Assembly (NCBI GenBank): GCA_947500645.1
Contig: CANMSD010000001.1
Location: 620,001-684,000 of the forward strand
DNA: 64,000 bases
Direction: 5' to 3'
Source of the DNA: an uncultured Erythrobacter sp.
GTDB lineage: Bacteria > Pseudomonadota > Alphaproteobacteria > Sphingomonadales > Sphingomonadaceae
Below are positions 1-64,000 of the stretch, in pieces. Numbering within the stretch: the stretch's first letter is position 1; every line of letters starts with the position of its first letter. The translations under genes were made by a program, and so were the position numbers. The notes below the pieces were generated by a model. The model worked only from the letters and a program-made list of their open reading frames with translations. It did no database searches and had not been told where the DNA came from.

Positions 1-56
1 TCGGCATCCCGGGCGACTTCGAGCAGTTGGTAATAATCCATTTGAGTGGCTGACAT
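1..56 (-). CDS. dnaJ: DnaJ co-chaperone, N-terminal end only (cut by window edge)
   Basis: Only the first 18 codons lie in the window. The reverse strand reads MSATQMDYYQLLEVARDA, which matches the start of the J domain (usual form DYYELLGVSRDA). DnaJ stimulates the ATPase of DnaK and delivers unfolded clients to it. It follows dnaK on the same strand after 80 bp, the usual dnaK-dnaJ order, so the two are probably co-transcribed. The HPD motif and zinc region lie outside the window, so type I DnaJ is inferred from position. Confidence 0.85.
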   Translation of the reverse strand, partial: MSATQMDYYQLLEVARDA

Positions 57-84
57 GGTGACCTTTATGACCCCTCAAAACCTA

Positions 85-117
85 GCCGCCGCCAGCGCGT
101 AAAACACTAGCGGCGGC
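85..117 (-). terminator. Hairpin between dnaK and dnaJ
   Basis: An 8-bp GC-only stem (85-92 with 110-117, loop of 17) sits in the 80-bp dnaK-dnaJ spacer. On the transcribed strand it is followed by a short T run (GGTTTTGAGG), too poor for a strong intrinsic terminator. It could attenuate read-through or stabilise the 3' end of dnaK mRNA, so that DnaK is made in excess of DnaJ. The function is inferred; only the inverted repeat is seen. Confidence 0.4.
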
Positions 118-136
118 GTGGTTTTCCATCAGGACA

Positions 137-2074
137 TCAGCCCTTGTTGTCTTCGTCGACCTCAGAGAATTCGGCATCGACGACATCTTCATCGTCGGAC
201 GAGTCAGATGACGCATCGCTTTCACCAGCATCGCCTGCAGCAGCAGCGCCCTCGGCCTGCTCCTTCTCGTAGATCTGCTGACCCATCTTCATGGCTGCTT
301 CGGTCAGCGCCTGGGACTTGGCGTTGATCTCATCAACGTCTTCGCCTTCAAGCGCAGTTTTGGCTTCGGCAAGCGCGGTTTCGACCGCTGACTTGGTATC
401 CGCGTCAACCTTGTCGCCATGCTCTTCAAGCTGCTTCTCGGTCGCGTGGACCAGACTGTCGGCCTGGTTGCGAGCTTCGGCAGAGGCGCGACGCTTCTTG
501 TCTTCCTCTGCGAACTTCTCGGCATCCTGAACCATCTGATCGATGTCGGTATCGGACAGACCGCCCGATGCTTGAATCTTGATCGTCTGTTCCTTGCCCG
601 TGCCCTTATCCTTGGCAGAAACGTTGACGATACCGTTTGCATCAATGTCGAACGTCACTTCAACCTGCGGAACGCCGCGCGGTGCTGGTGGAATACCAAC
701 AAGGTCGAACTGACCCAGCAGCTTGTTATCCGCCGCCATTTCACGCTCGCCCTGGAAGACCCGAATCGTCACAGCGTTCTGATTGTCTTCTGCGGTCGAG
801 TAGGTCTGCGTCTTCTTGGTCGGGATCGTCGTGTTGCGATCGATCATACGAGTGAAGACACCGCCCAGCGTCTCGATACCCAGCGACAGCGGGGTCACGT
901 CGAGCAGCAGCACATCTTTGACGTCGCCCTGCAGGACGCCAGCCTGAATGGCAGCACCCATGGCAACCACTTCATCCGGGTTAACACCGGTGTGCGGCTT
1001 GGCTTCGAAGAACTTCTCAACCACTTCGCGAACCTTGGGCATGCGGGTCATACCGCCGACCAGGATCACTTCATCGATATCGTCTTTTGAAACGCCCGCA
1101 TCGGCCAGCGCCTTCTTGCAAGGTTCAAGTGTACGCTGGATTAGATCGCCGACCAGCTTTTCAAGGTCCGAACGGCTGAGCGTTTCGACCAGGTGCAGCG
1201 GAGTGCTCGATCCACCATCCATACGTGCGGTGATGAACGGCAGGTTGATTTCGGTCGTGGCCGAGCTCGAAAGCTCGATCTTCGCCTTTTCCGCCGCTTC
1301 CTTCAAACGCTGGAGCGCAAGCTTGTCCTTGCGCAGGTCCATGTTTTCTTTTTTCTCGAACTGTGCAGCAAGCCATTCGACAATCGCGCTGTCGAAATCT
1401 TCACCGCCCAAGAAAGTGTCGCCGTTGGTCGACTTCACTTCGAACACGCCGTCACCGATTTCGAGCACGGACACGTCGAACGTACCGCCGCCGAGATCAT
1501 AGACAGCGATGGTCTTGCCATCGTTCTTGTCCATTCCGTAAGCAAGCGCAGCCGCAGTCGGCTCATTGATGATGCGCAGCACTTCAAGACCGGCAATCTG
1601 GCCGGCATCTTTGGTCGCCTGACGTTGAGCGTCATTGAAGTATGCTGGAACGGTGATGACCGCCTGAGTCACATCTTCGCCGAGATAACCCTCAGCGGTT
1701 TCTTTCATCTTCTGCAGAATGAAGGCGGAAATCTGGCTCGGCGAATATTCTTCATCGCCAGCCTTCACCCATGCGTCGCCGTTCTTGCCTTTCACAATGT
1801 CGTAAGGGACAAGTTCCATGTCTTTCTTCGTCATCGGATCGTCGAAGCGGCGACCGATCAGGCGCTTGATTGCAAACAGAGTGTTGTCAGGGTTGGTAAC
1901 AGCCTGGCGTTTCGCCGGCTGACCGATCAGACGCTCGCTGTCTTTAGTAAAGGCAACGATCGAAGGCGTGGTGCGCGCGCCTTCGGAATTTTCAATAACC
2001 TTGGGTTTGCCCCCATCCATCACTGCGACACACGAATTGGTGGTGCCGAGGTCAATACCGATTACTTTACCCAT
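137..2074 (-). CDS. dnaK: Hsp70 molecular chaperone DnaK
   Basis: ATP-dependent cytosolic chaperone working with DnaJ and GrpE. The 645-residue product starts with [15 protein letters not shown], the phosphate-1 loop of the actin-like nucleotide-binding domain. It continues with the phosphate-2 motif [11 protein letters not shown] near residue 190 and VGGMTRMP near 340, then the substrate-binding domain (about 390-505) and a helical lid with an acidic tail ending EVDEDNKG. The ORF track starts 48 codons further upstream, but that extension crosses the sigma-32 promoter. The ATG at 2074 has a GGGGA ribosome site and the family N-terminus, so it is the start. Heat induction is expected from the promoter. 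Confidence 0.98.
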
Positions 2075-2158
2075 TATTTCCCCATCTTTCAGATAGTTGG
2101 ACGCTGCCAGTGGAGTTCCCCAGAATTGGCGGAACCGTTCGGCAACTCGAATATGACC

Positions 2159-2189
2159 GCGATATAGGTGTGGTTTTGCTTGGCACAAG
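2159..2189 (-). promoter_or_regulatory. Sigma-32 (RpoH) heat-shock promoter of dnaK
   Basis: On the reverse strand CTTG (2189-2186) is followed after exactly 17 bases by CCTATAT (2168-2162). This fits the alphaproteobacterial RpoH consensus CTTG-N17/18-CYTATnTnnG apart from the last G. Transcription would start near 2153, giving a leader of about 80 nt before the dnaK ATG. No CIRCE repeat (TTAGCACTC-N9-GAGTGCTAA) is present. The match is seen; sigma-32 use is inferred. Confidence 0.75.
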
Positions 2190-2242
2190 GGATTGACCGC
2201 CCTAGTTTTGCAACACACTCAAAAGGGGACAATTTACAGCTT

Positions 2243-2755
2243 ATGAAACAGACATCCTTTTTCTTCGGTCGTGCTCTTGGTTGCGCGGCCATTCTTTCAC
2301 TTGCCGCCTGTGGTTCGGCAGATGCCCCGGTTGAAGCTCCCGTTGAAGAGCAGGTCGAACCTGCAATCGAACTAGGCGAGACCGGCCTGAGCCTTTCCAA
2401 TGCGCGAATGGTCATGGCACCTGTCACCAGCAATCCGGCAGCCGTTTACTTCGAGCTAGAGAATGGCGGCGAAAGCGCAGTGTCGCTCGAAGGCGTCGAA
2501 ATCCGGGGAGTCCAGGACGCGAAGTTGCACAGCACCGAGAAAAGCGACGACACAGCGACCATGAGCGAGATCAGAAGCGTGGAAATTGCGCCCGGCGAAA
2601 CTCTGTCATTCGCACCCGGCGGCAATCATGTGATGGCATTCAATGTATCGCCCGCCATTGGCCCGCGCGACAGAGTCAATGTGACGCTGAAACTGTCTGG
2701 CGGGCAGGAAGCGGAATTCAAGGCAGAAGTGCGCAGCGCCGGGGATGAGCGCTGA
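2243..2755 (+). CDS. PCu(A)C-family periplasmic copper chaperone, lipoprotein
   Basis: A 170-residue lipoprotein with a signal peptide and lipobox LAAC (lipidated Cys23). It carries the exact PCu(A)C copper-binding pattern H-x10-M-x21-H-x-M (His96, Met107, His129, Met131). Members bind Cu(I) in the periplasm and help metallate the CuA site of cytochrome c oxidase. The track starts 25 codons earlier, but the lipoprotein signal begins at MKQTSFFF, preceded by AGGGGA. It is divergent from dnaK with a 168-bp shared upstream region. No oxidase or Sco gene is adjacent, so the partner is not visible here. Confidence 0.88.
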   Translation: MKQTSFFFGRALGCAAILSLAACGSADAPVEAPVEEQVEPAIELGETGLSLSNARMVMAPVTSNPAAVYFELENGGESAVSLEGVEIRGVQDAKLHSTEKSDDTATMSEIRSVEIAPGETLSFAPGGNHVMAFNVSPAIGPRDRVNVTLKLSGGQEAEFKAEVRSAGDER

Positions 2756-2805
2756 AGCTTCCCGAAGTCTCAAGCACGGATGGCGCACCGCTTCATGCCT
2801 GCCCG

Positions 2806-3276
2806 GTGGGAGGGGAACGTCACCTCACCCCCGGCGAGGTTGAAATTGCGCGATCCGTGTTTGGGTCGGCCATAGACTACGGCCAAGTGCGGTTAAGGCG
2901 ACGCAAGTGGTTCCCGTTTCAGCCGCGCAAGGTCACCATGGCTCCGCGCGGCCATTTGCACTTTCATCCGGATGGAGAGGCTTACTGCGATGATTTCGCT
3001 CAGGAGAGCATCTATCGCCAAGGGCTGCTGATCCATGAACTGACCCATGTCTGGCAAACCCAGTCGCGCGGTGACTGGTACCTGCTGCTTAATCGTCACC
3101 CTTTCTGCCGCTATCATTACAGCCTGAAGCCGGGCCAGCCGCTCAGTGCCTATGGGATCGAGCAGCAAGCTGAAATCGTGAAACATGCCTTCTGGTTGCG
3201 CCGCGGGATCAAGGTCGCCGGGATAGCCGATAAAGCAGCATACGATGTGCTGGTGCGCTTCCCCGGAGCTCGCTGA
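2806..3276 (+). CDS. HELTH-type zinc peptidase-like protein ('vgr-related')
   Basis: A 156-residue protein with the zinc-metallopeptidase core HELTHVWQ near residue 77, preceded by conserved aromatic and basic text (YGQVRLRRRKWFPFQP). Proteins of this shape in sphingomonads are often labelled 'vgr related protein', but no VgrG domain is visible here. There is no signal peptide or membrane segment. No nearer ATG is in frame, so the start is taken as GTG 2806, with no clear ribosome site. It follows the copper-chaperone gene by 50 bp on the same strand. Hydrolytic activity is inferred only from the HExxH motif. Confidence 0.65.
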   Translation: MGGERHLTPGEVEIARSVFGSAIDYGQVRLRRRKWFPFQPRKVTMAPRGHLHFHPDGEAYCDDFAQESIYRQGLLIHELTHVWQTQSRGDWYLLLNRHPFCRYHYSLKPGQPLSAYGIEQQAEIVKHAFWLRRGIKVAGIADKAAYDVLVRFPGAR

Positions 3277-3391
3277 CAGTTCCACATAGCGCCTATCGCT
3301 GGACCTAACCTGATCTTGCGCCGGGTAGTTACGTTTGATACTTTCGTATCGTCCAGGCGGCCAAACCCGCGCTTGGCGCAGAGCAATCAAA

Positions 3392-4552
3392 ATGGAGATC
3401 AAGGACTACGGCATGTCGCGCGAGCGCGGCTACCTTTCGCATTATGAAATAGACGAAATCACCCTACCGCAGCGTTTCGAAGAGATCGAAAGCACAGCGG
3501 GCAACCTCTCGGGCTTGCTTTCAACCGGGCGATTGAGGCGCTGGCTCGACCAGCTACCCGACCCAAACATCAAAGAATGGGCGAAAAAGGCCCCAGAAGA
3601 GCAGGTGCGCACCGCGATGGTGCGATACAGCTTCCTGGTTCAAGCCTATGTCTGGGGCGAAGAGATACCACCCCCGTACTTACCTGCAAATCTTGCAAGG
3701 CCAATGGTCGCGCTTGCCGACCGGCTGGGCCAGGCCCCGCTACTGCCGTACTCTGCCTACGTGTTAGATAACTGGGCGAGGCTCGACAAGAACGAGCCTA
3801 TATCCCTCGACAATATCTATATGGATCAGAACTTCTCGGGCGGTGATGACGAGAATTGGTTCGTGCTCGTTCACGTGGCAATCGAGGCCGAAGCCGGAGT
3901 TCTACTGGACAACGCCACTAAGCTGATCCGGCCGGAAGAGCACGGCGACGAGGCGCACGCCGAGGAACTGTTGTCAGAGATGAACGACGCATGGGAACGC
4001 ATCTATGCACACTTCGCCCGCATGCCCGAACGCTGCGATCCGTACATCTATTTTCATCGAGTTCGGCCATACATTCACGGGTGGGCCAACAACCCGGCTC
4101 TGGGTGGTGGTCTAGTCTACGACGGGATCGAGAAGTTCGGCAACAAACCGCAGGCCTTCAGAGGGCAAACCGGCTCGCAATCAAGCATCATGCCGGCCAT
4201 GGATGCGCTGTTTCAGGTTCGCCATTCGGATGATCCGTTGAAGGCCTTTCTTGATGAGTTGCACCACTACAGGCCAGTACAGCACCGCCGATTTATCGAA
4301 GATTTGGCGAAGAAGCCCCGTCTGCGCGAATTCGTGAATGCTGCGGACAATCCCAACTTGTGCGACGCGTTCAACGCGTGCCTTGAGCAAACCACTCGGT
4401 TCCGCACGCGCCATCTCGAATATGCCGCCAGCTACATCAACAAGCAGGCCGGATCGATTGCCGGCAATGATCCCAATGTCGGTACGGGAGGGACGCCCTT
4501 CATGCGGTATCTCAAGAAGCACCGCGACGAAAACAGGGCGCAAACGGTCTAA
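3392..4552 (+). CDS. Indoleamine 2,3-dioxygenase family haem protein
   Basis: A 386-residue protein of the IDO superfamily, in which haem enzymes open the indole ring of tryptophan or related substrates with O2. Supporting text: DYGMSRERGYLS at the N-terminus (like the DYDI..RGFLP start of fungal IDO), GGGLVYDGI, FRGQTGSQSSIMPAMD (compare GSAGQSS in IDO), a PVQHRRFIEDL segment, and TRHLEYAASYI near the C-terminus, whose His341 matches the proximal haem ligand (His346 in human IDO1). ATG 3392 keeps the conserved N-terminus; ATG 3413 with AAGGA upstream is an alternative. No kynureninase or formamidase gene is adjacent, so a catabolic role cannot be read from context. Confidence 0.75.
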   Translation: MEIKDYGMSRERGYLSHYEIDEITLPQRFEEIESTAGNLSGLLSTGRLRRWLDQLPDPNIKEWAKKAPEEQVRTAMVRYSFLVQAYVWGEEIPPPYLPANLARPMVALADRLGQAPLLPYSAYVLDNWARLDKNEPISLDNIYMDQNFSGGDDENWFVLVHVAIEAEAGVLLDNATKLIRPEEHGDEAHAEELLSEMNDAWERIYAHFARMPERCDPYIYFHRVRPYIHGWANNPALGGGLVYDGIEKFGNKPQAFRGQTGSQSSIMPAMDALFQVRHSDDPLKAFLDELHHYRPVQHRRFIEDLAKKPRLREFVNAADNPNLCDAFNACLEQTTRFRTRHLEYAASYINKQAGSIAGNDPNVGTGGTPFMRYLKKHRDENRAQTV

Positions 4553-4577
4553 GATCTGACCGCGTGCCAAGCTTAGA

Positions 4578-4608
4578 GGCCCCGCTGATCGTTTTGGCGG
4601 GGCCTTTG
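4578..4608 (+). terminator. Intrinsic terminator after the IDO-family gene
   Basis: A perfect 8-bp stem GGCCCCGC/GCGGGGCC (4578-4585 with 4597-4604, loop of 11) is followed by TTT. It lies in the 71-bp gap between the convergent IDO-family gene and grpE and probably ends the plus-strand transcript. Confidence 0.7.
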
Positions 4609-4623
4609 CAATTAGGCCGCGAT

Positions 4624-5211
4624 TTAGTCCGGCTTTTTGGCGACACCGACCATTGCCGGTCGCAGCAGGCGGTCCTTGATCATCCAGCCCGACTGCATTT
4701 CCTGCACGATCGTACCTGGCTCATGCTCGTCCGTTGGCACCTCAAGCATGGCCTGATGCTGGTTCGGATCTAGAGGCATGCCCTTTGCAGCGACGCGTTC
4801 AATCCCGTGCCCCTTGAAGACTTTCTCGAGTTCGCGTTGCGTCGCTTCGATGCCAGCGACCAGACCTTTCATCTTTTCGTCTTCGCGCAGACTGTCAGGG
4901 ATGGCTTCGACTGCGCGCGAAAGATTGTCCCACACGCTCAGAACATCGCGAGCAAAACCGGTAGACGCATAGGCACGCGCATCGGAGACGTCTTTCTCCA
5001 TCCGGCGGCGCACATTCTGCGTCTCGGCCTTGGCATAGAGCGTTTCCTGCTTCGCCTCTTCAAGATCCCGGCGCAGCGCCTCTAGCGCCTCTCCAACGTC
5101 GCCGGCATCCTCTTCGGCCTGCGCCTCATCGCCGCTTTCCAGAAACTCTTCCGGCACGCCTTTCAGTTCCGCTTCCGCCGCTTCGTCCTGCGGCTTATTG
5201 TCGTCGATCAT
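4624..5211 (-). CDS. grpE: GrpE nucleotide-exchange factor for DnaK
   Basis: GrpE releases ADP from DnaK so that the chaperone cycle can turn over. The 195-residue product has an acidic N-terminus (EEFLESGDEAQAEEDAG), a long helical part (about 40-100) with NVRRRMEKDVSDARAYA, and the conserved beta domain with PLDPNQHQAMLEVP and GTIVQEMQSGWMIKDRLLRPAMVGV at the end. It begins 33 bp after the hrcA stop on the same strand, so hrcA-grpE is an operon, about 2.5 kb from dnaKJ. Confidence 0.97.
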   Translation of the reverse strand: MIDDNKPQDEAAEAELKGVPEEFLESGDEAQAEEDAGDVGEALEALRRDLEEAKQETLYAKAETQNVRRRMEKDVSDARAYASTGFARDVLSVWDNLSRAVEAIPDSLREDEKMKGLVAGIEATQRELEKVFKGHGIERVAAKGMPLDPNQHQAMLEVPTDEHEPGTIVQEMQSGWMIKDRLLRPAMVGVAKKPD

Positions 5212-5244
5212 CGTGTTCGTTTTTCCAGTTATGAAATGAGCCGA

Positions 5245-6288
5245 TCAGGCAATCAATTTGCCCAAGGATCGGGCTGTTAGGTCAACCATGGGGACAACCC
5301 TTGCGTAATTCAACCGCGTGGGACCGATCACACCCAGAACTCCGACCACCCTGCCCTCGCGATCACGATAGGGCGACGCGATCACGGAGGAACCAGACAG
5401 ACCGAAGAGCCGGTTCTCGCTTCCGATAAATATACGAGTAGCTTCTGCCTCGCGAGCATTGTCGAGCAGGGCGGCGACGGATTGCTTGTTCTCCAGATCA
5501 TCGAGCAGCGAGCGAACCCTGTCGATATCTTCGAGCGCAGCCTCATCAAGCAGGTTGGACGCGCCGCGCACAATCAACACTGGACGCTCTTCGGTGTCCT
5601 CGCTCCAGACTGCAAGGCCCCGCTCAACCAAATCCTTGCTGGCATCATCGAGTTGCGACTTACCGGCGTTAATCTCTTTGGTCATAGCGGCGGCCGCCTC
5701 ACTCAGAGTGCGCCCGGAAAGTCGTGCTGTGATATAATTGGTCGCCTGATCCAGCGCGCCCGGCGCAATCGCGCCGCCAATCTCGATAACGCGGTTTTCT
5801 ACGCCACCATCCTCACCAACCAGCACGGCCAATGCCCTGCCCTGCCCCAGATCAACCAGATTGAACTGCGCCAATCGCTGCTCGCGGGTCGGAACCATCA
5901 CCATGCCCGCCGCGCCCGAGAGATCTGACAGCACAGAACTCGCCTTTTCGAGCGCCTGCTCTACCGGGCCGGATTCAGTCAACCGTTGCTCGATCTGAGC
6001 ACGCTCTGCCGCAGTCGGCTCAGCCATCTGCATCATGCCATCGACAAACAGGCGCAGTCCCGTTTCAGTCGGCAGGCGCCCGGCGCTGGTATGCGGCGCG
6101 GCTAGCAGGCCCAAACCTTCCAGATCGGCAAGAACGGACCGGATCGACGCAGGCGAGAGGTCAATTGCCTTATCCGACGCGAGCGTCTTTGAGCCGACGG
6201 GCTGACCGCTATCGATATAACCTTCCACAACGCGGCGAAAAATCTCCCGCGCTCTTTCGGTCATTTCTGAGATAGGTGGTGAAGCCAT
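5245..6288 (-). CDS. hrcA: Heat-inducible transcription repressor HrcA
   Basis: HrcA represses chaperone genes by binding the CIRCE operator and needs GroEL for activity. The 347-residue product has the N-terminal winged helix (SPASIRSVLADLEGLGLLAAPHTSAGRLPTE), the GAF-like middle part and the conserved C-terminus GVLGVIGPTRLNYARVVPMVDLTARSL. No CIRCE sequence is visible upstream of hrcA or dnaK. As in other alphaproteobacteria, its target is likely groESL, elsewhere in the genome. It is divergent from rph with 112 bp between. Confidence 0.96.
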   Translation of the reverse strand: MASPPISEMTERAREIFRRVVEGYIDSGQPVGSKTLASDKAIDLSPASIRSVLADLEGLGLLAAPHTSAGRLPTETGLRLFVDGMMQMAEPTAAERAQIEQRLTESGPVEQALEKASSVLSDLSGAAGMVMVPTREQRLAQFNLVDLGQGRALAVLVGEDGGVENRVIEIGGAIAPGALDQATNYITARLSGRTLSEAAAAMTKEINAGKSQLDDASKDLVERGLAVWSEDTEERPVLIVRGASNLLDEAALEDIDRVRSLLDDLENKQSVAALLDNAREAEATRIFIGSENRLFGLSGSSVIASPYRDREGRVVGVLGVIGPTRLNYARVVPMVDLTARSLGKLIA

Positions 6289-6400
6289 ATGCCCTATCTA
6301 GCGTCAATCTATCGCGCGCCAAGCCTTGCGCGGAGCTTGCAGCATCACGGCATCACGGCCACACCGCCTTCCAAGCGAATCAACAGCTCAAGGAAATTCC

Positions 6401-7114
6401 ATGCGACCTTCTGGCCGCGCGCCTGACGAAATGCGCGCAATCACTATCGAAACGGGCTTCACCAAACATGCTGAAGGATCTTGCCTGATCAGCTTTGGCG
6501 ACACCCGCGTGCTATGCACGGCCAGCGTCGAAGAACGGATTCCGCCGTGGCTGCGCGGCAAAGGAGAAGGCTGGGTCACCGGTGAATACTCCATGCTGCC
6601 CCGCGCGACGCACACTCGCGGTAGCCGCGAAGCAGCACGCGGTAAGCAGTCGGGTCGAACGCAGGAAATTCAGCGGCTTATCGGGCGGTCTTTGCGCGCG
6701 GTGGTCGATCTGGAAAAGCTCGGCGAACGCCAGATTACGCTCGATTGCGACGTGATTCAGGCCGATGGCGGAACACGCACAGCCTCTATTTCCGGCGCCT
6801 GGATTGCGCTGCGGCTGGCGGTGAACACGCTGCTTGAGAAAGAACTCATCAAGCAGGATCCGATCACCGCACAAGTCGCGGCGATTTCCTGTGGGATATA
6901 CAAGGGCACCCCTGTTCTCGACCTCGACTATCCGGAAGACAGCGACGCGGATGCCGACGCCAATTTCGTGCTGATCAGCGGCGGACAGATCGCTGAGGTT
7001 CAGGCCACTGCCGAAGGCGCAACTTATGATGAGGAAGGCCTTTTGCGATTGCTGCGCCTTGCGAACATCGGTTGCGACGGCATTTTCAAGGCCCAGTTGG
7101 ACGCAGTGAAGTGA
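6401..7114 (+). CDS. rph: Ribonuclease PH
   Basis: Phosphate-dependent 3'-5' exoribonuclease that trims tRNA precursor ends. The 237-residue product starts [12 protein letters not shown], with AAGGA 8 bases upstream. It has the RNase PH core [35 protein letters not shown] (phosphate-binding arginine) and [18 protein letters not shown]. The track start is 25 codons too early. The stop overlaps the GTG start of rdgB by 4 bases, so the two are translationally coupled. Confidence 0.97.
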
Positions 7115-7740
7115 GCAAAAAGCTCGGCAGCGGTTCCCTCGTCATTGCCACGCACAATGCGGGCAAGCTGAAAGAGATTTCCGCCCTGCTCGATCCCCAC
7201 GGAATGAAATGCATTTCGGCTGGTTCGCTTGGCCTGCCCGAGCCACCTGAAACCGGCAAAACTTTCGTAGAGAATGCGCTGATTAAGGCGCGCTCTGCTG
7301 CCGAGGCATCTGGTCTCGCCGCCTTAGCCGACGATAGCGGCTTGTCAGTCGAAGCGCTTGACGGACGCCCCGGCGTTTACACCGCGGACTGGGCCGAGCG
7401 GCAATGGTTCGAGGGCAATCCCGGTCGCGACTGGTACATGGCCATGGGCAAGGTCGAAGGATTGCTGTCACAGATCGGCCCGGATGTTGATCGCAGAGCG
7501 GCATTTCACTGTGTGTTGGCGATCGCATGGCCCGATGGCGAGTACGCCGTCTACGAAGGCAAATGCCCCGGATCGCTGACCTGGCCGCCACGCGGAAAAA
7601 TGGGCTTTGGCTATGATCCTGTCTTTATTCCTAAAGGCCGCGAGCAAACCTTCGCCGAGATCGATCCTTCGGAAAAGCACGCGATCAGCCACCGCGCCAA
7701 TGCTTTTGCGAAGCTGGTCGCGGATCAATTCAACGCCTGA
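7111..7740 (+). CDS. rdgB: XTP/dITP pyrophosphatase RdgB (HAM1 family)
   Basis: Hydrolyses non-canonical purine nucleotides (ITP, dITP, XTP), keeping them out of DNA and RNA. The 209-residue product has [11 protein letters not shown] at the N-terminus, the metal and base site [33 protein letters not shown], and HAISHRANA at the end. It starts at GTG 7111 inside the rph stop (GTGA overlap); the track start inside rph is a read-back. The rph-rdgB pair next to hrcA and hemW is a common alphaproteobacterial block. Its TGA abuts the stop codon of the convergent CAP gene with no gap. Confidence 0.96.
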
Positions 7741-8397
7741 TTAATAGGCAAATTGCCCCGTCACATTACCCGGCGGCGCATATCGGCAAACCAGATAGTC
7801 GCGCCCGGTTCCTGTCGCGACACCGCACCCAAGCGTCGTCGTGTTGCGCCAGATAATCTGAGTGTAGTGGCCGACATCCTGCCAACGGCCACTATTGCTG
7901 ACGTAAGGGAAGCGATCATGGATGTAGAAGCGCTTTTCGTCGATCCAGCCAGCGGCCATCACTTCATAGCTGAAAGCACCCGCGGTGCCCGCCCAAAGGT
8001 TTTCGCCCTGACCGGGACGTGAGGAACCAGGGCTGTGCTGGAAACGGCCTGTGCGCGCAAGTTCCTCAGCATATTCAAGTGCCTGCCGACTCAAGTCCGG
8101 ATCGAGCGTCAGGCCCGTGACACCGACTTCTTGGCGAGCCTCGTTGTGCTCACGCAGCATGACGGCCAGCATATCGTCCTGACGTGTCGAGGTCGTCCCG
8201 CCGGTCGATGTTGGCGTGGGGGTTGGCGTCGGCGTGGGAGATGGTGTCGGTGTGGGAGATGGGGTCGGCGTCGGACCTCCCGCCACTGGCCCACTCGAAG
8301 AACTGCTCGATGACGAGCCCCCTCCTCCGCAGCCAACCAGGACAAGCGCCAGCGCAATAGGCGCAAGCACCAGGCGATTCACGTTTTTACGACCCAT
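7741..8397 (-). CDS. CAP/SCP-domain lipoprotein with Pro-Thr linker
   Basis: A 218-residue secreted lipoprotein: signal peptide, lipobox LVGC (Cys23), a Gly4-Ser8 run, a low-complexity PTPTPSPTPTP linker of about 25 residues, and then a CAP (SCP/PR-1-like) domain from about residue 75. CAP motifs: HNEARQEVG, GENLWAGTAG, VGHYTQIIW and YLVCRYAPPGN. Start ATG 8397 has AGGAGGG upstream; the track start is 31 codons too early. It follows a second CAP gene by 31 bp, so they form an operon of paralogues. CAP proteins in bacteria have mostly unknown roles, with some lipid binding or proteolysis reported. Confidence 0.88.
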   Translation of the reverse strand: MGRKNVNRLVLAPIALALVLVGCGGGGSSSSSSSSGPVAGGPTPTPSPTPTPSPTPTPTPTPTSTGGTTSTRQDDMLAVMLREHNEARQEVGVTGLTLDPDLSRQALEYAEELARTGRFQHSPGSSRPGQGENLWAGTAGAFSYEVMAAGWIDEKRFYIHDRFPYVSNSGRWQDVGHYTQIIWRNTTTLGCGVATGTGRDYLVCRYAPPGNVTGQFAY

Positions 8398-8428
8398 TTC
8401 AGAACCCTCCTGCAAGCGGCGGCGCCGC

Positions 8429-8968
8429 TCAACCCACCGTGCGACCATATGTGTTTCCTGCGGGCCAATATCGGCAAACGAGGAATTCATCGCTCCTTCC
8501 GCGCGCTATGGCGCAGCCGACCTCACGCGTTTCGCCCCAAACGATCTGTGTGTAGTGTCCGACGTCTCTCCACCGCCCGGTGCGCGACACGTGCGGGAAT
8601 TCGCCATGTTTGAAGTACCGCTTTTCGGCGATGAAATAGCTCATCATTTCCGTCAGGCTGTAATATCCCGCTGTGCCCATCCAGAGGTTTTCGCCCCGCC
8701 CCTTGCGCTGGTCGATGGACGCGTGACGCATATAGCCATTGCGGGCGAGATGATCGGCCCATTGCTGGGCGTCCCGAGCGAGTTCCGGTGACCAGGTGAG
8801 CTTCGGGCTGCCAAACTCGGCGCGCTCGCGATTGTGCACATCGAGTAATTCAGCGGAGAAGGAATCACGCGCGCTGTGCGTGAGATGGCCATCATGGGCG
8901 CTCACGCTGGGCACAAGGGCAAGGCCTATCGTGGCCGCAAGCCCGAACAGTTTCACACCAATCGTCAT
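8429..8968 (-). CDS. CAP/SCP-domain secreted protein
   Basis: A 179-residue protein with an N-terminal Sec signal peptide (MTIGVKLFGLAATIGLALVPSVSA) followed directly by a CAP domain: VHNRERAEFG, GRGENLWMGTAGYY, VGHYTQIVW, GCAIARG and FLVCRYWPAGNTYG. It lacks the lipobox and Pro-Thr linker of its downstream paralogue, so one copy would be soluble in the periplasm or exported and the other membrane-anchored. The ATG at 8968 is preferred over the track's GTG at 9019, which would put extra residues before the signal peptide. It is divergent from hemW. Confidence 0.85.
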   Translation of the reverse strand: MTIGVKLFGLAATIGLALVPSVSAHDGHLTHSARDSFSAELLDVHNRERAEFGSPKLTWSPELARDAQQWADHLARNGYMRHASIDQRKGRGENLWMGTAGYYSLTEMMSYFIAEKRYFKHGEFPHVSRTGRWRDVGHYTQIVWGETREVGCAIARGRSDEFLVCRYWPAGNTYGRTVG

Positions 8969-9012
8969 TGCCAGAGCTTGACTCAGAGCGTTTAACAAAG
9001 CCTGAAAGAGGG

Positions 9013-10164
9013 GTGGCACGCGCTCTTTATATTCATTGGCCCTTCTGTGCGAAGAAGTGCCCCTATTGTGATTTCAACTCGCACGTTCGCGCGCAGGTAG
9101 ATGTCGATGCGTGGGGGAGCGCGCTCATCGGCGATATGCGTCATGAGGCTCAGCTCGCTGGTAATGAACCGCTATCATCGATCTTTTTCGGAGGCGGAAC
9201 ACCTTCCTTGATGCCTCCACAATTAGTCGCAGCATTATTAACCGAGGCCGAGCGGCTGTGGGGCTTTGATCCGAATATTGAAATCACATTGGAAGCCAAT
9301 CCATCTTCAGTCGAGGCGGCAAACTTCGCGGTGCTGGCAGGCGCGGGGATAAACCGGGTTTCGCTGGGTGTTCAATCGCTTGAAGACGAAACCTTGCAAT
9401 GGCTCGGGCGTTTGCATGGGGCCGACGAAGCGTTGTATGCCCTGGAAACCGCGCTGGCACATTTCGACCGCGTCAGTTTCGATCTGATCTACGCTCTACC
9501 TGATCACACACCCGACCAGTGGAAAGCGCAGCTATCACGCGCGCTGACGCTCGGCACCTCGCATCTTTCGCTCTACCAGCTGACGATCGAGCCCGGCACA
9601 CGCTTCGCCAGTGATGTGCGGCGCGGCGTGTTTGCCCCGCTCGATGACGACAGAGCAGCTGAATTGTTCGCCATTACGCAAGAGCTGACGAGTGCGGCGG
9701 GCCTCCCGGCGTATGAGATCAGCAATCATGCACGTCCGGGCGAGGAAGGCCGCCACAACCTCACATACTGGCGTTATCAGGATTATTGCGGGATTGGCCC
9801 CGGAGCTCATGGACGGCGCGGCGGGATGGCTACTCAGCGTCATCGTAAGCCCGAGAACTTCCTGCTTGGATTCGCGGAGCAGGGGCACGGAATCTCTGAA
9901 GAGAATACGCTGAATACGGCGGACCAGGCCGCCGAAGCGCTGCTGATGGGTTTGCGGCTCGTCGAAGGTCTGGATTTGGATGCAATGGCTCAGCGGTTCG
10001 CAATGAATGAGGCACAATTGATTGATGCACGTGCACTCGCTCGCAATGTCGAACTTGGCCTGCTGTGGCAATGCGATGAGCGGATCGGTGTCACTGCAGC
10101 GGGTTTGCCCCTGCTCGACGCGTTGCTGGGCGAGCTCGTCGCCGATGATCTGGTAGGTGTATGA
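9013..10164 (+). CDS. hemW: Radical SAM haem chaperone HemW
   Basis: HemW is a radical SAM protein related to HemN that binds haem and passes it to target proteins. The 383-residue product has the 4Fe-4S motif CAKKCPYC (Cys12, 16, 19) followed by DFNS. The extra cysteine of true HemN oxidases is missing, which favours HemW. Further support: FFGGGTPSLM, EANPSS, GVQSLEDETL and SLYQLTIEPGT. The start is uncertain: GTG 9013 gives the typical VARALYIHWPF terminus but its AAAGAGG site is very close, while TTG 8968 adds 15 residues. Its TGA overlaps the xerC ATG by 4 bp. Confidence 0.93.
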   Translation: MARALYIHWPFCAKKCPYCDFNSHVRAQVDVDAWGSALIGDMRHEAQLAGNEPLSSIFFGGGTPSLMPPQLVAALLTEAERLWGFDPNIEITLEANPSSVEAANFAVLAGAGINRVSLGVQSLEDETLQWLGRLHGADEALYALETALAHFDRVSFDLIYALPDHTPDQWKAQLSRALTLGTSHLSLYQLTIEPGTRFASDVRRGVFAPLDDDRAAELFAITQELTSAAGLPAYEISNHARPGEEGRHNLTYWRYQDYCGIGPGAHGRRGGMATQRHRKPENFLLGFAEQGHGISEENTLNTADQAAEALLMGLRLVEGLDLDAMAQRFAMNEAQLIDARALARNVELGLLWQCDERIGVTAAGLPLLDALLGELVADDLVGV

Positions 10165-11063
10165 GCCTGCATGATCTTTTGGCCGAGTGGCGCGATCATC
10201 TTTCCGAAGGGCGCCGACGAAGTCCACATACCGTACGGGCCTATTGTGCGGCTGCCGAACGGCTGTTGAAAGCGCGAGATCTCGCCGATTGGCACGCGGT
10301 GGCAAGCCTGGAGGCTCACGACCTGCGTAAGCAGCTGGCCGCGCGGCGCAATGATGGCCTGTCCAACGCCAGTACCGCGCGCGAGCTCTCGGCGCTTAAG
10401 GCCTTTATCGCCTTCGCCCGCGCACAATCGGGCGATCCCGACCCAGCCGCGCCGCGTTTGCGCGGGCCGCGCACAAAGAAAGGCCTACCCCGCCCGATCA
10501 CACCCGATGAAGCGGTCAATATCGCCGATCTTGTTGCCGGCTCTTCCGATGAGGACTGGGTGGGAGCGCGCGACCGCGCCGTCCTGCTGTTAATGTACGG
10601 ATCGGGCCTGCGCATCGCAGAAGCGCTGTCGCTGACTTGGAAGGACGCTCAACTGGGCGAGACCCTGCAAGTGACCGGTAAAGGCGGGAAACAACGGATC
10701 GTGCCGATCCTGCCGATCACGCGCACTGCCGTGGCGCAGTACGTTTCGCTTTGCCCGTGGAAGGTTGCGGCTGACGAATCCCTGTTTCGCGGCGTCAAAG
10801 GCGGACCGCTGTCTGCTGGCATGGTGCAAAAGGCGATGGCCAATGCGCGCCGAGCGCTCGGTCTGCCCGACACGGCAACACCGCATGCGCTGCGGCACTC
10901 ATTTGCGACGCATTTGCTGGGTGCCGGCGCCGATCTCAGAAGCCTGCAAGAGCTGCTCGGCCACGCCTCGCTCGGCTCGACGCAAATCTATACGAAGGTC
11001 GATGCGGCAACGATGCTGGAGAATTATCGAAGTGCACATCCGAGAGCGAAGAAGAAGGGGTAA
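10161..11063 (+). CDS. xerC: Tyrosine recombinase XerC
   Basis: Tyrosine recombinase that, with XerD, resolves chromosome dimers at dif during division. The 300-residue product has the SAM-like N-terminal core-binding domain (about 1-95) and the catalytic domain with all active residues: Arg151 (GSGLRIAE), Lys174 (GKGGKQR), His242 and Arg245 (HALRHSF), His268 (LLGHASLGST) and Tyr277 (QIYTKVD). It overlaps hemW (ATGA) and sits among housekeeping genes, so it is the chromosomal enzyme and not a mobile-element integrase. XerC rather than XerD is inferred from similarity and context. Confidence 0.9.
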   Translation: MSLHDLLAEWRDHLSEGRRRSPHTVRAYCAAAERLLKARDLADWHAVASLEAHDLRKQLAARRNDGLSNASTARELSALKAFIAFARAQSGDPDPAAPRLRGPRTKKGLPRPITPDEAVNIADLVAGSSDEDWVGARDRAVLLLMYGSGLRIAEALSLTWKDAQLGETLQVTGKGGKQRIVPILPITRTAVAQYVSLCPWKVAADESLFRGVKGGPLSAGMVQKAMANARRALGLPDTATPHALRHSFATHLLGAGADLRSLQELLGHASLGSTQIYTKVDAATMLENYRSAHPRAKKKG

Positions 11064-11067
11064 TTTC

Positions 11068-11391
11068 ATGAGAGCCATCATGATCGGAGATAATCAGTTC
11101 GATCTCTACCGTAGCGTTAGAGATGCACTCATCTCGATGGAGAGACCCGGAGCGGCTTCGGGTGACTATTTTGTGTTTGATGAATCTGGCCAAAAATATG
11201 AGTTCGTTGTCGATTTGAACGACGACTCCCAAGTCGGCTCATTCACCCTTGTGCCCTGCGAAGGCGGTGGATTAGCTGAACTGATGGCGTACTATTCGGA
11301 ATGGGTAGCCGAGAACGAACTGAATGATCTCCCGCCACCCGGCCCATCGCTGCTGGATGACTTGCAGGGTAAGTGGGGGTTTTGCGTTTGA
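11068..11391 (+). CDS. Small unknown protein (107 aa)
   Basis: ATG 11068 has an AGAAGGGG site and lies 4 bp after the xerC stop. The track shows it only as the tail of a longer frame (10765-11391). The sequence (MRAIMIGDNQFDLYRSVRDA...) is moderately acidic with no signal peptide or membrane segment, and ends with a Pro-rich stretch and WGFCV. I do not recognise the family. Co-transcription with hemW-xerC is likely from spacing but says little about function. Confidence 0.6.
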   Translation: MRAIMIGDNQFDLYRSVRDALISMERPGAASGDYFVFDESGQKYEFVVDLNDDSQVGSFTLVPCEGGGLAELMAYYSEWVAENELNDLPPPGPSLLDDLQGKWGFCV

Positions 11392-11410
11392 ATACAATCT
11401 GAAAGGGTGT

Positions 11411-11476
11411 TTGTGAGTCCTCGCGAGGGTGGGGACCTCCCGCCAATTAGCACAAGGCTCCCGCCTTCGCGGGAGC
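11411..11476. repeat. Palindrome cluster after the small ORF
   Basis: Two GC-rich palindromes: CCTCGCGAGG (11419-11428, perfect) and the hairpin GCTCCCGC-cttc-GCGGGAGC (11457-11464 with 11469-11476). The second resembles the CCCGCCTTCGCGGG repeats scattered between genes in many sphingomonads. It has no good T tract, so it is a weak terminator candidate for the plus-strand operon. Together with the next element it fills the 198-bp gap before gshB. Confidence 0.5.
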
Positions 11477-11493
11477 GCACATTCTCTTTAATT

Positions 11494-11585
11494 CGTCATG
11501 CTGAACTCGGTTCAGCATTCATCTTTCGCACGACGTAGAAGGCACAGCGCAGGGGATGGACCCTGAACCAATTTCAGGGTGACGA
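11494..11585. repeat. REP-like palindromic element, copy 1 (3' side of gshB)
   Basis: Left arm CGTCATGCTGAACTCGG continues to GTTCAGCAT (11494-11518). Right arm runs from ACCCTGAACC to CAGGGTGACG (11560-11584). The arms are inverted copies of each other, and each is also a hairpin: ATGCTGAA/TTCAGCAT on the left and ACCCTGAA/TTCAGGGT on the right. The closing pairs differ between arms but stay complementary within each arm. It touches the gshB stop codon. Confidence 0.7.
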
Positions 11586-11589
11586 TCAG

Positions 11590-12552
11590 CTAGAACTCCG
11601 AAACCCGCCCCTCAATCGCGTCCCAGATCATCCCGGCGGTATCCGTGCCGTTGAACTTATCGATGGCGACGATCCCGGTAGGCGACGTCACGTTGATCTC
11701 TGTCAGCCATTTGCCACCGATCACGTCAATCCCGACGAAAGTCAGGCCAAGCCTTTTCAGTTCCGGACCCATCGCCTCGCAAATCTCGCGTTCGCGGGTC
11801 GTGAGTTCGGTGGCTTCAGCGCTGCCGCCCATTGCCAGATTTGAGCGGAACTCGCCCTCGCCCGGTATCCGGTTGATTGCGCCCGCGACTTCGCCATCGA
11901 CCAGCACGATGCGTTTATCGCCTTCAGACACTTCGGGGAGGAACGGCTGAACCATATGCGGCTCGGGCCAGGTCTGGTTGAACACTTCGAACAACGCCGT
12001 GAGATTGTCACCGCTTTCGGGCACGCGAAAAATCGCCTTGCCGCCATTGCCATGGATCGGCTTGACCACGACTGCGCCATGCTCGGCCATAAAGCGCTTC
12101 ACCTCGTCCGCAGAGCGCGTGACAAGCGTCGGCGGCATAAACTGCCTGTAGTTGAGCACCATCACCTTTTCTGGTGCGTTGCGGACATTGGCCGGGTCGT
12201 TGACGACCAGCGTCTCGTGCTGAATGCGCTCGAGCATGTGCGTCGCGGTAATATAGCCCATGTGAAACGGGGGGTCCTGACGCATCAGCACTACGTCGAT
12301 GTCTTTACCGAGATCGAGCCGTTCAGCGGCGCCTTTGGAGAAATGGTCACCTTCGACGCGCCGGACCGTCACGGGTGAGCATTCGGCGTAAAGCCGGTCA
12401 TCCGCGTCAAGCGTCAGGCTCTCGACATGATATTCGCAAATCGAATGCCCCCGCTCCTGCGCCGCGAGCATGAGTGCGAAACTCGAATCGCCCGCAACAT
12501 TGATATTCTCGATTGGGTCCATCTGGACGGCAACTCTGAGCGACAATTCCAT
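11590..12552 (-). CDS. gshB: Glutathione synthetase
   Basis: Joins gamma-glutamylcysteine and glycine with ATP to make glutathione. The 320-residue product has the prokaryotic GshB N-terminus (RVAVQMDPIENINVAGDSSFALM), MRQDPPFHMGYI, the ATP-grasp loop VVVKPIHGNGGKAIFR, and the C-terminal metal and substrate region FVGIDVIGGKWLTEINVTSPTG. The length is normal for the family. It stands alone, with a REP-like element on each side. Confidence 0.97.
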   Translation of the reverse strand: MELSLRVAVQMDPIENINVAGDSSFALMLAAQERGHSICEYHVESLTLDADDRLYAECSPVTVRRVEGDHFSKGAAERLDLGKDIDVVLMRQDPPFHMGYITATHMLERIQHETLVVNDPANVRNAPEKVMVLNYRQFMPPTLVTRSADEVKRFMAEHGAVVVKPIHGNGGKAIFRVPESGDNLTALFEVFNQTWPEPHMVQPFLPEVSEGDKRIVLVDGEVAGAINRIPGEGEFRSNLAMGGSAEATELTTREREICEAMGPELKRLGLTFVGIDVIGGKWLTEINVTSPTGIVAIDKFNGTDTAGMIWDAIEGRVSEF

Positions 12553-12556
12553 TCTC

Positions 12557-12625
12557 CGTTCACCCTGAGCTTGTCGAAGGGTGTTTCGCGGTTGGTACGT
12601 GCTTCGACAGGCTCAGCACGAACGG
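12557..12625. repeat. REP-like palindromic element, copy 2 (5' side of gshB)
   Basis: Arms CCGTTCACCCTGAGCTTGTC (12557 on) and GACAGGCTCAGCACGAACGG (ending 12625) form a near-perfect inverted repeat of about 27 bp. Each arm is also closed by its own pairs: ACCCT/AGGGT on the left, GTGCT/AGCAC on the right. This motif is one I recall as abundant between genes in sphingomonads and xanthomonads. It occupies almost all of the space between gshB and yraN, so any gshB promoter must overlap it or lie within yraN. Confidence 0.75.
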
Positions 12626-12641
12626 TGTTCAGATATGGATG

Positions 12642-12992
12642 TCATGGCATCCAAGCGTTGGTGATGTGGCGTGGCATGCTGCCCGGTGCAAGGAGGATCA
12701 CGTCAACTCGCAGATCGTCTCCATCCCGCACATAATCATGTGCCACGCATTCGACAGCTGCAGCCACACGAGAAAGGCGACGTTCGTCGATCGCTAGATC
12801 AAGGTCAGCGCGCTTCTTGCGCCATTTGACCTCGGTAAAGGCGACCAGCGCACCTTTGCGGGCGATCAGGTCTATTTCGCCGCGCGGGGTCTTCACTCTT
12901 TGCGCCAGCACCTGCCAGCCTTTCAGCCTAAGCCACATCGCAGCCCATGCCTCGCCTTTCCGACCGCTTCGTTCTGCAATCTGGCGCCTCAT
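12642..12992 (-). CDS. yraN: YraN/UPF0102 family protein, nuclease-like fold
   Basis: A 116-residue member of UPF0102, restriction-endonuclease-like proteins of unsettled function. The family's E/D-ExK core is visible as GEIDLIARKG followed by FTEVKWR, with GRKGEAWAAMWLRLKGW at the N-terminus. Its ATG overlaps the rsmI stop by 4 bp. The rsmI-yraN pair is widely conserved. Confidence 0.92.
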   Translation of the reverse strand: MRRQIAERSGRKGEAWAAMWLRLKGWQVLAQRVKTPRGEIDLIARKGALVAFTEVKWRKKRADLDLAIDERRLSRVAAAVECVAHDYVRDGDDLRVDVILLAPGSMPRHITNAWMP

Positions 12993-13846
12993 GCAGTTTT
13001 GAGCTCCACCGCACGGGCATACAGCGCCTTGCGATCCTGGCCCGTAGCCTTTGCGACCTGCGCGGCTGCCTTGCTCGGGCTCATCTCCTCCAAGGCCTCT
13101 CGCAAGAGAATGTCGGGATCGCCAACGGCCACATCTTCGGGCGCAGGTCCAATGAGCAAGACAATCTCCCCTTTTGGAGGATGTTCGGTGTAGTGTTCGA
13201 TCAACTCCTCAGCGATTCCGCTGCGGCATTCCTCGTGCAGCTTGGTCAGCTCGCGCGCAACGGCGATTTGCCTGCCTGCAAGTTCGCCCGCGATGGCATT
13301 CAATGACTTCACGAGACGCGGGCCGGTTTCATAGAAGATCAGCGTTGCCTTGGTGACGCCCAATTCGCGCAGCACTTCACCGCGCGCTTTTTCCTTCACC
13401 GGCAAGAAGCCGCCAAACAGAAAACGATCATTGGGTAGTCCCGCCAAGGTCAAACCGGCAATCGCTGCGCATGCACCAGGCAATGTAGTCACAACCACAC
13501 CTGCCTCTCTCGCATCGCGCACAAGCCGCGCACCCGGATCGGAGATCAAGGGCGTGCCCGCATCGCTGACAAGTGCGACAGCGCCAGCGCGTACGGCTTC
13601 GATCAACTCTGCTCGCTGACCGTCGCTGCTGTGATCGTCATAACGCCGCATCTTGGCCGATATGCCGAGATGCGAGAGCAGTTTGCCCGTCACGCGCGTA
13701 TCCTCGCAGGCCACCAGATCGCAGCGTTGCAGAATGTCGACAGCACGAAGCGTTATGTCGCCAAGATTGCCAATCGGCGTTGCGACGATATAGAGACCCT
13801 GCTCAAGAGGTTCAGATACAGGCGATTTAGGGCGCGTTTCAATCAC
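12989..13846 (-). CDS. rsmI: 16S rRNA 2'-O-methyltransferase RsmI
   Basis: Methylates the ribose of C1402 in 16S rRNA. The 285-residue product is a tetrapyrrole-methylase-fold protein with LYIVATPIGNLGDITLRA at the N-terminus, ACEDTRVTGKLLSHLGI, VALVSDAGTPLISDPGARLV, LPGACAAIAGL and the C-terminal HTH_61 region (SPSKAAAQVAKATGQDRKALYARAV). It is divergent from the LpoA-like gene with 37 bp between starts, and overlaps yraN. Confidence 0.96.
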   Translation of the reverse strand: MIETRPKSPVSEPLEQGLYIVATPIGNLGDITLRAVDILQRCDLVACEDTRVTGKLLSHLGISAKMRRYDDHSSDGQRAELIEAVRAGAVALVSDAGTPLISDPGARLVRDAREAGVVVTTLPGACAAIAGLTLAGLPNDRFLFGGFLPVKEKARGEVLRELGVTKATLIFYETGPRLVKSLNAIAGELAGRQIAVARELTKLHEECRSGIAEELIEHYTEHPPKGEIVLLIGPAPEDVAVGDPDILLREALEEMSPSKAAAQVAKATGQDRKALYARAVELKTA

Positions 13847-13883
13847 GTTTGCTCTTTGGAACAGCCGTCAGGGGTCGGCAAGT

Positions 13884-15050
13884 ATGAAGCGTAATTGGTT
13901 TTCCCGTCGCAATCTCTTGATTGCAGGCACTGCTGCTCTGCTTGGCGGCTGCCAGATCATTCCAAAGACAGGGCCAGACACCACACAAACGCGCCCAGAT
14001 CCCAACGCAGAGCCAAGCGCGACCGCCTTGCCAACCGATGCGACGCGGCACCGGATCGCGCTGCTCGTGCCTATGTCCGGCAATACTGGTGCGGTGGGTC
14101 AGTCACTTGCCAATGCGACGACAATGGCTTTGCTCGATACCAATGCCAACAATTTGCGCATCACAACTTACGACACGGCGCGCGGCGCTGGCGACGCTGC
14201 AGCGCGGGCTATTGCGGACGGCAACAAGCTGATCCTCGGCCCGCTGCTGGCGGAAAACGTCCCCGCAGTTCAGGCCGCCGCACGCCCAGCGGATGTGGCC
14301 GCAATCGCGTTTTCGAACGATACCAGCGTGGCGAGCCCCGACGTATTCGTTATGGGCCATATTCCCGAACAGTCGATCCGCCGCAGCGTGCTCTATGCTC
14401 GCCAGCAGGGCTCCAGCCGTTTCGCGGCACTATTGCCCAATGGTGACTACGGCCAACGCTCGATGAGCGCACTCAGCAACGCTTTGCGCGATTTCGGCGG
14501 TTCGCTGACAACCACACAGCGCTACGCGCGCGGCAACACTTCTATCGTCAGCGCAGCTCAGCGGCTTCGCGCCGCTGGCGGCTATGACACGGTTCTGGTT
14601 GCCGATGGCGCGCGGCTTGCGGTTCAGGCAGCAGGCGAACTCAAAAAGGACGGAGGCACCGGTGCGAAGATACTCGGCACCGAGCTTTGGAGCGGCGAAT
14701 CCGCGCTGGCACGATCAAGCGCGTTGCAAGGCGCCCTCTACTCGGCTGTTTCCGATCAGCGGTTCAAGCGCTTTTCCGATAGCTATGAAGGCCGGTTCGG
14801 CTCCAAACCCTATCGCATCTCAACTATCGGATACGATTCCGTTCTGCTGACTTTGCGGATCGCGCGAGACTGGCGCGTGGGGCGCGATTTCCCGAAGGGC
14901 AGACTGCGCGATAGTGGCGGCTTTCTGGGCCTCGACGGGCCATTCCGCTTCCAGCGCAACGGCGTGATCGAACGTTCGATGGAAGTGCGCGAGGTGCGCG
15001 GCAACAGTGTAGTCGTTGTCGATGCAGCACCCACCCGCTTCGACGACTGA
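13884..15050 (+). CDS. LpoA-like penicillin-binding protein activator lipoprotein
   Basis: A 388-residue lipoprotein with lipobox LGGC (Cys23) and a periplasmic-binding-protein fold (HRIALLVPMSGNTGAVGQSLANATTMAL; LILGPLLAENVPAVQAA; AIAFSNDTSVA). It matches the family annotated as penicillin-binding protein activator, related to the C-terminal domain of LpoA, which stimulates PBP1A from the outer membrane. The signal also contains SRRNLLIAG, so Tat export is possible. The gene pairs divergently with rsmI, as lpoA does in many proteobacteria. It lacks the N-terminal TPR half of E. coli LpoA. Confidence 0.82.
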   Translation: MKRNWFSRRNLLIAGTAALLGGCQIIPKTGPDTTQTRPDPNAEPSATALPTDATRHRIALLVPMSGNTGAVGQSLANATTMALLDTNANNLRITTYDTARGAGDAAARAIADGNKLILGPLLAENVPAVQAAARPADVAAIAFSNDTSVASPDVFVMGHIPEQSIRRSVLYARQQGSSRFAALLPNGDYGQRSMSALSNALRDFGGSLTTTQRYARGNTSIVSAAQRLRAAGGYDTVLVADGARLAVQAAGELKKDGGTGAKILGTELWSGESALARSSALQGALYSAVSDQRFKRFSDSYEGRFGSKPYRISTIGYDSVLLTLRIARDWRVGRDFPKGRLRDSGGFLGLDGPFRFQRNGVIERSMEVREVRGNSVVVVDAAPTRFDD

Positions 15051-15107
15051 GCAAAACATAATCGACTAGCTTGTTAGCGCGTCATCGCGCGGCGTATAGC
15101 TACGACC

Positions 15108-17096
15108 ATGTCTGATGATCTGTTTGAAGGTACGCCGTCTTCCAGCGGTGACTACGATTCCTCCTCGATTGAAGTGCTCGAGGGGCTGGAGCCAGTGCGT
15201 CGCCGGCCCGGCATGTATATTGGCGGCACCGATGACCGCGCGCTGCACCACCTGGCCGCAGAAGTGCTCGACAATGCGATGGACGAAGCGGTCGCAGGCC
15301 ATGCCAGCCGGATCGAGGTCCGCCTGGAGGAAGACAACCGCCTGACAATCAGCGACAACGGGCGCGGTATTCCGGTCGACGAACATCCAAAATTTCCGGG
15401 CAAGTCCACGCTCGAGGTGATCCTCTCGACATTGCATTCCGGCGGCAAGTTTTCGGGCAAGGCCTATGCCACCAGTGGCGGCCTGCACGGTGTCGGCGTG
15501 AGCGTCGTCAATGCGCTGAGTTCGCACACCAGGGTCGAAGTCGCACGCGACAGGAAGCTCTACGCGCAGGAGTTCAGCAAGGGTCAGACGCTCGGCAAGA
15601 TCGAGGAGCTTGGTGCAGCGCCGAACCGCCGCGGCACACAAGTGACATTCACGCCAGACAGTGAAATCTTTGGAGATCGGCAATTCAAGCCTGCGCGCCT
15701 GTTCAAGCTCGCTCGCTCCAAGGCGTATTTGTTTGCCGGAGTCGAAATTCGCTGGAAATGCGCAGGAACATTGGCATCCGAAGACGTGCCGGCGGAGGCA
15801 ACGTTCAAGTTTCCCGGCGGCCTTGCCGACCATCTGGCCGAGCAAATCGGTGCGCGCGAATGCGTAACTGCCCAGCCCTTCACCGGCACTCAGGAATTCC
15901 CGCCAAGCGACGGGGATTCGCAGGGCCGGGTCGAATGGGCGATCGCCTGGCCGCTCTACTCCGACGGTTCAACCAGCTGGTATTGTAACACCGTGCCGAC
16001 ACCCGATGGCGGTACGCATGAACAGGGTGTGCGGGCGGCGCTCACCAAGGGGCTGCGCGCATTCGGCGATCTTACCGGTGCCAAGAAGGCCAAGGATATC
16101 AGCGCCGACGATGTGATGACCGGCGGCGAGGTAATGCTCAGCGTCTTCATCCGTGATCCGCAATTCCAGTCGCAGACCAAGGACCGACTGACCTCGCCAG
16201 AAGCAGCGCGTCTGGTTGAAAACGCAGTACGCGATCACTTCGATCATTTCCTCGCCGATAATATGGAACGCGGCAAGGCGCTGCTCGGCCAGGTGATGGA
16301 GCGCATGGAAGAGCGCCTGCGCCGCAAGCAGGAACGCGAGATCAAGCGCAAGACCGCGACCAATGCAAAGAAGCTGCGCCTGCCTGGCAAACTAACCGAT
16401 TGCTCGGGTGAAACCGATGGCGAAACCGAGCTGTTCATCGTTGAGGGTGACTCTGCCGGCGGCAGTGCAAAGCAGGCGCGAAATCGTAAGACGCAGGCGA
16501 TCCTGCCAATACGAGGAAAAATCCTCAACGTCGCCTCAGCTACTGCTGACAAGATTCGGGCAAATCAGGAAATTGCCGACCTCGGCCTCGCTCTGGGATG
16601 CGGCACGCGCAAGGACTGCGATGCGGAAAATCTGCGCTACGACCGCGTGATCATCATGACCGACGCAGACGTAGATGGAGCGCATATCGCGACACTGCTG
16701 ATGACGTTCTTCTTCCAGGAAATGTCCGATATCGTGCGCAAGGGGCATCTCTTCTTGGCGCAACCTCCACTCTACAAGCTGACTGCCGGTAAAGAGAGCC
16801 GCTATGCCCGCGACGATGCACACCGGACCGAGCTGGAAGAGACTGTTTTCAAAGGCAAGAAGGTCGAGGTCGGTCGCTTCAAAGGCCTCGGCGAGATGAA
16901 TCCTCAGCAGCTGCGTGAAACTACGATGGACCCGGATACGCGCAGTTTAATCCGCATCACCCTGCCCCCTGAATTCGAGCAGCGCGCAGCCGTGAAGGAA
17001 TTGGTCGACCAGTTGATGGGCCGCAATCCGGAGCACCGATTCAACTTCATCCAGAACCATGCGAGCGATATCGACCGCGATTTGATTGATGCCTGA
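15108..17096 (+). CDS. parE: DNA topoisomerase IV subunit B
   Basis: ATPase subunit of topoisomerase IV, which decatenates daughter chromosomes with ParC. The 662-residue product has the GHKL ATPase domain (EVLDNAMDEAVAG; ISDNGRGIPVDEHP; LHGVGVSVVNALS), the transducer domain, and the TOPRIM motif IVEGDSAGGSAKQARNRKTQ with DADVDGAHI. It ends with GRFKGLGEMNPQQLRETTMDP. Its length and the GRGIPVDEHP text favour ParE over GyrB (about 800 aa). A membrane-protein gene starts 8 bp before its stop. Confidence 0.95.
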   Translation: MSDDLFEGTPSSSGDYDSSSIEVLEGLEPVRRRPGMYIGGTDDRALHHLAAEVLDNAMDEAVAGHASRIEVRLEEDNRLTISDNGRGIPVDEHPKFPGKSTLEVILSTLHSGGKFSGKAYATSGGLHGVGVSVVNALSSHTRVEVARDRKLYAQEFSKGQTLGKIEELGAAPNRRGTQVTFTPDSEIFGDRQFKPARLFKLARSKAYLFAGVEIRWKCAGTLASEDVPAEATFKFPGGLADHLAEQIGARECVTAQPFTGTQEFPPSDGDSQGRVEWAIAWPLYSDGSTSWYCNTVPTPDGGTHEQGVRAALTKGLRAFGDLTGAKKAKDISADDVMTGGEVMLSVFIRDPQFQSQTKDRLTSPEAARLVENAVRDHFDHFLADNMERGKALLGQVMERMEERLRRKQEREIKRKTATNAKKLRLPGKLTDCSGETDGETELFIVEGDSAGGSAKQARNRKTQAILPIRGKILNVASATADKIRANQEIADLGLALGCGTRKDCDAENLRYDRVIIMTDADVDGAHIATLLMTFFFQEMSDIVRKGHLFLAQPPLYKLTAGKESRYARDDAHRTELEETVFKGKKVEVGRFKGLGEMNPQQLRETTMDPDTRSLIRITLPPEFEQRAAVKELVDQLMGRNPEHRFNFIQNHASDIDRDLIDA

Positions 17097-17463
17097 GGAC
17101 GAACGCAAGTATCCCGACCCTCGCGAAGAGGATATTATGGCGGGCGATCGACGCATTTCTCGGCCCGACAGCGCTCTACCCGATTGGTATATTTCAGACG
17201 CCTCTTATCGCCCTATTCCGATTGCTTGGTTTGCCGCTGCCGTCCTGATTCAATCGGTCGCGGTGTATGCGATTTTCATGGCGCTGATGAGCAAGAGCGG
17301 CTGGCTGACAATCGCGCTCACCGCCTTGGTAAGCGCCGCAATCTATCTGCGGTCGATGGCGCGCGGTTTAAAAGATGCGGGCTCTGGGTGGAAGATCGCA
17401 CTAGTCATTATAATATCAGTCCAATTTCTGTTTGTCGCGAGCGGTGTAAGCGACCGCCTCTAG
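17089..17463 (+). CDS. Small membrane protein of unknown function
   Basis: A 124-residue protein with three predicted membrane segments (IAWFAAAVLIQSVAVYAIFMAL; TIALTALVSAAIYLRSMA; WKIALVIIISVQFLFVA) after a charged N-terminus. ATG 17089 overlaps the parE stop by 8 bp. ATG 17137 has the better ribosome site (AGAGG) and would give 108 residues. I do not recognise the family. Its TAG shares bases with the TAG of the convergent hydrolase gene (CTAG at 17460-17463). Confidence 0.6.
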   Translation: MPEDERKYPDPREEDIMAGDRRISRPDSALPDWYISDASYRPIPIAWFAAAVLIQSVAVYAIFMALMSKSGWLTIALTALVSAAIYLRSMARGLKDAGSGWKIALVIIISVQFLFVASGVSDRL

Positions 17464-18680
17464 CTGGCACTTTCAGTATGAATATGCAGATGCCCTTCCA
17501 GCGTACGATGGACCGGGCATTTATCCGCAATTTCAAGAATTTTCGCGCGCTGCTCATCGGTCAGGTCATCGCCTAACACTTCGATTGAACGATTGAGCGC
17601 CTGCACCTCCATGCCTTCCTCTTCGAAGACAGCATGGCCGCAATCTTCCGCATGGTTGCGTTCGTGAGTGACATGAACCCTGTAACCATCGACGGGCCAG
17701 CCCTTGCGATCGGCATACATCTTCATGGTCATCGCGGTGCAAGTGCCCAATGCGCCTAACAGCAGGTCATACGGCGTGGGGCCAGTGTCATCGCCGCCAT
17801 AGCTGCGCGGCTCATCTGCAATAAAGCGGTGGCTGACGGTGTGCACTTCCGTTCCGAACTTACCGTGGCCGGTTTGAACGACCACGCCTTCCTCCGGCAT
17901 CGGCCAATCGTCGCGCATCGGCAGGTAACGGGTCGCCCATGAAGCAATCGCTTCAGCGGCATATTCTGCGTCTTCGCGCTTGGTCAGCAAGTGGTCGGCG
18001 TCATCCAGGCTGATAAAGCTCTTGGGGTGGAAAGCCGCTTGGAAGAGAGCGCCCGCGTGTTCGATGCCTACAATTGCGTCGGTTGGGGAATGAAGCGCTA
18101 GATATGGCAAACGTAGCTCTTTAACGAAATCTAGTAGTTTGACTGCCTCAGTACGCTCAAGAAACTCTCGGCTGACAGAAAAACTCTGGCCTCCGATTGT
18201 CACCGGCCCTTCGCCATCGGCTCGGATTGCATCGTGGTCACCTTGGATGATGTGGAGGACGTGTGGGACGTCTGACGGCGCTCCTATTGTTGCGACAGCG
18301 CCTACATTTTCCAATCCCAATTCATGCGCAGCAGCGAGCACCGCCGCTCCGCCTAGGCTGTGACCAACTAGCAGCAGCGGAGCGTCGAACCGCTCTCTCA
18401 GAACGCCCGCAACAGCGACAAGATCGGCAATGTCGGTGGCAAATCCGGCTCGGCCGAAATCACCCTCGCTCCCGCCAAGCCCGGTGAAGTCGAAGCGTAG
18501 GGTTGCAATCCCCCGCGCAGCGAGCGCGCGAGCCACGCTGATCGCCGCCCGGCTCTGCTTGGTACACGTGAAGCAATGCGCAAATACGGCTGCACCGCGC
18601 ACGAGACCCGTCGGCATCTCAAGCGCTCCATCGAGCGAATGGCCCGCCGAAGTGGTGATCGAAAGGGTCTCTGTGGGCAT
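17460..18680 (-). CDS. Alpha/beta hydrolase fused to OsmC-type peroxiredoxin
   Basis: A 406-residue fusion. Residues about 1-255 are an alpha/beta hydrolase with nucleophile elbow LLVGHSLGGAAVL and a late catalytic His (DDADHLL). Residues about 270-406 are an OsmC/Ohr domain with both redox cysteines (ALGTCTAMTMKMYADRKGW and KCPVHRTLEG). OsmC proteins reduce organic hydroperoxides, and the hydrolase half may release or process acyl or peroxy-ester substrates. The same fusion is known in many proteobacteria. It stands alone, divergent from the beta-lactamase-like gene. Confidence 0.92.
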   Translation of the reverse strand: MPTETLSITTSAGHSLDGALEMPTGLVRGAAVFAHCFTCTKQSRAAISVARALAARGIATLRFDFTGLGGSEGDFGRAGFATDIADLVAVAGVLRERFDAPLLLVGHSLGGAAVLAAAHELGLENVGAVATIGAPSDVPHVLHIIQGDHDAIRADGEGPVTIGGQSFSVSREFLERTEAVKLLDFVKELRLPYLALHSPTDAIVGIEHAGALFQAAFHPKSFISLDDADHLLTKREDAEYAAEAIASWATRYLPMRDDWPMPEEGVVVQTGHGKFGTEVHTVSHRFIADEPRSYGGDDTGPTPYDLLLGALGTCTAMTMKMYADRKGWPVDGYRVHVTHERNHAEDCGHAVFEEEGMEVQALNRSIEVLGDDLTDEQRAKILEIADKCPVHRTLEGHLHIHTESAS

Positions 18681-18777
18681 GCCGTTCCTCCTATGTCGTG
18701 GCTTGTAGAGCTATTAGGCCCAGCGCGCCATTTGGTTACGGCTTGCACGACAAGATCGGCCAGTGCAGACTTTCGTC

Positions 18778-20082
18778 ATGCTAAAGATCCTCGCATATGC
18801 ACTCGTCTTTTCCCTCATCCCAGCTAACGCCTTTGCGCAAGAGGGAACTCCAGCGTCAGAGGATACCGGTTTGGCCACAGCATCGCAGCCTTTGCAGGAA
18901 CGCGCGGCCGATGCGCTCGCTCTGCTTCAAGGTGAAGCCGATGCTAAGGATGTCCTTGGCGCACGATTCCTCGCGTCGGTGCCGCCAGCTCAATTCGCCG
19001 CTATAACTCAGCAACTCACATCGCAATTTGGCGCGCCGATTGGCATAAAAAGCCTGGAGCCAACCGGCGAGTTTACAGCCAACATCGCGATCCGCTTTGA
19101 ACGTGCGATTGGCAGAGGAACGATGGCCTTGAGTCCAGATGCTCCGCACAAGATTGAAGGGCTGTTGCTCCGCCAGTTCGAACCAATTGATGATAGCTTG
19201 GCCAAGATCGAAGCCGATCTCTTGGCGCTGCCAGGAAAAGTGAGTGCCTATTTCGGGCCGGTTGACGGAAACAACCCTGCACTCAGCATCAATGCGGGTG
19301 AACGATTTGCTATCGGTTCGACGTTCAAGCTCTATGTGCTCGCAGCGCTCGGTAACGATATCAAAGCTGGCCAGCGTAGATGGGACGATACGGTCCCACT
19401 CACGGCCAAGAGCTTCCCAAGCGGCATGATGCAGGATTGGCCGTCAGGGTCTCCTATTACTTTGCATTCGCTCGCTAGCATGATGATCTCGATCAGTGAC
19501 AACACCGCTACGGACCAGTTGATGGCCGTGCTGGGTCGCGAACGAATTGAGCAAACTGTTGCTGAGTCCGGATTCGCCGATCCGGCCAAGACGATGCCTT
19601 TCCTGACCACCCGGGAAATGTTTGCTCTCAAATCCGGACCAGTCGAGCGACTTCAAGCATATCGCTCCCAAACGAACACACGAGGAATGCGTGAGATTTT
19701 GGAAGGCCTCGATACGAGCGGGCTCACCACGGAGCAGATCAACGCCGCGTTTTCGGGCAAGCCCGTCGCGCTTGATGTGGAGTGGTTCGCCAGCGCCAAT
19801 GATCTGCGCCGCCTGTTTGAATACATGAATGCACACTCCCAAGATTCCGCCTTCGATATCATGTCGATCAACCAGTCGGTTCCTGCGAATTTGCGCGAAC
19901 AATGGGCGTTTGTCGGATACAAGGGTGGTTCGGAGCCGGGCGTACTCAATCTCACTTGGTTCCTGACGGACCATTCCGGCAACGACTATGTGCTCACGCT
20001 CAGCTGGAACAATCCGGACGCCTCGCTTGAGAACTCGGCGCTTGAGTTGATCGCGCAGCGCATTCTTAGCCTGCCGCGCTGA
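18778..20082 (+). CDS. Class A beta-lactamase-like serine hydrolase with extra N-terminal domain
   Basis: A 434-residue secreted protein: signal peptide cleaved about residue 20, an N-terminal domain of about 130 residues, and then a class A beta-lactamase fold. Motif 1 is STFK (IGSTFKLY), motif 2 SDN (ISISDNTA) and motif 3 KGG (YKGGSEPG). No ExxLN (the deacylating Glu166 of true class A enzymes) is visible after SDN, so it may be a peptidase or esterase, as in the LpqF-like group, and not an antibiotic-degrading enzyme. The track's GTG start adds five residues before the signal peptide. Confidence 0.8.
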   Translation: MLKILAYALVFSLIPANAFAQEGTPASEDTGLATASQPLQERAADALALLQGEADAKDVLGARFLASVPPAQFAAITQQLTSQFGAPIGIKSLEPTGEFTANIAIRFERAIGRGTMALSPDAPHKIEGLLLRQFEPIDDSLAKIEADLLALPGKVSAYFGPVDGNNPALSINAGERFAIGSTFKLYVLAALGNDIKAGQRRWDDTVPLTAKSFPSGMMQDWPSGSPITLHSLASMMISISDNTATDQLMAVLGRERIEQTVAESGFADPAKTMPFLTTREMFALKSGPVERLQAYRSQTNTRGMREILEGLDTSGLTTEQINAAFSGKPVALDVEWFASANDLRRLFEYMNAHSQDSAFDIMSINQSVPANLREQWAFVGYKGGSEPGVLNLTWFLTDHSGNDYVLTLSWNNPDASLENSALELIAQRILSLPR

Positions 20083-20101
20083 ACGGACAGCAGAAATGGG
20101 T

Positions 20102-20121
20102 AGCTATCTAATGCGATAGCT
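20102..20121. repeat. Inverted repeat before the moxR gene
   Basis: AGCTATC-taatgc-GATAGCT is a perfect 7-bp inverted repeat, 20 bp after the beta-lactamase-like stop and about 90 bp before the moxR start. It has no T tract. It could be a weak terminator or an operator for moxR; the sequence does not decide. Confidence 0.4.
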
Positions 20122-20208
20122 TACGTAGCGTCACCCTTGCCACTCGTCGCGACCACCCTTAACGCTCGCGTCAAGTTAAGTTGCCAATCAAGATTTACAG
20201 GACCGAGC

Positions 20209-21066
20209 ATGACCGATCAGAAGCGCTTTGAAGGCACCAGCAATTACATCGCCACCGACGATCTGAAAGTCGCGGTGGATGCTGCGGTGACTTTGCGCCG
20301 CCCACTGTTGGTCAAGGGTGAACCAGGCACGGGTAAAACCGTGCTCGCTCATGAGATTTCCAAGGCAATCGGCGCTCCGCTGATCGAATGGAACGTTAAG
20401 TCCACCACCAAGGCCCAGCAAGGCCTGTATGAATACGATGCGGTTGCCCGCCTGCGCGATGGCCAGCTGGGCGAAGAACGCGTTCACGATATCCGCAACT
20501 ACATCAAGAAGGGCAAATTGTGGGAAGCTTTCACCAGCGAGGAGCTGCCCGTCCTGCTGATCGATGAGATCGACAAGGCCGATATCGAATTCCCGAACGA
20601 TCTGCTGCAAGAACTCGATCGCATGAGCTTCGACGTTTACGAGACGCAGGAACGGATCGAGGCGAAAGAACGCCCAATCGTCGTCATCACCTCGAACAAC
20701 GAGAAGGAACTGCCGGACGCATTCCTGCGCCGCTGCTTCTTCCACTACATCAAGTTCCCGGATCGCGAGACGATGCAATCGATCATCGACGTTCACTATC
20801 CCGGCATCCAGAAGACGCTGGTGAGTAAGGCGATGGATATCTTCTATGAACTGCGCGAAGTGCCAGGCCTGAAGAAGAAGCCATCGACCAGCGAACTGCT
20901 CGATTGGCTCAAGCTGCTGCTCAACGAAGATATGCCGCTTGAGACTCTGCAGGACTCGAACCCAAACAATGCCATCCCGCCACTTCACGGCGCTCTGCTC
21001 AAAAACGAGCAGGATGTGATGATGTTTGAGCGGCTTGCCTTTATGGCGCGCCGCAATCCGACCTGA
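20209..21066 (+). CDS. MoxR-family AAA+ ATPase
   Basis: A 285-residue AAA+ ATPase of the MoxR family, which act as chaperones remodelling proteins together with VWA-domain partners. Visible: Walker A (VKGEPGTGKTVLAHE), Walker B (LPVLLIDEIDKAD), sensor 1 (VVITSNNEKELPDAFLRRC) and the C-terminal lid. Start ATG 20209 follows ACAGGA; the track start is 24 codons early. Its usual partner, a CoxE-like VWA protein, lies 1.6 kb downstream on the same strand, separated by an oppositely oriented chemoreceptor-like gene. Confidence 0.92.
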   Translation: MTDQKRFEGTSNYIATDDLKVAVDAAVTLRRPLLVKGEPGTGKTVLAHEISKAIGAPLIEWNVKSTTKAQQGLYEYDAVARLRDGQLGEERVHDIRNYIKKGKLWEAFTSEELPVLLIDEIDKADIEFPNDLLQELDRMSFDVYETQERIEAKERPIVVITSNNEKELPDAFLRRCFFHYIKFPDRETMQSIIDVHYPGIQKTLVSKAMDIFYELREVPGLKKKPSTSELLDWLKLLLNEDMPLETLQDSNPNNAIPPLHGALLKNEQDVMMFERLAFMARRNPT

Positions 21067-21136
21067 AGTCCTTCCCTCCATGAACGATTATTCTGGAGGT
21101 GAGGACTGGTTCGGCGAAGCTGCCCAACCGCTGACG

Positions 21137-22537
21137 TTACTGTAGAGAGTAAGCGATCTCGAAATCGCCCCAGCGTCGGCCATTGATGATCAGTGGCACA
21201 TAGACGTTGCGGACGACACTGTACCGCTTGTCGTCAACCTCTCTGCGATAGACGACCATCGTGTAGGGCGCGTCGCTTGCCTTCGCCATTTCCGTGGTCG
21301 GTCCGAACATGATCCGACCGTTGCGACAATTTGCAGTGTCGTGGGCAAAATCACCCGTTGGCTTTAGTGACTTGTCCGAATGGTGGGTCGGCAAGAAGCC
21401 ATTAGGATCTGTGCATACCGATGCGATGATATTGGTATCCATCGCACGGGCCTCATCATATTTGGGCTGCCAGTTGGCGTCGGCCCAATCGGACAGTTTG
21501 GTGCGGAATAGTTGCGGGTTGGTGCCCGAAACTTCCTTGTAATCCCTGTCGAAGAGATCGTTCTCTTTCAGTTCGCCTCTCTCAATAGCCGCTTCCGTCA
21601 GCTCCGCGAGCTTACTGGCAAGATTTTGAGCGCGTTCAACCATTATGCTGTCCTCTGGAGAGAGGCCCGCTTTTACGATGCTGTCAAACATCTCGCACGC
21701 AGTTATCTCCAGCTCACCCATACGCTGATTGGCGCCCTCAAGCTGACTTTCACTCTGTCGCGCTGATGCGTCAAAGCTGTTCAGAACCTTCTGGACTGCA
21801 TCAACATGACCGCAGATCGTCCCGGTCGAACGAGCGATAACGTCGTTCTGTTTATCGACCTCTTCGACAAGCTCGCCCACGCTGCTGATAGTGTCCTCGA
21901 TCCGCGCAACCGATTCCTTGGCGGCGCCGCTTGCTGTGGAACCATCCTCGATCCGTCTGATCACCATGCTGGCTTCTTCGCCAAGCGTATCGATGGTTGA
22001 AGATATTTCTTCGGTTGCGCGCCGCGTGTCACTGGCGAGACTTTTCACTTCGCTGGCGACGACAGCAAATGTTCGGCCAGCTTCGCCCGCACGCATCGCT
22101 TCGATCGTTGCATTGAGCGCCAGAATATTTGTTGTTTCGGCAATACCCTCAATATCGAGCGCACTGCGCTTCACTTGATCCATAGCCGCCGAGAAGCTGG
22201 TGACGTGCTGGCCGAGCGTGTCCACGAGTTCGAGCAGCGTGCCGATCTGTCCAAGCGAAGACTGGATGAGCTTGGTGCCTTCGCCCAACCTCTCGATTGC
22301 GCGCTCTGACAAGAGACGAGCCTCGTCGGTTGCTTCGGATACCTTGGCCTGATCAGCCTCCAGAGCCGTGACGGTTCCCCTAAGTGCCTCATGTTCAGCC
22401 CGAAGCGTCTCGGACGACTGAATGACCGCTTCAACAACGCCTGCAACATCGGTGCAACCGACCGTGACCGCGCCGCACTTCTCGGGTATCGAGTTCAGTG
22501 CTGTGGCACTCGCAGTGTCGATGGAAACTGGCTTCAT
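21137..22537 (-). CDS. Soluble methyl-accepting chemotaxis-type signalling protein
   Basis: A 466-residue protein with no membrane segment. The coiled-coil MCP signalling domain comes first, with the conserved hairpin tip [26 protein letters not shown] and [12 protein letters not shown]. It is followed by an unassigned C-terminal domain (about 300-466) ending [23 protein letters not shown], which resembles Cache-like sensory text. MCP proteins talk to CheA/CheW; no che or flagellar gene is in the window. It is transcribed against moxR and the VWA gene on its two sides. A perfect palindrome GGTATATACC lies just upstream of its start. Confidence 0.85.
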
Positions 22538-22704
22538 TTGTCTAGCAACCTTCAGGGTATATACCTAACTTCCCTTCTTCTAACGATTGATGGTTAGCGA
22601 AGGCTTAAGCTGAGAGTGAATCACACCAAGCCCCCGATTTCTTTGGCCGAGCCTGCGATCCTTAAGGGCTAGCGCGGAGAAACCGGGGCAGCTACAGAAC
22701 AATA

Positions 22705-23889
22705 ATGTTTTTCAATTTTGTCGACGAACTGCGCGAGGCCGGTATTCCGGCGAGTTTCAAAGAGCATCTGACCCTGCTTGAGGCGCTCGATAAGGACGTA
22801 ATCGAGCAATCGCCCGAAGCATTCTACTATCTAAGTCGCGCGACCTTCGTGAAGGATGAAGGCCTGCTGGATCGGTTTGACCAGGTGTTCAACAAGGTCT
22901 TCAAGGGTATCCTGTCCGACTACGGCCAGGACCCGGTCGACATTCCTGAAGACTGGCTCAAGGCTGTCGCTGAGAAATTCCTCAGTCCCGAGGAGATGGA
23001 GAAGATCAAGTCCCTCGGTGATTGGGACGAGATTATGGACACGCTCAAGAAGCGTCTCGAGGAGCAGGAAAAGCGCCACGAAGGCGGGAATAAGTGGATC
23101 GGTACGGGCGGCACCTCGCCTTTCGGCCATTCTGGCTACAATCCCGAAGGTGTCCGGATCGGTGGCGAAAGCAAACACAAACGCGCGATCAAAGTCTGGG
23201 AGAAGCGCGAGTTCCAGAACCTCGACAACACCAAGGAACTGGGCACTCGCAACATAAAGATGGCATTGCGCCGGTTGCGGCGGTTTGCGCGCGAAGGCAA
23301 CGCGGATGAGCTTGATCTCGATGCGACAATCGAGGGTACGGCCAAGCAGGGTTGGCTCGACATTCACATGCGCCCAGAGCGGCACAATGCGGTAAAACTG
23401 CTGCTGTTCCTAGACGTGGGTGGATCTATGGATCCGTTCATCAAACTGTGCGAGGAATTGTTCAGCGCCGCCTCGTCAGAATTCAAGAATCTCGAGTTCT
23501 TCTACTTCCACAATTGCCTCTACGAAGGTGTGTGGAAGGACAACAAACGCCGCTGGCAGGAACGCACAAAGACCTGGGACGTGCTGCATAAATTCGGCCA
23601 TGATTACAAAGTGATCTTTGTTGGAGATGCGGCGATGAGTCCCTACGAAATCACTCATGCAGGCGGCTCTGTCGAGCACATGAACGAGGAGGCGGGCGCG
23701 ATCTGGATGAATCGGGTAACCAACACCTATCCGGCCACCGTCTGGCTGAACCCCGTTCCCGAAAAGCAATGGGGCTATTCGCAATCAACCAAGATGCTCA
23801 AAGAGCTGGTGAATGACCGGATGTATCCGCTTACGCTCGATGGTTTGGACGATGCAACGCGCGAGTTAAGCCGGAAACAGGGGCATTGA
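22705..23889 (+). CDS. CoxE-like VWA-domain protein, MoxR partner
   Basis: A 394-residue cytosolic protein with a von Willebrand A domain in its C-terminal half. The MIDAS start reads LLFLDVGGSMDPF, where a Gly replaces the usual first Ser of DxSxS. It ends with a GDAAMSPYEI segment. The N-terminal half is helical and charged (EEMEKIKSLGDWDEIMDTLKKRLEEQEKRH). Proteins of this type act with MoxR ATPases as chaperone pairs for cofactor or complex assembly. The client is not identifiable from this window. Confidence 0.88.
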   Translation: MFFNFVDELREAGIPASFKEHLTLLEALDKDVIEQSPEAFYYLSRATFVKDEGLLDRFDQVFNKVFKGILSDYGQDPVDIPEDWLKAVAEKFLSPEEMEKIKSLGDWDEIMDTLKKRLEEQEKRHEGGNKWIGTGGTSPFGHSGYNPEGVRIGGESKHKRAIKVWEKREFQNLDNTKELGTRNIKMALRRLRRFAREGNADELDLDATIEGTAKQGWLDIHMRPERHNAVKLLLFLDVGGSMDPFIKLCEELFSAASSEFKNLEFFYFHNCLYEGVWKDNKRRWQERTKTWDVLHKFGHDYKVIFVGDAAMSPYEITHAGGSVEHMNEEAGAIWMNRVTNTYPATVWLNPVPEKQWGYSQSTKMLKELVNDRMYPLTLDGLDDATRELSRKQGH

Positions 23890-23947
23890 CGTCTGCCAGA
23901 TAAGGTTGGGATATCTGACGTGCGACGTTCACTTGGTGGAGGTTCTC

Positions 23948-24379
23948 ATGCGCACAACCGTGATTATTCTTTGCTCGATTGTCCTGATGGGCGCGAGCGA
24001 GTCTGACGAACAGAGTTCCTCCGCTTCTGACATAAGCGATCAAGTAAGCAGTATGCCGCCAAGCCTGCTATTACCGTCGTATGGCGTATCAGTTTATCAA
24101 GCGAGCTTGATCGCCGAAGCGCAACTTAAAGCAGCCACGCCGATACCATCAGATCAGGAATGTCGTGACCGGATCATTCAAATTCGGAAAGAGCGCGGCC
24201 TTCCGCCACTGGAAGACGATCCCGAGGCTCTCAAACAACCGATGACGATGTATGCCGTCGATTTCAGACAAGATGGATGCTCGACGCTGGTGATGAAGGG
24301 CGATCGGAACGATATCCGCCCGCTACCTGATCATCGAGATGGCCCGCTACAGGTCATTCCCACTCGCGGCAGTCAATAA
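23948..24379 (+). CDS. Secreted protein of unknown function
   Basis: A 143-residue protein with a short hydrophobic N-terminus (MRTTVIILCSIVLMGAS) that looks like a signal peptide, preceded by a strong GGAGG site. The mature part is polar, with two cysteines (ECRDR and DGCSTL) that could pair. I do not recognise the family. The track start is 14 codons early. Its TAA lies inside the end of the convergent DUF1343 gene (7-bp overlap). Confidence 0.6.
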   Translation: MRTTVIILCSIVLMGASESDEQSSSASDISDQVSSMPPSLLLPSYGVSVYQASLIAEAQLKAATPIPSDQECRDRIIQIRKERGLPPLEDDPEALKQPMTMYAVDFRQDGCSTLVMKGDRNDIRPLPDHRDGPLQVIPTRGSQ

Positions 24380-25587
24380 AGCAAATGCCCGCGCACAGTC
24401 TGCACCCACGCTGCTTCATCGTTTGACGCCAGCGCATCCAAGTCTCCCGGCGTCGCGGCATCATTGTCGACCCATTGGCGCAGTGACGGCCCGCCATTGA
24501 TAACGTCGATTGCAAGCACGTTATCGGTGTACTCATATTTGAAGTCTGTCCCGCGCCACAATTCATAGTCCGGGTAAAGCCTGCGGATCGCCTTGAATGC
24601 CAGCGCCTGCAGCCGCCATGGTTTGAACGTATCGTGATCGTAGAACGCGTTTTCTGCATGGATCATCAATGCATTGCAGAGCTTTCCTGCATGCTTGTGG
24701 AAGGTGGGTTCGAACCAACAATCGCGTAAGGCGCAGCCGCGGAGCCATTCCGGTTCGAGAGAATGCATCTCCGCAAGCACAGCCTTTGCATCGACGTCGG
24801 GCGCACCGAAAAGAACCTCGAGCGGACGTGTTGTTCCCCTACCCTCAGAAACAGTCGCGCCTTCGATCATGACCGTACCCGCATAAGCTCGCGCCATATT
24901 CACATTGGCCGCGTTGGGCGACGGATTGATCCATACGCGCGAGGGCGGCCAGCCATGGCCTTCGCCGTCTGGCTCCCAGCTCTGCATAGCGACCACGCGA
25001 TAAAGCACATCGAGATCGAAATGGTCGATAAACCAGTGCCCCATCTCGCCCATCGTCAGACCGTGGCGCATAGGCATCGGAGCGGCACCGACAAAACTCT
25101 CATGGCCGGGCATAAGCAAAGTGCCCTCCACCGGACGTCCGGCGGGGTTTGGACGATCCAGCACCCATACTTCCTTGCCGTGCTTGGCTGCTTCTTCAAG
25201 GAGATAGAGCAGTGTCGTGACAAAGGTATAGATGCGGCAGCCCAGGTCCTGCAGATCGAACAGGAACACATCCGCGCTCGACATCATCTGCCCGGTCGGG
25301 CGACGCACCTCGCCATAGAGCGAAAAGACCGGGATGCCGTACTGCGGATCGGTCTCGTCCGCCGTCTCAACCATATTGTCCTGTTTGTCGCCCTTTAATC
25401 CGTGCTGCGGGCCAAAGGCGCTCGTGACATTAACTCCCGCCGCGATCAGCGCATCCAGACTGTGCGTCAGATCTTGCGTCACGCTCGCCGGATGTGCGAC
25501 CAGCGCGACACGCTTGCCCTCAAGCTCGCCCAACAATTGCGGGTCAGCCAGCAGGCAATCAATTCCGAATTCTACCTCTGAAGTCAT
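24373..25587 (-). CDS. DUF1343/NamZ-like exo-beta-N-acetylmuramidase family protein
   Basis: A 404-residue DUF1343 protein. In Bacillus subtilis this family (NamZ/YbbC) removes terminal MurNAc from peptidoglycan fragments. Conserved text: GIDCLLADP, FGPQHGLKGDKQDNM, SLYGEVRRPTGQMM, FDLQDLGCRIYTFVTTL, VLDRPNPAGRPVEGTLL, PSRVWINPSPN and SEGRGTTRPLE. No clear signal peptide is visible, unlike secreted members, so it may act on recycled muropeptides in the cytoplasm. That location is an inference. Confidence 0.85.
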   Translation of the reverse strand: MTSEVEFGIDCLLADPQLLGELEGKRVALVAHPASVTQDLTHSLDALIAAGVNVTSAFGPQHGLKGDKQDNMVETADETDPQYGIPVFSLYGEVRRPTGQMMSSADVFLFDLQDLGCRIYTFVTTLLYLLEEAAKHGKEVWVLDRPNPAGRPVEGTLLMPGHESFVGAAPMPMRHGLTMGEMGHWFIDHFDLDVLYRVVAMQSWEPDGEGHGWPPSRVWINPSPNAANVNMARAYAGTVMIEGATVSEGRGTTRPLEVLFGAPDVDAKAVLAEMHSLEPEWLRGCALRDCWFEPTFHKHAGKLCNALMIHAENAFYDHDTFKPWRLQALAFKAIRRLYPDYELWRGTDFKYEYTDNVLAIDVINGGPSLRQWVDNDAATPGDLDALASNDEAAWVQTVRGHLLY

Positions 25588-25657
25588 ACCCGTCGAGTTG
25601 CGATACTAACGCAGTAAAGGCAATGGCTTTTGCGAATGACGCGCGTATATTGCTCCA

Positions 25658-26146
25658 ATGGAATGGACACCGGCCATCATCGCAGCGCTTTGGGCAGTCA
25701 TCCTCGGCGGCGCGGGTGGGTTACTCACCGAGATCGGCGATTGGTATCGCAATCTCAAGAAGCCTAGTTGGCAACCGCCTGATTGGCTCTTCGGTCCTGC
25801 CTGGACAATCATTCTGGGGCTTTCGGCCTGGAGCTTTTATCTCGCCTGGACCAATGCACCTACGCCAGCAGATCAGCGCGTCGTTGCGGCCCTATTCGGA
25901 ATGAACTTCGCACTACACCTGGCGTGGTCGCCGCTGTTTTTCAAAGTGAAACGCCCGGATTGGGCTTTGTTTGAAAACGTGTTCCTGTGGCTGTCCGTGC
26001 TCTCTTTGTGCCTCGTCCTGCCACACTACTCACAGCTAGCTGGTTGGCTCAACTTGCCGTACATCGCCTGGGTCAGTTTCGCGATGCTACTAAATTGGAA
26101 GATTGTGCAGCTCAACGGCCCGTTCGGCGACAAGGCGGCGGCTTAA
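25658..26146 (+). CDS. tspO: TspO/MBR family membrane protein
   Basis: A 162-residue integral membrane protein of the TspO family with the expected five hydrophobic segments and Trp-rich loops (WYRNLKKPSWQPPDWLFGPAWT; LHLAWSPLFFKVKRP). TspO binds porphyrins, and in photosynthetic alphaproteobacteria it affects pigment-gene expression. No porphyrin gene is next to it here. Its TAA shares bases with the TAA of the convergent DOMON-like gene (TTAA at 26143-26146). Confidence 0.93.
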   Translation: MEWTPAIIAALWAVILGGAGGLLTEIGDWYRNLKKPSWQPPDWLFGPAWTIILGLSAWSFYLAWTNAPTPADQRVVAALFGMNFALHLAWSPLFFKVKRPDWALFENVFLWLSVLSLCLVLPHYSQLAGWLNLPYIAWVSFAMLLNWKIVQLNGPFGDKAAA

Positions 26147-26658
26147 CGCTCTACTATTATCTGACGACACGCCTCGCTGTGGAACTCCGGCTTGCCTGGA
26201 GGAAACGCTAACGCCCAGTATTGCAACGCTCCGTTATGGTGCTCGACGATGGCGTTGAGTGCGACCTGTGCAGGATCGGGCAATTCCGACGCGATGCTTG
26301 CCTTCAGCACCAGTTCGGTGTCGCTGTATGAGCACGCAATTGCAATCGCATCGACCGGCGCATCTCGCGAGTTCTCACGAAACGCATCGAAATCGTAGCA
26401 AGCCCAACGGCTCGACGGCGAAAGGTTGAATTCGCGGTAGTAAGTGCCGCCAATCGGTTGCCAGAATATCTCGAAGCAGGTCGTTTTCCACAGATTGTCC
26501 ATGCGTTCCGAGGCGGCATGCGTCGGAACCTTAACTCCTCCAATCGCTCCATCGAGGCGGAATTCGGCCTCGCAGCCAGTTGAAGTAGGCGCGATTTGAG
26601 CGGTTACAGCCTTGATCGGCCCAAGGTCACAGGTCTGATGAAGCATGAGAGGTTGCAT
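26143..26658 (-). CDS. DOMON-like domain protein
   Basis: A 171-residue protein matching the DOMON-like proteins annotated in sphingomonads. Characteristic text: DNLWKTTCFEIFWQP, YYREFNLSPSSRWACYDFDAFRE and YWALAFPPGKPEFHSEA. DOMON folds bind haem or sugars, but no ligand residue can be assigned here. There is no signal peptide. It is divergent from tyrS by 88 bp. Confidence 0.75.
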   Translation of the reverse strand: MQPLMLHQTCDLGPIKAVTAQIAPTSTGCEAEFRLDGAIGGVKVPTHAASERMDNLWKTTCFEIFWQPIGGTYYREFNLSPSSRWACYDFDAFRENSRDAPVDAIAIACSYSDTELVLKASIASELPDPAQVALNAIVEHHNGALQYWALAFPPGKPEFHSEACRQIIVER

Positions 26659-26746
26659 GCGCTACGCTATTGCCGAGGCGCAGCGGGCGAGCAACGGCTT
26701 TTCTTGCCTTTCCCGCTGCGGCGCACGCTGTTAAGCGCCGCGCACC

Positions 26747-27976
26747 ATGACTGCATACGAATCCGATCTGCTGCGCCTGCTCGATGAGCGGGGCTACATC
26801 CACCAGATGACTGATGCCGGCTCGCTCGACCAGCTCGCCGTAAAGAGAGTCGTGCCGGGATATATCGGCTTCGATGCAACAGCGCCTAGCCTGCATGTCG
26901 GCAGCCTCGTGCAAATCATGATGCTGCGCCGTCTGCAACAAACTGGGCACAAGCCGATTGTCGTGATGGGCGGTGGAACGACCAAGGTCGGCGATCCGTC
27001 AGGTAAAGATGAAAGCCGCCAACTTCTGACTGGAGAGGCGATACAAGACAATATCGCCTCAATTCGCACGGTGTTCGAACGACTGCTAACCTTCGGCGAT
27101 GGCCCGACAGACGCCATCATGGTCGATAACGACGAGTGGCTGTCGAAACTCGGCTACGTAGAGCTGCTGCGCGATGTCGGCCCCCACTTCACGATCAACC
27201 GGATGCTGACTTTCGATTCCGTCAGGCTTCGGCTCGATCGCGAACAGCCGCTGACCTTCCTCGAATTCAACTACATGATCCTGCAGGCCTACGACTTCCT
27301 CGAGCTTGCGCGTCGCTATGACTGTCGCCTGCAAATGGGCGGGAGCGATCAGTGGGGCAATATCGTCAACGGGATGGAATTGTCGCGCCGCAAGGAAGGA
27401 TTCGATCTGTTCGGGCTGACCACACCGCTGCTGACCACTGCCGATGGCGCAAAGATGGGCAAGACCGCCGCTGGCGCGGTCTGGCTCAATGAAGATCAGC
27501 TGCCCGCCTATGATTTCTGGCAATACTGGCGCAATTCGGACGACCGCGATGTAGGGCGTTTCCTCAAGCTGTTCACCGATCTGCCGCTGGATGAGATTGC
27601 GCAGCTCGAATCGCTCCAAGGCGCTGAGATTAACGACGCGAAGGTCATACTCGCCAACGAGGTGACAAAGCTGGTGCGCGGCGAGGAGACTGCTCGCGCC
27701 GCCGAAGCAACCGCGCGTGAAACTTTCGCAGGCGGCGGCGCAGGCGAGGACTTGCCGACCTTTGCGGTCGGCGCGGAGGGCATGCGGATTGGCGCGGTCC
27801 TGACAGAGATTGGCTTCACCGCTTCCAATGGCGAGGCGAAGCGGAAGATTGCCGAAGGCGCGGTAAAGTTGGACGGCGAAGCAGTTTCTGACCCCGGTTT
27901 TCTCTTGATGCCCGGCGACGGCAAAACGTTGAAGTTGAGCCTCGGTAAAAAGAAGCACGGCCTTGTGACGCGCTAG
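26747..27976 (+). CDS. tyrS: Tyrosyl-tRNA synthetase
   Basis: Charges tRNA-Tyr. The 409-residue product has the class I HIGH-like motif ([10 protein letters not shown]), the tyrosine-binding text [12 protein letters not shown] and [12 protein letters not shown], the KMSKS variant AKMGKTAAG, and a C-terminal S4 RNA-binding domain ([16 protein letters not shown]). KMGKT is the usual form in the TyrRS group of proteobacteria. Confidence 0.98.
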
Positions 27977-28089
27977 CTTCTTGCTCGGCAAACTCTGGAA
28001 AATTTATCCTCGGATCGACGGCTTTACCAAATATCAGCCTTTTTCCTCCATTGCGGTAACACTCGAATAATAATGGAGGGTCGAGAAAC

Positions 28090-28428
28090 GTGTCAGCCGG
28101 AGCGAATCTGAGCGTTACTGATATGCGTCGCGCCGCGCGTCACCCGGTTGATTTCCCGGTGATCGTGGAACACTTCGCTCGTGGCGATCTCAATCTTCAC
28201 GTTTCAAACCTGTCTGCCCACGGCTTCATGGTCGATGATGCGGCAGATCTAAATCGGGGCGACCGCGTTATTATTCGCCTGCCGATTGTTGGCCGGATCG
28301 AAGCGTATGTCATCTGGACGCGCGATGAGCGTGCCGGATTCCAGTTCGAGCGCATAATCCGCATCGACGACTTCGTCGACATTATCGACGCGCTTCAGCC
28401 GAACCCGCGCCTGCGCCGCAAGCGCTAA
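28090..28428 (+). CDS. Single-domain PilZ protein (c-di-GMP binding)
   Basis: A 112-residue PilZ protein with both c-di-GMP motifs: RxxxR (RRAAR, 13-17) and NxSxxG (NLSAHG, about 40-45). A lone PilZ domain acts as an adaptor that changes partner binding when c-di-GMP is present. The start is GTG 28090 with a GGAGGG site 8 bases before it. No cyclase or phosphodiesterase is in the window. Confidence 0.88.
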   Translation: MSAGANLSVTDMRRAARHPVDFPVIVEHFARGDLNLHVSNLSAHGFMVDDAADLNRGDRVIIRLPIVGRIEAYVIWTRDERAGFQFERIIRIDDFVDIIDALQPNPRLRRKR

Positions 28429-28501
28429 GGCAAACACCAGCTTTCATAGCCGCTAGCTTCACTCCCTTGGCAGCGCCTCGTGCGCCTGCCATGGCCGCTG
28501 C

Positions 28502-29800
28502 GTGAGCGATACGGACCAAACCTTCATCCACCCATTCCGCGTGCCCAACTTCCGCGCCTATTGGGTCAGCCGCTTTGCGATGACGCTGGCGCAATATGCC
28601 ATGCTGCTGATCATCGGTTGGCAGACATACAATATCGCGCGCGATGGCGGTATGACTATTCCGGAAGCGTCTGGCCAACTTGCACTAATCGGCTTGTTTC
28701 AGTTCCTGCCGCTGTTCGTGCTGACCCCTTTCACCGGGCTTGCAGCGGACCGATTTGATCGGCGGCGGCTTGGGCAGCTGACGGTCTTGCTACAGCTGAT
28801 ATGCGCGGCGACGCTCGCCTGGTTTACCTGGAGCGGCGCAATGACGCTGCCGATCCTGTTCACGATAGCGGTCGTGCTCGGCGTGGCGCGCGGATTTGCT
28901 GGGCCCGCATTGTCGGCGCTCGCGCCAAATCTCGTACCGAAGCCTAGCCTGCCAACTGCAATCGCTCTGTCCTCCATCGCCTGGCAGGTCGGAATGATTG
29001 TCGGCCCAGCGATTGGCGGCGTGCTCTATCGGGTCGGCCCCGCCCTACCCTATATGGCGGCGTCGGCGCTGTTCGCAGTGTCTCTCATCGCGCTGAGCTT
29101 CATCGGCAAAGTCCCCCAGCCAGCTGTGCGCAAGGACCAACGTCCTATCGGCGCGATTGTTGACGGGCTTTCCTATGTGGTGCGCAACAAGATGGTTCTC
29201 GGCGCGATCACACTTGATCTTTTCGCGGTATTCCTCGCCGGGGCGACTGCGCTTTTCCCGGTCTATGCGCGCGATATTCTGCAATCGGGCGAAATCGGAC
29301 TCAGCCTGCTTGCCGCAGCGCCTGCAGTGGGCGCTGCCTCGACCGCGCTGTGGTTCTCATTCCGTCCGCTCAAGAGTAATGTTGGTCCAAAGATGCTTTG
29401 GGCCGTCGCCGTATTCGGTGTGGCAACAATCGTCTTCGCACTATCGACTTCAATGCCGCTCAGCCTGGCGATGCTCGTGATCGTTGGCGCAGCAGATATG
29501 TTCAGCGTCTACATCCGTCAGTCGCTGATCCAACTGCACACGCCCGATGACAAGCGCGGTCGCGTCTCATCCGTGTCCCTGCTGACGATCAGCGCTTCGA
29601 ATGAAGGCGGCGATGCGTTCTCCGGATTCCTTGCCAGCGCCATCGGGCCTGTCGCCGCCGTCGCTGCTGGCGGCGTTGGCGCGATTGTAACCGTTGCGCT
29701 GTGGAGCCGAATATTCCCGACGTTGCGGACGACTAAGACCTTCGATCCGCCAAAAGACATGTTAGAAGACCCGCCAAAGACAAACCCCCAGGAGGCCTGA
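28502..29800 (+). CDS. MFS transporter (MFS_3/EntS-like exporter)
   Basis: A 432-residue major facilitator with about 12 membrane segments. Features: [27 protein letters not shown] at the start, the loop motif [14 protein letters not shown] between helices 2 and 3, and [20 protein letters not shown] in the middle cytoplasmic region, typical of the MFS_3 group that includes enterobactin exporters. The substrate is unknown. The start is GTG 28502. cysK begins 1 bp after its stop, so the two are likely co-transcribed. Confidence 0.87.
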
Positions 29801-29801
29801 G

Positions 29802-30722
29802 ATGAAAGCTGCAAACATCCTCGAGACGATTGGCAACACCCCGCACATTCGTTTGTCGAAACTGTTTCCCGATCACGAAGTTTGGCTCAAGTCGGAACGC
29901 GCCAATCCCGGCGGTTCGATCAAGGACCGTATTGCACTTGCTATGGTCGAGGATGCTGAGAGCTCTGGGTCGCTCAAGCCGGGCGGCACCATTGTCGAGC
30001 CGACCAGCGGCAACACGGGCATTGGCCTAGCGATGGTCGCTGCGGTCAAAGGCTACAGATTGGTTCTGGTCATGCCCGAATCAATGTCGGTCGAAAGGCG
30101 TCGCTTGATGCTGGCCTATGGTGCGACTTTCGATCTGACGCCCAAGGAAAAGGGCATGAAAGGCGCAATCGAACGCGCGAGCGAGATTGTGGAGAGCACT
30201 GACGGTGCCTGGATGCCTTCGCAGTTTGAGAATGCGTCGAATCCTGCGGTCCACGCGCGCACCACAGCCAAAGAGATCCTCGCTGATTTCTCGGACAATC
30301 CGATCGACGTGATGATCACGGGTGTCGGCACTGGCGGACATCTCACCGGCTGCGCGGAGGAACTCAAAAAGAGTTGGTCCGGATTGAAAGCCTATGGCGT
30401 CGAGCCCGAGCTTTCACCGGTCATCAGTGGCGGCCAGCCCGGGCCTCACCCAATTCAAGGTATTGGCGCAGGCTTCATTCCGGGTAACTTGCACACCGAC
30501 TCGATCGATGGCGCGATCCAGGTCGATGCCGATGCAGCGAAAGACATGGCACGCCGCGCCGCTCGCGAAGAGGGGATGCTGATCGGTATCTCCAGCGGCG
30601 CAACACTTGCTGCCATTGCCAAGAAGCTCCCCGAACTTGGCACTGGTAGCCGAGTGCTTGGCTTCAACTACGATACTGGCGAGCGGTACCTGTCAGTGCC
30701 AGATTTCCTGCCCGTCGAGTAA
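29802..30722 (+). CDS. cysK: Cysteine synthase A (O-acetylserine sulfhydrylase)
   Basis: PLP enzyme making cysteine from O-acetylserine and sulfide. The 306-residue product has the PLP lysine in NPGGSIKDR (Lys41), the substrate loop [10 protein letters not shown] (about 67-75), the phosphate loop [10 protein letters not shown] (about 177) and the late IGISSGA. AGGAGG precedes the ATG. The product is fairly short but complete. Linkage to the MFS gene suggests a thiol-related substrate for the exporter, which is only a guess. Confidence 0.96.
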
Positions 30723-30797
30723 AGCATCTTAACACTGCAACCGTATTCTGATCCCGATCGGTCCTGCGCTGTGCAAGGCGGATCTGGAGATCATGAT

Positions 30798-30971
30798 ATG
30801 AAGTTCGTTGCACTCGACTCGCGCGGTGGGAATTATCTCGTCGTTGCCCAGAATATCGCATGGCTAAGAACTGGAGAAAACGGTCAAACCAACGTCGGCA
30901 TGGTAGGTGGTAGCCCACTCTTGGTGACCGGATCGATCGAAGAGGTGGAGCGCAAGATCACAGCCGAGTGA
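30798..30971 (+). CDS. Small FlbD-like protein (57 aa)
   Basis: A 57-residue protein (MKFVALDSRGGNYLVVAQNI...) with GGAG before the ATG. Its pattern of a hydrophobic start, a 'G-Y-L-V-V-A-x-N-I' strand and a final (V/I)TGSIEEVERKI helix resembles small FlbD-type proteins (LNG..F.LNADLIE...V.ESVEEVI.KI). The resemblance is in pattern only, and no flagellar gene is nearby. Stands alone after cysK and ends before a bidirectional terminator. The track start is nine codons early. Confidence 0.6.
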   Translation: MKFVALDSRGGNYLVVAQNIAWLRTGENGQTNVGMVGGSPLLVTGSIEEVERKITAE

Positions 30972-30990
30972 TCGGCGCGATGTGACAACG

Positions 30991-31025
30991 AAAAAGGCCC
31001 AAGAGCTCGAACTCCTGGGCCTTTT
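30991..31025. terminator. Bidirectional intrinsic terminator
   Basis: AAAAAGGCCCA pairs with TGGGCCTTTTT around an inner GAG/CTC stem, giving an 11-bp outer stem with A and T tracts on both sides. It lies between the convergent FlbD-like and acyl-CoA dehydrogenase genes and can stop transcription in both directions. Confidence 0.88.
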
Positions 31026-31046
31026 TACGTGACGATTTCGTATATA

Positions 31047-32852
31047 CTATGCTGCGGTGGCAAACGCCTCTGCTGACAGTTTCATCATATTGTCAGAGCC
31101 AGCCTCTAGCTTGCGCCGGAGCGCGCCCGCATCCGGCAGGAAGCGTTCAGCGTAATAGGCCGCTGAGGTCAGCTTGGCTTCGTAGAACGCGCGGTCTTCG
31201 GTGTCTGTGGCAAGCTGCTGAAGCGCAGTCTTACCCATTTTCAGCCACATGAAGCCGAGCGTCACAATGCCCATGATGTGCATGTAGTGATGCGCGCCTG
31301 CACCCAGGTTGTTTGGGTTCGCCATTGCGTTTTGCATGAACCACATGGTCGCGGCTTTCTGTTCGCCCAGCGCCTTTTCCAGCTTGGTCGCAACATCAGC
31401 CAGTTCGGGCGAATCTTTCGCGGAGGCGATCTCTTCGTCGATCATCGCGAAGAAGGCCTGAACCGCCCGGCCACCCTTTGATGCCAGCTTGCGACCGCAA
31501 AGGTCCATCGCCTGCACGCCGTTGGTGCCTTCGTAGATCATCGCAATCCGGCTATCGCGGACAAATTGCTCCATGCCCCACTCGGTCACATAGCCGTGCC
31601 CGCCATAAACCTGCTGCATATTGTTGGCGATGTCATAGCCCTTGTCGGTGCCGTAGCCTTTGATGACCGGGGTCATCAGGCCGATGAGGTCATCCGCGAG
31701 CTGGCGCTCTTCTTCAGTCTGCGCCTTGTGCGTGAGGTCAACCTGCAGAGCGCCCCAAAGGCACAGCGCACGCATGCTCTCGTTGAACACTTTCGCATCC
31801 ATTAACATCCGACGAACATCAGGGTGCACAAAGATTGGATCGGCCTGCGCGTCCTTATCCGCTGGACCGGTCAGAGCGCGGCCTTGGCGGCGATCAAGCG
31901 CATAGGTGACAGCGTTTTGGTAGGCGACTTCTGCTTGCGCGAGGCCCTGCATACCAACGCCGAGACGCGCTGCGTTCATCATCACGAACATTGCCGCGAG
32001 GCCCTTGTTCTCTTCGCCCAGCATCCAACCGGTTGCGCCGTCATAGTTGAGGACGCAGGTCGCATTGCCATGAATGCCCATTTTCTTCTCGATTGAGCCG
32101 CAGGTCACGCCATTGCGCTCGCCCGGTTCGCCGTTCTCATCAACGATGAACTTTGGAACCACGAACAGCGAAATGCCCTTGGAGCTGTCTGGAGCACCCG
32201 GTGTCTTCGCTAGAACCAAGTGAATGATGTTGCTGGTGAGATCGTGCTCGCCAGCAGAGATGAAAATCTTGGTACCGGTGATCGCGTAAGAGCCATCACC
32301 CGTCGGCTCAGCCTTCGTGCGGATCATGCCAAGATCAGTGCCGCAATGTGGCTCCGTCAGGTTCATGGTGCCCGACCACTCGCCAGAGATCATCTTCGGC
32401 GCGTACATTTCTTTCTGCTCTTGCGTACCGGCTGCCAACAAAGCTGCGGTCGCGCCGCCGGTCAGGCCGGGATACATTGCAAAAGCCTGGTTCGCTGTGC
32501 CTATATATTCCTCAAAAGCAAAGCCAAGAACATGCGGCAATTCCTGGCCGCCAAATTCTTCTGGACCGGTCAGGGTCGTCCAACCGCTCTCTACAAGTGA
32601 CTGATATGCTTCCTTGAAACCATCAGGTGTCGTTACCGAGCCATCTTCATGACGGGTGCAGCCCTGCTCATCACCGATCTGGTTCAGCGGCGCGAGGACC
32701 TCCGAGCAGAACTTGCCTGCCTCATTCACAACCGTATCGATCATGTCCTGAGTGGCGTTCTCGAAGCCCGGCAGATTGCCGTAGCTCGCAAGGTCGAGCA
32801 TCTCGTTGATAATGAAGCGGGTTTCACGCGTCGGGGCGGTATAGGTTGGCAT
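31047..32852 (-). CDS. Acyl-CoA dehydrogenase (about 600-aa type)
   Basis: FAD enzyme catalysing alpha,beta-dehydrogenation of acyl-CoA. The 601-residue length and a C-terminal extension (AGAHHYMHIMGIVTLGFMWLKMGKTALQ) place it in the long FadE/DmdC-type group. Visible: FAD and substrate text MNLTEPHCGTDLGMIRTKAEP, GTKIFISAGEHD, MQQVYGGHGYVTEWGMEQ and the catalytic base region RIAMIYEGTNGVQAMDL. ATG 32852 with AAGGGA is preferred over the GTG one codon before. A MerR regulator lies 49 bp upstream on the same strand. Beta-oxidation is likely; the chain-length preference cannot be told. Confidence 0.93.
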   Translation of the reverse strand: MPTYTAPTRETRFIINEMLDLASYGNLPGFENATQDMIDTVVNEAGKFCSEVLAPLNQIGDEQGCTRHEDGSVTTPDGFKEAYQSLVESGWTTLTGPEEFGGQELPHVLGFAFEEYIGTANQAFAMYPGLTGGATAALLAAGTQEQKEMYAPKMISGEWSGTMNLTEPHCGTDLGMIRTKAEPTGDGSYAITGTKIFISAGEHDLTSNIIHLVLAKTPGAPDSSKGISLFVVPKFIVDENGEPGERNGVTCGSIEKKMGIHGNATCVLNYDGATGWMLGEENKGLAAMFVMMNAARLGVGMQGLAQAEVAYQNAVTYALDRRQGRALTGPADKDAQADPIFVHPDVRRMLMDAKVFNESMRALCLWGALQVDLTHKAQTEEERQLADDLIGLMTPVIKGYGTDKGYDIANNMQQVYGGHGYVTEWGMEQFVRDSRIAMIYEGTNGVQAMDLCGRKLASKGGRAVQAFFAMIDEEIASAKDSPELADVATKLEKALGEQKAATMWFMQNAMANPNNLGAGAHHYMHIMGIVTLGFMWLKMGKTALQQLATDTEDRAFYEAKLTSAAYYAERFLPDAGALRRKLEAGSDNMMKLSAEAFATAA

Positions 32853-32901
32853 CACTAGATCCCTTGGTGGAGTGGTGAATATTGGGGCGGCAGAGTTTTA
32901 G

Positions 32902-33381
32902 TTAGCTAAGGTTGAGCTTTTCAATCTCAGCGACAAAATCGGTGAGCTCCTTGATCGAAGAATCGATATCGGCTCTCTGGCTCTTCAGCTTCGCGATATG
33001 CGTGCGGCATTTCTCGATCGTCACGCGGCGTTGTTCTACGCGGCCGTCGTCCAGATCATAAAGGTCAATCATCTCGCGGATTTCAGTGAGACTGAACCCC
33101 ACGTTCTTCGCTCGCATAATCCACGCAAGTCGCGCGCGATCACGTTTCGAATATACACGGGTCAAACCGACACGAGCCGGTGAAATAAGACCTTCATCTT
33201 CGTAAAACCGCAATGCGCGTGCGGTGCATTCGAATTCGCCGGTCAGGTCAGAGATCGAATATTGCTCGCGCTCATGCTTGTCTGGGCGATCAAGATGCGC
33301 ACCGTTACGACGGTGTGCCGATTCATCAGCAGCAGTAGACGCGTTCTTACGGGCGGATGATTGTGCGGATGCTGTAGCCAT
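32902..33381 (-). CDS. MerR-family regulator of acyl-CoA metabolism (inferred)
   Basis: A 159-residue MerR-type regulator. The winged helix is at about 40-110 (YSISDLTGEFECTARALRFYEDEGLISPAR; RDRARLAWIMRAKNVGFSLTEIREMIDLYD), followed by a dimerisation coiled coil. No metal-binding cysteine cluster is present, so it is closer to LiuR-like regulators of acyl-CoA catabolism than to metal sensors. It precedes the acyl-CoA dehydrogenase gene, its likely target. The polar N-terminal 35 residues are unusual and may mean that translation starts later. Confidence 0.85.
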   Translation of the reverse strand: MATASAQSSARKNASTAADESAHRRNGAHLDRPDKHEREQYSISDLTGEFECTARALRFYEDEGLISPARVGLTRVYSKRDRARLAWIMRAKNVGFSLTEIREMIDLYDLDDGRVEQRRVTIEKCRTHIAKLKSQRADIDSSIKELTDFVAEIEKLNLS

Positions 33382-33426
33382 GCGCGATCATATACCTTAC
33401 CTTTACGTGAGCGTCAAGCATTGACC

Positions 33427-33825
33427 TTAACGAGAGGCTGGCGTCAATCCCGCCCCCTCGACCCGCCTGTAAAAACAGCTCCGCGCACCAGTGTGACAGG
33501 TCGGCCCGGTCGGGCGCACTTTCAGAACGAAGGCATCCTGATCGCAGTCCACCAACATCTCTTGCACTTCCAGCACATTGCCTGAGCTCTCACCCTTCAT
33601 CCATAGCGTTTGACGTGATCGAGACCAGAAATGCGCATGTCCTGTCTCACGGGTTTTCGCCAAAGCTTCGGCGTTCATGAAGGCTACCATAAGAACCTCT
33701 CCGCTATCCGAATCGGTCACCACAGCGGTCAACAATCCGCGATCGTCGAATTTCGGGAGAAGTTCATCGCCGTGCTCAATCGCATGCTTTTGGGTGACGT
33801 CAGAGCGTCGAGATACGTTACTCAA
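33427..33825 (-). CDS. hisI: Phosphoribosyl-AMP cyclohydrolase
   Basis: Third step of histidine synthesis: opens the purine ring of phosphoribosyl-AMP. The 132-residue product has [33 protein letters not shown], the zinc and metal aspartates of DCDQDAFV and the cysteine motif [11 protein letters not shown]. The track start (GTG 33903) adds 26 unconserved residues. TTG 33825 has AAGGA seven bases before it and gives a normal length, so a TTG start is proposed. HisI stands alone without a HisE domain or other his genes nearby. Confidence 0.93.
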
Positions 33826-34142
33826 TTGTAAATCCTTCGGTGAATGGGCGCTCTGTTGCGACGGCTTGTTGCACGATAACCACAGACCCACGGCAAAATC
33901 CACATGGTCGCAGTTTCAACCTTTGAGATTTAGGACTCTGGTGAGAGAAAGCTGTCAGCAGGTCTTAGCGGGCCTGTCCACCGGATACCGGCGTCTTAAG
34001 AATGCCAGGTTCAGGGGGTAACCGCAGATTGCCAACCGCGGGGTGTTGGCATGAACGGTTTGAACGATGAGGGATTGGATCCTGGTAGCCAAGTTAGGGG
34101 GTGGCTGCCTGAGCTCTCGAAGAGCGGGTCCGAATTTTTTCG
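33826..34142. other. Non-coding gap between hisI and comF
   Basis: This 317-bp stretch has no gene I can support. The track ORFs here (for example 33955-34146 minus) lack family text and ribosome sites. It contains a small inverted repeat GCCAAC...GTTGGC (about 34031-34050), and a GCTCT-cga-AGAGC hairpin followed after nine bases by a T6 run just before the comF stop. The latter might end a plus-strand transcript, but no plus-strand gene precedes it. It must also hold the hisI promoter. Confidence 0.4.
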
Positions 34143-34976
34143 TCACGTGGCGCCCGGGGTCGTAATGGCCTCGGGCGTTGTGTTTTCCGGCTCCGATTTC
34201 TGCAGCATTCGCTCAACCGACGAATCGAACTCGCCTTCGATAACGCGGGCAAAGCAGGCAATCGTGACGGATCGCGCTCCGCCCTTCAGCAAGGTTTGAA
34301 CGCAAGCGTCGCTGGTTGCGCCACTGGTAAGAACGTCATCGACCAGCACGATATCGCGACCTTTGATTCGTGCCACCCTCGACGGTCTCACGCCAATCGC
34401 GCCAGCCAGAGTCTTGCGCCGCGCCTTTGCTCCGAGGCCACCAAGGCTGGGCGTGCGCTTGCGGCGGACCAGTCCATCCACCAGCAGTTCGCCTTTTCCG
34501 CGTCTGGCCAGCTCCTGCGCGATCAATCCAGATTGATTGAACCCGCGCTGCCACAACCTCCAGCGGTGCAACGGCACTGGGACAAGCAAAGGCGCGTTGT
34601 CATCGCCCGCATCCGGCAATCTCGCGGCCAGCAATCGCCCAAGCAATCCCGCAAGCGCGATCTTGCCGCCATGCTTGAACGTCAAGATGAGCTTGCGCGA
34701 GGCGTCATTGTAGATAGTCGCAGCGACGATCCCTGAATGCTTCGGCGGATTGGCGAGGCAAGGTGCGCATTGCGCTTGGTGTCCCATCCGCTCCGATCCG
34801 AAGGGCCTACCGCAGCTCGCACAAGATGGTTCGCCGGGAATGACTAGCTCGCCCCAGCATTCGCTGCAGACCCCACCCTGATCGCCAGTTGCATCGCCAC
34901 ATAAAGGACAGCGCGGCGGGTAAACCAAATCCACCACGGGCTTCAGCCCTTCGGCAAGATGCGACCCCCAACCCAT
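34143..34976 (-). CDS. comF: ComF-family phosphoribosyltransferase-like protein
   Basis: A 277-residue ComF protein: an N-terminal zinc ribbon (CPLCGD, CSECW, CASCGRPFG, CAPC) and a C-terminal PRTase domain with the PRPP loop IVLVDDVLTSGATSDA. PVPLHRWRLWQRGFNQS is the family signature. ComF is needed for DNA uptake in naturally competent bacteria, but the family is also common in non-competent species and no other com gene is in the window. A normal-length copy; divergent from the methyltransferase-like gene by 55 bp. Confidence 0.92.
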   Translation of the reverse strand: MGWGSHLAEGLKPVVDLVYPPRCPLCGDATGDQGGVCSECWGELVIPGEPSCASCGRPFGSERMGHQAQCAPCLANPPKHSGIVAATIYNDASRKLILTFKHGGKIALAGLLGRLLAARLPDAGDDNAPLLVPVPLHRWRLWQRGFNQSGLIAQELARRGKGELLVDGLVRRKRTPSLGGLGAKARRKTLAGAIGVRPSRVARIKGRDIVLVDDVLTSGATSDACVQTLLKGGARSVTIACFARVIEGEFDSSVERMLQKSEPENTTPEAITTPGAT

Positions 34977-35031
34977 GCCTCATGCTATCGCACGGCTTGC
35001 AGTCTGTAGGCAAGCACGGCAGGGCAGCGGC

Positions 35032-35787
35032 ATGTCTTCCAATCAAGTTCCGCATATTTTTGCTGCGCATCGCCGTGCCGCCCGCTTTGATCGAGCGCGG
35101 AAACGCTGTGCGCGAGCCGAAGCGGCGGCGTACATTCTCGACGACATGATCGAGGACGTTATCGAGCGCGTCGAGTTCATGCGCTTGCCCCCGGGGGATG
35201 CCGTAATCGTCGGCGATTTGACCGGCTCGCTCGCCCCGGCGCTCGAAAATCAGTCGATCACCGCCCGCAATATCAGTCCAGCCTCACACGATGAGGAGCG
35301 CCCATGGCAGGCGGCTCCCGCACATTACCTCATTTCGCTCGGCACGCTCGACACGCTCAACGATTTGCCCGGCGCCTTGCTGCATTACCGCAATGCGCTG
35401 AGCGAGAACGGCATTCTGATCGCGCAGATGCTGGGCGCTGGCAGCCTACCTACGTTGCGCCAGATCATGCTTGCCGCCGATGGCGAGCGCCCCGCTGCGC
35501 GCATCCACCCGCAAATCGACAACCGCTCGGCAACCGCCCTGCTTGAACGCGCTGGGTTCCGCCGCCAAGTCGTCGATAGCCACACGTTAACGGTGCGCTT
35601 TTCAAGCTTTGAACGCATGGTCAACGACCTACGCGATCAGGCGCTGACATCGGTGCTGGTATCGCAAGCGCCCTATGTAGGAAAGCGTGGGCTTGTGCGG
35701 GCCAAGGCGGCGTTCGATGCCTTACGCGACGAAGAAGGCAGAGTTACCGAGACCTTCGAATTGCTCACCCTGACCGGCTGGCGCTAG
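35032..35787 (+). CDS. SAM methyltransferase-fold protein, NDUFAF5-like
   Basis: A 251-residue protein resembling the methyltransferase-domain proteins found next to comF in alphaproteobacteria and related to NDUFAF5, the mitochondrial complex I assembly factor. Seen: IFAAHRRAARFDRARKRCARAEAAAYILDDM, the SAM-site-like strand DAVIVGDLTGSLAPAL, SLGTLDTLNDLPGALLHYRNALSENGILIAQMLGAGSLPTLR, and RFSSFERMVNDLRDQ. The glycine loop is degenerate, as in NDUFAF5, which hydroxylates arginine and does not methylate. ATG 35032 is preferred over 34975, which overlaps the comF region. The TAG shares bases with the ppdK stop (CTAG). Confidence 0.75.
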   Translation: MSSNQVPHIFAAHRRAARFDRARKRCARAEAAAYILDDMIEDVIERVEFMRLPPGDAVIVGDLTGSLAPALENQSITARNISPASHDEERPWQAAPAHYLISLGTLDTLNDLPGALLHYRNALSENGILIAQMLGAGSLPTLRQIMLAADGERPAARIHPQIDNRSATALLERAGFRRQVVDSHTLTVRFSSFERMVNDLRDQALTSVLVSQAPYVGKRGLVRAKAAFDALRDEEGRVTETFELLTLTGWR

Positions 35788-38453
35788 TCCTCAAGAGCAG
35801 CTTGCGCCGCCGCGAGCCGCGCAATCGGCACCCGATATGGCGAGGCCGACACGTAATCGAGCCCAACCTCTTCGCAGAAAGCGATGCTAGCCGGGTCGCC
35901 GCCATGCTCGCCGCAAATGCCAAGCTTGATGTCGCCGCGCGTCGCCCTGCCCCGCTCTGCCGCCAACTCGACCAGTTGGCCAACGCCATCGACATCCAGG
36001 CTCACGAACGGATCGCGCGCGAAGATGCCTTTGTCGACATAGGGCGCGAGGAAACGGGCTGAGTCATCGCGTGACACACCCAAAGTCGTCTGCGTCAGAT
36101 CGTTTGTGCCAAAGCTGAAGAACGCGCCTTCATGCGCGATCTCGCCCGCCATCAGAGCCGCACGCGGCAGCTCGATCATGGTGCCGACCAGATATTCGAC
36201 CCGCGCGTCTTTTTCCTCAAACACCGCCTCTGCGGTCCGCTCGATCAGCTCGCGCAAGATCGCCAGTTCCTTTCGAGTAGCGACCAGCGGAACCATGATC
36301 TCTGGCACCGGTGCCTCGCCTGAAGCCGCCGCCACGTCGCACGCCGCCTCGAAAATGGCCCGCGCCTGCATCTCGTAGATTTCGGGATAGGTGATCCCAA
36401 GGCGGCACCCGCGATGGCCCAGCATCGGGTTGAATTCATGCAGCTCACCCGCGCGCCGTTTCAAATGGTCCACGCCCAGACCGGTGGCATCGGCCAGCTC
36501 TTCAAACTCTGCATCGCCATGCGGCAGGAATTCGTGCAGCGGCGGATCGAGCAGCCGGATTGTACACGGCAGGCCGGTCATCACCTCGAAAATCGAGGCG
36601 AAATCGGCGCGTTGCTCTGGCAGTAGCTTCTCAAGTGCCCCGCGCCGCCCAGCCTCATCCTCGGCCAGGATCATTTGACGCACGGCACTGATCCTGTCCG
36701 CATCGAAGAACATATGCTCCGTGCGGCATAACCCGATGCCTTCGGCGCCGAATTGCCGCGCCATCTTGCAGTCCGCCGGGGTCTCCGCATTGGTGCGCAC
36801 GCGCATCCGGCGATGCTTGTCGGCCCACTCCATCAGCACGCCGAAGTCACCGGCAAGCTCAGGCTCCACCGTCGGCACGATGCCCAGCATCACCTGACCA
36901 TTCGCCCCGTCGAGCGTGATCTCATCACCCTCTTTCAGTTCTTGATTGCCGATCCGCAGAGTTCGCGAGGCAAGGTCGATCGCTACGCCACTTGCGCCAG
37001 ACACACAGGGCCTACCCATTCCGCGCGCAACCACCGCCGCGTGGCTCGTCATCCCACCACGCGCGGTCAGAATGCCCTGCGCAGCGTGCATGCCATGAAT
37101 GTCCTCTGGCGAGGTTTCTACCCGGACCAAAATCACCTTCTCGCCGCGATGGACCCATTGTTCTGCCGCATCGGCATCGAGCACAATCTTGCCCGCCGCC
37201 GCGCCCGGCGATGCCGGCAACCCTGTCACCAACACATTGCGCTCCGCCTCCGGATCGAGCGTCGGGTGCAGCAATTGGTCAAGCGCCATCGGATCGACCC
37301 GCAGGATCGCGGTCTTCTCATCGATCAGCTCTTCGCCGACCATCTCGACCGCCATTTTTAGCGCCGCCTTGGCGGTCCGCTTCCCACTGCGGGTCTGCAG
37401 CATCCACAGCTTGCCGCGTTCCACGGTAAACTCGATGTCCTGCATGTCGCGATAATGGCCTTCGAGCAGGTCGAACACGCGCGCCAGCTCGCCATAAGCC
37501 TCCGGCATCGCCTCTTCCATCGACAGCGGCTTGGCACCCGCCGCCTCGCGCGCTGCCTTGGTCAGATATTGCGGCGTGCGAATGCCCGCCACCACATCCT
37601 CGCCCTGCGCATTGATCAGGTACTCGCCGTAATAGGCGCGCTCACCCGTTGCCGGATCGCGGGTGAAGGCAACGCCGGTGGCGCTGGTTTCGCCCATATT
37701 GCCGAACACCATAGCCTGCACATTTACGGCTGTGCCCCAGTCGCCCGGGATGTCGTTGAGACGGCGATAGACCTTCGCGCGGTCCGCATCCCAGCTGTCG
37801 AACACGGCGGCGATTGCGCCCCACAACTGCTCGTTCACATCCTGCGGGAACGGCTTGCCCTGTTCGGCTTCGACGATGCCCTTGTATTCGGCGACCAGCT
37901 CGCGCCAGTCATCCGCGCTCAGTTCGGTATCGGCGTAGAAGCCGTTGTCTTCCTTGCGGATTTCAAGCGCTTCCTCGAACAGGCCGTGGTCGATGCCCAG
38001 CACCACGTCCGAGTACATCTGGACGAAGCGGCGATAGCTATCCCATGCAAAGCGCTCGTCCCCGCTGGTTGCCGCGAGACCTTCTACAGTCGCATCGTTG
38101 AGGCCCAGGTTCAGCACCGTGTCCATCATACCCGGCATGGAGACGCGCGCGCCCGAGCGCACCGAAACGAGCATTGGATCGGATGCATCGCCAAAGCTTT
38201 TGCCAACCGCGCCTTCGATGTGAGCCAGCGCGTCCTTCACCGCACCACGCAGTTCCGATGAGAAGTCGGCTCCCTCTTTCAGGTAACGCACGCATTCCTC
38301 GGTCGTGATGGTGAAGCCGGGAGGGACCGGGAGGCCGATGCTCGCCATTTCGGCCAGGTTCGCGCCCTTGCCCCCGGTTACGGTCTTGTCCCGCTGGCGC
38401 GGATCCGAGTGATCCGCGGCTCCGCCGAAAGTGTAGACCGTTTGCTGCGTCAT
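35784..38453 (-). CDS. ppdK: Pyruvate, phosphate dikinase
   Basis: Reversibly converts pyruvate, ATP and phosphate to PEP, AMP and PPi. The 889-residue product has the N-terminal nucleotide domain (VTGGKGANLAEMASIGLPVPPGFTI; SVRSGARVSMPGMMDTVLNLGL), the swivelling phosphohistidine domain (ARGGMTSHAAVVARGMG, about residue 460) and the C-terminal PEP/pyruvate barrel (GLCRTEHMFF; FFSFGTNDLTQTTLG; GICGEHGGDP). The length is that of a single complete enzyme. Likely role: gluconeogenesis or PEP/pyruvate balance. AGGA precedes the ATG. A GGTGACA palindrome lies upstream. Confidence 0.97.
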   Translation of the reverse strand: MTQQTVYTFGGAADHSDPRQRDKTVTGGKGANLAEMASIGLPVPPGFTITTEECVRYLKEGADFSSELRGAVKDALAHIEGAVGKSFGDASDPMLVSVRSGARVSMPGMMDTVLNLGLNDATVEGLAATSGDERFAWDSYRRFVQMYSDVVLGIDHGLFEEALEIRKEDNGFYADTELSADDWRELVAEYKGIVEAEQGKPFPQDVNEQLWGAIAAVFDSWDADRAKVYRRLNDIPGDWGTAVNVQAMVFGNMGETSATGVAFTRDPATGERAYYGEYLINAQGEDVVAGIRTPQYLTKAAREAAGAKPLSMEEAMPEAYGELARVFDLLEGHYRDMQDIEFTVERGKLWMLQTRSGKRTAKAALKMAVEMVGEELIDEKTAILRVDPMALDQLLHPTLDPEAERNVLVTGLPASPGAAAGKIVLDADAAEQWVHRGEKVILVRVETSPEDIHGMHAAQGILTARGGMTSHAAVVARGMGRPCVSGASGVAIDLASRTLRIGNQELKEGDEITLDGANGQVMLGIVPTVEPELAGDFGVLMEWADKHRRMRVRTNAETPADCKMARQFGAEGIGLCRTEHMFFDADRISAVRQMILAEDEAGRRGALEKLLPEQRADFASIFEVMTGLPCTIRLLDPPLHEFLPHGDAEFEELADATGLGVDHLKRRAGELHEFNPMLGHRGCRLGITYPEIYEMQARAIFEAACDVAAASGEAPVPEIMVPLVATRKELAILRELIERTAEAVFEEKDARVEYLVGTMIELPRAALMAGEIAHEGAFFSFGTNDLTQTTLGVSRDDSARFLAPYVDKGIFARDPFVSLDVDGVGQLVELAAERGRATRGDIKLGICGEHGGDPASIAFCEEVGLDYVSASPYRVPIARLAAAQAALED

Positions 38454-38477
38454 TATATTTCCTACGAAGTTGACAAA

Positions 38478-38494
38478 GGTGACAGGGTGTCACC
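38478..38494. promoter_or_regulatory. Candidate operator upstream of ppdK
   Basis: GGTGACA-ggg-TGTCACC is a perfect 7-bp inverted repeat about 25 bp before the ppdK ATG. Further TGACA half sites lie nearby (38471 and about 38557), and a second inverted repeat CCCAAG...CTTGGG at 38514-38536. A -10-like GATAAT on the reverse strand sits between the two repeats. The repeats are seen; binding by a regulator is inferred. Confidence 0.5.
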
Positions 38495-38571
38495 CGTGAA
38501 ATTCTGACATTATCCCAAGCATTTCATAAACTTGGGCGATCTGGGCAAAGTTGACACTTTTCCAACTCTAT

Positions 38572-40764
38572 TCATCCCTCGATCCGGCTGAAATCCGCGA
38601 CCTGATGCACAGCATCGCGAAAGCGCGCCAGCAGATCGAGACGAACGCTGCGTTTGTCCTGATCCGGGTCATTAACCGTGACATTTTCGAAAAAGTCGTC
38701 AATCGGCGCGCGCAGGCTCGCAAGAGCAGCCATAGCCTGTTCAAATTGCTCGCTTTCGATGGCTGCGGAGGCCTTCGGTCCAGCTTGATCGAGCGCGTCC
38801 ATCAACACCTTTTCCGCCGCTTTGGGTGAGTAGGAAAGCTCTTTTGAGACCCATTCCTCCTTCTTCAGGATATTGGCGGCGCGCTTGTAGCCAGCGAGAA
38901 GATTGGTGCCGTTTTCGGTTTCGACGAAGGCTTGGAGCGCCTTCACGCGAGCGAGCAGCCGGACGAGGTCGTCCTCCCCGCCCAGCGCGAAGACTGCGTC
39001 GATCAGGTCGTGGCGGACGCCCGCCTCGCGTTGTTGGACTTTGAGGCGGTCGGCGAAGAAACCCGGAAGCGCAGCCTGACCCAGGTACCAATTAGTCCGC
39101 GTATAACCCATCTGACCTTTGGCGGCGATGTTGTCGGCGATGTCTTCGGCCTCCATCACTGCCTTCTCGGACCATGTGAAATCCCGCGCATAAATCAGAA
39201 AATGCGTTGCGTAATCATCAACTGTTGTATGCTGTGAGACCAGCGGAATCATCGCTTCAGAAAGTGCTGATTGCATGGAAAAACGCAGATCGTTTTTGGA
39301 CATCAACCGAATGACGGCAAGGACTGCTCTCCTCAGCGCAAAGGGGTCTTTAGAGCCCGTGGGTTGCTCGCCGGAAAGGAAAAATCCGACCAGCGTATCC
39401 AGCTTATCCGCCAACGAAACCGCCACCGTCACCGGCGCGGTCGGCACGTCATCGCCCTGCCCAACCGGCTTGTAATGATCGCGGATCGCATCCGACACTT
39501 CGACCGGCAGGCCTTCCTTGGCGGCATAATATCCGCCCATCAGCCCTTGTAGCTCCGGAAATTCGCCCACCATTTCGGTGACCAGATCAGCCTTGCACAG
39601 GCGCGCGGCTTGCTCGGCAAGGTCCGGGTCGCCTTTGACAATCCCTTCCTCGCAGAGCCAGCGCGCCAGCTTCGCCACCCGGTCAACCTTGTCGGCGACC
39701 GTGCCCAGCTTTTCGTGGAAGGTAATCCGCTCCAGCCCCTTGGCGTGTTCGGCCAGCGTTTTCTTCTGGTCCAGCTCCCAGAAGAAGCGCGCATCGGCCA
39801 GCCGTGCGGCCAGCACCTTGCGGTTTCCATCCACCACCACGGCGGGGTCCGCCGCCTCGATATTGGCGGTGCAGATAAAGGCATTGGCGAGTTTGCCGTC
39901 CGCATCCTCGCACACGAAGTACTTCTGGTTCACTCGCGCGGTGAGCTGGATCGTCTCAGGCGGCACGTCGAGAAAATCGTCCTCGAACCGCCCGAGCAGC
40001 GGCACCGGCCATTCGGTCAGCCCGGCATTCTCGACGACAAGTCCTTCATCCTCGACCAGTTTAAAGCCAGCCGCTTCCGCAGCGGCCTTCGCGCGATCAC
40101 GGACCAATGCTTCGCGCTCTTTATGATCGACGATTACATATGCGTCGCGCAGCTTTGCGGCGTAATCATCAGCATTCGCAACCTCAACCGAGCTTGAGGA
40201 ATGAAAACGGTGCCCTATCGTCTCACGGCCGCTCGCCAGCCCGTCCATAACGCACGGCACAACTTCGCCATCGAGCAGCGCGACTATGCCCGACAAGGGC
40301 CGCACCCACTTGAGGCTCTCGGTCGAGATCGAGGCATCGCCCCAACGCATGCTCTTGGGCCATGAGAAGTCGCGGATGATATTGGTGATCGCGTTTGCGA
40401 GCAGATCGGCAACCGCCTGCCCCGGCCTTTCGATCACCGCGAAGTAGGTCGCGCGGCCCTTCACGTCGCGAACCTCGAGCTGATCGCGGGTCACACCGTT
40501 CTTGCGGCAGAACCCATCGACCGCCTGGTCCGGAGCGCCTTCGGGCGGGCCCTTGGCTTCTTCATGCACAGCCTGGGTCTCGGTCGGCAGACCGCGCGCG
40601 ATCAGCGCAAGTCTGCGCGGGGTTGACCACACTGTCAGCTCGCCAACGGCAACACCGGCAGCGTCCATCTCGCGGCGGAACAGCTTTTCCAGCTCAGCAC
40701 GCGCGCCCTTTTGCATGCGCGCGGGGATCTCTTCAGAGCGAAGCTCGAGCAGGAAGTCGGCCAT
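38572..40764 (-). CDS. glyS: Glycyl-tRNA synthetase beta subunit
   Basis: The beta subunit of the alpha2-beta2 bacterial GlyRS, needed for tRNA binding. The 730-residue product begins [17 protein letters not shown] and holds EEAKGPPEGAP, the HD-like domain text HEKLGTVADKVDRVAKLA, and DKLDTLVGFFLSGEQPTGSKDPFALRRAVLAVIR, ending in an anticodon-binding region. Its ATG overlaps the glyQ stop by one base (TAATG), so the subunits are translationally coupled. The track start is five codons early. Confidence 0.97.
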   Translation of the reverse strand: MADFLLELRSEEIPARMQKGARAELEKLFRREMDAAGVAVGELTVWSTPRRLALIARGLPTETQAVHEEAKGPPEGAPDQAVDGFCRKNGVTRDQLEVRDVKGRATYFAVIERPGQAVADLLANAITNIIRDFSWPKSMRWGDASISTESLKWVRPLSGIVALLDGEVVPCVMDGLASGRETIGHRFHSSSSVEVANADDYAAKLRDAYVIVDHKEREALVRDRAKAAAEAAGFKLVEDEGLVVENAGLTEWPVPLLGRFEDDFLDVPPETIQLTARVNQKYFVCEDADGKLANAFICTANIEAADPAVVVDGNRKVLAARLADARFFWELDQKKTLAEHAKGLERITFHEKLGTVADKVDRVAKLARWLCEEGIVKGDPDLAEQAARLCKADLVTEMVGEFPELQGLMGGYYAAKEGLPVEVSDAIRDHYKPVGQGDDVPTAPVTVAVSLADKLDTLVGFFLSGEQPTGSKDPFALRRAVLAVIRLMSKNDLRFSMQSALSEAMIPLVSQHTTVDDYATHFLIYARDFTWSEKAVMEAEDIADNIAAKGQMGYTRTNWYLGQAALPGFFADRLKVQQREAGVRHDLIDAVFALGGEDDLVRLLARVKALQAFVETENGTNLLAGYKRAANILKKEEWVSKELSYSPKAAEKVLMDALDQAGPKASAAIESEQFEQAMAALASLRAPIDDFFENVTVNDPDQDKRSVRLDLLARFRDAVHQVADFSRIEG

Positions 40765-41720
40765 TAGACGAGGCTCCATTCCGGATATTTCTCAGCCCAT
40801 TCAGGCGCCATCTTCTCCGCGTACTTCTCACAGGATGAGCGCGCCAGATCGCGCACCCGGCCCATATAGCTTGCGCGTTCCTGAACGCTGATCACTCCGC
40901 GCGCCTGCAGCAGATTGAAGAGATGGCTTGCCTCGACCGCTTGTTCATAGGCAGCGATTGGGACATCGGCGGACAGCGCGTTCCGGCACTCTGCTTCAGC
41001 CTTGTTGAACAGCTCGAACAGCGCGTCGGTATCGGCGACTTCGAAGTTCCACTTCGACATCTGTTTCTCATTCTCGAGAAACACATCGCCATAGCTTACA
41101 CCGTGCGAATTGAATGCGAGGTCATAGACGCTGTCGACGCCCTGGATATACATTGCGAGGCGTTCCAGCCCGTAGGTCAGCTCGCCCGCGACTGGCTTGC
41201 AGTCGAAGCCGCCCATTTGCTGGAAGTATGTGAACTGGGTGACCTCCATCCCGTCGCACCAAACCTCCCAGCCGAGGCCCCATGCGCCGAGCGTGGGCGA
41301 TTCCCAATCATCCTCGACAAAGCGAATATCGTGCTTGAGCGGGTCGATCCCGATCTGCCGCAGGCTTTCAAGATACAGTTCCTGAATATCGCTGGGCGAT
41401 GGTTTCAGGATCACCTGGTACTGATAATAGTGCTGCAGCCGGTTCGGGTTCTCGCCATAGCGACCATCGGTTGGCCGGCGGCATGGCTGGACAAAAGCGG
41501 CATTCCACGGCTCCGGCCCGAGCGCTCGCAGGGTCGTCGCGGTGTGAAACGTACCCGCCCCCATACGCATGTCATAAGGTTGCAAGATCACGCAGCCCGC
41601 CGCGCTCCAAAAATCATGAAGCGTCAGGATCATATCCTGAAATGACTTTGTCGGATCGCGCGTGGCCGCAGGCGATTCGTTCACGGCTGATTTGACCTCG
41701 GATTCCATGCGCTGGGCCAT
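40764..41720 (-). CDS. glyQ: Glycyl-tRNA synthetase alpha subunit
   Basis: The catalytic class II subunit of GlyRS. The 318-residue product has [82 protein letters not shown] and [16 protein letters not shown] polar N-terminal extension of about 25 residues precedes the conserved part. Translation could also begin at the Met four codons in. glyQ is first in the glyQ-glyS operon. Confidence 0.97.
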
Positions 41721-41824
41721 GGCTTATGCCCCCAGCAGCGTCAATGCCGCAGCGCAGCATAGATGGGATTTACACAACTCAAACACGCAGAAATCTGCGG
41801 CTTTGGTCAGGTCAGCATGACGAA

Positions 41825-41893
41825 ATGTCAGGTCTTATTGACATGGTCAGCAAATCACGACATAAAGTAAGGCATGCCTGACATCATGACAGG
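41825..41893 (+). promoter_or_regulatory. urcA promoter flanked by repeated 8-mers
   Basis: TTGACA (41838-41843) and CATAAA (41861-41866) are spaced 17 bp apart, a plausible sigma-70 promoter starting near 41873. The 8-mer ATGTCAGG (41825) recurs as its exact inverse CCTGACAT (41877) and, one base later, as ATGACAGG (41886). The last two form a 17-bp near-palindrome. A repressor bound to all three would cover the promoter. Regulation is inferred. Confidence 0.5.
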
Positions 41894-41930
41894 TTATGAC
41901 GACACCAGTTTCTAGCCGAAGGATCACACC

Positions 41931-42278
41931 ATGCGCTTCAACATTGCCCTCACCGCTCTTGCCGCCACCGCTATCGCAGCTGCTCCTGCAAGCGCCAACG
42001 GCCCGGTCAACGCAACCGATTTCGCAAAGCAAGTCCAGCACGACGACGTTGATCTCACCACTCAAGAAGGCATCGCCCTTCTCGACGACCGCATGCAGAT
42101 CGTTATTCGCCGCATGTGCGCCAATGGTGGCCGTGACGGCGCATCGATCCGCCTTGAGCGCGAATGCCGTTCAAGTGCCGCTGCCAGCGCTGAGCAACAA
42201 GTCCGCCTCGCGATTGCCACCGCCAAGTCTGACAAGGTCCGCCTCGCTTCCGCAAAACCAGTTGCACCGGAAGCCTGA
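41931..42278 (+). CDS. UrcA family secreted protein
   Basis: A 115-residue protein with a Sec signal peptide (MRFNIALTALAATAIAAAPASA) and the UrcA pattern: VDLTTQEGIALLDDRMQIVIRRMCANGG and, later, a second Cys (ERECRSSAAASAEQQVRLAIA). UrcA proteins are small, periplasmic and of unknown role, common in sphingomonads. It has its own promoter region with repeated 8-mers and is followed by a separate membrane-protein gene. Confidence 0.85.
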   Translation: MRFNIALTALAATAIAAAPASANGPVNATDFAKQVQHDDVDLTTQEGIALLDDRMQIVIRRMCANGGRDGASIRLERECRSSAAASAEQQVRLAIATAKSDKVRLASAKPVAPEA

Positions 42279-42376
42279 TGGACCTGCCGCAACTCTCGGA
42301 AGGGGATAACCCGACACCCCGACTGGCCCCTTCCGACGAGTGCGGCGAATGTGACCGAAACAGGAGCACGCAAGCC

Positions 42377-42778
42377 ATGTCATACGATACCAAAGCTGGA
42401 CCGCGCGACTATGGGAAGATGCATCTCTTCTTGAGCTATGTCGCGGCGGCGAGCCTCGTTCTCCTTCTGCTGGAAGCGTTCGGTATTATCGCAGATGGCT
42501 ATTCTCTGATCGGCACAACACTCGGAGGCCTGTCGATTATCGTCATGTATGGGACACGCAACAGCGACGAATGGATCGCCTCGCTCTGGTCTGCAGGTGC
42601 TAACGCGGGATTTATCGGTGCGATGGCATGGCTTGTGTTTTTCCCTTTTATCGAAGGGTTTTACGACGGGCTGACCGGGCTCGATAGTCACCAGGATTTC
42701 CCAAGCGGCAGCGCCGCGATTGCAGCGCTGGCGTGTTTCGTGATTGCGTTCAATTTGAAACGCATTCGGGGATACTAG
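42377..42778 (+). CDS. Small membrane protein of unknown function
   Basis: A 133-residue protein with three or four hydrophobic segments (FLSYVAAASLVLLLLEAFGII; TLGGLSIIVMYGTR; AGFIGAMAWLVFFPFIEGFY; AAIAALACFVIAFNL). The start ATG 42377 follows AGGAG; the track start overlaps urcA by one base and adds 33 residues. I do not recognise the family. An XRE regulator begins 4 bp after its stop, so it is probably the first gene of a three-gene cassette. Confidence 0.6.
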   Translation: MSYDTKAGPRDYGKMHLFLSYVAAASLVLLLLEAFGIIADGYSLIGTTLGGLSIIVMYGTRNSDEWIASLWSAGANAGFIGAMAWLVFFPFIEGFYDGLTGLDSHQDFPSGSAAIAALACFVIAFNLKRIRGY

Positions 42779-42782
42779 GCGC

Positions 42783-42977
42783 GTGAAAAATCGCCTCAAA
42801 GTGCTGCGCGCCGAGCGCGACTGGAGCCAGGCCGAGCTTGCTGTGCAACTCGATGTCTCGCGCCAGGCGGTCAACGCAATCGAGACCGGCAAGCACGATC
42901 CTTCGCTGCCGCTTGCATTCCGCATCGCGCGCCTTTTCGACATGCCAATCGAGGAAATTTTCGATGACGAAACTTGA
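42783..42977 (+). CDS. Short XRE-family HTH regulator
   Basis: A 64-residue helix-turn-helix protein (LRAERDWSQAELAVQLDVSRQAVNAIETGKHDPSLPLAFRIARLF), nearly all DNA-binding domain. This short type usually sits beside a membrane protein and acts as its repressor. The start is GTG 42783. Its last 14 bases overlap the start of the next membrane-protein gene, so their translation is coupled. Confidence 0.88.
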   Translation: MKNRLKVLRAERDWSQAELAVQLDVSRQAVNAIETGKHDPSLPLAFRIARLFDMPIEEIFDDET

Positions 42978-43599
42978 AGTCGACACAGGGTTGTCTTCCT
43001 CCCTCCGCAAAGCTCTGATTATAGGATTAGGCGGATTAGCCGCAGTCTTCCTTGCCGGAGTATTGGCGGGCTACACGGCAGTAGCCCTCGAAGATGAGGT
43101 CATGAGTTTGAAGGATGTTGCGATCATTGCAGGCATAGTCATCTTGCTCGCACTGATCCTCTTCACCGCATGGAAGCTCTGGCCTGCCCCGGATGGCGAG
43201 CCGATCGCCAACAGCGCACGCAAGTCTCGCAACATATATTACGCCTCTATGGGGTTGGGAGGATTGCTTGGAGCATTCCTGATGATAACGGGCGGCGCGG
43301 ATACGGAAACGCTATTCTCGAATAGTCCGATTTCAGCCAATGCGGCCATCGGCGCGATTATCATCTGGGCCATTACCACGCCCGCGATCACCTATTATTG
43401 GTGGCGCACCACCGATGAGCACGAAATCGCCGCCTATTCTGACGGAGCCAGCATCGCGTTCCACGCATACATCTTCACCGTGCCATCTTGGTGGATGGCA
43501 GCCAGGGCGGGTTGGTTACCCGAACAGGACCCTATGATCGTCTGGCTAGCAACTATGGTCATCTGGTCGGCGGGCTGGTTCTACCGCAAGTACGCCTAG
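42964..43599 (+). CDS. Membrane protein coupled to XRE regulator
   Basis: A 211-residue protein with about six hydrophobic segments (ALIIGLGGLAAVFLAGVLAGY; VAIIAGIVILLALILFTAWKL; MGLGGLLGAFLMITGGA; AAIGAIIIWAITTPAITYYWW; FHAYIFTVPSWWMA; PMIVWLATMVIWSAGWFY). The true start is ATG 42964, inside the end of the XRE gene. The track's longer frame is a read-back. The family is not known to me; by position it may be sensed by, or control, the XRE protein. Confidence 0.65.
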   Translation: MTKLEVDTGLSSSLRKALIIGLGGLAAVFLAGVLAGYTAVALEDEVMSLKDVAIIAGIVILLALILFTAWKLWPAPDGEPIANSARKSRNIYYASMGLGGLLGAFLMITGGADTETLFSNSPISANAAIGAIIIWAITTPAITYYWWRTTDEHEIAAYSDGASIAFHAYIFTVPSWWMAARAGWLPEQDPMIVWLATMVIWSAGWFYRKYA

Positions 43600-43661
43600 C
43601 AAAACCGTAACTCATTCAAGCCATTCAATCCCCCGTAATCTTCGCTATCTAGGAAACCACT

Positions 43662-44618
43662 ATGAAAACTCTCCGACATACATTCACCGCTGCCTTTACC
43701 GGCATGGCCCTGCTCGCAAGCACTGCCGCATGCGCGCAAACACAAACACTCCCCGCCCCCGTCGCCGACACGAAGGTCCCTGCGGAAGAGGTCGAGATGG
43801 CCGCAGAAACGGCCAAAGCGCCCGCACTATGGAAGGTCGCCGACGAAGACACGACGATCTATCTCTTCGGTACGGTGCATCTCCTGCCGGATGATGTGAA
43901 TTGGTACAGCGGCGCGATAAAGGAAGCTCTGTCGAGCTCCGGAACGCTGGTGACAGAGATCGATATGACGCCCGAAGCGATGTCATCCATGGGCAGCCTG
44001 GTGGCCGCCAAAGGCATGCTACCTGCGGGCCAGACCTTGCGCGGACTAATGGATGATGAGCAGCGCGCAATCTACGAAGGTGGTCTTGCGAAGGTCGGCA
44101 TCCCTGCCGCAGCCTTTGACCAGATGGAACCATGGCTCGCCTCTATCGCAATCCTGCAAGTCGTCACGCAAGCCTCTGGTTACAAAGAGGAAAAAGGTGC
44201 TGAAAACGTACTCGAAGCCACAATCGGTCCGGATGCAGAACGCGTTGCCCTCGAAACGATAGAATTCCAGCTTTCCGTCTTCGATGAACTGCCCATCGAC
44301 CAGCAATTGGCCTATCTGCTCGAAAGTGCCGAAGATCCTAAAGAAGGGATTGCCATACTCAACGAGCTGGTCGCCGAATGGGCCGAAGGCGATGTCGAAC
44401 AGCTGGCCGCGTTGATGAATGAAGGCTTCATGGCTCACCCCAACCTTGCGGAAAAGCTGCTCTATGCACGCAATCGCAATTGGGCCGAGTGGATCGATGA
44501 GCGCATGGACGAGCCCGGCACCGTGTTTATGGCGGTCGGCGCGGGCCACCTTGCAGGCGAGAAAAGCGTGCAGGATTACCTCGTCGAGCGCGGCATTCAA
44601 TCGAGCCGCGTCCAATAA
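43662..44618 (+). CDS. TraB/GumN-family secreted protein
   Basis: A 318-residue protein with a signal peptide (cleavage near TAACAQ, also readable as a lipobox TAAC) and a TraB/GumN (TIKI-like) domain: IYLFGTVHLLPDDVNWY, TEIDMTP, LLYARNRNWAEWID and VGAGHLAGEKSVQDYL. The GTxHLLP and GAGHL histidines are the putative metal-binding residues of this peptidase-like superfamily. A paralogue follows with a one-base overlap (TAATG). Confidence 0.88.
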   Translation: MKTLRHTFTAAFTGMALLASTAACAQTQTLPAPVADTKVPAEEVEMAAETAKAPALWKVADEDTTIYLFGTVHLLPDDVNWYSGAIKEALSSSGTLVTEIDMTPEAMSSMGSLVAAKGMLPAGQTLRGLMDDEQRAIYEGGLAKVGIPAAAFDQMEPWLASIAILQVVTQASGYKEEKGAENVLEATIGPDAERVALETIEFQLSVFDELPIDQQLAYLLESAEDPKEGIAILNELVAEWAEGDVEQLAALMNEGFMAHPNLAEKLLYARNRNWAEWIDERMDEPGTVFMAVGAGHLAGEKSVQDYLVERGIQSSRVQ

Positions 44619-45520
44619 TGCGGCGTAGGTTCGCAGCCCCTTTTGCCCGCATTGCCGCCCCGCTGGCGGCTTTGCTGGCGCTTGGCGCATGCGGAAGTGA
44701 TCCAGCGGGCGATGCCTCAGACAAAGCGTCGCCCCCGCTTTACGAAATCGCCAATGCGGAAGGAGAAGTCGAAGGATGGATGCTGGGCACGATCCACGCG
44801 CTGCCTGATGGTACGCAATGGCGCACACCGGCCATTGATGCCGTCATTGGCGAAGCGGACCTAGTCGCGGTCGAAGTTGCCAATCTGGAAGATCGAGAAG
44901 CGATCGCGGCGACCTACACAGAACTCTCTTACACCCCAAACCTGCCGGATCTGTCGGAGAGAGTCAGTGCAGAACAGCGCCCCGCCCTGTTCGAATTGCT
45001 CTCCCGCTCCGACTTCAAGCCCGACCAGTTCGGATCGACTGAAACATGGGCAGCAGCAATCCAACTCTCCCAGGTCGGCACGCAAGGCAATCCGGCCAAT
45101 GGGGTCGATCGCGTGGTGCTGCAGGAGTTTGCCGGGCGCCCGGTGCATGAGTTTGAAGGCGCTGAAAAACAGCTGCGAATTTTCGATCAACTCGCGGAGG
45201 AAGACCAGCGCGAACTGCTCGCTGGCGTGATTGCAGAAGCGCGCCAGATCAGGGACGATCCGGCCTATCTTCGCCGAGCATGGCTGACCGGGGATAAGGC
45301 GACTCTGATCAGTGCCACCGAGAGCGGGATCATGGCCGACCCGGAAGTGCGCGAGGCATTGCTGGTCGGGCGCAACCGCGACTGGACTAAGCAATTGGTC
45401 GATATGCTGGCTGACGACGCGCGCCCTCTGATCGCCGTCGGCGCAGCGCATCTGGTTGGCCCTGACGGGCTCGGCACGATGCTTGAGGCGCGAGGATTCA
45501 CTGTCACGCCAATGTCGTAA
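44618..45520 (+). CDS. TraB/GumN-family lipoprotein
   Basis: A 300-residue lipoprotein (lipobox LGAC) with the same TraB/GumN domain as the gene before it: GWMLGTIHALPDGTQW, LVAVEVANLED, LLVGRNRDWTKQLVDML and VGAAHLVGPDGLGTML. The strand-end His of GTIHALP and the GAAHL His are kept. Arrangement as a coupled pair suggests that the two paralogues act together or on different substrates in the periplasm. The exact function is not known. Confidence 0.86.
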   Translation: MRRRFAAPFARIAAPLAALLALGACGSDPAGDASDKASPPLYEIANAEGEVEGWMLGTIHALPDGTQWRTPAIDAVIGEADLVAVEVANLEDREAIAATYTELSYTPNLPDLSERVSAEQRPALFELLSRSDFKPDQFGSTETWAAAIQLSQVGTQGNPANGVDRVVLQEFAGRPVHEFEGAEKQLRIFDQLAEEDQRELLAGVIAEARQIRDDPAYLRRAWLTGDKATLISATESGIMADPEVREALLVGRNRDWTKQLVDMLADDARPLIAVGAAHLVGPDGLGTMLEARGFTVTPMS

Positions 45521-45669
45521 GGTCGCAATTGACACGCTTTGCCGGCCTCACAACGCTTGCCAAGCGGCGCATCACGCCGTAAGGGGCGCGCTCTTCGGCG
45601 TCATCGGTCATCCCTGGAGGCGTGGCGCGAGAAGAGCAAACCATACCCGCATTTGAAAGGTAGACTATC

Positions 45670-46353
45670 ATGAGCGACGCTCTGACACTGCCGGCCGAAG
45701 CGCGCGAACGGGCTGGCAAGGGAGCCTCCCGAGCACTTCGTCGCGAAGGCCGCATTCCCGCTGTTATTTACGGCGGCAAAGAAGAACCAACCGCGATTCA
45801 TATCGAGGAAAAGGAATTGGTCCGCCAGCTTGGCACCGGCCACTTCATGAACTCGATTGTCGAGATCGAAATCGGCAGCGACAAGGTTCGCACTCTGCCG
45901 AAAGACGTTTCTTTGCACCCAGTCACCGACCGTCCAACCCATGCCGACTTCCTGCGCATGACCAAGGGCGGCAAGATCGACGTGAGCGTCCCAGTGGTCT
46001 TCATCAACGAAGAAGAATCGCCTGGTCTCAAGAAGGGCGGCGTTCTCAACGTGGTCCGTCACGAACTTGAGCTGACCTGCGCGAACGACAAGATTCCAAG
46101 CGAGATCGAAGTGGACGTCACCGGCAAGGAAGTCGGCGATTCGATTCACATCAGCGAGATCACTCTGCCAGAGGGCAGTGAGAGTGCGATCACCGATCGT
46201 GACTTCACCATCGCTACCCTCGTGGCTCCGTCCGCACTCAAGAAATCCGAGAGCGAAGACGAAGAAGAAGCAGTCGAGGGCGAAGAAGGCGAAGCAACCG
46301 AGGGCGGCGAAGAAGCTACCGAGGAAACAGCTGGCGAAGAAGGCGGCGAATAA
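45670..46353 (+). CDS. rplY: Ribosomal protein bL25 (Ctc form)
   Basis: Binds 5S rRNA in the large subunit. The 227-residue product is the long Ctc-type: an N-terminal L25 domain ([33 protein letters not shown]), a TL5 C-terminal beta domain ([29 protein letters not shown]), and an acidic tail of about 40 residues rich in Glu and Gly. It is upstream of pth, as in many bacteria, with a terminator between them. Confidence 0.97.
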
Positions 46354-46391
46354 GCCCCACTTTTCTCGTACTTCACGATTATCACCAAGGC

Positions 46392-46425
46392 GGCGGGCTT
46401 CGAGAGAAGTCCGCCGTTTTGTTTT
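46392..46425 (+). terminator. Intrinsic terminator after rplY
   Basis: A 10-bp stem GGCGGGCTTC/GAAGTCCGCC (one G-U pair) with a GAGA loop is followed by GTTTTGTTTT. It separates rplY from pth, so pth needs its own promoter or partial read-through. Confidence 0.85.
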
Positions 46426-46451
46426 ACGTATACTGTCGCTAAGGGGCTTTG

Positions 46452-47018
46452 ATGCAGCTTTGGGTTGGCCTTGGAAATCCCGGACCGAAATACACCATAC
46501 ACCGGCACAATGTCGGCTTCATGGCATGCGACGTGCTGGCCGAAATGCACGATTTCGGGCCGGTACAGAAGAAGTTTCAGGGCTGGGTTCAAGAGGGATG
46601 GATCGGGGCCGAAAAGATCCTGCTGCTCAAGCCGGCGACCTTCATGAATGAGAGCGGTCGAAGCGTCGGCGAGGCCATGCGTTTCTACAAGCTGGAAATG
46701 AGCGCACTAACCGTCTTCCACGACGAACTCGACCTTGCCCCTTTCAAGGTAAAGGTAAAGCAAGGCGGCGGCACCGCCGGTCACAACGGCCTGCGCTCAA
46801 TCGACAAGCATCTCGGCCCGGACTTTCGCCGCGTGAGAATCGGCATTGGCCACCCAGGCCATAAGGACCGGGTCAGCGGCTATGTGCTGGGCAATTACGC
46901 CAAGGCAGAGCAAGACGATCTCGTCACAATGCTGGGCGCGATAGGCGCGGAGGCGGAATGGCTCGCCAAAGGTGACGATCCGCGATTCATGAGCGAGATT
47001 GCGCTACGCCAGCAATGA
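46452..47018 (+). CDS. pth: Peptidyl-tRNA hydrolase
   Basis: Releases peptides from prematurely dropped peptidyl-tRNA. The 188-residue product has LWVGLGNPGPKYTIHRHNVGFMA with the catalytic His (HRHN), LLLKPATFMNESGRSV, FHDELDLAPFKVKVKQGGGTAGHNGLRSI and RVRIGIGHPG. Start ATG 46452 with AAGGGG; the track's TTG one codon earlier is unlikely. The stop overlaps the next gene by 4 bp. Confidence 0.97.
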   Translation: MQLWVGLGNPGPKYTIHRHNVGFMACDVLAEMHDFGPVQKKFQGWVQEGWIGAEKILLLKPATFMNESGRSVGEAMRFYKLEMSALTVFHDELDLAPFKVKVKQGGGTAGHNGLRSIDKHLGPDFRRVRIGIGHPGHKDRVSGYVLGNYAKAEQDDLVTMLGAIGAEAEWLAKGDDPRFMSEIALRQQ

Positions 47019-47668
47019 GCAATCCCTACGAAGCAATGCGCGCGATGTCCGTCCGGGATATTTGTAAAGGTCTTGGCTCGCAGGCGGTGCTTTTCATCGG
47101 CCTTGGCCTTGCTCTGTGGTGGCTTTCAGGACGCGAATTAAGCGCATTTGTGACAGTCGATTTGCCTCAGATCGGACAAGGTATAGCCTTGGGTTTTGCA
47201 CTGATCGCCGTCGCAGCAGCGATCTTCCACGGCTTTCCCAACCTTTCAGAAAAGCTAGTCCGCTTACAGGCCCGCAACTTCGCATTCCTGGAAAAGAAGC
47301 TGTCGATGCCCGTCATCGTCTTTTTCTCAATCTGCGCCGGCGTCGGCGAAGAGGCGTTCTTTCGCGGCGGTTTGCAAACTCTGTTCGGGGACTATGTGCC
47401 GATCTGGGCTGCCATAGGCCTCTCCAGCGCCGTTTTCATGATGGTCCATTTCGCCAAACCGCTGATCGCAGCCGTGATCTTCGTGATCGGCGCAACGTTC
47501 GGTGTGTTCTATTGGTGGACCGGCAGTCTGCTGACGGTCATGATTGGTCACGCCGTTTATGACATCTATGCATTCTGGTATCTTCAACGCGAGATGCACC
47601 GGCTCGATGCCTTCCCCCCTCCTCCGGAGGACCCCGATACGGAAACCGCCCCGCCCCCTCAGGCGTAG
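47015..47668 (+). CDS. CPBP-family intramembrane metalloprotease
   Basis: A 217-residue membrane protein of the CPBP (Abi/CAAX-protease-like) family. The catalytic motifs are present: GEEAFFRGGLQ (EExxxR), FMMVHF and the final HAVYDIYAF. Such proteins may cleave prenylated or other membrane substrates; bacterial members also serve in bacteriocin immunity. It overlaps pth by 4 bp (ATGA). The C-terminus is Pro-rich. Confidence 0.88.
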   Translation: MSNPYEAMRAMSVRDICKGLGSQAVLFIGLGLALWWLSGRELSAFVTVDLPQIGQGIALGFALIAVAAAIFHGFPNLSEKLVRLQARNFAFLEKKLSMPVIVFFSICAGVGEEAFFRGGLQTLFGDYVPIWAAIGLSSAVFMMVHFAKPLIAAVIFVIGATFGVFYWWTGSLLTVMIGHAVYDIYAFWYLQREMHRLDAFPPPPEDPDTETAPPPQA

Positions 47669-47689
47669 ACACCCCGAAAGGAAACACCC

Positions 47690-48682
47690 ATGCCCAATAT
47701 CAACCGCCGCACACTTCTCGCTGGTGCCGCCGCGACCGGCGCTCTGGCAGCAACAGCCACTCTGGCGCAGGAAGATCTGCTGACCGCCGAGCCTGACATG
47801 TCAGGCAAGAGCGTGCTGATCACCGGCTGTTCGACCGGGTTTGGGCGTCTGATGGCGGAGGGTTTCGCGCGCAAGGGTGCCAAGGTTTTTGCCACCATGC
47901 GCAACCTTCCGCGACCTGAAGCGGGCGAGCTGACTGCACTCGCATCCAGCGAAAACCTCGACCTCACCGTGATCGAAATCGACGTCACCGACGATGCACA
48001 GGTTGCTGCCGGTGTCGCTCAGGCGGAAGAGCTAGCGGGCGGTGCGATCGACGTGCTGGTCAACAACGCCGGTATCTCGTTCGGCGGCCCGGTTGAAATC
48101 CAGGACATGGAAGCAACCAAGCTCACGTTCGACACCAATGTCTATGGCCCCCACCGCATGGCCCGTGCCGTCCTGCCCGCCATGCGCGCAGCCAAATCCG
48201 GGCAGATATTCAACATCTCCTCGCAGCTCGGAAGGGTGATCGTGCCCAGCTATGGTCAATACTCGCCGACCAAGTTTGCGCTGGAGGCAATGAGCGAACA
48301 GCTCGCCTATGAGCTGGTCCCGCATGGAATCGAAGTGACCATCATCCAGCCCGGCGGCTATCCGACGCAGATCTGGAAGAACTCGAACGAGAATAGCCTC
48401 AAACTGCTGGAACGCGCCGATGAGAAGCACACATCCGGCTATCCCGCGCTGATTGAGCCGCTCGGTAAGCGCACCGGCGGCGGCAGCACCGATCCGATGG
48501 ACGTGCCGAACGCGATTGCAGAGATCATCGCCATGCCGGCGGGCACGCGTCCGCTGCGCCGCGCTGTCCATCCGGGCAACAAACCGCAAATTCCGCTCAA
48601 TGAGCTAACTGCCGAGGTTCAAGTCGGCTGGCTCGGCGGATCACCTTATGGCCCGTGGATCAAGGCAGTTCACAACGCATAA
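47690..48682 (+). CDS. Tat-exported short-chain dehydrogenase/reductase
   Basis: A 330-residue SDR with an N-terminal twin-arginine signal (MPNINRRTLLAGAAATGALAATATLA), unusual for a NAD(P)-binding enzyme because cofactor is loaded before export. The SDR motifs are complete: VLITGCSTGFG, VLVNNAGISFGG, NISSQLGR and YGQYSPTK. The substrate is unknown. It lies 21 bp after the CPBP gene, with GAAAGGAAA before the ATG. Confidence 0.88.
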   Translation: MPNINRRTLLAGAAATGALAATATLAQEDLLTAEPDMSGKSVLITGCSTGFGRLMAEGFARKGAKVFATMRNLPRPEAGELTALASSENLDLTVIEIDVTDDAQVAAGVAQAEELAGGAIDVLVNNAGISFGGPVEIQDMEATKLTFDTNVYGPHRMARAVLPAMRAAKSGQIFNISSQLGRVIVPSYGQYSPTKFALEAMSEQLAYELVPHGIEVTIIQPGGYPTQIWKNSNENSLKLLERADEKHTSGYPALIEPLGKRTGGGSTDPMDVPNAIAEIIAMPAGTRPLRRAVHPGNKPQIPLNELTAEVQVGWLGGSPYGPWIKAVHNA

Positions 48683-48761
48683 TCTCTCGTCACGCGGGCT
48701 GGCGTTCATCCGCGCCGCCCGCTAAAGGGCACGCTTTCGCACCCTTACGAGAGAATTTGAC

Positions 48762-49862
48762 ATGGGTTTCCGTTGCGGGATCGTGGGCCTTCCCAATGTG
48801 GGCAAGTCCACCCTCTTTAATGCTTTGACCGAGACGCAGGCCGCGCAGGCTGCAAACTATCCGTTCTGCACGATCGAGCCGAATGTCGGCCAGGTCGCTG
48901 TGCCGGATGAGCGGCTCGACAAGATTGCCGCCATCGCCAAGAGCGCGAAGGTTATCCGGACGCAATTGAGCTTTGTCGATATCGCCGGTCTCGTGAAAGG
49001 GGCAAGCGCAGGCGAAGGTCTGGGCAACCAGTTTCTCGGCAATATCCGCGAAGTCGATGCGATCGTGCATGTGTTGCGCTGCTTCGAAGATGACGACATT
49101 CAGCACGTCGCCAACAAGGTCGATCCGATTGCGGATGCCGAAGTGGTCGAGACCGAACTGATGCTGGCTGACCTCGAAAGCCTCGAAAAGCGCGTCGAAA
49201 ATGCAAAGCGCCGCGCAACCGGCGGCGACAAGGAAGCGAAAGCGCTCGCCAGCGTGCTCGGCCAGGCGCTCGACCTGCTGAAAGACGGCAAGCCCGCGCG
49301 CCTCACCGAACCGAAGGACGATGAGGAAGCGGCACTTTTCGCCAATGCGCAGCTGCTGACCGCCAAACCCGTGCTCTACGTCTGCAATGTCGCAGAGGAA
49401 GAGGCGGCAAACGGCAATGACCTGTCTGCCGCGGTGTTCGCCAAGGCCGAACGCGAGGGCGCACAAGCCGTTGTCGTATCAGCCGCCATCGAGGCTGAAC
49501 TGGTCGAAATGCCGGAGGAAGACCGCGCGGAATATCTTGCCGAACTCGGCCTTGAGGAAAGCGGCCTCGCCCGCGTAATCCGCGCTGGCTACACGCTGCT
49601 GGGCCTGCAAACCTTCTTCACCGCCGGACCGAAGGAATCGCGCGCCTGGACATTCCCTACCGGCGCGAAGGCCCCGCAAGCTGCGGGCGAAATCCACACC
49701 GATTTCGAGAAGGGCTTTATCCGCGCAGAAACAATCGCTTACGACGACTATATCGCACTAAACGGCGAAGCCGGCGCAAAGGAAGCGGGCAAGATGCGCC
49801 AAGAGGGCAAGGACTACGACGTGCAGGACGGCGACATTATGCTGTTCAAGTTCAACGTTTGA
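48762..49862 (+). CDS. ychF: Redox-regulated ATPase YchF (OBG family)
   Basis: A 366-residue OBG-type P-loop protein that prefers ATP and binds ribosomes. Visible: G1 GIVGLPNVGKSTLFNALT, the switch text PFCTIEPNVGQV, G3 FVDIAGLVKGASAGEGLGNQFL, KPVLYVCNVAEEE in place of the GTP-specific NKxD, and a C-terminal TGS domain (AWTFPTGAKAPQAAGEIHTDFEKGFIRAETI). Standard length. Confidence 0.97.
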   Translation: MGFRCGIVGLPNVGKSTLFNALTETQAAQAANYPFCTIEPNVGQVAVPDERLDKIAAIAKSAKVIRTQLSFVDIAGLVKGASAGEGLGNQFLGNIREVDAIVHVLRCFEDDDIQHVANKVDPIADAEVVETELMLADLESLEKRVENAKRRATGGDKEAKALASVLGQALDLLKDGKPARLTEPKDDEEAALFANAQLLTAKPVLYVCNVAEEEAANGNDLSAAVFAKAEREGAQAVVVSAAIEAELVEMPEEDRAEYLAELGLEESGLARVIRAGYTLLGLQTFFTAGPKESRAWTFPTGAKAPQAAGEIHTDFEKGFIRAETIAYDDYIALNGEAGAKEAGKMRQEGKDYDVQDGDIMLFKFNV

Positions 49863-50291
49863 GGTGGATGGCCACGAAGTGCCTGGTTTTGTGGAAGTGG
49901 ATGCAATATCTTGGGCACATGAACGATCTTTTGATCTCGAATTATGACCGCCATGTCTGCCAATAGTTTGTAACGCGCGTTCAGAGGCACTACATCCTCT
50001 TAATCGAGAGCTTCTTCCAATCCAATGCAACTCTTCGACTGTGAGACAATCGGGCTCCCGCATAGCGAACGAAAGTGGGTTCAGATTGTACAGTCTCTTT
50101 CATGACCATTAGGCGACACTGATCACGGTCGCGCCCGCTGACATTTCGTGGGTGAACACGATTATGGTCCATAATATCTATATATCGCTTCAGGCAGCGC
50201 CATGAACACAGCGTATCGATTGATGTTCTGTCGCCAACGCCAAGGTCGATGCTGCGCAGCTTCCGCTTTCATCGCTTGAAAGGAAACTGAC
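49863..50291. other. 429-bp gap with degenerate-looking ORFs
   Basis: No gene is supported. The reverse strand has short open frames in different phases that follow one another: 49990-50172 (ending LDWKKLSIKRM), then a GTG-led frame reading PLNARYKLLADMAVIIRDQKIVH. This may be a decayed gene or chance. Base composition is more AT-rich than in the flanking genes. A palindrome lies at 50161-50175. The promoter of the SET-domain gene should be here. Confidence 0.35.
50161..50175. promoter_or_regulatory. Perfect palindrome upstream of the SET-domain gene
   Basis: ATTATGG-T-CCATAAT has 7-bp arms around one base, followed by an AT-rich stretch (ATCTATATATC) that could serve as a -10 region. It is 116 bp before the SET-gene ATG. 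Symmetry of this size is typical of a dimeric repressor site; the regulator is unknown. Confidence 0.5.
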
Positions 50292-50774
50292 ATGAAAGCC
50301 ATTATCGAGCAGCGGGCAACGCCTGGCCGTGGCCAAGGCATTTTTGCTCTTAGATCCTTTGCGCGTGGCGACACTCTATATGTGGGTGTGCTGGATTGCA
50401 GCAGTTCGACAAAGAACCATTCCCATGCATCACAGCTTGGCAAGACCACATTCGGATTCCACACGGGATTGAGCTCCAAGTTCAATCATTCCTGTGATCC
50501 GAACTGCGGCATTATCATCAACGACTCAGGCGGCCACGATATCGTCGCGATGCGCGCCATTTCGACCGACGACGAAGCGACGTATGATTATGCCATGCGA
50601 AACTACACTATTGAGCATTTCCCTGGGCCCTGCGCCTGTGGGAATGAACGCTGCCGCAAAGTGATCACGGGCTGGAAAGATCTGCCGCAACAGCGAAAGG
50701 ATGATTATGCGGGATTCATTGCGCCATATCTGATCGACCTGGATCGTGAGGAGACGGAGGCTGGTCGCCCATAA
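50292..50774 (+). CDS. SET-domain protein
   Basis: A 160-residue SET-domain protein. SET enzymes transfer methyl groups from SAM to protein lysines; bacterial examples are few and mostly unstudied. The key motifs are present: RGQGIFALRSFARGD near the start, the pseudoknot NHSCDPNC, EATYDYAM and a cysteine-rich post-SET end CACGNERCRKVITGWKDLP. AAAGGA precedes the ATG. It stands alone between ychF and the BLUF gene in a looser, accessory-looking stretch. Confidence 0.88.
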   Translation: MKAIIEQRATPGRGQGIFALRSFARGDTLYVGVLDCSSSTKNHSHASQLGKTTFGFHTGLSSKFNHSCDPNCGIIINDSGGHDIVAMRAISTDDEATYDYAMRNYTIEHFPGPCACGNERCRKVITGWKDLPQQRKDDYAGFIAPYLIDLDREETEAGRP

Positions 50775-50930
50775 CCGGTCTCAAATCCCTCGCAGTAGGA
50801 GGCGAGAAAGCAGCGCACATTGCTAAGCGCAATCGCCACTATCTCAGTTCCTCTGCTCGTGAAGAACCACTTCGGTAGCATAACTGAACCGTTTCCGACC
50901 TTGAACGGGAGTTAGCGAGACATTCATCCC

Positions 50931-51341
50931 TCACGTGGCGGATGCGCGACCGCGTGCCTTATCCGCGATCTTTTCAAAGACTGCATGCAGCTCCTGAGAT
51001 CCGGCCCTCTCGACAGCCCCATCTTCGATTTCCGCTTGCGACCAAGTCAGTGTGGGCAGCTCGTCGTCAAGCATCTCCCACTCAGGGAAAATCCGCTCAT
51101 CTATCATCTCGGAGTGCACCATACGGACGTTGCAATGGCGATCGTCGCAGAGAATTTGCGAGTAGAGCGCATCAATTGCTTGCGTGGGTCCTTCGATCAG
51201 CTGAAGGTAGACGTCACCACGACAAATTAGCGCGCCAGTGATGTCGTTGCGCCGGTTGTTACGCCGGGCTTGGATAAGGATGCCAGCAAGCATGGCGTGA
51301 TCGAACCCAAAGGGTTGCGAGCGATAAATCAGCTGCTTCAC
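50931..51341 (-). CDS. BLUF-domain blue-light sensor
   Basis: A 136-residue single-domain BLUF protein that would bind FAD and respond to blue light through a Tyr-Gln hydrogen-bond switch. All key residues are visible: Tyr6 (LIYRS), the flavin-binding Asn pair (RRNNRRNDITG), the Gln of YLQLIEG and Trp in FPEWEML. No output domain is fused, so it probably acts through a partner. The short C-terminal extension (about 95-136) is helical. Confidence 0.92.
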   Translation of the reverse strand: MKQLIYRSQPFGFDHAMLAGILIQARRNNRRNDITGALICRGDVYLQLIEGPTQAIDALYSQILCDDRHCNVRMVHSEMIDERIFPEWEMLDDELPTLTWSQAEIEDGAVERAGSQELHAVFEKIADKARGRASAT

Positions 51342-51488
51342 CGGCGATGTCTCCTAAGGGTATGGAAACCTCAGCCTACGGCATTCGCTGCGTTGTCGAT
51401 ACCCATGGTCTTGAGATGGCAAACTGTCAGCCAAACTGGAGTTCGGCGTCACCTTTGTTTTCTCCCTTCAGGTTTAGGAAGGAAACCC

Positions 51489-53360
51489 TCAATGCCGTCC
51501 AAACAGCTTTTCGACATCTTCCATATCGAGCTTCACCCAGGTCGGGCGGCCATGATTGCACTGGCCTGAGCGCGGGGTCGCCTCCATCTCGCGCAGCAGC
51601 GCGTTCATCTCCGCCACGCTGAGAACCCGCCCTGCCCGCACCGATCCATGACAGGCCATCGTCGCGAGCACATATTCCAGCTTCTCCGACAGCAACAACG
51701 CGCCGCTATCTTCGTTCACCCCGTGCTTGGCGATGTCATCGGCGAGATCGCGCAGCAGCTTGTCCGTATTTGCACCGCCCAGAGCATGCGGGATCGAGCG
51801 GACCAGCATGGCCGACGGGCCAAAACGCTCAATCGCAAGGCCGAACCGCGCAAGACCTTCCGCCGCCGCTTCGAGACGGTCGCAATCCGCCTCGTCCAGC
51901 TCGACAACGTCTGGCACCAGCAGCGCCTGAGCGCGGGCGGTGGCCTCCCCTGCCCCGGCAGCCCGGAGCCGTTCGAGCACCAACCGCTCATGGGCGGCAT
52001 GCTGGTCGACCAGCACCAGCCCATCCTTGCTTTCGGCGACTATGTAAGTGTTGGCGACCTGGCCGCGCGCAATGCCGAGCGGATAATCGCGCTCCTCCTC
52101 GGAGATGGGTGCAGCCTCTTCCGCGCGCCCGGTCGGCAATGCGTCGGACGGCTGACCTGCGACCTGAGCCTGCCAATCGGGCCGCGCTTCGGACACGCGG
52201 TTTTGCTGGCCAGAGTTCGAAGACGCCCAATCGCGACCTTGGAAAATAGAGCGAAGCGCTGGCTGCACCTCCGGCTGGGCAGGCTCCGTCTGCCAGCGCT
52301 CCATTGCCGCGCGGTCCGGCCCTTGCGCGCTGCGTCTGTCTCCGGTCGCCAGCGCCTGCCGCAGGCCAGACACAATAAATCCGCGCACGCCCGCCGCATC
52401 GCGAAAACGCACTTCCGTCTTGGCCGGGTGGACGTTCACATCCACCTCCTCCGCCGGAAGCTCCAGGAACAGGGCCAGCACAGCATGGCGATCGCGCGCG
52501 AGCATATCGGAATAGGCCCCGCGAACCGCTCCGACCAGCAGGCGGTCCTTCACCGGGCGGCCATTCACGAACAGATATTGGTGATCGGCCACGCCGCGAT
52601 TGTAGGTCGGCAGACCAGCGAGCCCCGTCAGGCGCATCATGCCACCCGGCGTCTCGCGCGTCAGGTCGATCTCGACCGAATTGTCTTTGAGTTCGCGTGC
52701 GACAATCTGTGCCACCCGGTCGGCTAGCGGCTCGTCCGTTTGCGTTGCGAGCACGCGGCGGTCTTTGCCATTGGCGCTTTGTTCCAGCGTGAAAGCAATG
52801 TCAGGCCGCGCCATCGCGAGGCGGCGAACCACATCGAGACAGGCGATGTATTCGCTGCGCGCGGTGCGGAGAAATTTGCGCCGCGCCGGAACCTTGGCGA
52901 ATAGTTGCTCGACACGGACGCGCGTGCCCGGCGGCAGAGCGGCGGGCGCATCCTCGATCAGCTCGCCATGATCGACCATGCGCCGCCACCCGGAGTCGAC
53001 ATCATGCGGGCGACTTTCGAGCGTCAGCTTGGCGACGCTGGCAATCGAAGGCAGCGCCTCTCCGCGAAAGCCCAGCGTAGCAACTTGCTCGATCGCGTCA
53101 TCGGGCAGCTTCGACGTCGCGTGCCGCTCCAGCGCCAGCGTCATCTCATCCGGGTCCATCCCGCAACCATCATCGGTTACCTCGAACCGGGTCAGCCCGC
53201 CATCGGTCAGCTTGATAGCGATTCGCGTCGAGCCCGCATCGATGGCGTTTTCGACCAGCTCTTTGAGCGCAGCGGCAGGCCTTTCAACCACTTCGCCGGC
53301 GGCAATGCGGTTAACCAGATCACTTGGAAGACGGCGAATGCGTGGTTCGTTTTTGGGCAT
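51489..53360 (-). CDS. mutL: DNA mismatch repair protein MutL
   Basis: Couples mismatch recognition by MutS to strand removal. The 623-residue product has the GHKL ATPase domain (VVERPAAALKELVENAIDAGS; DDGCGMDPDEM; LGFRGEALPSIASV) and the C-terminal domain. The endonuclease metal motif DQHAAHERLVLE is present along with ACHGSVRAGR and CNHGRPTW, so this is a nicking MutL, unlike that of E. coli. The true start is ATG 53360; the track adds 14 residues. It is divergent from mreB. Confidence 0.96.
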   Translation of the reverse strand: MPKNEPRIRRLPSDLVNRIAAGEVVERPAAALKELVENAIDAGSTRIAIKLTDGGLTRFEVTDDGCGMDPDEMTLALERHATSKLPDDAIEQVATLGFRGEALPSIASVAKLTLESRPHDVDSGWRRMVDHGELIEDAPAALPPGTRVRVEQLFAKVPARRKFLRTARSEYIACLDVVRRLAMARPDIAFTLEQSANGKDRRVLATQTDEPLADRVAQIVARELKDNSVEIDLTRETPGGMMRLTGLAGLPTYNRGVADHQYLFVNGRPVKDRLLVGAVRGAYSDMLARDRHAVLALFLELPAEEVDVNVHPAKTEVRFRDAAGVRGFIVSGLRQALATGDRRSAQGPDRAAMERWQTEPAQPEVQPALRSIFQGRDWASSNSGQQNRVSEARPDWQAQVAGQPSDALPTGRAEEAAPISEEERDYPLGIARGQVANTYIVAESKDGLVLVDQHAAHERLVLERLRAAGAGEATARAQALLVPDVVELDEADCDRLEAAAEGLARFGLAIERFGPSAMLVRSIPHALGGANTDKLLRDLADDIAKHGVNEDSGALLLSEKLEYVLATMACHGSVRAGRVLSVAEMNALLREMEATPRSGQCNHGRPTWVKLDMEDVEKLFGRH

Positions 53361-53374
53361 TTGTCGTATGTTAG

Positions 53375-54592
<1,218 letters not shown>

Positions 54593-54618
54593 TCTGAGGA
54601 AAATGGGGAGAAACGGGC

Positions 54619-55509
54619 ATGGCGCCGAATTCATCCCGGCGCTCGGGCCATTCGAAACGGGCGCAATATTCAGTCTTCACTGGCTACCTGCTGGCCGGAT
54701 TGGGCGCGCTTGCCGGCGCGGGATTGCTGGCGATCTCCCTTTGGCAACCTAGCGCATTCAGTGACCTGCGCGGCGCGGCAACCGACGTCGCCGAACCTGC
54801 TGGCGAGGCCAGCGCGTCCGTACGCACCGGGTCTGATGGAGTTTGGGAGTCGATAAAGGCGTACTATCGCGCAGGCAGCAAGAACGCCGCGCTTCAGGAA
54901 GAGGTTCAAATCGCGCGTATTCGCTTGGCCGAAGCCGAAGCGGTCGAGCAGGAAAACGCCCGGCTAAAGGCTCTACTCGATCTCGCTGAGACCGACACAG
55001 AGCCAGTCGCATCAGCTCGGTTAGTCGGGTCTAGCGCTTCAAGCAGCCGCCGCTTTGCCTATCTCGGCGCGGGCCGTGATGACGGCGTCGAGATCGGTAT
55101 GCCAGTAAGATCCCCACGCGGTGTAGTCGGCCGCGTGCTGGAAGTGTCCCGCAACAGCTCGCGCATCCTCCTGCTCACCGACAGCGAAAGCGTGCTTCCC
55201 GTGCGCCGCGCTTCGGATGAAACGGTCGCTTTTGCTGAGGGTCGTGGTGATGGCCTTCTACGCATCCGCTTGATAAACCTCGGTCTTAACCCACTGGAAG
55301 TCGGCGATGTTTTCGTAACCAGCGGCGCAGGTGGGTACTACCGCCCTGGCGTTGCTGTCGCGATCCTCAATGAGATCACACCCGATGGCGGCATAGCGCG
55401 GCTAATTGCTGATCCGTCGGGAACTGATTTCGTGTCCGTGGAACCGATATGGCAGCCAGAAGCTGTCGAAAGCTCGGAAACTCCGGTTGAGCTGGAGCTT
55501 GAGGAGTAA
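54619..55509 (+). CDS. mreC: Rod shape-determining protein MreC
   Basis: A bitopic protein linking MreB to the periplasmic wall enzymes. The 296-residue product has one membrane segment (about 22-42), a coiled coil (about 90-120; EEVQIARIRLAEAEAVEQENARLKALL) and the periplasmic beta-barrel pair (GMPVRSPRGVVGRVLEVSRNSSRILLLTD). It begins 26 bp after mreB and its TAA overlaps the mreD ATG by one base. Confidence 0.95.
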   Translation: MAPNSSRRSGHSKRAQYSVFTGYLLAGLGALAGAGLLAISLWQPSAFSDLRGAATDVAEPAGEASASVRTGSDGVWESIKAYYRAGSKNAALQEEVQIARIRLAEAEAVEQENARLKALLDLAETDTEPVASARLVGSSASSSRRFAYLGAGRDDGVEIGMPVRSPRGVVGRVLEVSRNSSRILLLTDSESVLPVRRASDETVAFAEGRGDGLLRIRLINLGLNPLEVGDVFVTSGAGGYYRPGVAVAILNEITPDGGIARLIADPSGTDFVSVEPIWQPEAVESSETPVELELEE

Positions 55510-56063
55510 TGGAGCGTTACAGCCCGTCGGCTCGATCTGATCGCTACGGAAACCGCATCAATCGCACTCAGTCGCCTTTGCGGGCGAGTATCGTTCCATA
55601 CGCCTCGATCCTGATTGGATCGCTTCTCCCATTTCTGGTGCTGGCCGATGTAATGCCGATTGCGCCGCCGCTCGGCTTTCTGATCCTGCTCGGCTGGCGC
55701 ATCATGCGCCCTGGCCTGCTGCCGCTTTGGGTCGGCGTGCCGCTGGGGGCGTTCGATGACCTGTTCAGCGGTCAGCCCTTTGGCAGCGCAATCATGCTGT
55801 GGTCGCTCACCATGATCGCGCTCGAAACAATCGAAACGCGATTTCCATGGCGCGGCTTCTGGCAGGACTGGTTCAGCGCGGGTTTAGCGATCATTCTCTA
55901 TCTGTTGGTCGCGATGCTCGTGTCCGGCGCGTCCATCACGATCCACCAATTTGTTGCCGCGGTCCCGCAAATCTTGCTGTCTGTCCTACTCTATCCGATA
56001 ATCGCCCGTATGGTTGCATGGCTCGATAGATTCCGGCTCTCGCGTTCGCGGAGGATTGGCTGA
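55509..56063 (+). CDS. mreD: Rod shape-determining protein MreD
   Basis: A 184-residue integral membrane protein with about five segments, including ASILIGSLLPFLVLADVMPIAPPLGFLILLGW, PLWVGVPLGAFDDLFSGQPFGSAIM and FQ-type hydrophobic stretches to the end. MreD completes the MreBCD complex. It is overlapped by mreC and by mrdA (TGATG), which supports coupled translation. Confidence 0.92.
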   Translation: MERYSPSARSDRYGNRINRTQSPLRASIVPYASILIGSLLPFLVLADVMPIAPPLGFLILLGWRIMRPGLLPLWVGVPLGAFDDLFSGQPFGSAIMLWSLTMIALETIETRFPWRGFWQDWFSAGLAIILYLLVAMLVSGASITIHQFVAAVPQILLSVLLYPIIARMVAWLDRFRLSRSRRIG

Positions 56064-58144
56064 TGGCGAAGCGCCGCAACCGGCCTATCGTCAGCGCCTC
56101 CACCCTGAAGAACACATTTGACCGGCGCAGCATGGTGGTGGGTTCGATCCAGGGTGGGATCGGCGTGCTGCTAGCCGCGCGCATGGGCTATCTCGCGATT
56201 GCCGAGAATGAAAAGTACCGGCTCGAGTCGGAAAGCAACCGCGTCAATCTCACCCTGATCCCGCCGCGCCGTGGCTGGATCCTTGATAGGAATGGCGCGC
56301 CGCTCGCTTCCAACCGCGCAGACTTTCGTGTTGATTTGATCCCGGAACGCCTCAAAGACGCCGATGAGACTATCGACCAGATCGGTGAGCTGCTCGAGCT
56401 CAATCCCAATCGCATCGCCGATCTGAAGCGGGAGGTTTCGCAGGTCAGCGGCTTCCAGCCTGTCGAAGTGGCCAGTGGCCTCAACTATGAGCAATTCGCG
56501 GCGCTCAGTGTGCGCCTGCCGGACATGCAGGGTGTGGTGCCGCAGCGCGGCTTTTCCCGTTTCTATCCCACCGGACCCAGCGTCGGGCATTTGGTCGGCT
56601 ATGTCGGTCCGGCCAACGCCGAGGAATATGACGAGGAAGAGCGCAACCCGCTGCTGATCACTCCGGGGTACAAGATCGGCAAGGACGGGCTGGAGAAGCA
56701 GTTCGAGCAGGCACTACGCGGAGAACCCGGCGCTCGGCGCGTGGAAGTCACCGCATCGGGACGGATTATCCGCGATCTTGAAACACGCGAGGACGTACAG
56801 GGCAATCCGGTAAAGCTTACGATCGATGGTCCGCTGCAGGACTATGCCGCACGCCGTATCGGCCTCGAATCCGGATCGGTCGTCGTGATGGATTGTCAGA
56901 CGGGCGACCTGCTGTGCATGGCCTCCATGCCGAGCTTCGACCCCAACAGTTTTTCCGACGGCATTGGCAGTGTCGAGTATTCGATGCTGCGCGAGGACGA
57001 ACGCGTGCCCCTGCGCAACAAGGTGCTGAAGGGGCTCTATCCACCAGGCTCGACGGTCAAGCCAATGCACTGCATGGCGTTCCTGAAAGAGGGCGTGCGG
57101 CCCGATGAAACCATTATCTGCGGTGGTGGCCGCCGGATCGGCAATCGCTTCTTCAATTGCTGGAGCAATCACGGCGTCGTCGACATGGCCAAGGCGATTT
57201 ATCAAAGCTGCGACAGCTATTTCTATCACTTCGCCCAGCAGGTCGGCTTCGACAAGGTCGCCGCCATGGCCAAGGGCCTTGGATTGGGGCAGGAATTTGA
57301 GCTGCCTGTGACCAGCCAGTTCTACGGCACTGTTCCCAATGCCGAGTGGAAGCTCAACAAGTTCGAGCGCGAGTGGCAGCCATTCGACACCGTCAACGCT
57401 TCAATCGGACAGGGGTACTACCTTGCCAGCCCGCTCCAACTCGCGGTGATGAGCGCGCGTCTGGCCACAGGTAAGGTGCTCAACCCGCGGCTAGTGCTCG
57501 ACGGGGCTGTGACCGACCCGCTGAGTTACAATTTCAAAGATGATGAGATCAATTACATCCGTCAGGCAATGAGCGATGTGGTGAATGGCCCCGGCACGGC
57601 TGGGCGCGGTCGCTTGCCCTTCCCTGATATTAAAATGGCTGGGAAAACCGGGACAGCGCAGGTCGTTTCGCTTAATATCTCCGACGGACGCACCGGGCCC
57701 TGGAAGTTCCGTGACCATGGGCTTTTCACCTTCTTCGCACCGCTCGAAAATCCGCGTTATGCTGGTGCGGTGGTGATTGAGCATGGCGGTGGGTCCGGCG
57801 CGGCCTACCCGATCGCCCGAGACGTGATGACCTTCATGTTCGATCCGGCAAAGGGGCTTGAGGCGCTGAACGCACTCGAAAAACAATGGGGCGGCACTGC
57901 GCAAGAACGCCTTGATGCTAAATATGAGAGCTATGCCGCCGAACGCGGGGCCAGCGTAACAAGGCCGCCTCGCCGAGATGAAGATATCTTCGATCGTGTC
58001 GAGGCGGAGGCACGCGTCGCGGCTCAACAATCGGAAGAAATTGCCGATGAGTTCGTCGCGCCGAGGCCACTCGCGACGCCATCAGGCGCCCCGACACCCG
58101 CACCAGATTCGGCTTCTCCCGCAACGCCTGGACCCGCGCAGTGA
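56063..58144 (+). CDS. mrdA: Penicillin-binding protein 2 (elongasome transpeptidase)
   Basis: The class B PBP that crosslinks wall during elongation with RodA. The 693-residue product has a short cytoplasmic part, one membrane segment (about 30-50), the pedestal domain with IPPRRGWILDRNGAPLASNRADF, and the transpeptidase motifs SxxK (PPGSTVKPM), SxN (SCDSYFYH) and KTGT (AGKTGTAQV). A Pro- and Ala-rich tail of about 90 residues follows the catalytic domain. GGAGG precedes the ATG. Confidence 0.97.
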   Translation: MAKRRNRPIVSASTLKNTFDRRSMVVGSIQGGIGVLLAARMGYLAIAENEKYRLESESNRVNLTLIPPRRGWILDRNGAPLASNRADFRVDLIPERLKDADETIDQIGELLELNPNRIADLKREVSQVSGFQPVEVASGLNYEQFAALSVRLPDMQGVVPQRGFSRFYPTGPSVGHLVGYVGPANAEEYDEEERNPLLITPGYKIGKDGLEKQFEQALRGEPGARRVEVTASGRIIRDLETREDVQGNPVKLTIDGPLQDYAARRIGLESGSVVVMDCQTGDLLCMASMPSFDPNSFSDGIGSVEYSMLREDERVPLRNKVLKGLYPPGSTVKPMHCMAFLKEGVRPDETIICGGGRRIGNRFFNCWSNHGVVDMAKAIYQSCDSYFYHFAQQVGFDKVAAMAKGLGLGQEFELPVTSQFYGTVPNAEWKLNKFEREWQPFDTVNASIGQGYYLASPLQLAVMSARLATGKVLNPRLVLDGAVTDPLSYNFKDDEINYIRQAMSDVVNGPGTAGRGRLPFPDIKMAGKTGTAQVVSLNISDGRTGPWKFRDHGLFTFFAPLENPRYAGAVVIEHGGGSGAAYPIARDVMTFMFDPAKGLEALNALEKQWGGTAQERLDAKYESYAAERGASVTRPPRRDEDIFDRVEAEARVAAQQSEEIADEFVAPRPLATPSGAPTPAPDSASPATPGPAQ

Positions 58145-59268
58145 ACCGCGCAAACAGCATCATACCCGAGCCAATAGCGCGTCAGCCCTGGCCGATGCTG
58201 ATCCCATTGTTCTTGCTGGTCTTGTTCGGCGCGGCTGTACTCTACTCCGCGGCCGGTGGATCGATGCAGCCTTTCGCAAGCTCGCATCTATTCCGGTTCG
58301 GCGTATTTCTGCTGATGGCGGCGGTAATTACAAGCTTCCCGCGCGAGCTTGTGCGTTTCCTCACATATCCGGCTTATGTCATTGTACTTCTATTGCTTGT
58401 TGCAGTGGAGATCATGGGCACCCTGGGGGGAGGAAGCCAACGCTGGATCGACCTTGGCTTCATGGTCTTGCAGCCGTCAGAGCTGATGAAGCCGGTAATC
58501 GTAGTCGTGCTCGCACACTTCTATTCGTCGCTGCCGGTAGGATTGATAACCAGCTGGCGTGCACTGCTTGTACCAGCTGGATTGATCCTCGCTCCAATGG
58601 CGCTCGTTCTGATGCAACCGGACTTAGGTACGTCCCTAGCGATCGCCTTTGGCGGGGCGGTCGTGATGCTGCTCGCTGGCTTACCGATGCGCTGGTTCAT
58701 TGGCGGAGGGATTGCTGCGGTTGTCGCCGCCCCCCTCGCCTTCTTCTTCGCGCTTGAGGAATATCAGCAGCGCCGCGTGATGACCCTGTTCGATCCAGAG
58801 AGCGATCCGCTGGGTGCCGGTTATCATATCGCGCAATCGAAAATCGCCATCGGGTCCGGCGGGATCGTCGGCAAAGGCTTCAACAATGGCTCGCAAAGCC
58901 ATCTGCAATATCTCCCCGAACCGCACACAGACTTCGTTTTTGCGACCATGGCGGAGGAATGGGGACTGATCGGCGGTATCTTCGTGATCGGCATATTCGC
59001 CATCATCCTGCGCTGGGGCACACGCGTTGCCCTCGCATCTCGCGACCGCTTCTCCAGCCTGCTCGCCGCCGGGATGGTGGCGACGATCTTCTTCTACATT
59101 GCAGTGAACTTGATGATGGTAATGGGTATGGCACCCGTCGTTGGCATCCCCCTGCCCTTTATGAGCCATGGCGGATCCTCGATGATGACCAATATGATCT
59201 GTATCGGCGCGCTGATGATGGTCAATCGCTGGAACCGCAACGCGCCGCGCGGCGGGCTTACCAGCTGA
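58141..59268 (+). CDS. rodA: Peptidoglycan glycosyltransferase RodA
   Basis: SEDS-family polymerase that makes glycan strands with PBP2. The 375-residue product has about ten membrane segments and the SEDS signatures GSQRWIDLGFMVLQPSELMKP, LMQPDLGTSL, and PEPHTDFVFATMAEEWGLIG, ending GIPLPFMSHGGSSMMTNM. The Asp in WIDLG and the Asp of QPDLGT are the conserved functional residues. It starts at GTG 58141 inside the mrdA stop (GTGA). The stop is 4 bp from the stop of the convergent luxR-type gene. Confidence 0.96.
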   Translation: MNRANSIIPEPIARQPWPMLIPLFLLVLFGAAVLYSAAGGSMQPFASSHLFRFGVFLLMAAVITSFPRELVRFLTYPAYVIVLLLLVAVEIMGTLGGGSQRWIDLGFMVLQPSELMKPVIVVVLAHFYSSLPVGLITSWRALLVPAGLILAPMALVLMQPDLGTSLAIAFGGAVVMLLAGLPMRWFIGGGIAAVVAAPLAFFFALEEYQQRRVMTLFDPESDPLGAGYHIAQSKIAIGSGGIVGKGFNNGSQSHLQYLPEPHTDFVFATMAEEWGLIGGIFVIGIFAIILRWGTRVALASRDRFSSLLAAGMVATIFFYIAVNLMMVMGMAPVVGIPLPFMSHGGSSMMTNMICIGALMMVNRWNRNAPRGGLTS

Positions 59269-59272
59269 ACAG

Positions 59273-60067
59273 CTATACTCGGATCAAGCCGAGCTTGAGC
59301 GCTTTTACGGTCGCGCCGACCCTATCCGAAGCGTTGAGCTTCTCGTAAATTCGCTTGGCATAAGTTTTTACCGTTTCCGGCGACAATTCCAGAATGGTCG
59401 CGATTGAGCTTGTCGACTTGCCCCTGGCAATCCACCCCATCACTTCTCTCTCGCGACTGGAGAGTTCTGGTTTCTCTCGAGTGTTGTCGAGCAATACGCA
59501 AACCCGCTGATGCGCGGCCTGAGCGGCACTGCGTACAGTGCCAAGACGCCCTTCGTCGATTTGATCCAGCGGCACGCCAAAATCAAGCGATGCGAAGGAG
59601 TTTCGCCCTCTAGGACCATAGAGCGGCAAGCCAAAGCCATGCACCAGACCGTGCTGACGCATGGACTCGAAGTAGACTTCGTTTTCAGAAGTGTTTGCCT
59701 CCAGCGTCATCGCATCCACCCAACGTAACATCGCTCCATATCTCATGGTGCGCGCCGGAATTGGGTCGGCCAGCCTGAAATCGGCGTCTTCATAGAGCTG
59801 CTGCCATTCTTCGCTGTAACCCTCGGCATAGACAGTCGCACGAATTGAATTTTGTGCCGCAAAGATCGGCGTGAAATGATAGCTCATGCGAATGGCGCCC
59901 TGCTCACGGCAGACGCCGCAGATGTAGTCATATACCTCTGCTAGATCATCGAGACGTTCAATTTGTCCGAAGTATTTCTGCATGACATTACGGAAACTAT
60001 CACATGTCCCCCGATCAGGCGACTGTTTCATTCGTAACGTAATATCTATTTCGAATGATGTGAGCAT
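59273..60067 (-). CDS. LuxR-type regulator with autoinducer-binding domain
   Basis: A 264-residue LuxR-type regulator. Residues about 35-180 form an autoinducer-binding domain with the expected aromatic and acidic positions (EGYSEEWQQLYEDADFRLADPI; MLRWVDAM). The C-terminal HTH reads LSSREREVMGWIARGKSTSSIATILELSPETVKTYAKRIYEKLNASDR. No luxI is in the window, so it is a possible orphan (solo) regulator. ATG 60031 is an alternative start; neither has a good ribosome site. Confidence 0.9.
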   Translation of the reverse strand: MLTSFEIDITLRMKQSPDRGTCDSFRNVMQKYFGQIERLDDLAEVYDYICGVCREQGAIRMSYHFTPIFAAQNSIRATVYAEGYSEEWQQLYEDADFRLADPIPARTMRYGAMLRWVDAMTLEANTSENEVYFESMRQHGLVHGFGLPLYGPRGRNSFASLDFGVPLDQIDEGRLGTVRSAAQAAHQRVCVLLDNTREKPELSSREREVMGWIARGKSTSSIATILELSPETVKTYAKRIYEKLNASDRVGATVKALKLGLIRV

Positions 60068-60097
60068 CCGCGCTTCGGCCCTCGGGTCGCATCATTC
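60053..60097. promoter_or_regulatory. Inverted repeat at the luxR-type gene start
   Basis: GAATGATG (60053-60060) and CATCATTC (60090-60097) are perfect 8-bp inverted arms 29 bp apart, in the region between the luxR-type gene and the divergent winged-helix gene. If translation starts at 60031, both arms are upstream. Possible regulator site; the spacing is wider than a classical lux box. Confidence 0.4.
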
Positions 60098-60202
60098 CGA
60101 GCATGTCGTGCTCGGGCGCTCACAAAAAGTCCCTCTGATGGACATGCCAGCAATGGACGCTCATCAGGGGGCACCGTGTTTTTAGGTGTTCAGGAGCTCG
60201 TC

Positions 60203-60577
60203 ATGCCGATGCGCATGCGCGAACGCTTCGCTCGTGTGCTGCCATTCTCAGCCCGCGGCGAAAAAGCGCGCGCTCACAATGAATTGGCCATGGCCACCGA
60301 CGCAGCCGATACCGCTGCAATTGCCGCCTTTCTGGGCGGTGTGTATCTGCGTGAGTGCAATAGCATGACGACAAGCCTGCGTCAGGTCCACACCGTTGCC
60401 GGGGTCAGCCAAAGCATGGCGCTCCGGCTGGCCAAAAGATTGAACGAAGACGGACTTATAGTCATCATTTCAGCGCTGCACGATGAGTTTGAGTCGCGCA
60501 TCGAATTGACCGAAATTGCCAAACGCAGGCTGGCCAGGCTCACGCACAACAACACAACATCTTCCATTCCGAAATAA
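60203..60577 (+). CDS. Small winged-helix (MarR-like) regulator
   Basis: A 124-residue protein with a winged-helix-like core: MTTSLRQVHTVAGVSQSMALRLAKRLNEDGLI followed by a wing and IELTEIAKRRLARL. The recognition helix (SQSMALRLAKRL) and the C-terminal strand-helix resemble MarR-type regulators. Start ATG 60203 has AGGAG; the track's GTG adds nine residues. It is divergent from the luxR-type gene and may be regulated with it. Confidence 0.72.
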   Translation: MPMRMRERFARVLPFSARGEKARAHNELAMATDAADTAAIAAFLGGVYLRECNSMTTSLRQVHTVAGVSQSMALRLAKRLNEDGLIVIISALHDEFESRIELTEIAKRRLARLTHNNTTSSIPK

Positions 60578-60674
60578 GCGCGCTATATGCAGCGCCTTCG
60601 CTGATTCGGGGCATTGGCTTGAAGGGCCTTTCCGACAGTGATCTTGATCTCGGTCATATCCGAAATCGTGAGAT

Positions 60675-60750
<76 letters not shown>

Positions 60751-61052
60751 TTCCCCACCCCTACTTATTCAACAGTTTATATACGCTCCACCAGAGCGAC
60801 AGCATACATAATCCTTAGCATCGCAATTGGCCCGCGGTCAGCTGTTCGCAAGATGATCCGCAAGAGCATCGCAAACCCATGCCCACTCCGCAGGCTGGAT
60901 ATACAGAGGATTGTGTAGCATCGAAGCGCCAGATCATCTATTTGTCCGGACATATTGCTTTGGGTCTTCATTCAACGAAAGTTCTGTTGCCCCTCTGCAT
61001 GGATCGCGAAACGTCAAACTGCGTTTCCTAAGCGTGTTGTAGGAGAGAGATT
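60751..61052. other. 302-bp gap after tRNA-Lys
   Basis: I see no gene. The 64-aa reverse ORF (60777-60971) has no recognisable text. The stretch ends with the leader of the DUF1838 gene, which includes the inverted repeat GAAACG-tcaaactg-CGTTTC (61008-61027) 25 bp before the TTG start. Confidence 0.4.
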
Positions 61053-61907
61053 TTGTACAAGTATGTTGCCGCCGGGGTCTTGCTGAGCCTTTCGCTTTCG
61101 ATTGCTCCGGCTGGTGCCGAACAGACAGCGCCCCCCGCAAACGACCAGACACAGAAGGCATCGTATGAGGCTGCACCGGAGCCGTTGCGCATCTGGGCCA
61201 CCGCTCGTGCAGGAACAGGCGAGCCAATCCATTGGGTCGCCGATGGAGCGGTTTATGCTTACCCGTCGGGCGAAAAACTGATGGGGCTTATCGGGCTTGA
61301 AAGCTCGACCATCATCTGGCCGGAAAATCCGGGTGACGAAATCATTCACCTGACACGCAAGACCTTCGCCTACACCGACAAGGATACCGGTGAAGTGCTG
61401 ACCGAATATAATGGCAACAAGGTCGAGCCGATTGCATACCCCTACCAGCTCATTCGGTATCGTCTCGAGAACGGCCGCATCTTCGGTGACGTAGAACAGG
61501 GCGTCGGCGAGAATATCCGCACGATCAAGGCCACCAACGGCATTCCGTACCGTCAACTCGGAGATTCCTACATCTACAATGCGTCGGTATGGTTGGACTT
61601 CGATTTGCCTTCCGGCGATCGGTACGAGGCTTGGGAGAATTACGATTTCTTCATCCAGCCTGAAGGTTCCGTTTCCGAACCTCACCAGATGAGCTGGCAG
61701 CGATATGGCAAGCTGCCGAAATGGGCAGGAGGTCAGATTGCGATCACCCATTTGCATTCATGGCGGGTTGAAAACCACAGTGAAATTCCGGCGCAAATCC
61801 TCGATTGGGCCCGCGAAGAAAAGCCGATGTGGTTGAAGCCACCGGCGAGCCTTGAAGAAGTCCGTAAGTTGCAAAAGGGCGAAGGCGGCCCGGGCTGGAG
61901 CGGGTAG
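61053..61907 (+). CDS. DUF1838-family secreted protein
   Basis: A 284-residue protein with a signal peptide (YKYVAAGVLLSLSLSIAPAGA). The body matches DUF1838: FAYTDKDTGEVLTEYNGNKVEPIAYPYQLIRY, WLDFDLPSGDRYEAWENYDFFI and LPKWAGGQIAITHLHSWRV. The enzymatic role is unknown. The TTG start at 61053 has AGGAG seven bases before it, which supports an unusual start codon. An alpha/beta hydrolase gene follows after 22 bp. Confidence 0.82.
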   Translation: MYKYVAAGVLLSLSLSIAPAGAEQTAPPANDQTQKASYEAAPEPLRIWATARAGTGEPIHWVADGAVYAYPSGEKLMGLIGLESSTIIWPENPGDEIIHLTRKTFAYTDKDTGEVLTEYNGNKVEPIAYPYQLIRYRLENGRIFGDVEQGVGENIRTIKATNGIPYRQLGDSYIYNASVWLDFDLPSGDRYEAWENYDFFIQPEGSVSEPHQMSWQRYGKLPKWAGGQIAITHLHSWRVENHSEIPAQILDWAREEKPMWLKPPASLEEVRKLQKGEGGPGWSG

Positions 61908-61929
61908 TCAAGACGCCCGGCGGCCAAAG

Positions 61930-62754
61930 ATGCGCATTGTCAGGAGTTTTCTGGACGGTGAGTACGGCCAGCTGCACTTAAGAGCCGTTCAACCGGATAC
62001 GGTTGTCCATCCGCCGCTCTTGTGCCTGCACCAGATTTCGAAATCCGGTCGTGAGTTTGCCCGCTTCATGGAGATCGCGGGCCGTGATCGGATGGTGATA
62101 GCTCCCGACTATCCGGGATATGGCGAGTCGGCGCTGCCACCAGCAGAACCTTCCGTTCGTATCGAAGATTATGCGAGAGTCATGTGGCAGGTTGCCGACC
62201 AAGTCAGCGGCAACAGCCAAATCGACCTGTTCGGCAATCACACAGGGAGCTTGGTCGCTGCGGAGATGGCACGGACTCGCCTGGACACCGTACGCAAAGT
62301 TGCCATGATTTCAGCGCCAATCATGACGAGAGACGAGATCGCGCGAATGCGCGAGTATTTTCTTCCCATACCCATCGACGAAGCCGGGACGCGCTTCACA
62401 ACTATGTGGAGCAGAATCCTGGAACATCGAAGCGAGGGATTCACGCTCGAAATGATGGCAGAATCCTTCGCTGAAAATCTGCGCGCTGGCGATGCGTACG
62501 AATGGGGCCATCGCGCCGCCTTTGATTATTGTGAAGGCTTTCCAGAAATCATCGCCGGATTGCGTAACGAGGTCATCGTGCTCAATCCACGCGACCTGCT
62601 CCATGAGATGACGACAAGGGCCGCTCCCCTGCTCACCAACGGTCGGGTTATCGATTGCCCTGAATGGGGGCAGGAGGTGCTGAATGTACATCCGGCGGCA
62701 CTGGCCGAGAAACTGCTGAGCGAGTTCGAGGGGTGGCCCGCAAGAACGGACTAA
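61930..62754 (+). CDS. Alpha/beta-hydrolase-fold protein with altered nucleophile site
   Basis: A 274-residue alpha/beta-hydrolase: oxyanion text LLCLHQISKSGREFARFM, RMVIAPDYPGYGES, elbow DLFGNHTGSLVAAEMAR, and a late VHPAALAEKLL. At the elbow the usual GxSxG reads GNHTG, with His in place of the nucleophile Ser. Either Thr or Ser nearby replaces it, or the protein is not a classical esterase. ATG 61930 is the conserved start; the track adds 26 residues. It probably forms an operon with DUF1838. Confidence 0.82.
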   Translation: MRIVRSFLDGEYGQLHLRAVQPDTVVHPPLLCLHQISKSGREFARFMEIAGRDRMVIAPDYPGYGESALPPAEPSVRIEDYARVMWQVADQVSGNSQIDLFGNHTGSLVAAEMARTRLDTVRKVAMISAPIMTRDEIARMREYFLPIPIDEAGTRFTTMWSRILEHRSEGFTLEMMAESFAENLRAGDAYEWGHRAAFDYCEGFPEIIAGLRNEVIVLNPRDLLHEMTTRAAPLLTNGRVIDCPEWGQEVLNVHPAALAEKLLSEFEGWPARTD

Positions 62755-62783
62755 GCCGACCTATAGAGCCGCTATGGGTATGC

Positions 62784-64000
62784 TCACACGGAGGTTTTCG
62801 GAGTGGGCTCGGCTGCCCCGGCATAGGGTATGTTGCGGCGACCATAGCGGCGGACGCGGACATTGGCTTGCTCGCCGTGTCCGGCAAACCCTTCAAGCGC
62901 ACATAGCCGACTGCAATATTCGCCGATCTCGGTGGTGGCCTCATCGGTCAGCACCTTCTGATAGGTGCAGGTCTTGAGGAACTTCCCGACCCACAGCCCG
63001 CCAGTGTAGCGCGCCGCCTTCTTCGTCGGCAGCGTGTGGTTGGTCCCGATCACCTTGTCGCCATAGGCAACATTGGTTCGCGGACCGAGAAACAGCGCGC
63101 CGTAATCGGTCATGTTCTCAAGGAACCAATCGTCACGATCGGTCATCACCTGCACGTGCTCATTAGCGTAGAAGTTCGCCACTTCGAGCATTTCATCATG
63201 ATCGTCGCACACGATCACCTCGCCATAATTGTCCCAGGCCTGTCTCGCAATTTCGCGCGTTGGCAATATCTCCAGCAGCCGTTCGACCTCCGCCATCGTC
63301 TCGCGCGCAAGCTTCTCTGAGTTGGTGATCAGGATTGCAGGGCTTTCGGGCCCATGCTCGGCCTGCCCCAGCAGGTCGGTCGCGCAGATCTCGCCATCGA
63401 CCGTCTCATCGGCGATCACCATCGTTTCCGTAGGGCCAGCAAACAGATCAATCCCCACGCGGCCAAACAGTTGCCGCTTGGCCTCGGCCACAAAAGCATT
63501 GCCCGGCCCGACCAGCATATCGACCGGGTCGATGCTCTCGGTCCCAATCGCCATCGCGCCGATCGCCTGCACGCCGCCCAGCGCATAGATCGCATCCGCG
63601 CCCGCCATCGCCTGTGCCGCAACGATTGCCGGTGCGGGCTTGCCCTCGAAAGGCGGGGCGCAAGTCACCACGCGCGGCACGCCCGCAACCTTGGCGGTGA
63701 TCACCGACATATGCGCGCTCGCCAGCAGCGGATATTTGCCGCCAGGCACATAGCAGCCCGCAGCATTCACCGGGATATGCCTGTGGCCGAGGATCACTCC
63801 CGGGCGGGTCTCGACCTCGACATCGTGCATCGATTCCCGCTGGATCTGCGCAAAGCCTAGCACCTGCTCTTGCGCGAACTCGATATCCTTGATCGCTTGC
63901 GCATCCAAGCTGTTCACACATGCATCGATCTCGGCCTGTGTCAGGCGATAATCCTCGCGGTCCCAGCCATCGAACTTCACCGAAAGCTCGCGCACGGCCA
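62784..64000 (-). CDS. Histidinol-dehydrogenase-family protein (5' end outside window)
   Basis: NAD-dependent dehydrogenase of the HisD family. The frame is open to the window edge ([11 protein letters not shown] is internal family text), so the track's GTG at 63995 is not the start. Visible: [53 protein letters not shown] with the catalytic Glu-His pair, and NEHVQVMT. The end ([17 protein letters not shown]) is closer to HpsN-like sulfopropanediol dehydrogenases than to biosynthetic HisD. A catabolic role is therefore possible. Convergent with the hydrolase gene. Confidence 0.85.

Follow-up and report, generated by a model that had tools for sequence, protein, structure and literature searches.

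Hairpin dimers beside a gshB gene of Erythrobacter and small GIY-YIG nucleases as their candidate partners

A glutathione synthase-like gene (gshB) of an uncultured Erythrobacter sp. is flanked by two palindromic elements, A and B, in the 64,000-nucleotide stretch of DNA analysed here (the window; Table 1). What kind of repeat are these elements, and which enzyme handles them? They are interpreted here, with a probability of roughly 0.6, as gene-less REP-like hairpin dimers, the hairpin being the probable recognition site of a matching GIY-YIG nuclease of ~100 amino acids through which the dimers would have spread. The gene names gshB, yraN and nuoG were read from the sequence, without a family-library test.

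Table 1. Coordinates of the elements around gshB (window positions) and of the small GIY-YIG genes of the same genome (contig positions)
Feature	Position	Strand	Description
Element A	11493..11585	.	Heterodimer of two convergent hairpins with CGTC tag and 62-nt spacing, within an outer stem TCGTC/GACGA
Left hairpin of A	11498..11518	+	GCTGA type, ATGCTGAAC-TCG-GTTCAGCAT
Right hairpin of A	11560..11580	-	CCCTGA type, ACCCTGAA-CCAAT-TTCAGGGT
Third hairpin, class C	11457..11476	-	Core GCGAAGGC, stem CTCCCGC..GCGGGAG; dRS3/CGTC-1-like; adjoins element A
gshB-like gene	11590..12552	-	Glutathione synthase; between A and B, part of neither
Element B	12556..12625	.	Heterodimer of hairpins with CCGTTC tag and 37-nt spacing, within an outer stem CCGTTC/GAACGG
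Left hairpin of B	12562..12582	+	CCCTGA type, ACCCTGAGC..GAAGGGT; core CTGAGCTTGTCGAAG at 12565-12579
Right hairpin of B	12599..12619	-	GCTGA type, GTGCTGAGC..GAAGCAC; core CTGAGCCTGTCGAAG at 12602-12616
A-bracketed GIY-YIG gene	C4:230340 (L030 1278-1577)	-	Between A hairpins
GIY-YIG gene	C3:634654		Beside dRS3-like (class C) hairpins, both copies on one side
GIY-YIG gene	C3:162794		Between CCCAGCG hairpins

Both elements were read off the sequence and their inverted repeats were also recovered mechanically, confirming the preliminary description of two elements that each hold two convergent hairpins in a long inverted repeat, with a GCTGA-type and a CCCTGA-type arm. The CGTC tag of element A is found at 11494-11497 and its complement at 11581-11584; it is constant in 28 aligned elements save for scattered changes. 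The stems of A have 9 and 8 bp, the loops 3 and 5 nucleotides, and the tail is CCA in the right arm and TCA in the left one. As single-stranded DNA, A and B fold with z scores of -3.7 to -4.7 relative to shuffled sequences. The minimum-energy fold of A is four-way and cloverleaf-like with two hairpins, unlike the best fold of B, which pairs arm to arm. The class C hairpin that adjoins A would be expected 0.02 times by chance in shuffled windows. The right end of B (GAACGGAGA, window 12620-12552) abuts the start of gshB and ends similarly in five congeners that carry a B dimer; judged from its position it may provide the gshB ribosome-binding site.

Element A corresponds to the definition of the CGTC-tagged REPs (Di Nocera et al. 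2013, BMC Genomics 14:522, PMC3733652) and is a heterodimer. It shares with them the CGTC tag, an 8-9 bp stem starting with A-T, a short loop and the CCA tail, as well as the occurrence of head-to-head dimers, heterodimers, intragenic copies and many copies in relatives. The hairpins of B, in contrast, lack the CGTC tag and carry CCGTTC, and two further features depart from the published repeats: the hairpins enclose small GIY-YIG genes, and the gene-bearing pairs have like arms. CGTC-type hairpin repeats occur over many phyla. They were reported without a dedicated enzyme, and the 2013 survey, which equated the dRS3 repeats of Neisseria with CGTC-1, left open both which enzyme acts on them and why unlike partners are so common in their pairs (PMC3733652). 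The class C hairpins found here have the dRS3 layout (ATTCCC-N8-GGGAAT form) and lie beside a GIY-YIG gene (C3:634654), whereas the cores and loops of A and B are different. A literature search with the repeat sequences themselves gave no match, and the only Rfam family found in the window is a tRNA.

Motifs unique in the genome would have refuted the preliminary description; they are not unique. The genome holds 13 exact copies of the B core CTGAGCNTGTCGAAG (none with the reversed pattern as control), a second complete A dimer with the identical 62-nt spacing (C3:238919/238981) and single A hairpins. The 13 B cores are all on contigs C1 and C3, with none on C2, a contig of ~1 Mb. Among 121 genomes of the taxonomic family, A occurs in 59 (up to 215 copies) and B in 79 (up to 154 copies), the reversed-pattern controls being near 0. 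Both families are patchily abundant, the copy number of B ranging from 0 to 117 within the window's genus.

Copies also come and go. The B dimer in the gap between yraN and gshB is present here and in 5 of 22 congeners, the gap being short and empty in most others, while element A downstream of gshB is found in this genome only when compared to the same 22 congeners. The two elements therefore look to have settled near gshB independently. They do flank this single gene, as was first noted, but the arrangement is not special, and they are not one design built around gshB: A and B are two families, tagged CGTC...CCA and CCGTTC, that go with different nuclease clades. The spacer sequence of the B dimer is common to the occupied congeners, which suggests either an older insertion that was later lost in places or a preferred site of insertion; this genome has a different spacer. 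A single-hairpin insertion is seen in nuoG (G000:C1:512882), where 24 nt inserted in frame correspond to one B hairpin unit and are absent from 26 aligned congeners, 24 of which have a plain gap at the site and two have unrelated short residues. It lengthens the protein by ASTGSGQ-type residues.

Stem pairs covary over many copies, in line with the compensated closing pairs within arms that had been described from the two elements alone; the paired differences are kept in other copies. In 92 A copies two closing pairs alternate between C-G/G-C and T-A/C-G with 99% Watson-Crick pairing. In 170 B copies pairs 2-4 are of several types and 84-93% paired, far above shuffles. The core and loop (GAACYTGTTTC for A, GAGCYTGTCGA for B) were fixed by the search pattern; the unpaired flanks, GTC..CCA in A and CCGTTC in B, are strongly conserved. 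Such a pattern is what one would expect of a site that is recognised in hairpin form. The view of these repeats as REP-like, many-copy elements with selection on the hairpins is supported. Wobble pairs and A-C mismatches, compared with regard to selection on RNA or on DNA, number 35 and 21 overall (p 0.08), with the opposite sign in class C, a mixed result on which no conclusion is based.

The arms of short dimers are rarely alike. Like arms are found in 2 of 55 short gene-less A dimers, against 19 expected (0/2000 shuffles), and in 4 of 40 short B dimers, against 10.5 expected (20/2000 shuffles), whereas the pairs that bear a nuclease gene have like arms in 8 of 12 cases for A and 15 of 17 for B. 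A scan of named bacterial genomes, which overlaps in part with the family set, yielded 131 short A elements from Pseudomonadota, Bacteroidota, Elusimicrobiota, Melainabacteria, Nitrospirota, Chlorobiota and Caldisericota; 21 have like arms (43.1 expected), or 9 of 66 when one element per genus is taken (20.8 expected), with no depletion in Bacteroidota alone. The difference in closing pairs between arms, noticed at first in A and B, is thus general to gene-less dimers across most genera. With unlike arms the calculated advantage of the long arm-to-arm hairpin falls from 19.4 to 7.4 kcal/mol. Arm-to-arm and two-hairpin forms are about equal in calculated energy in the two A elements of this genome; in most A elements the arm-to-arm fold is calculated to be more stable even with unlike arms. 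The interpretation preferred here is that selection disfavours pairing between the two arms; a two-end code with a function of its own is a possible alternative.

The enzyme most closely tied to these hairpins is found between them. Some convergent pairs are spaced ~370 nt (A) or ~320-370 nt (B) apart and contain a GIY-YIG nuclease gene of ~100 codons. Conversely, of 93 small GIY-YIG genes retrieved from the family, 80 are bracketed by convergent inverted repeats (score of at least 12), as are all 24 in a second gene set from the window's genus. None of 300 random intervals and a single one of 95 same-locus intervals are bracketed in this way. The hairpins that go with type I proteins (YILAS..GTLYIGVTS) are of the A, the dRS3-like (GCG.A.GC) or the CATTGCGAGC kind. 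Those of type II proteins (Y.LRC.DGSYYTGHTD), B included, have a GAGC..GTCGA core. On the protein tree, whose few columns limit the finer branches, the split between the two types has a support of 100 and all but one of the 16 A-class nucleases group in a single clade; the hairpin class changes 12 times, against 45.4 with shuffled labels, a few of the class labels resting on short patterns. Genomes with more small GIY-YIG genes tend to have more hairpin copies (rho 0.68 across the family and 0.42 within the genus, uncorrected for phylogeny). Three genomes have at least 10 copies and no small GIY-YIG gene, two of them being incomplete assemblies. Searches with the nucleases gave no match in NCBIfam and, in the PDB, only a weak one to UPF0213 (1zg2, E 0.059). 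Hairpins of yet another class, CGTCATTGCGAGC..GCAATCC, enclose the genes of a separate type I clade (AVYIMAN/S..GTLYTGVTSDLP; loci L193, L454, L462, L463 and L465).

The genome under study has three small GIY-YIG genes (Table 1); a fourth match has a frame of 676 codons, the length one would expect of UvrC. For A, the genome itself has a small single-domain GIY-YIG gene that goes with hairpins of the same kind; for B, such a gene is present only in relatives. The A-bracketed protein, the candidate partner of A, reads YID where its relatives, including the congener counterpart (L452), read YIG, and may be inactive. No type II gene is found among the three, so the B elements look orphaned and are probably relics.

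Bracketing, clade matching and arm matching all point to the small GIY-YIG nucleases, which are the strongest candidates for the enzyme of these hairpins that has long been missing. If this is right, many unexplained intergenic palindromes of alphaproteobacteria and beyond gain a candidate enzyme and mechanism. The nearest known counterparts of these nucleases are presumably the Ssn proteins of Neisseria, a lead only; a 2025 paper reportedly describes Ssn as GIY-YIG enzymes that cleave DNA in single-stranded form at a dispersed repeat. By that description, the two would be alike in their small single-domain GIY-YIG protein and dispersed hairpin target; the bracketing and the arm-matching patterns are observations of the present analysis. 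If the Ssn link stands, a nuclease-repeat pairing is already known in outline, and the present work contributes the bracketing, the matching of clades to hairpins in the family, the separate CCGTTC family and the pattern of like and unlike arms. The organization also recalls the REP/BIME-RAYT systems (GTAG REPs, REPtrons and REPINs), with their inverted hairpin pairs of often unlike partners, an enzyme gene flanked by repeats and persisting orphan copies, but tag and enzyme fold differ (GIY-YIG here, HUH/Y1 there).

The nuclease would recognise the hairpin as single-stranded DNA through the fixed core and loop and the fixed unpaired flanks (GTC..CCA or CCGTTC), the outer stem being free to vary as long as it pairs. 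Cutting beside the hairpin might occur at replication, repair or DNA uptake, and the hairpin-ended strands could then be copied or joined into gaps, which would spread nuclease-carrying and gene-less dimers. In short dimers unlike closing pairs would weaken arm-to-arm pairing, so that each arm forms its own hairpin and the element is kept from becoming a long, unstable palindrome. Nuclease-carrying pairs, with arms 320-400 nt apart, would escape this problem and keep matched arms. A bolder extension is that each small GIY-YIG gene makes up, together with the hairpins matched to it, a minimal mobile element of a class of its own (a CGTC REPtron and CCGTTC counterparts) moving by hairpin-guided single-strand cutting, like arms marking the nuclease-bearing unit and unlike arms the stabilised gene-less copies. 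This is put forward tentatively, the odds being against it; if true, it would provide the CGTC REPs with their missing enzyme and account for their heterodimers.

Bracketing and clade matching would also fit a nuclease that has no role in spread but tunes DNA uptake and recombination at dispersed hairpins, its genes homing into hairpin sites. The excess of hairpin copies over nuclease genes and the Neisseria precedent, in which Ssn reportedly acts in this way at its target repeat, agree with this explanation. By itself it accounts neither for new single-hairpin insertions such as that in nuoG nor for matched versus unlike arms, and it is considered unlikely, if worth serious attention. An RNA function at transcript ends (mRNA stabilisation, attenuation or termination) of elements without mobility of their own would suit the position of A between convergent genes and of B within a co-directional gene run, and REPs are reported mostly downstream of genes (PMC3733652). 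The patchy copy number (0 to more than 100 in one genus), the insertion inside nuoG and the nuclease bracketing speak against it and render it improbable, as does a scan for intrinsic terminators (GC-rich hairpin and T run) that was not above chance, its one weak match at 11498-11518 comparing with 1.4 expected in shuffles.

Mobilisation as ordinary REPs by a RAYT, suggested at first and in keeping with the REP-like pairs of inverted hairpins, is very improbable. No linked RAYT exists in this genome, where Y1_Tnp has 0 matches (controls positive), and Y1_Tnp occurs in only 22 of 121 relatives. Copy number does correlate weakly with Y1_Tnp, but rho is 0.28 (computed with 23 positive genomes for 22, the result being unchanged), compared to the 0.68 for small GIY-YIG genes. 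The GTAG tag is absent, the flanks being GTC..CCA in A and CCGTTC in B, and the survey of CGTC repeats likewise found no tyrosine transposase gene flanked by them (PMC3733652). Terminal inverted repeats around a short non-coding body are also what MITEs of a DDE transposase would show. This origin is the least credible: a single half-element inserts alone in nuoG, no clear target duplication is seen, and the gene repeatedly found between these ends codes for a GIY-YIG protein.

Other arrangements of the dimers occur. Outward-facing B pairs, minus then plus, are spaced 56-63 nt apart (loci L040, L058 and L313); here the CCGTTC parts pair on the inside, as if the four-way fold had been permuted. 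Short A dimers are also repeated in tandem, four at a 163-nt period in Sphingomonas echinoides (L339 68-633) and three at an 86-nt period in Pedobacter rhizosphaerae (L357 6924-7155).
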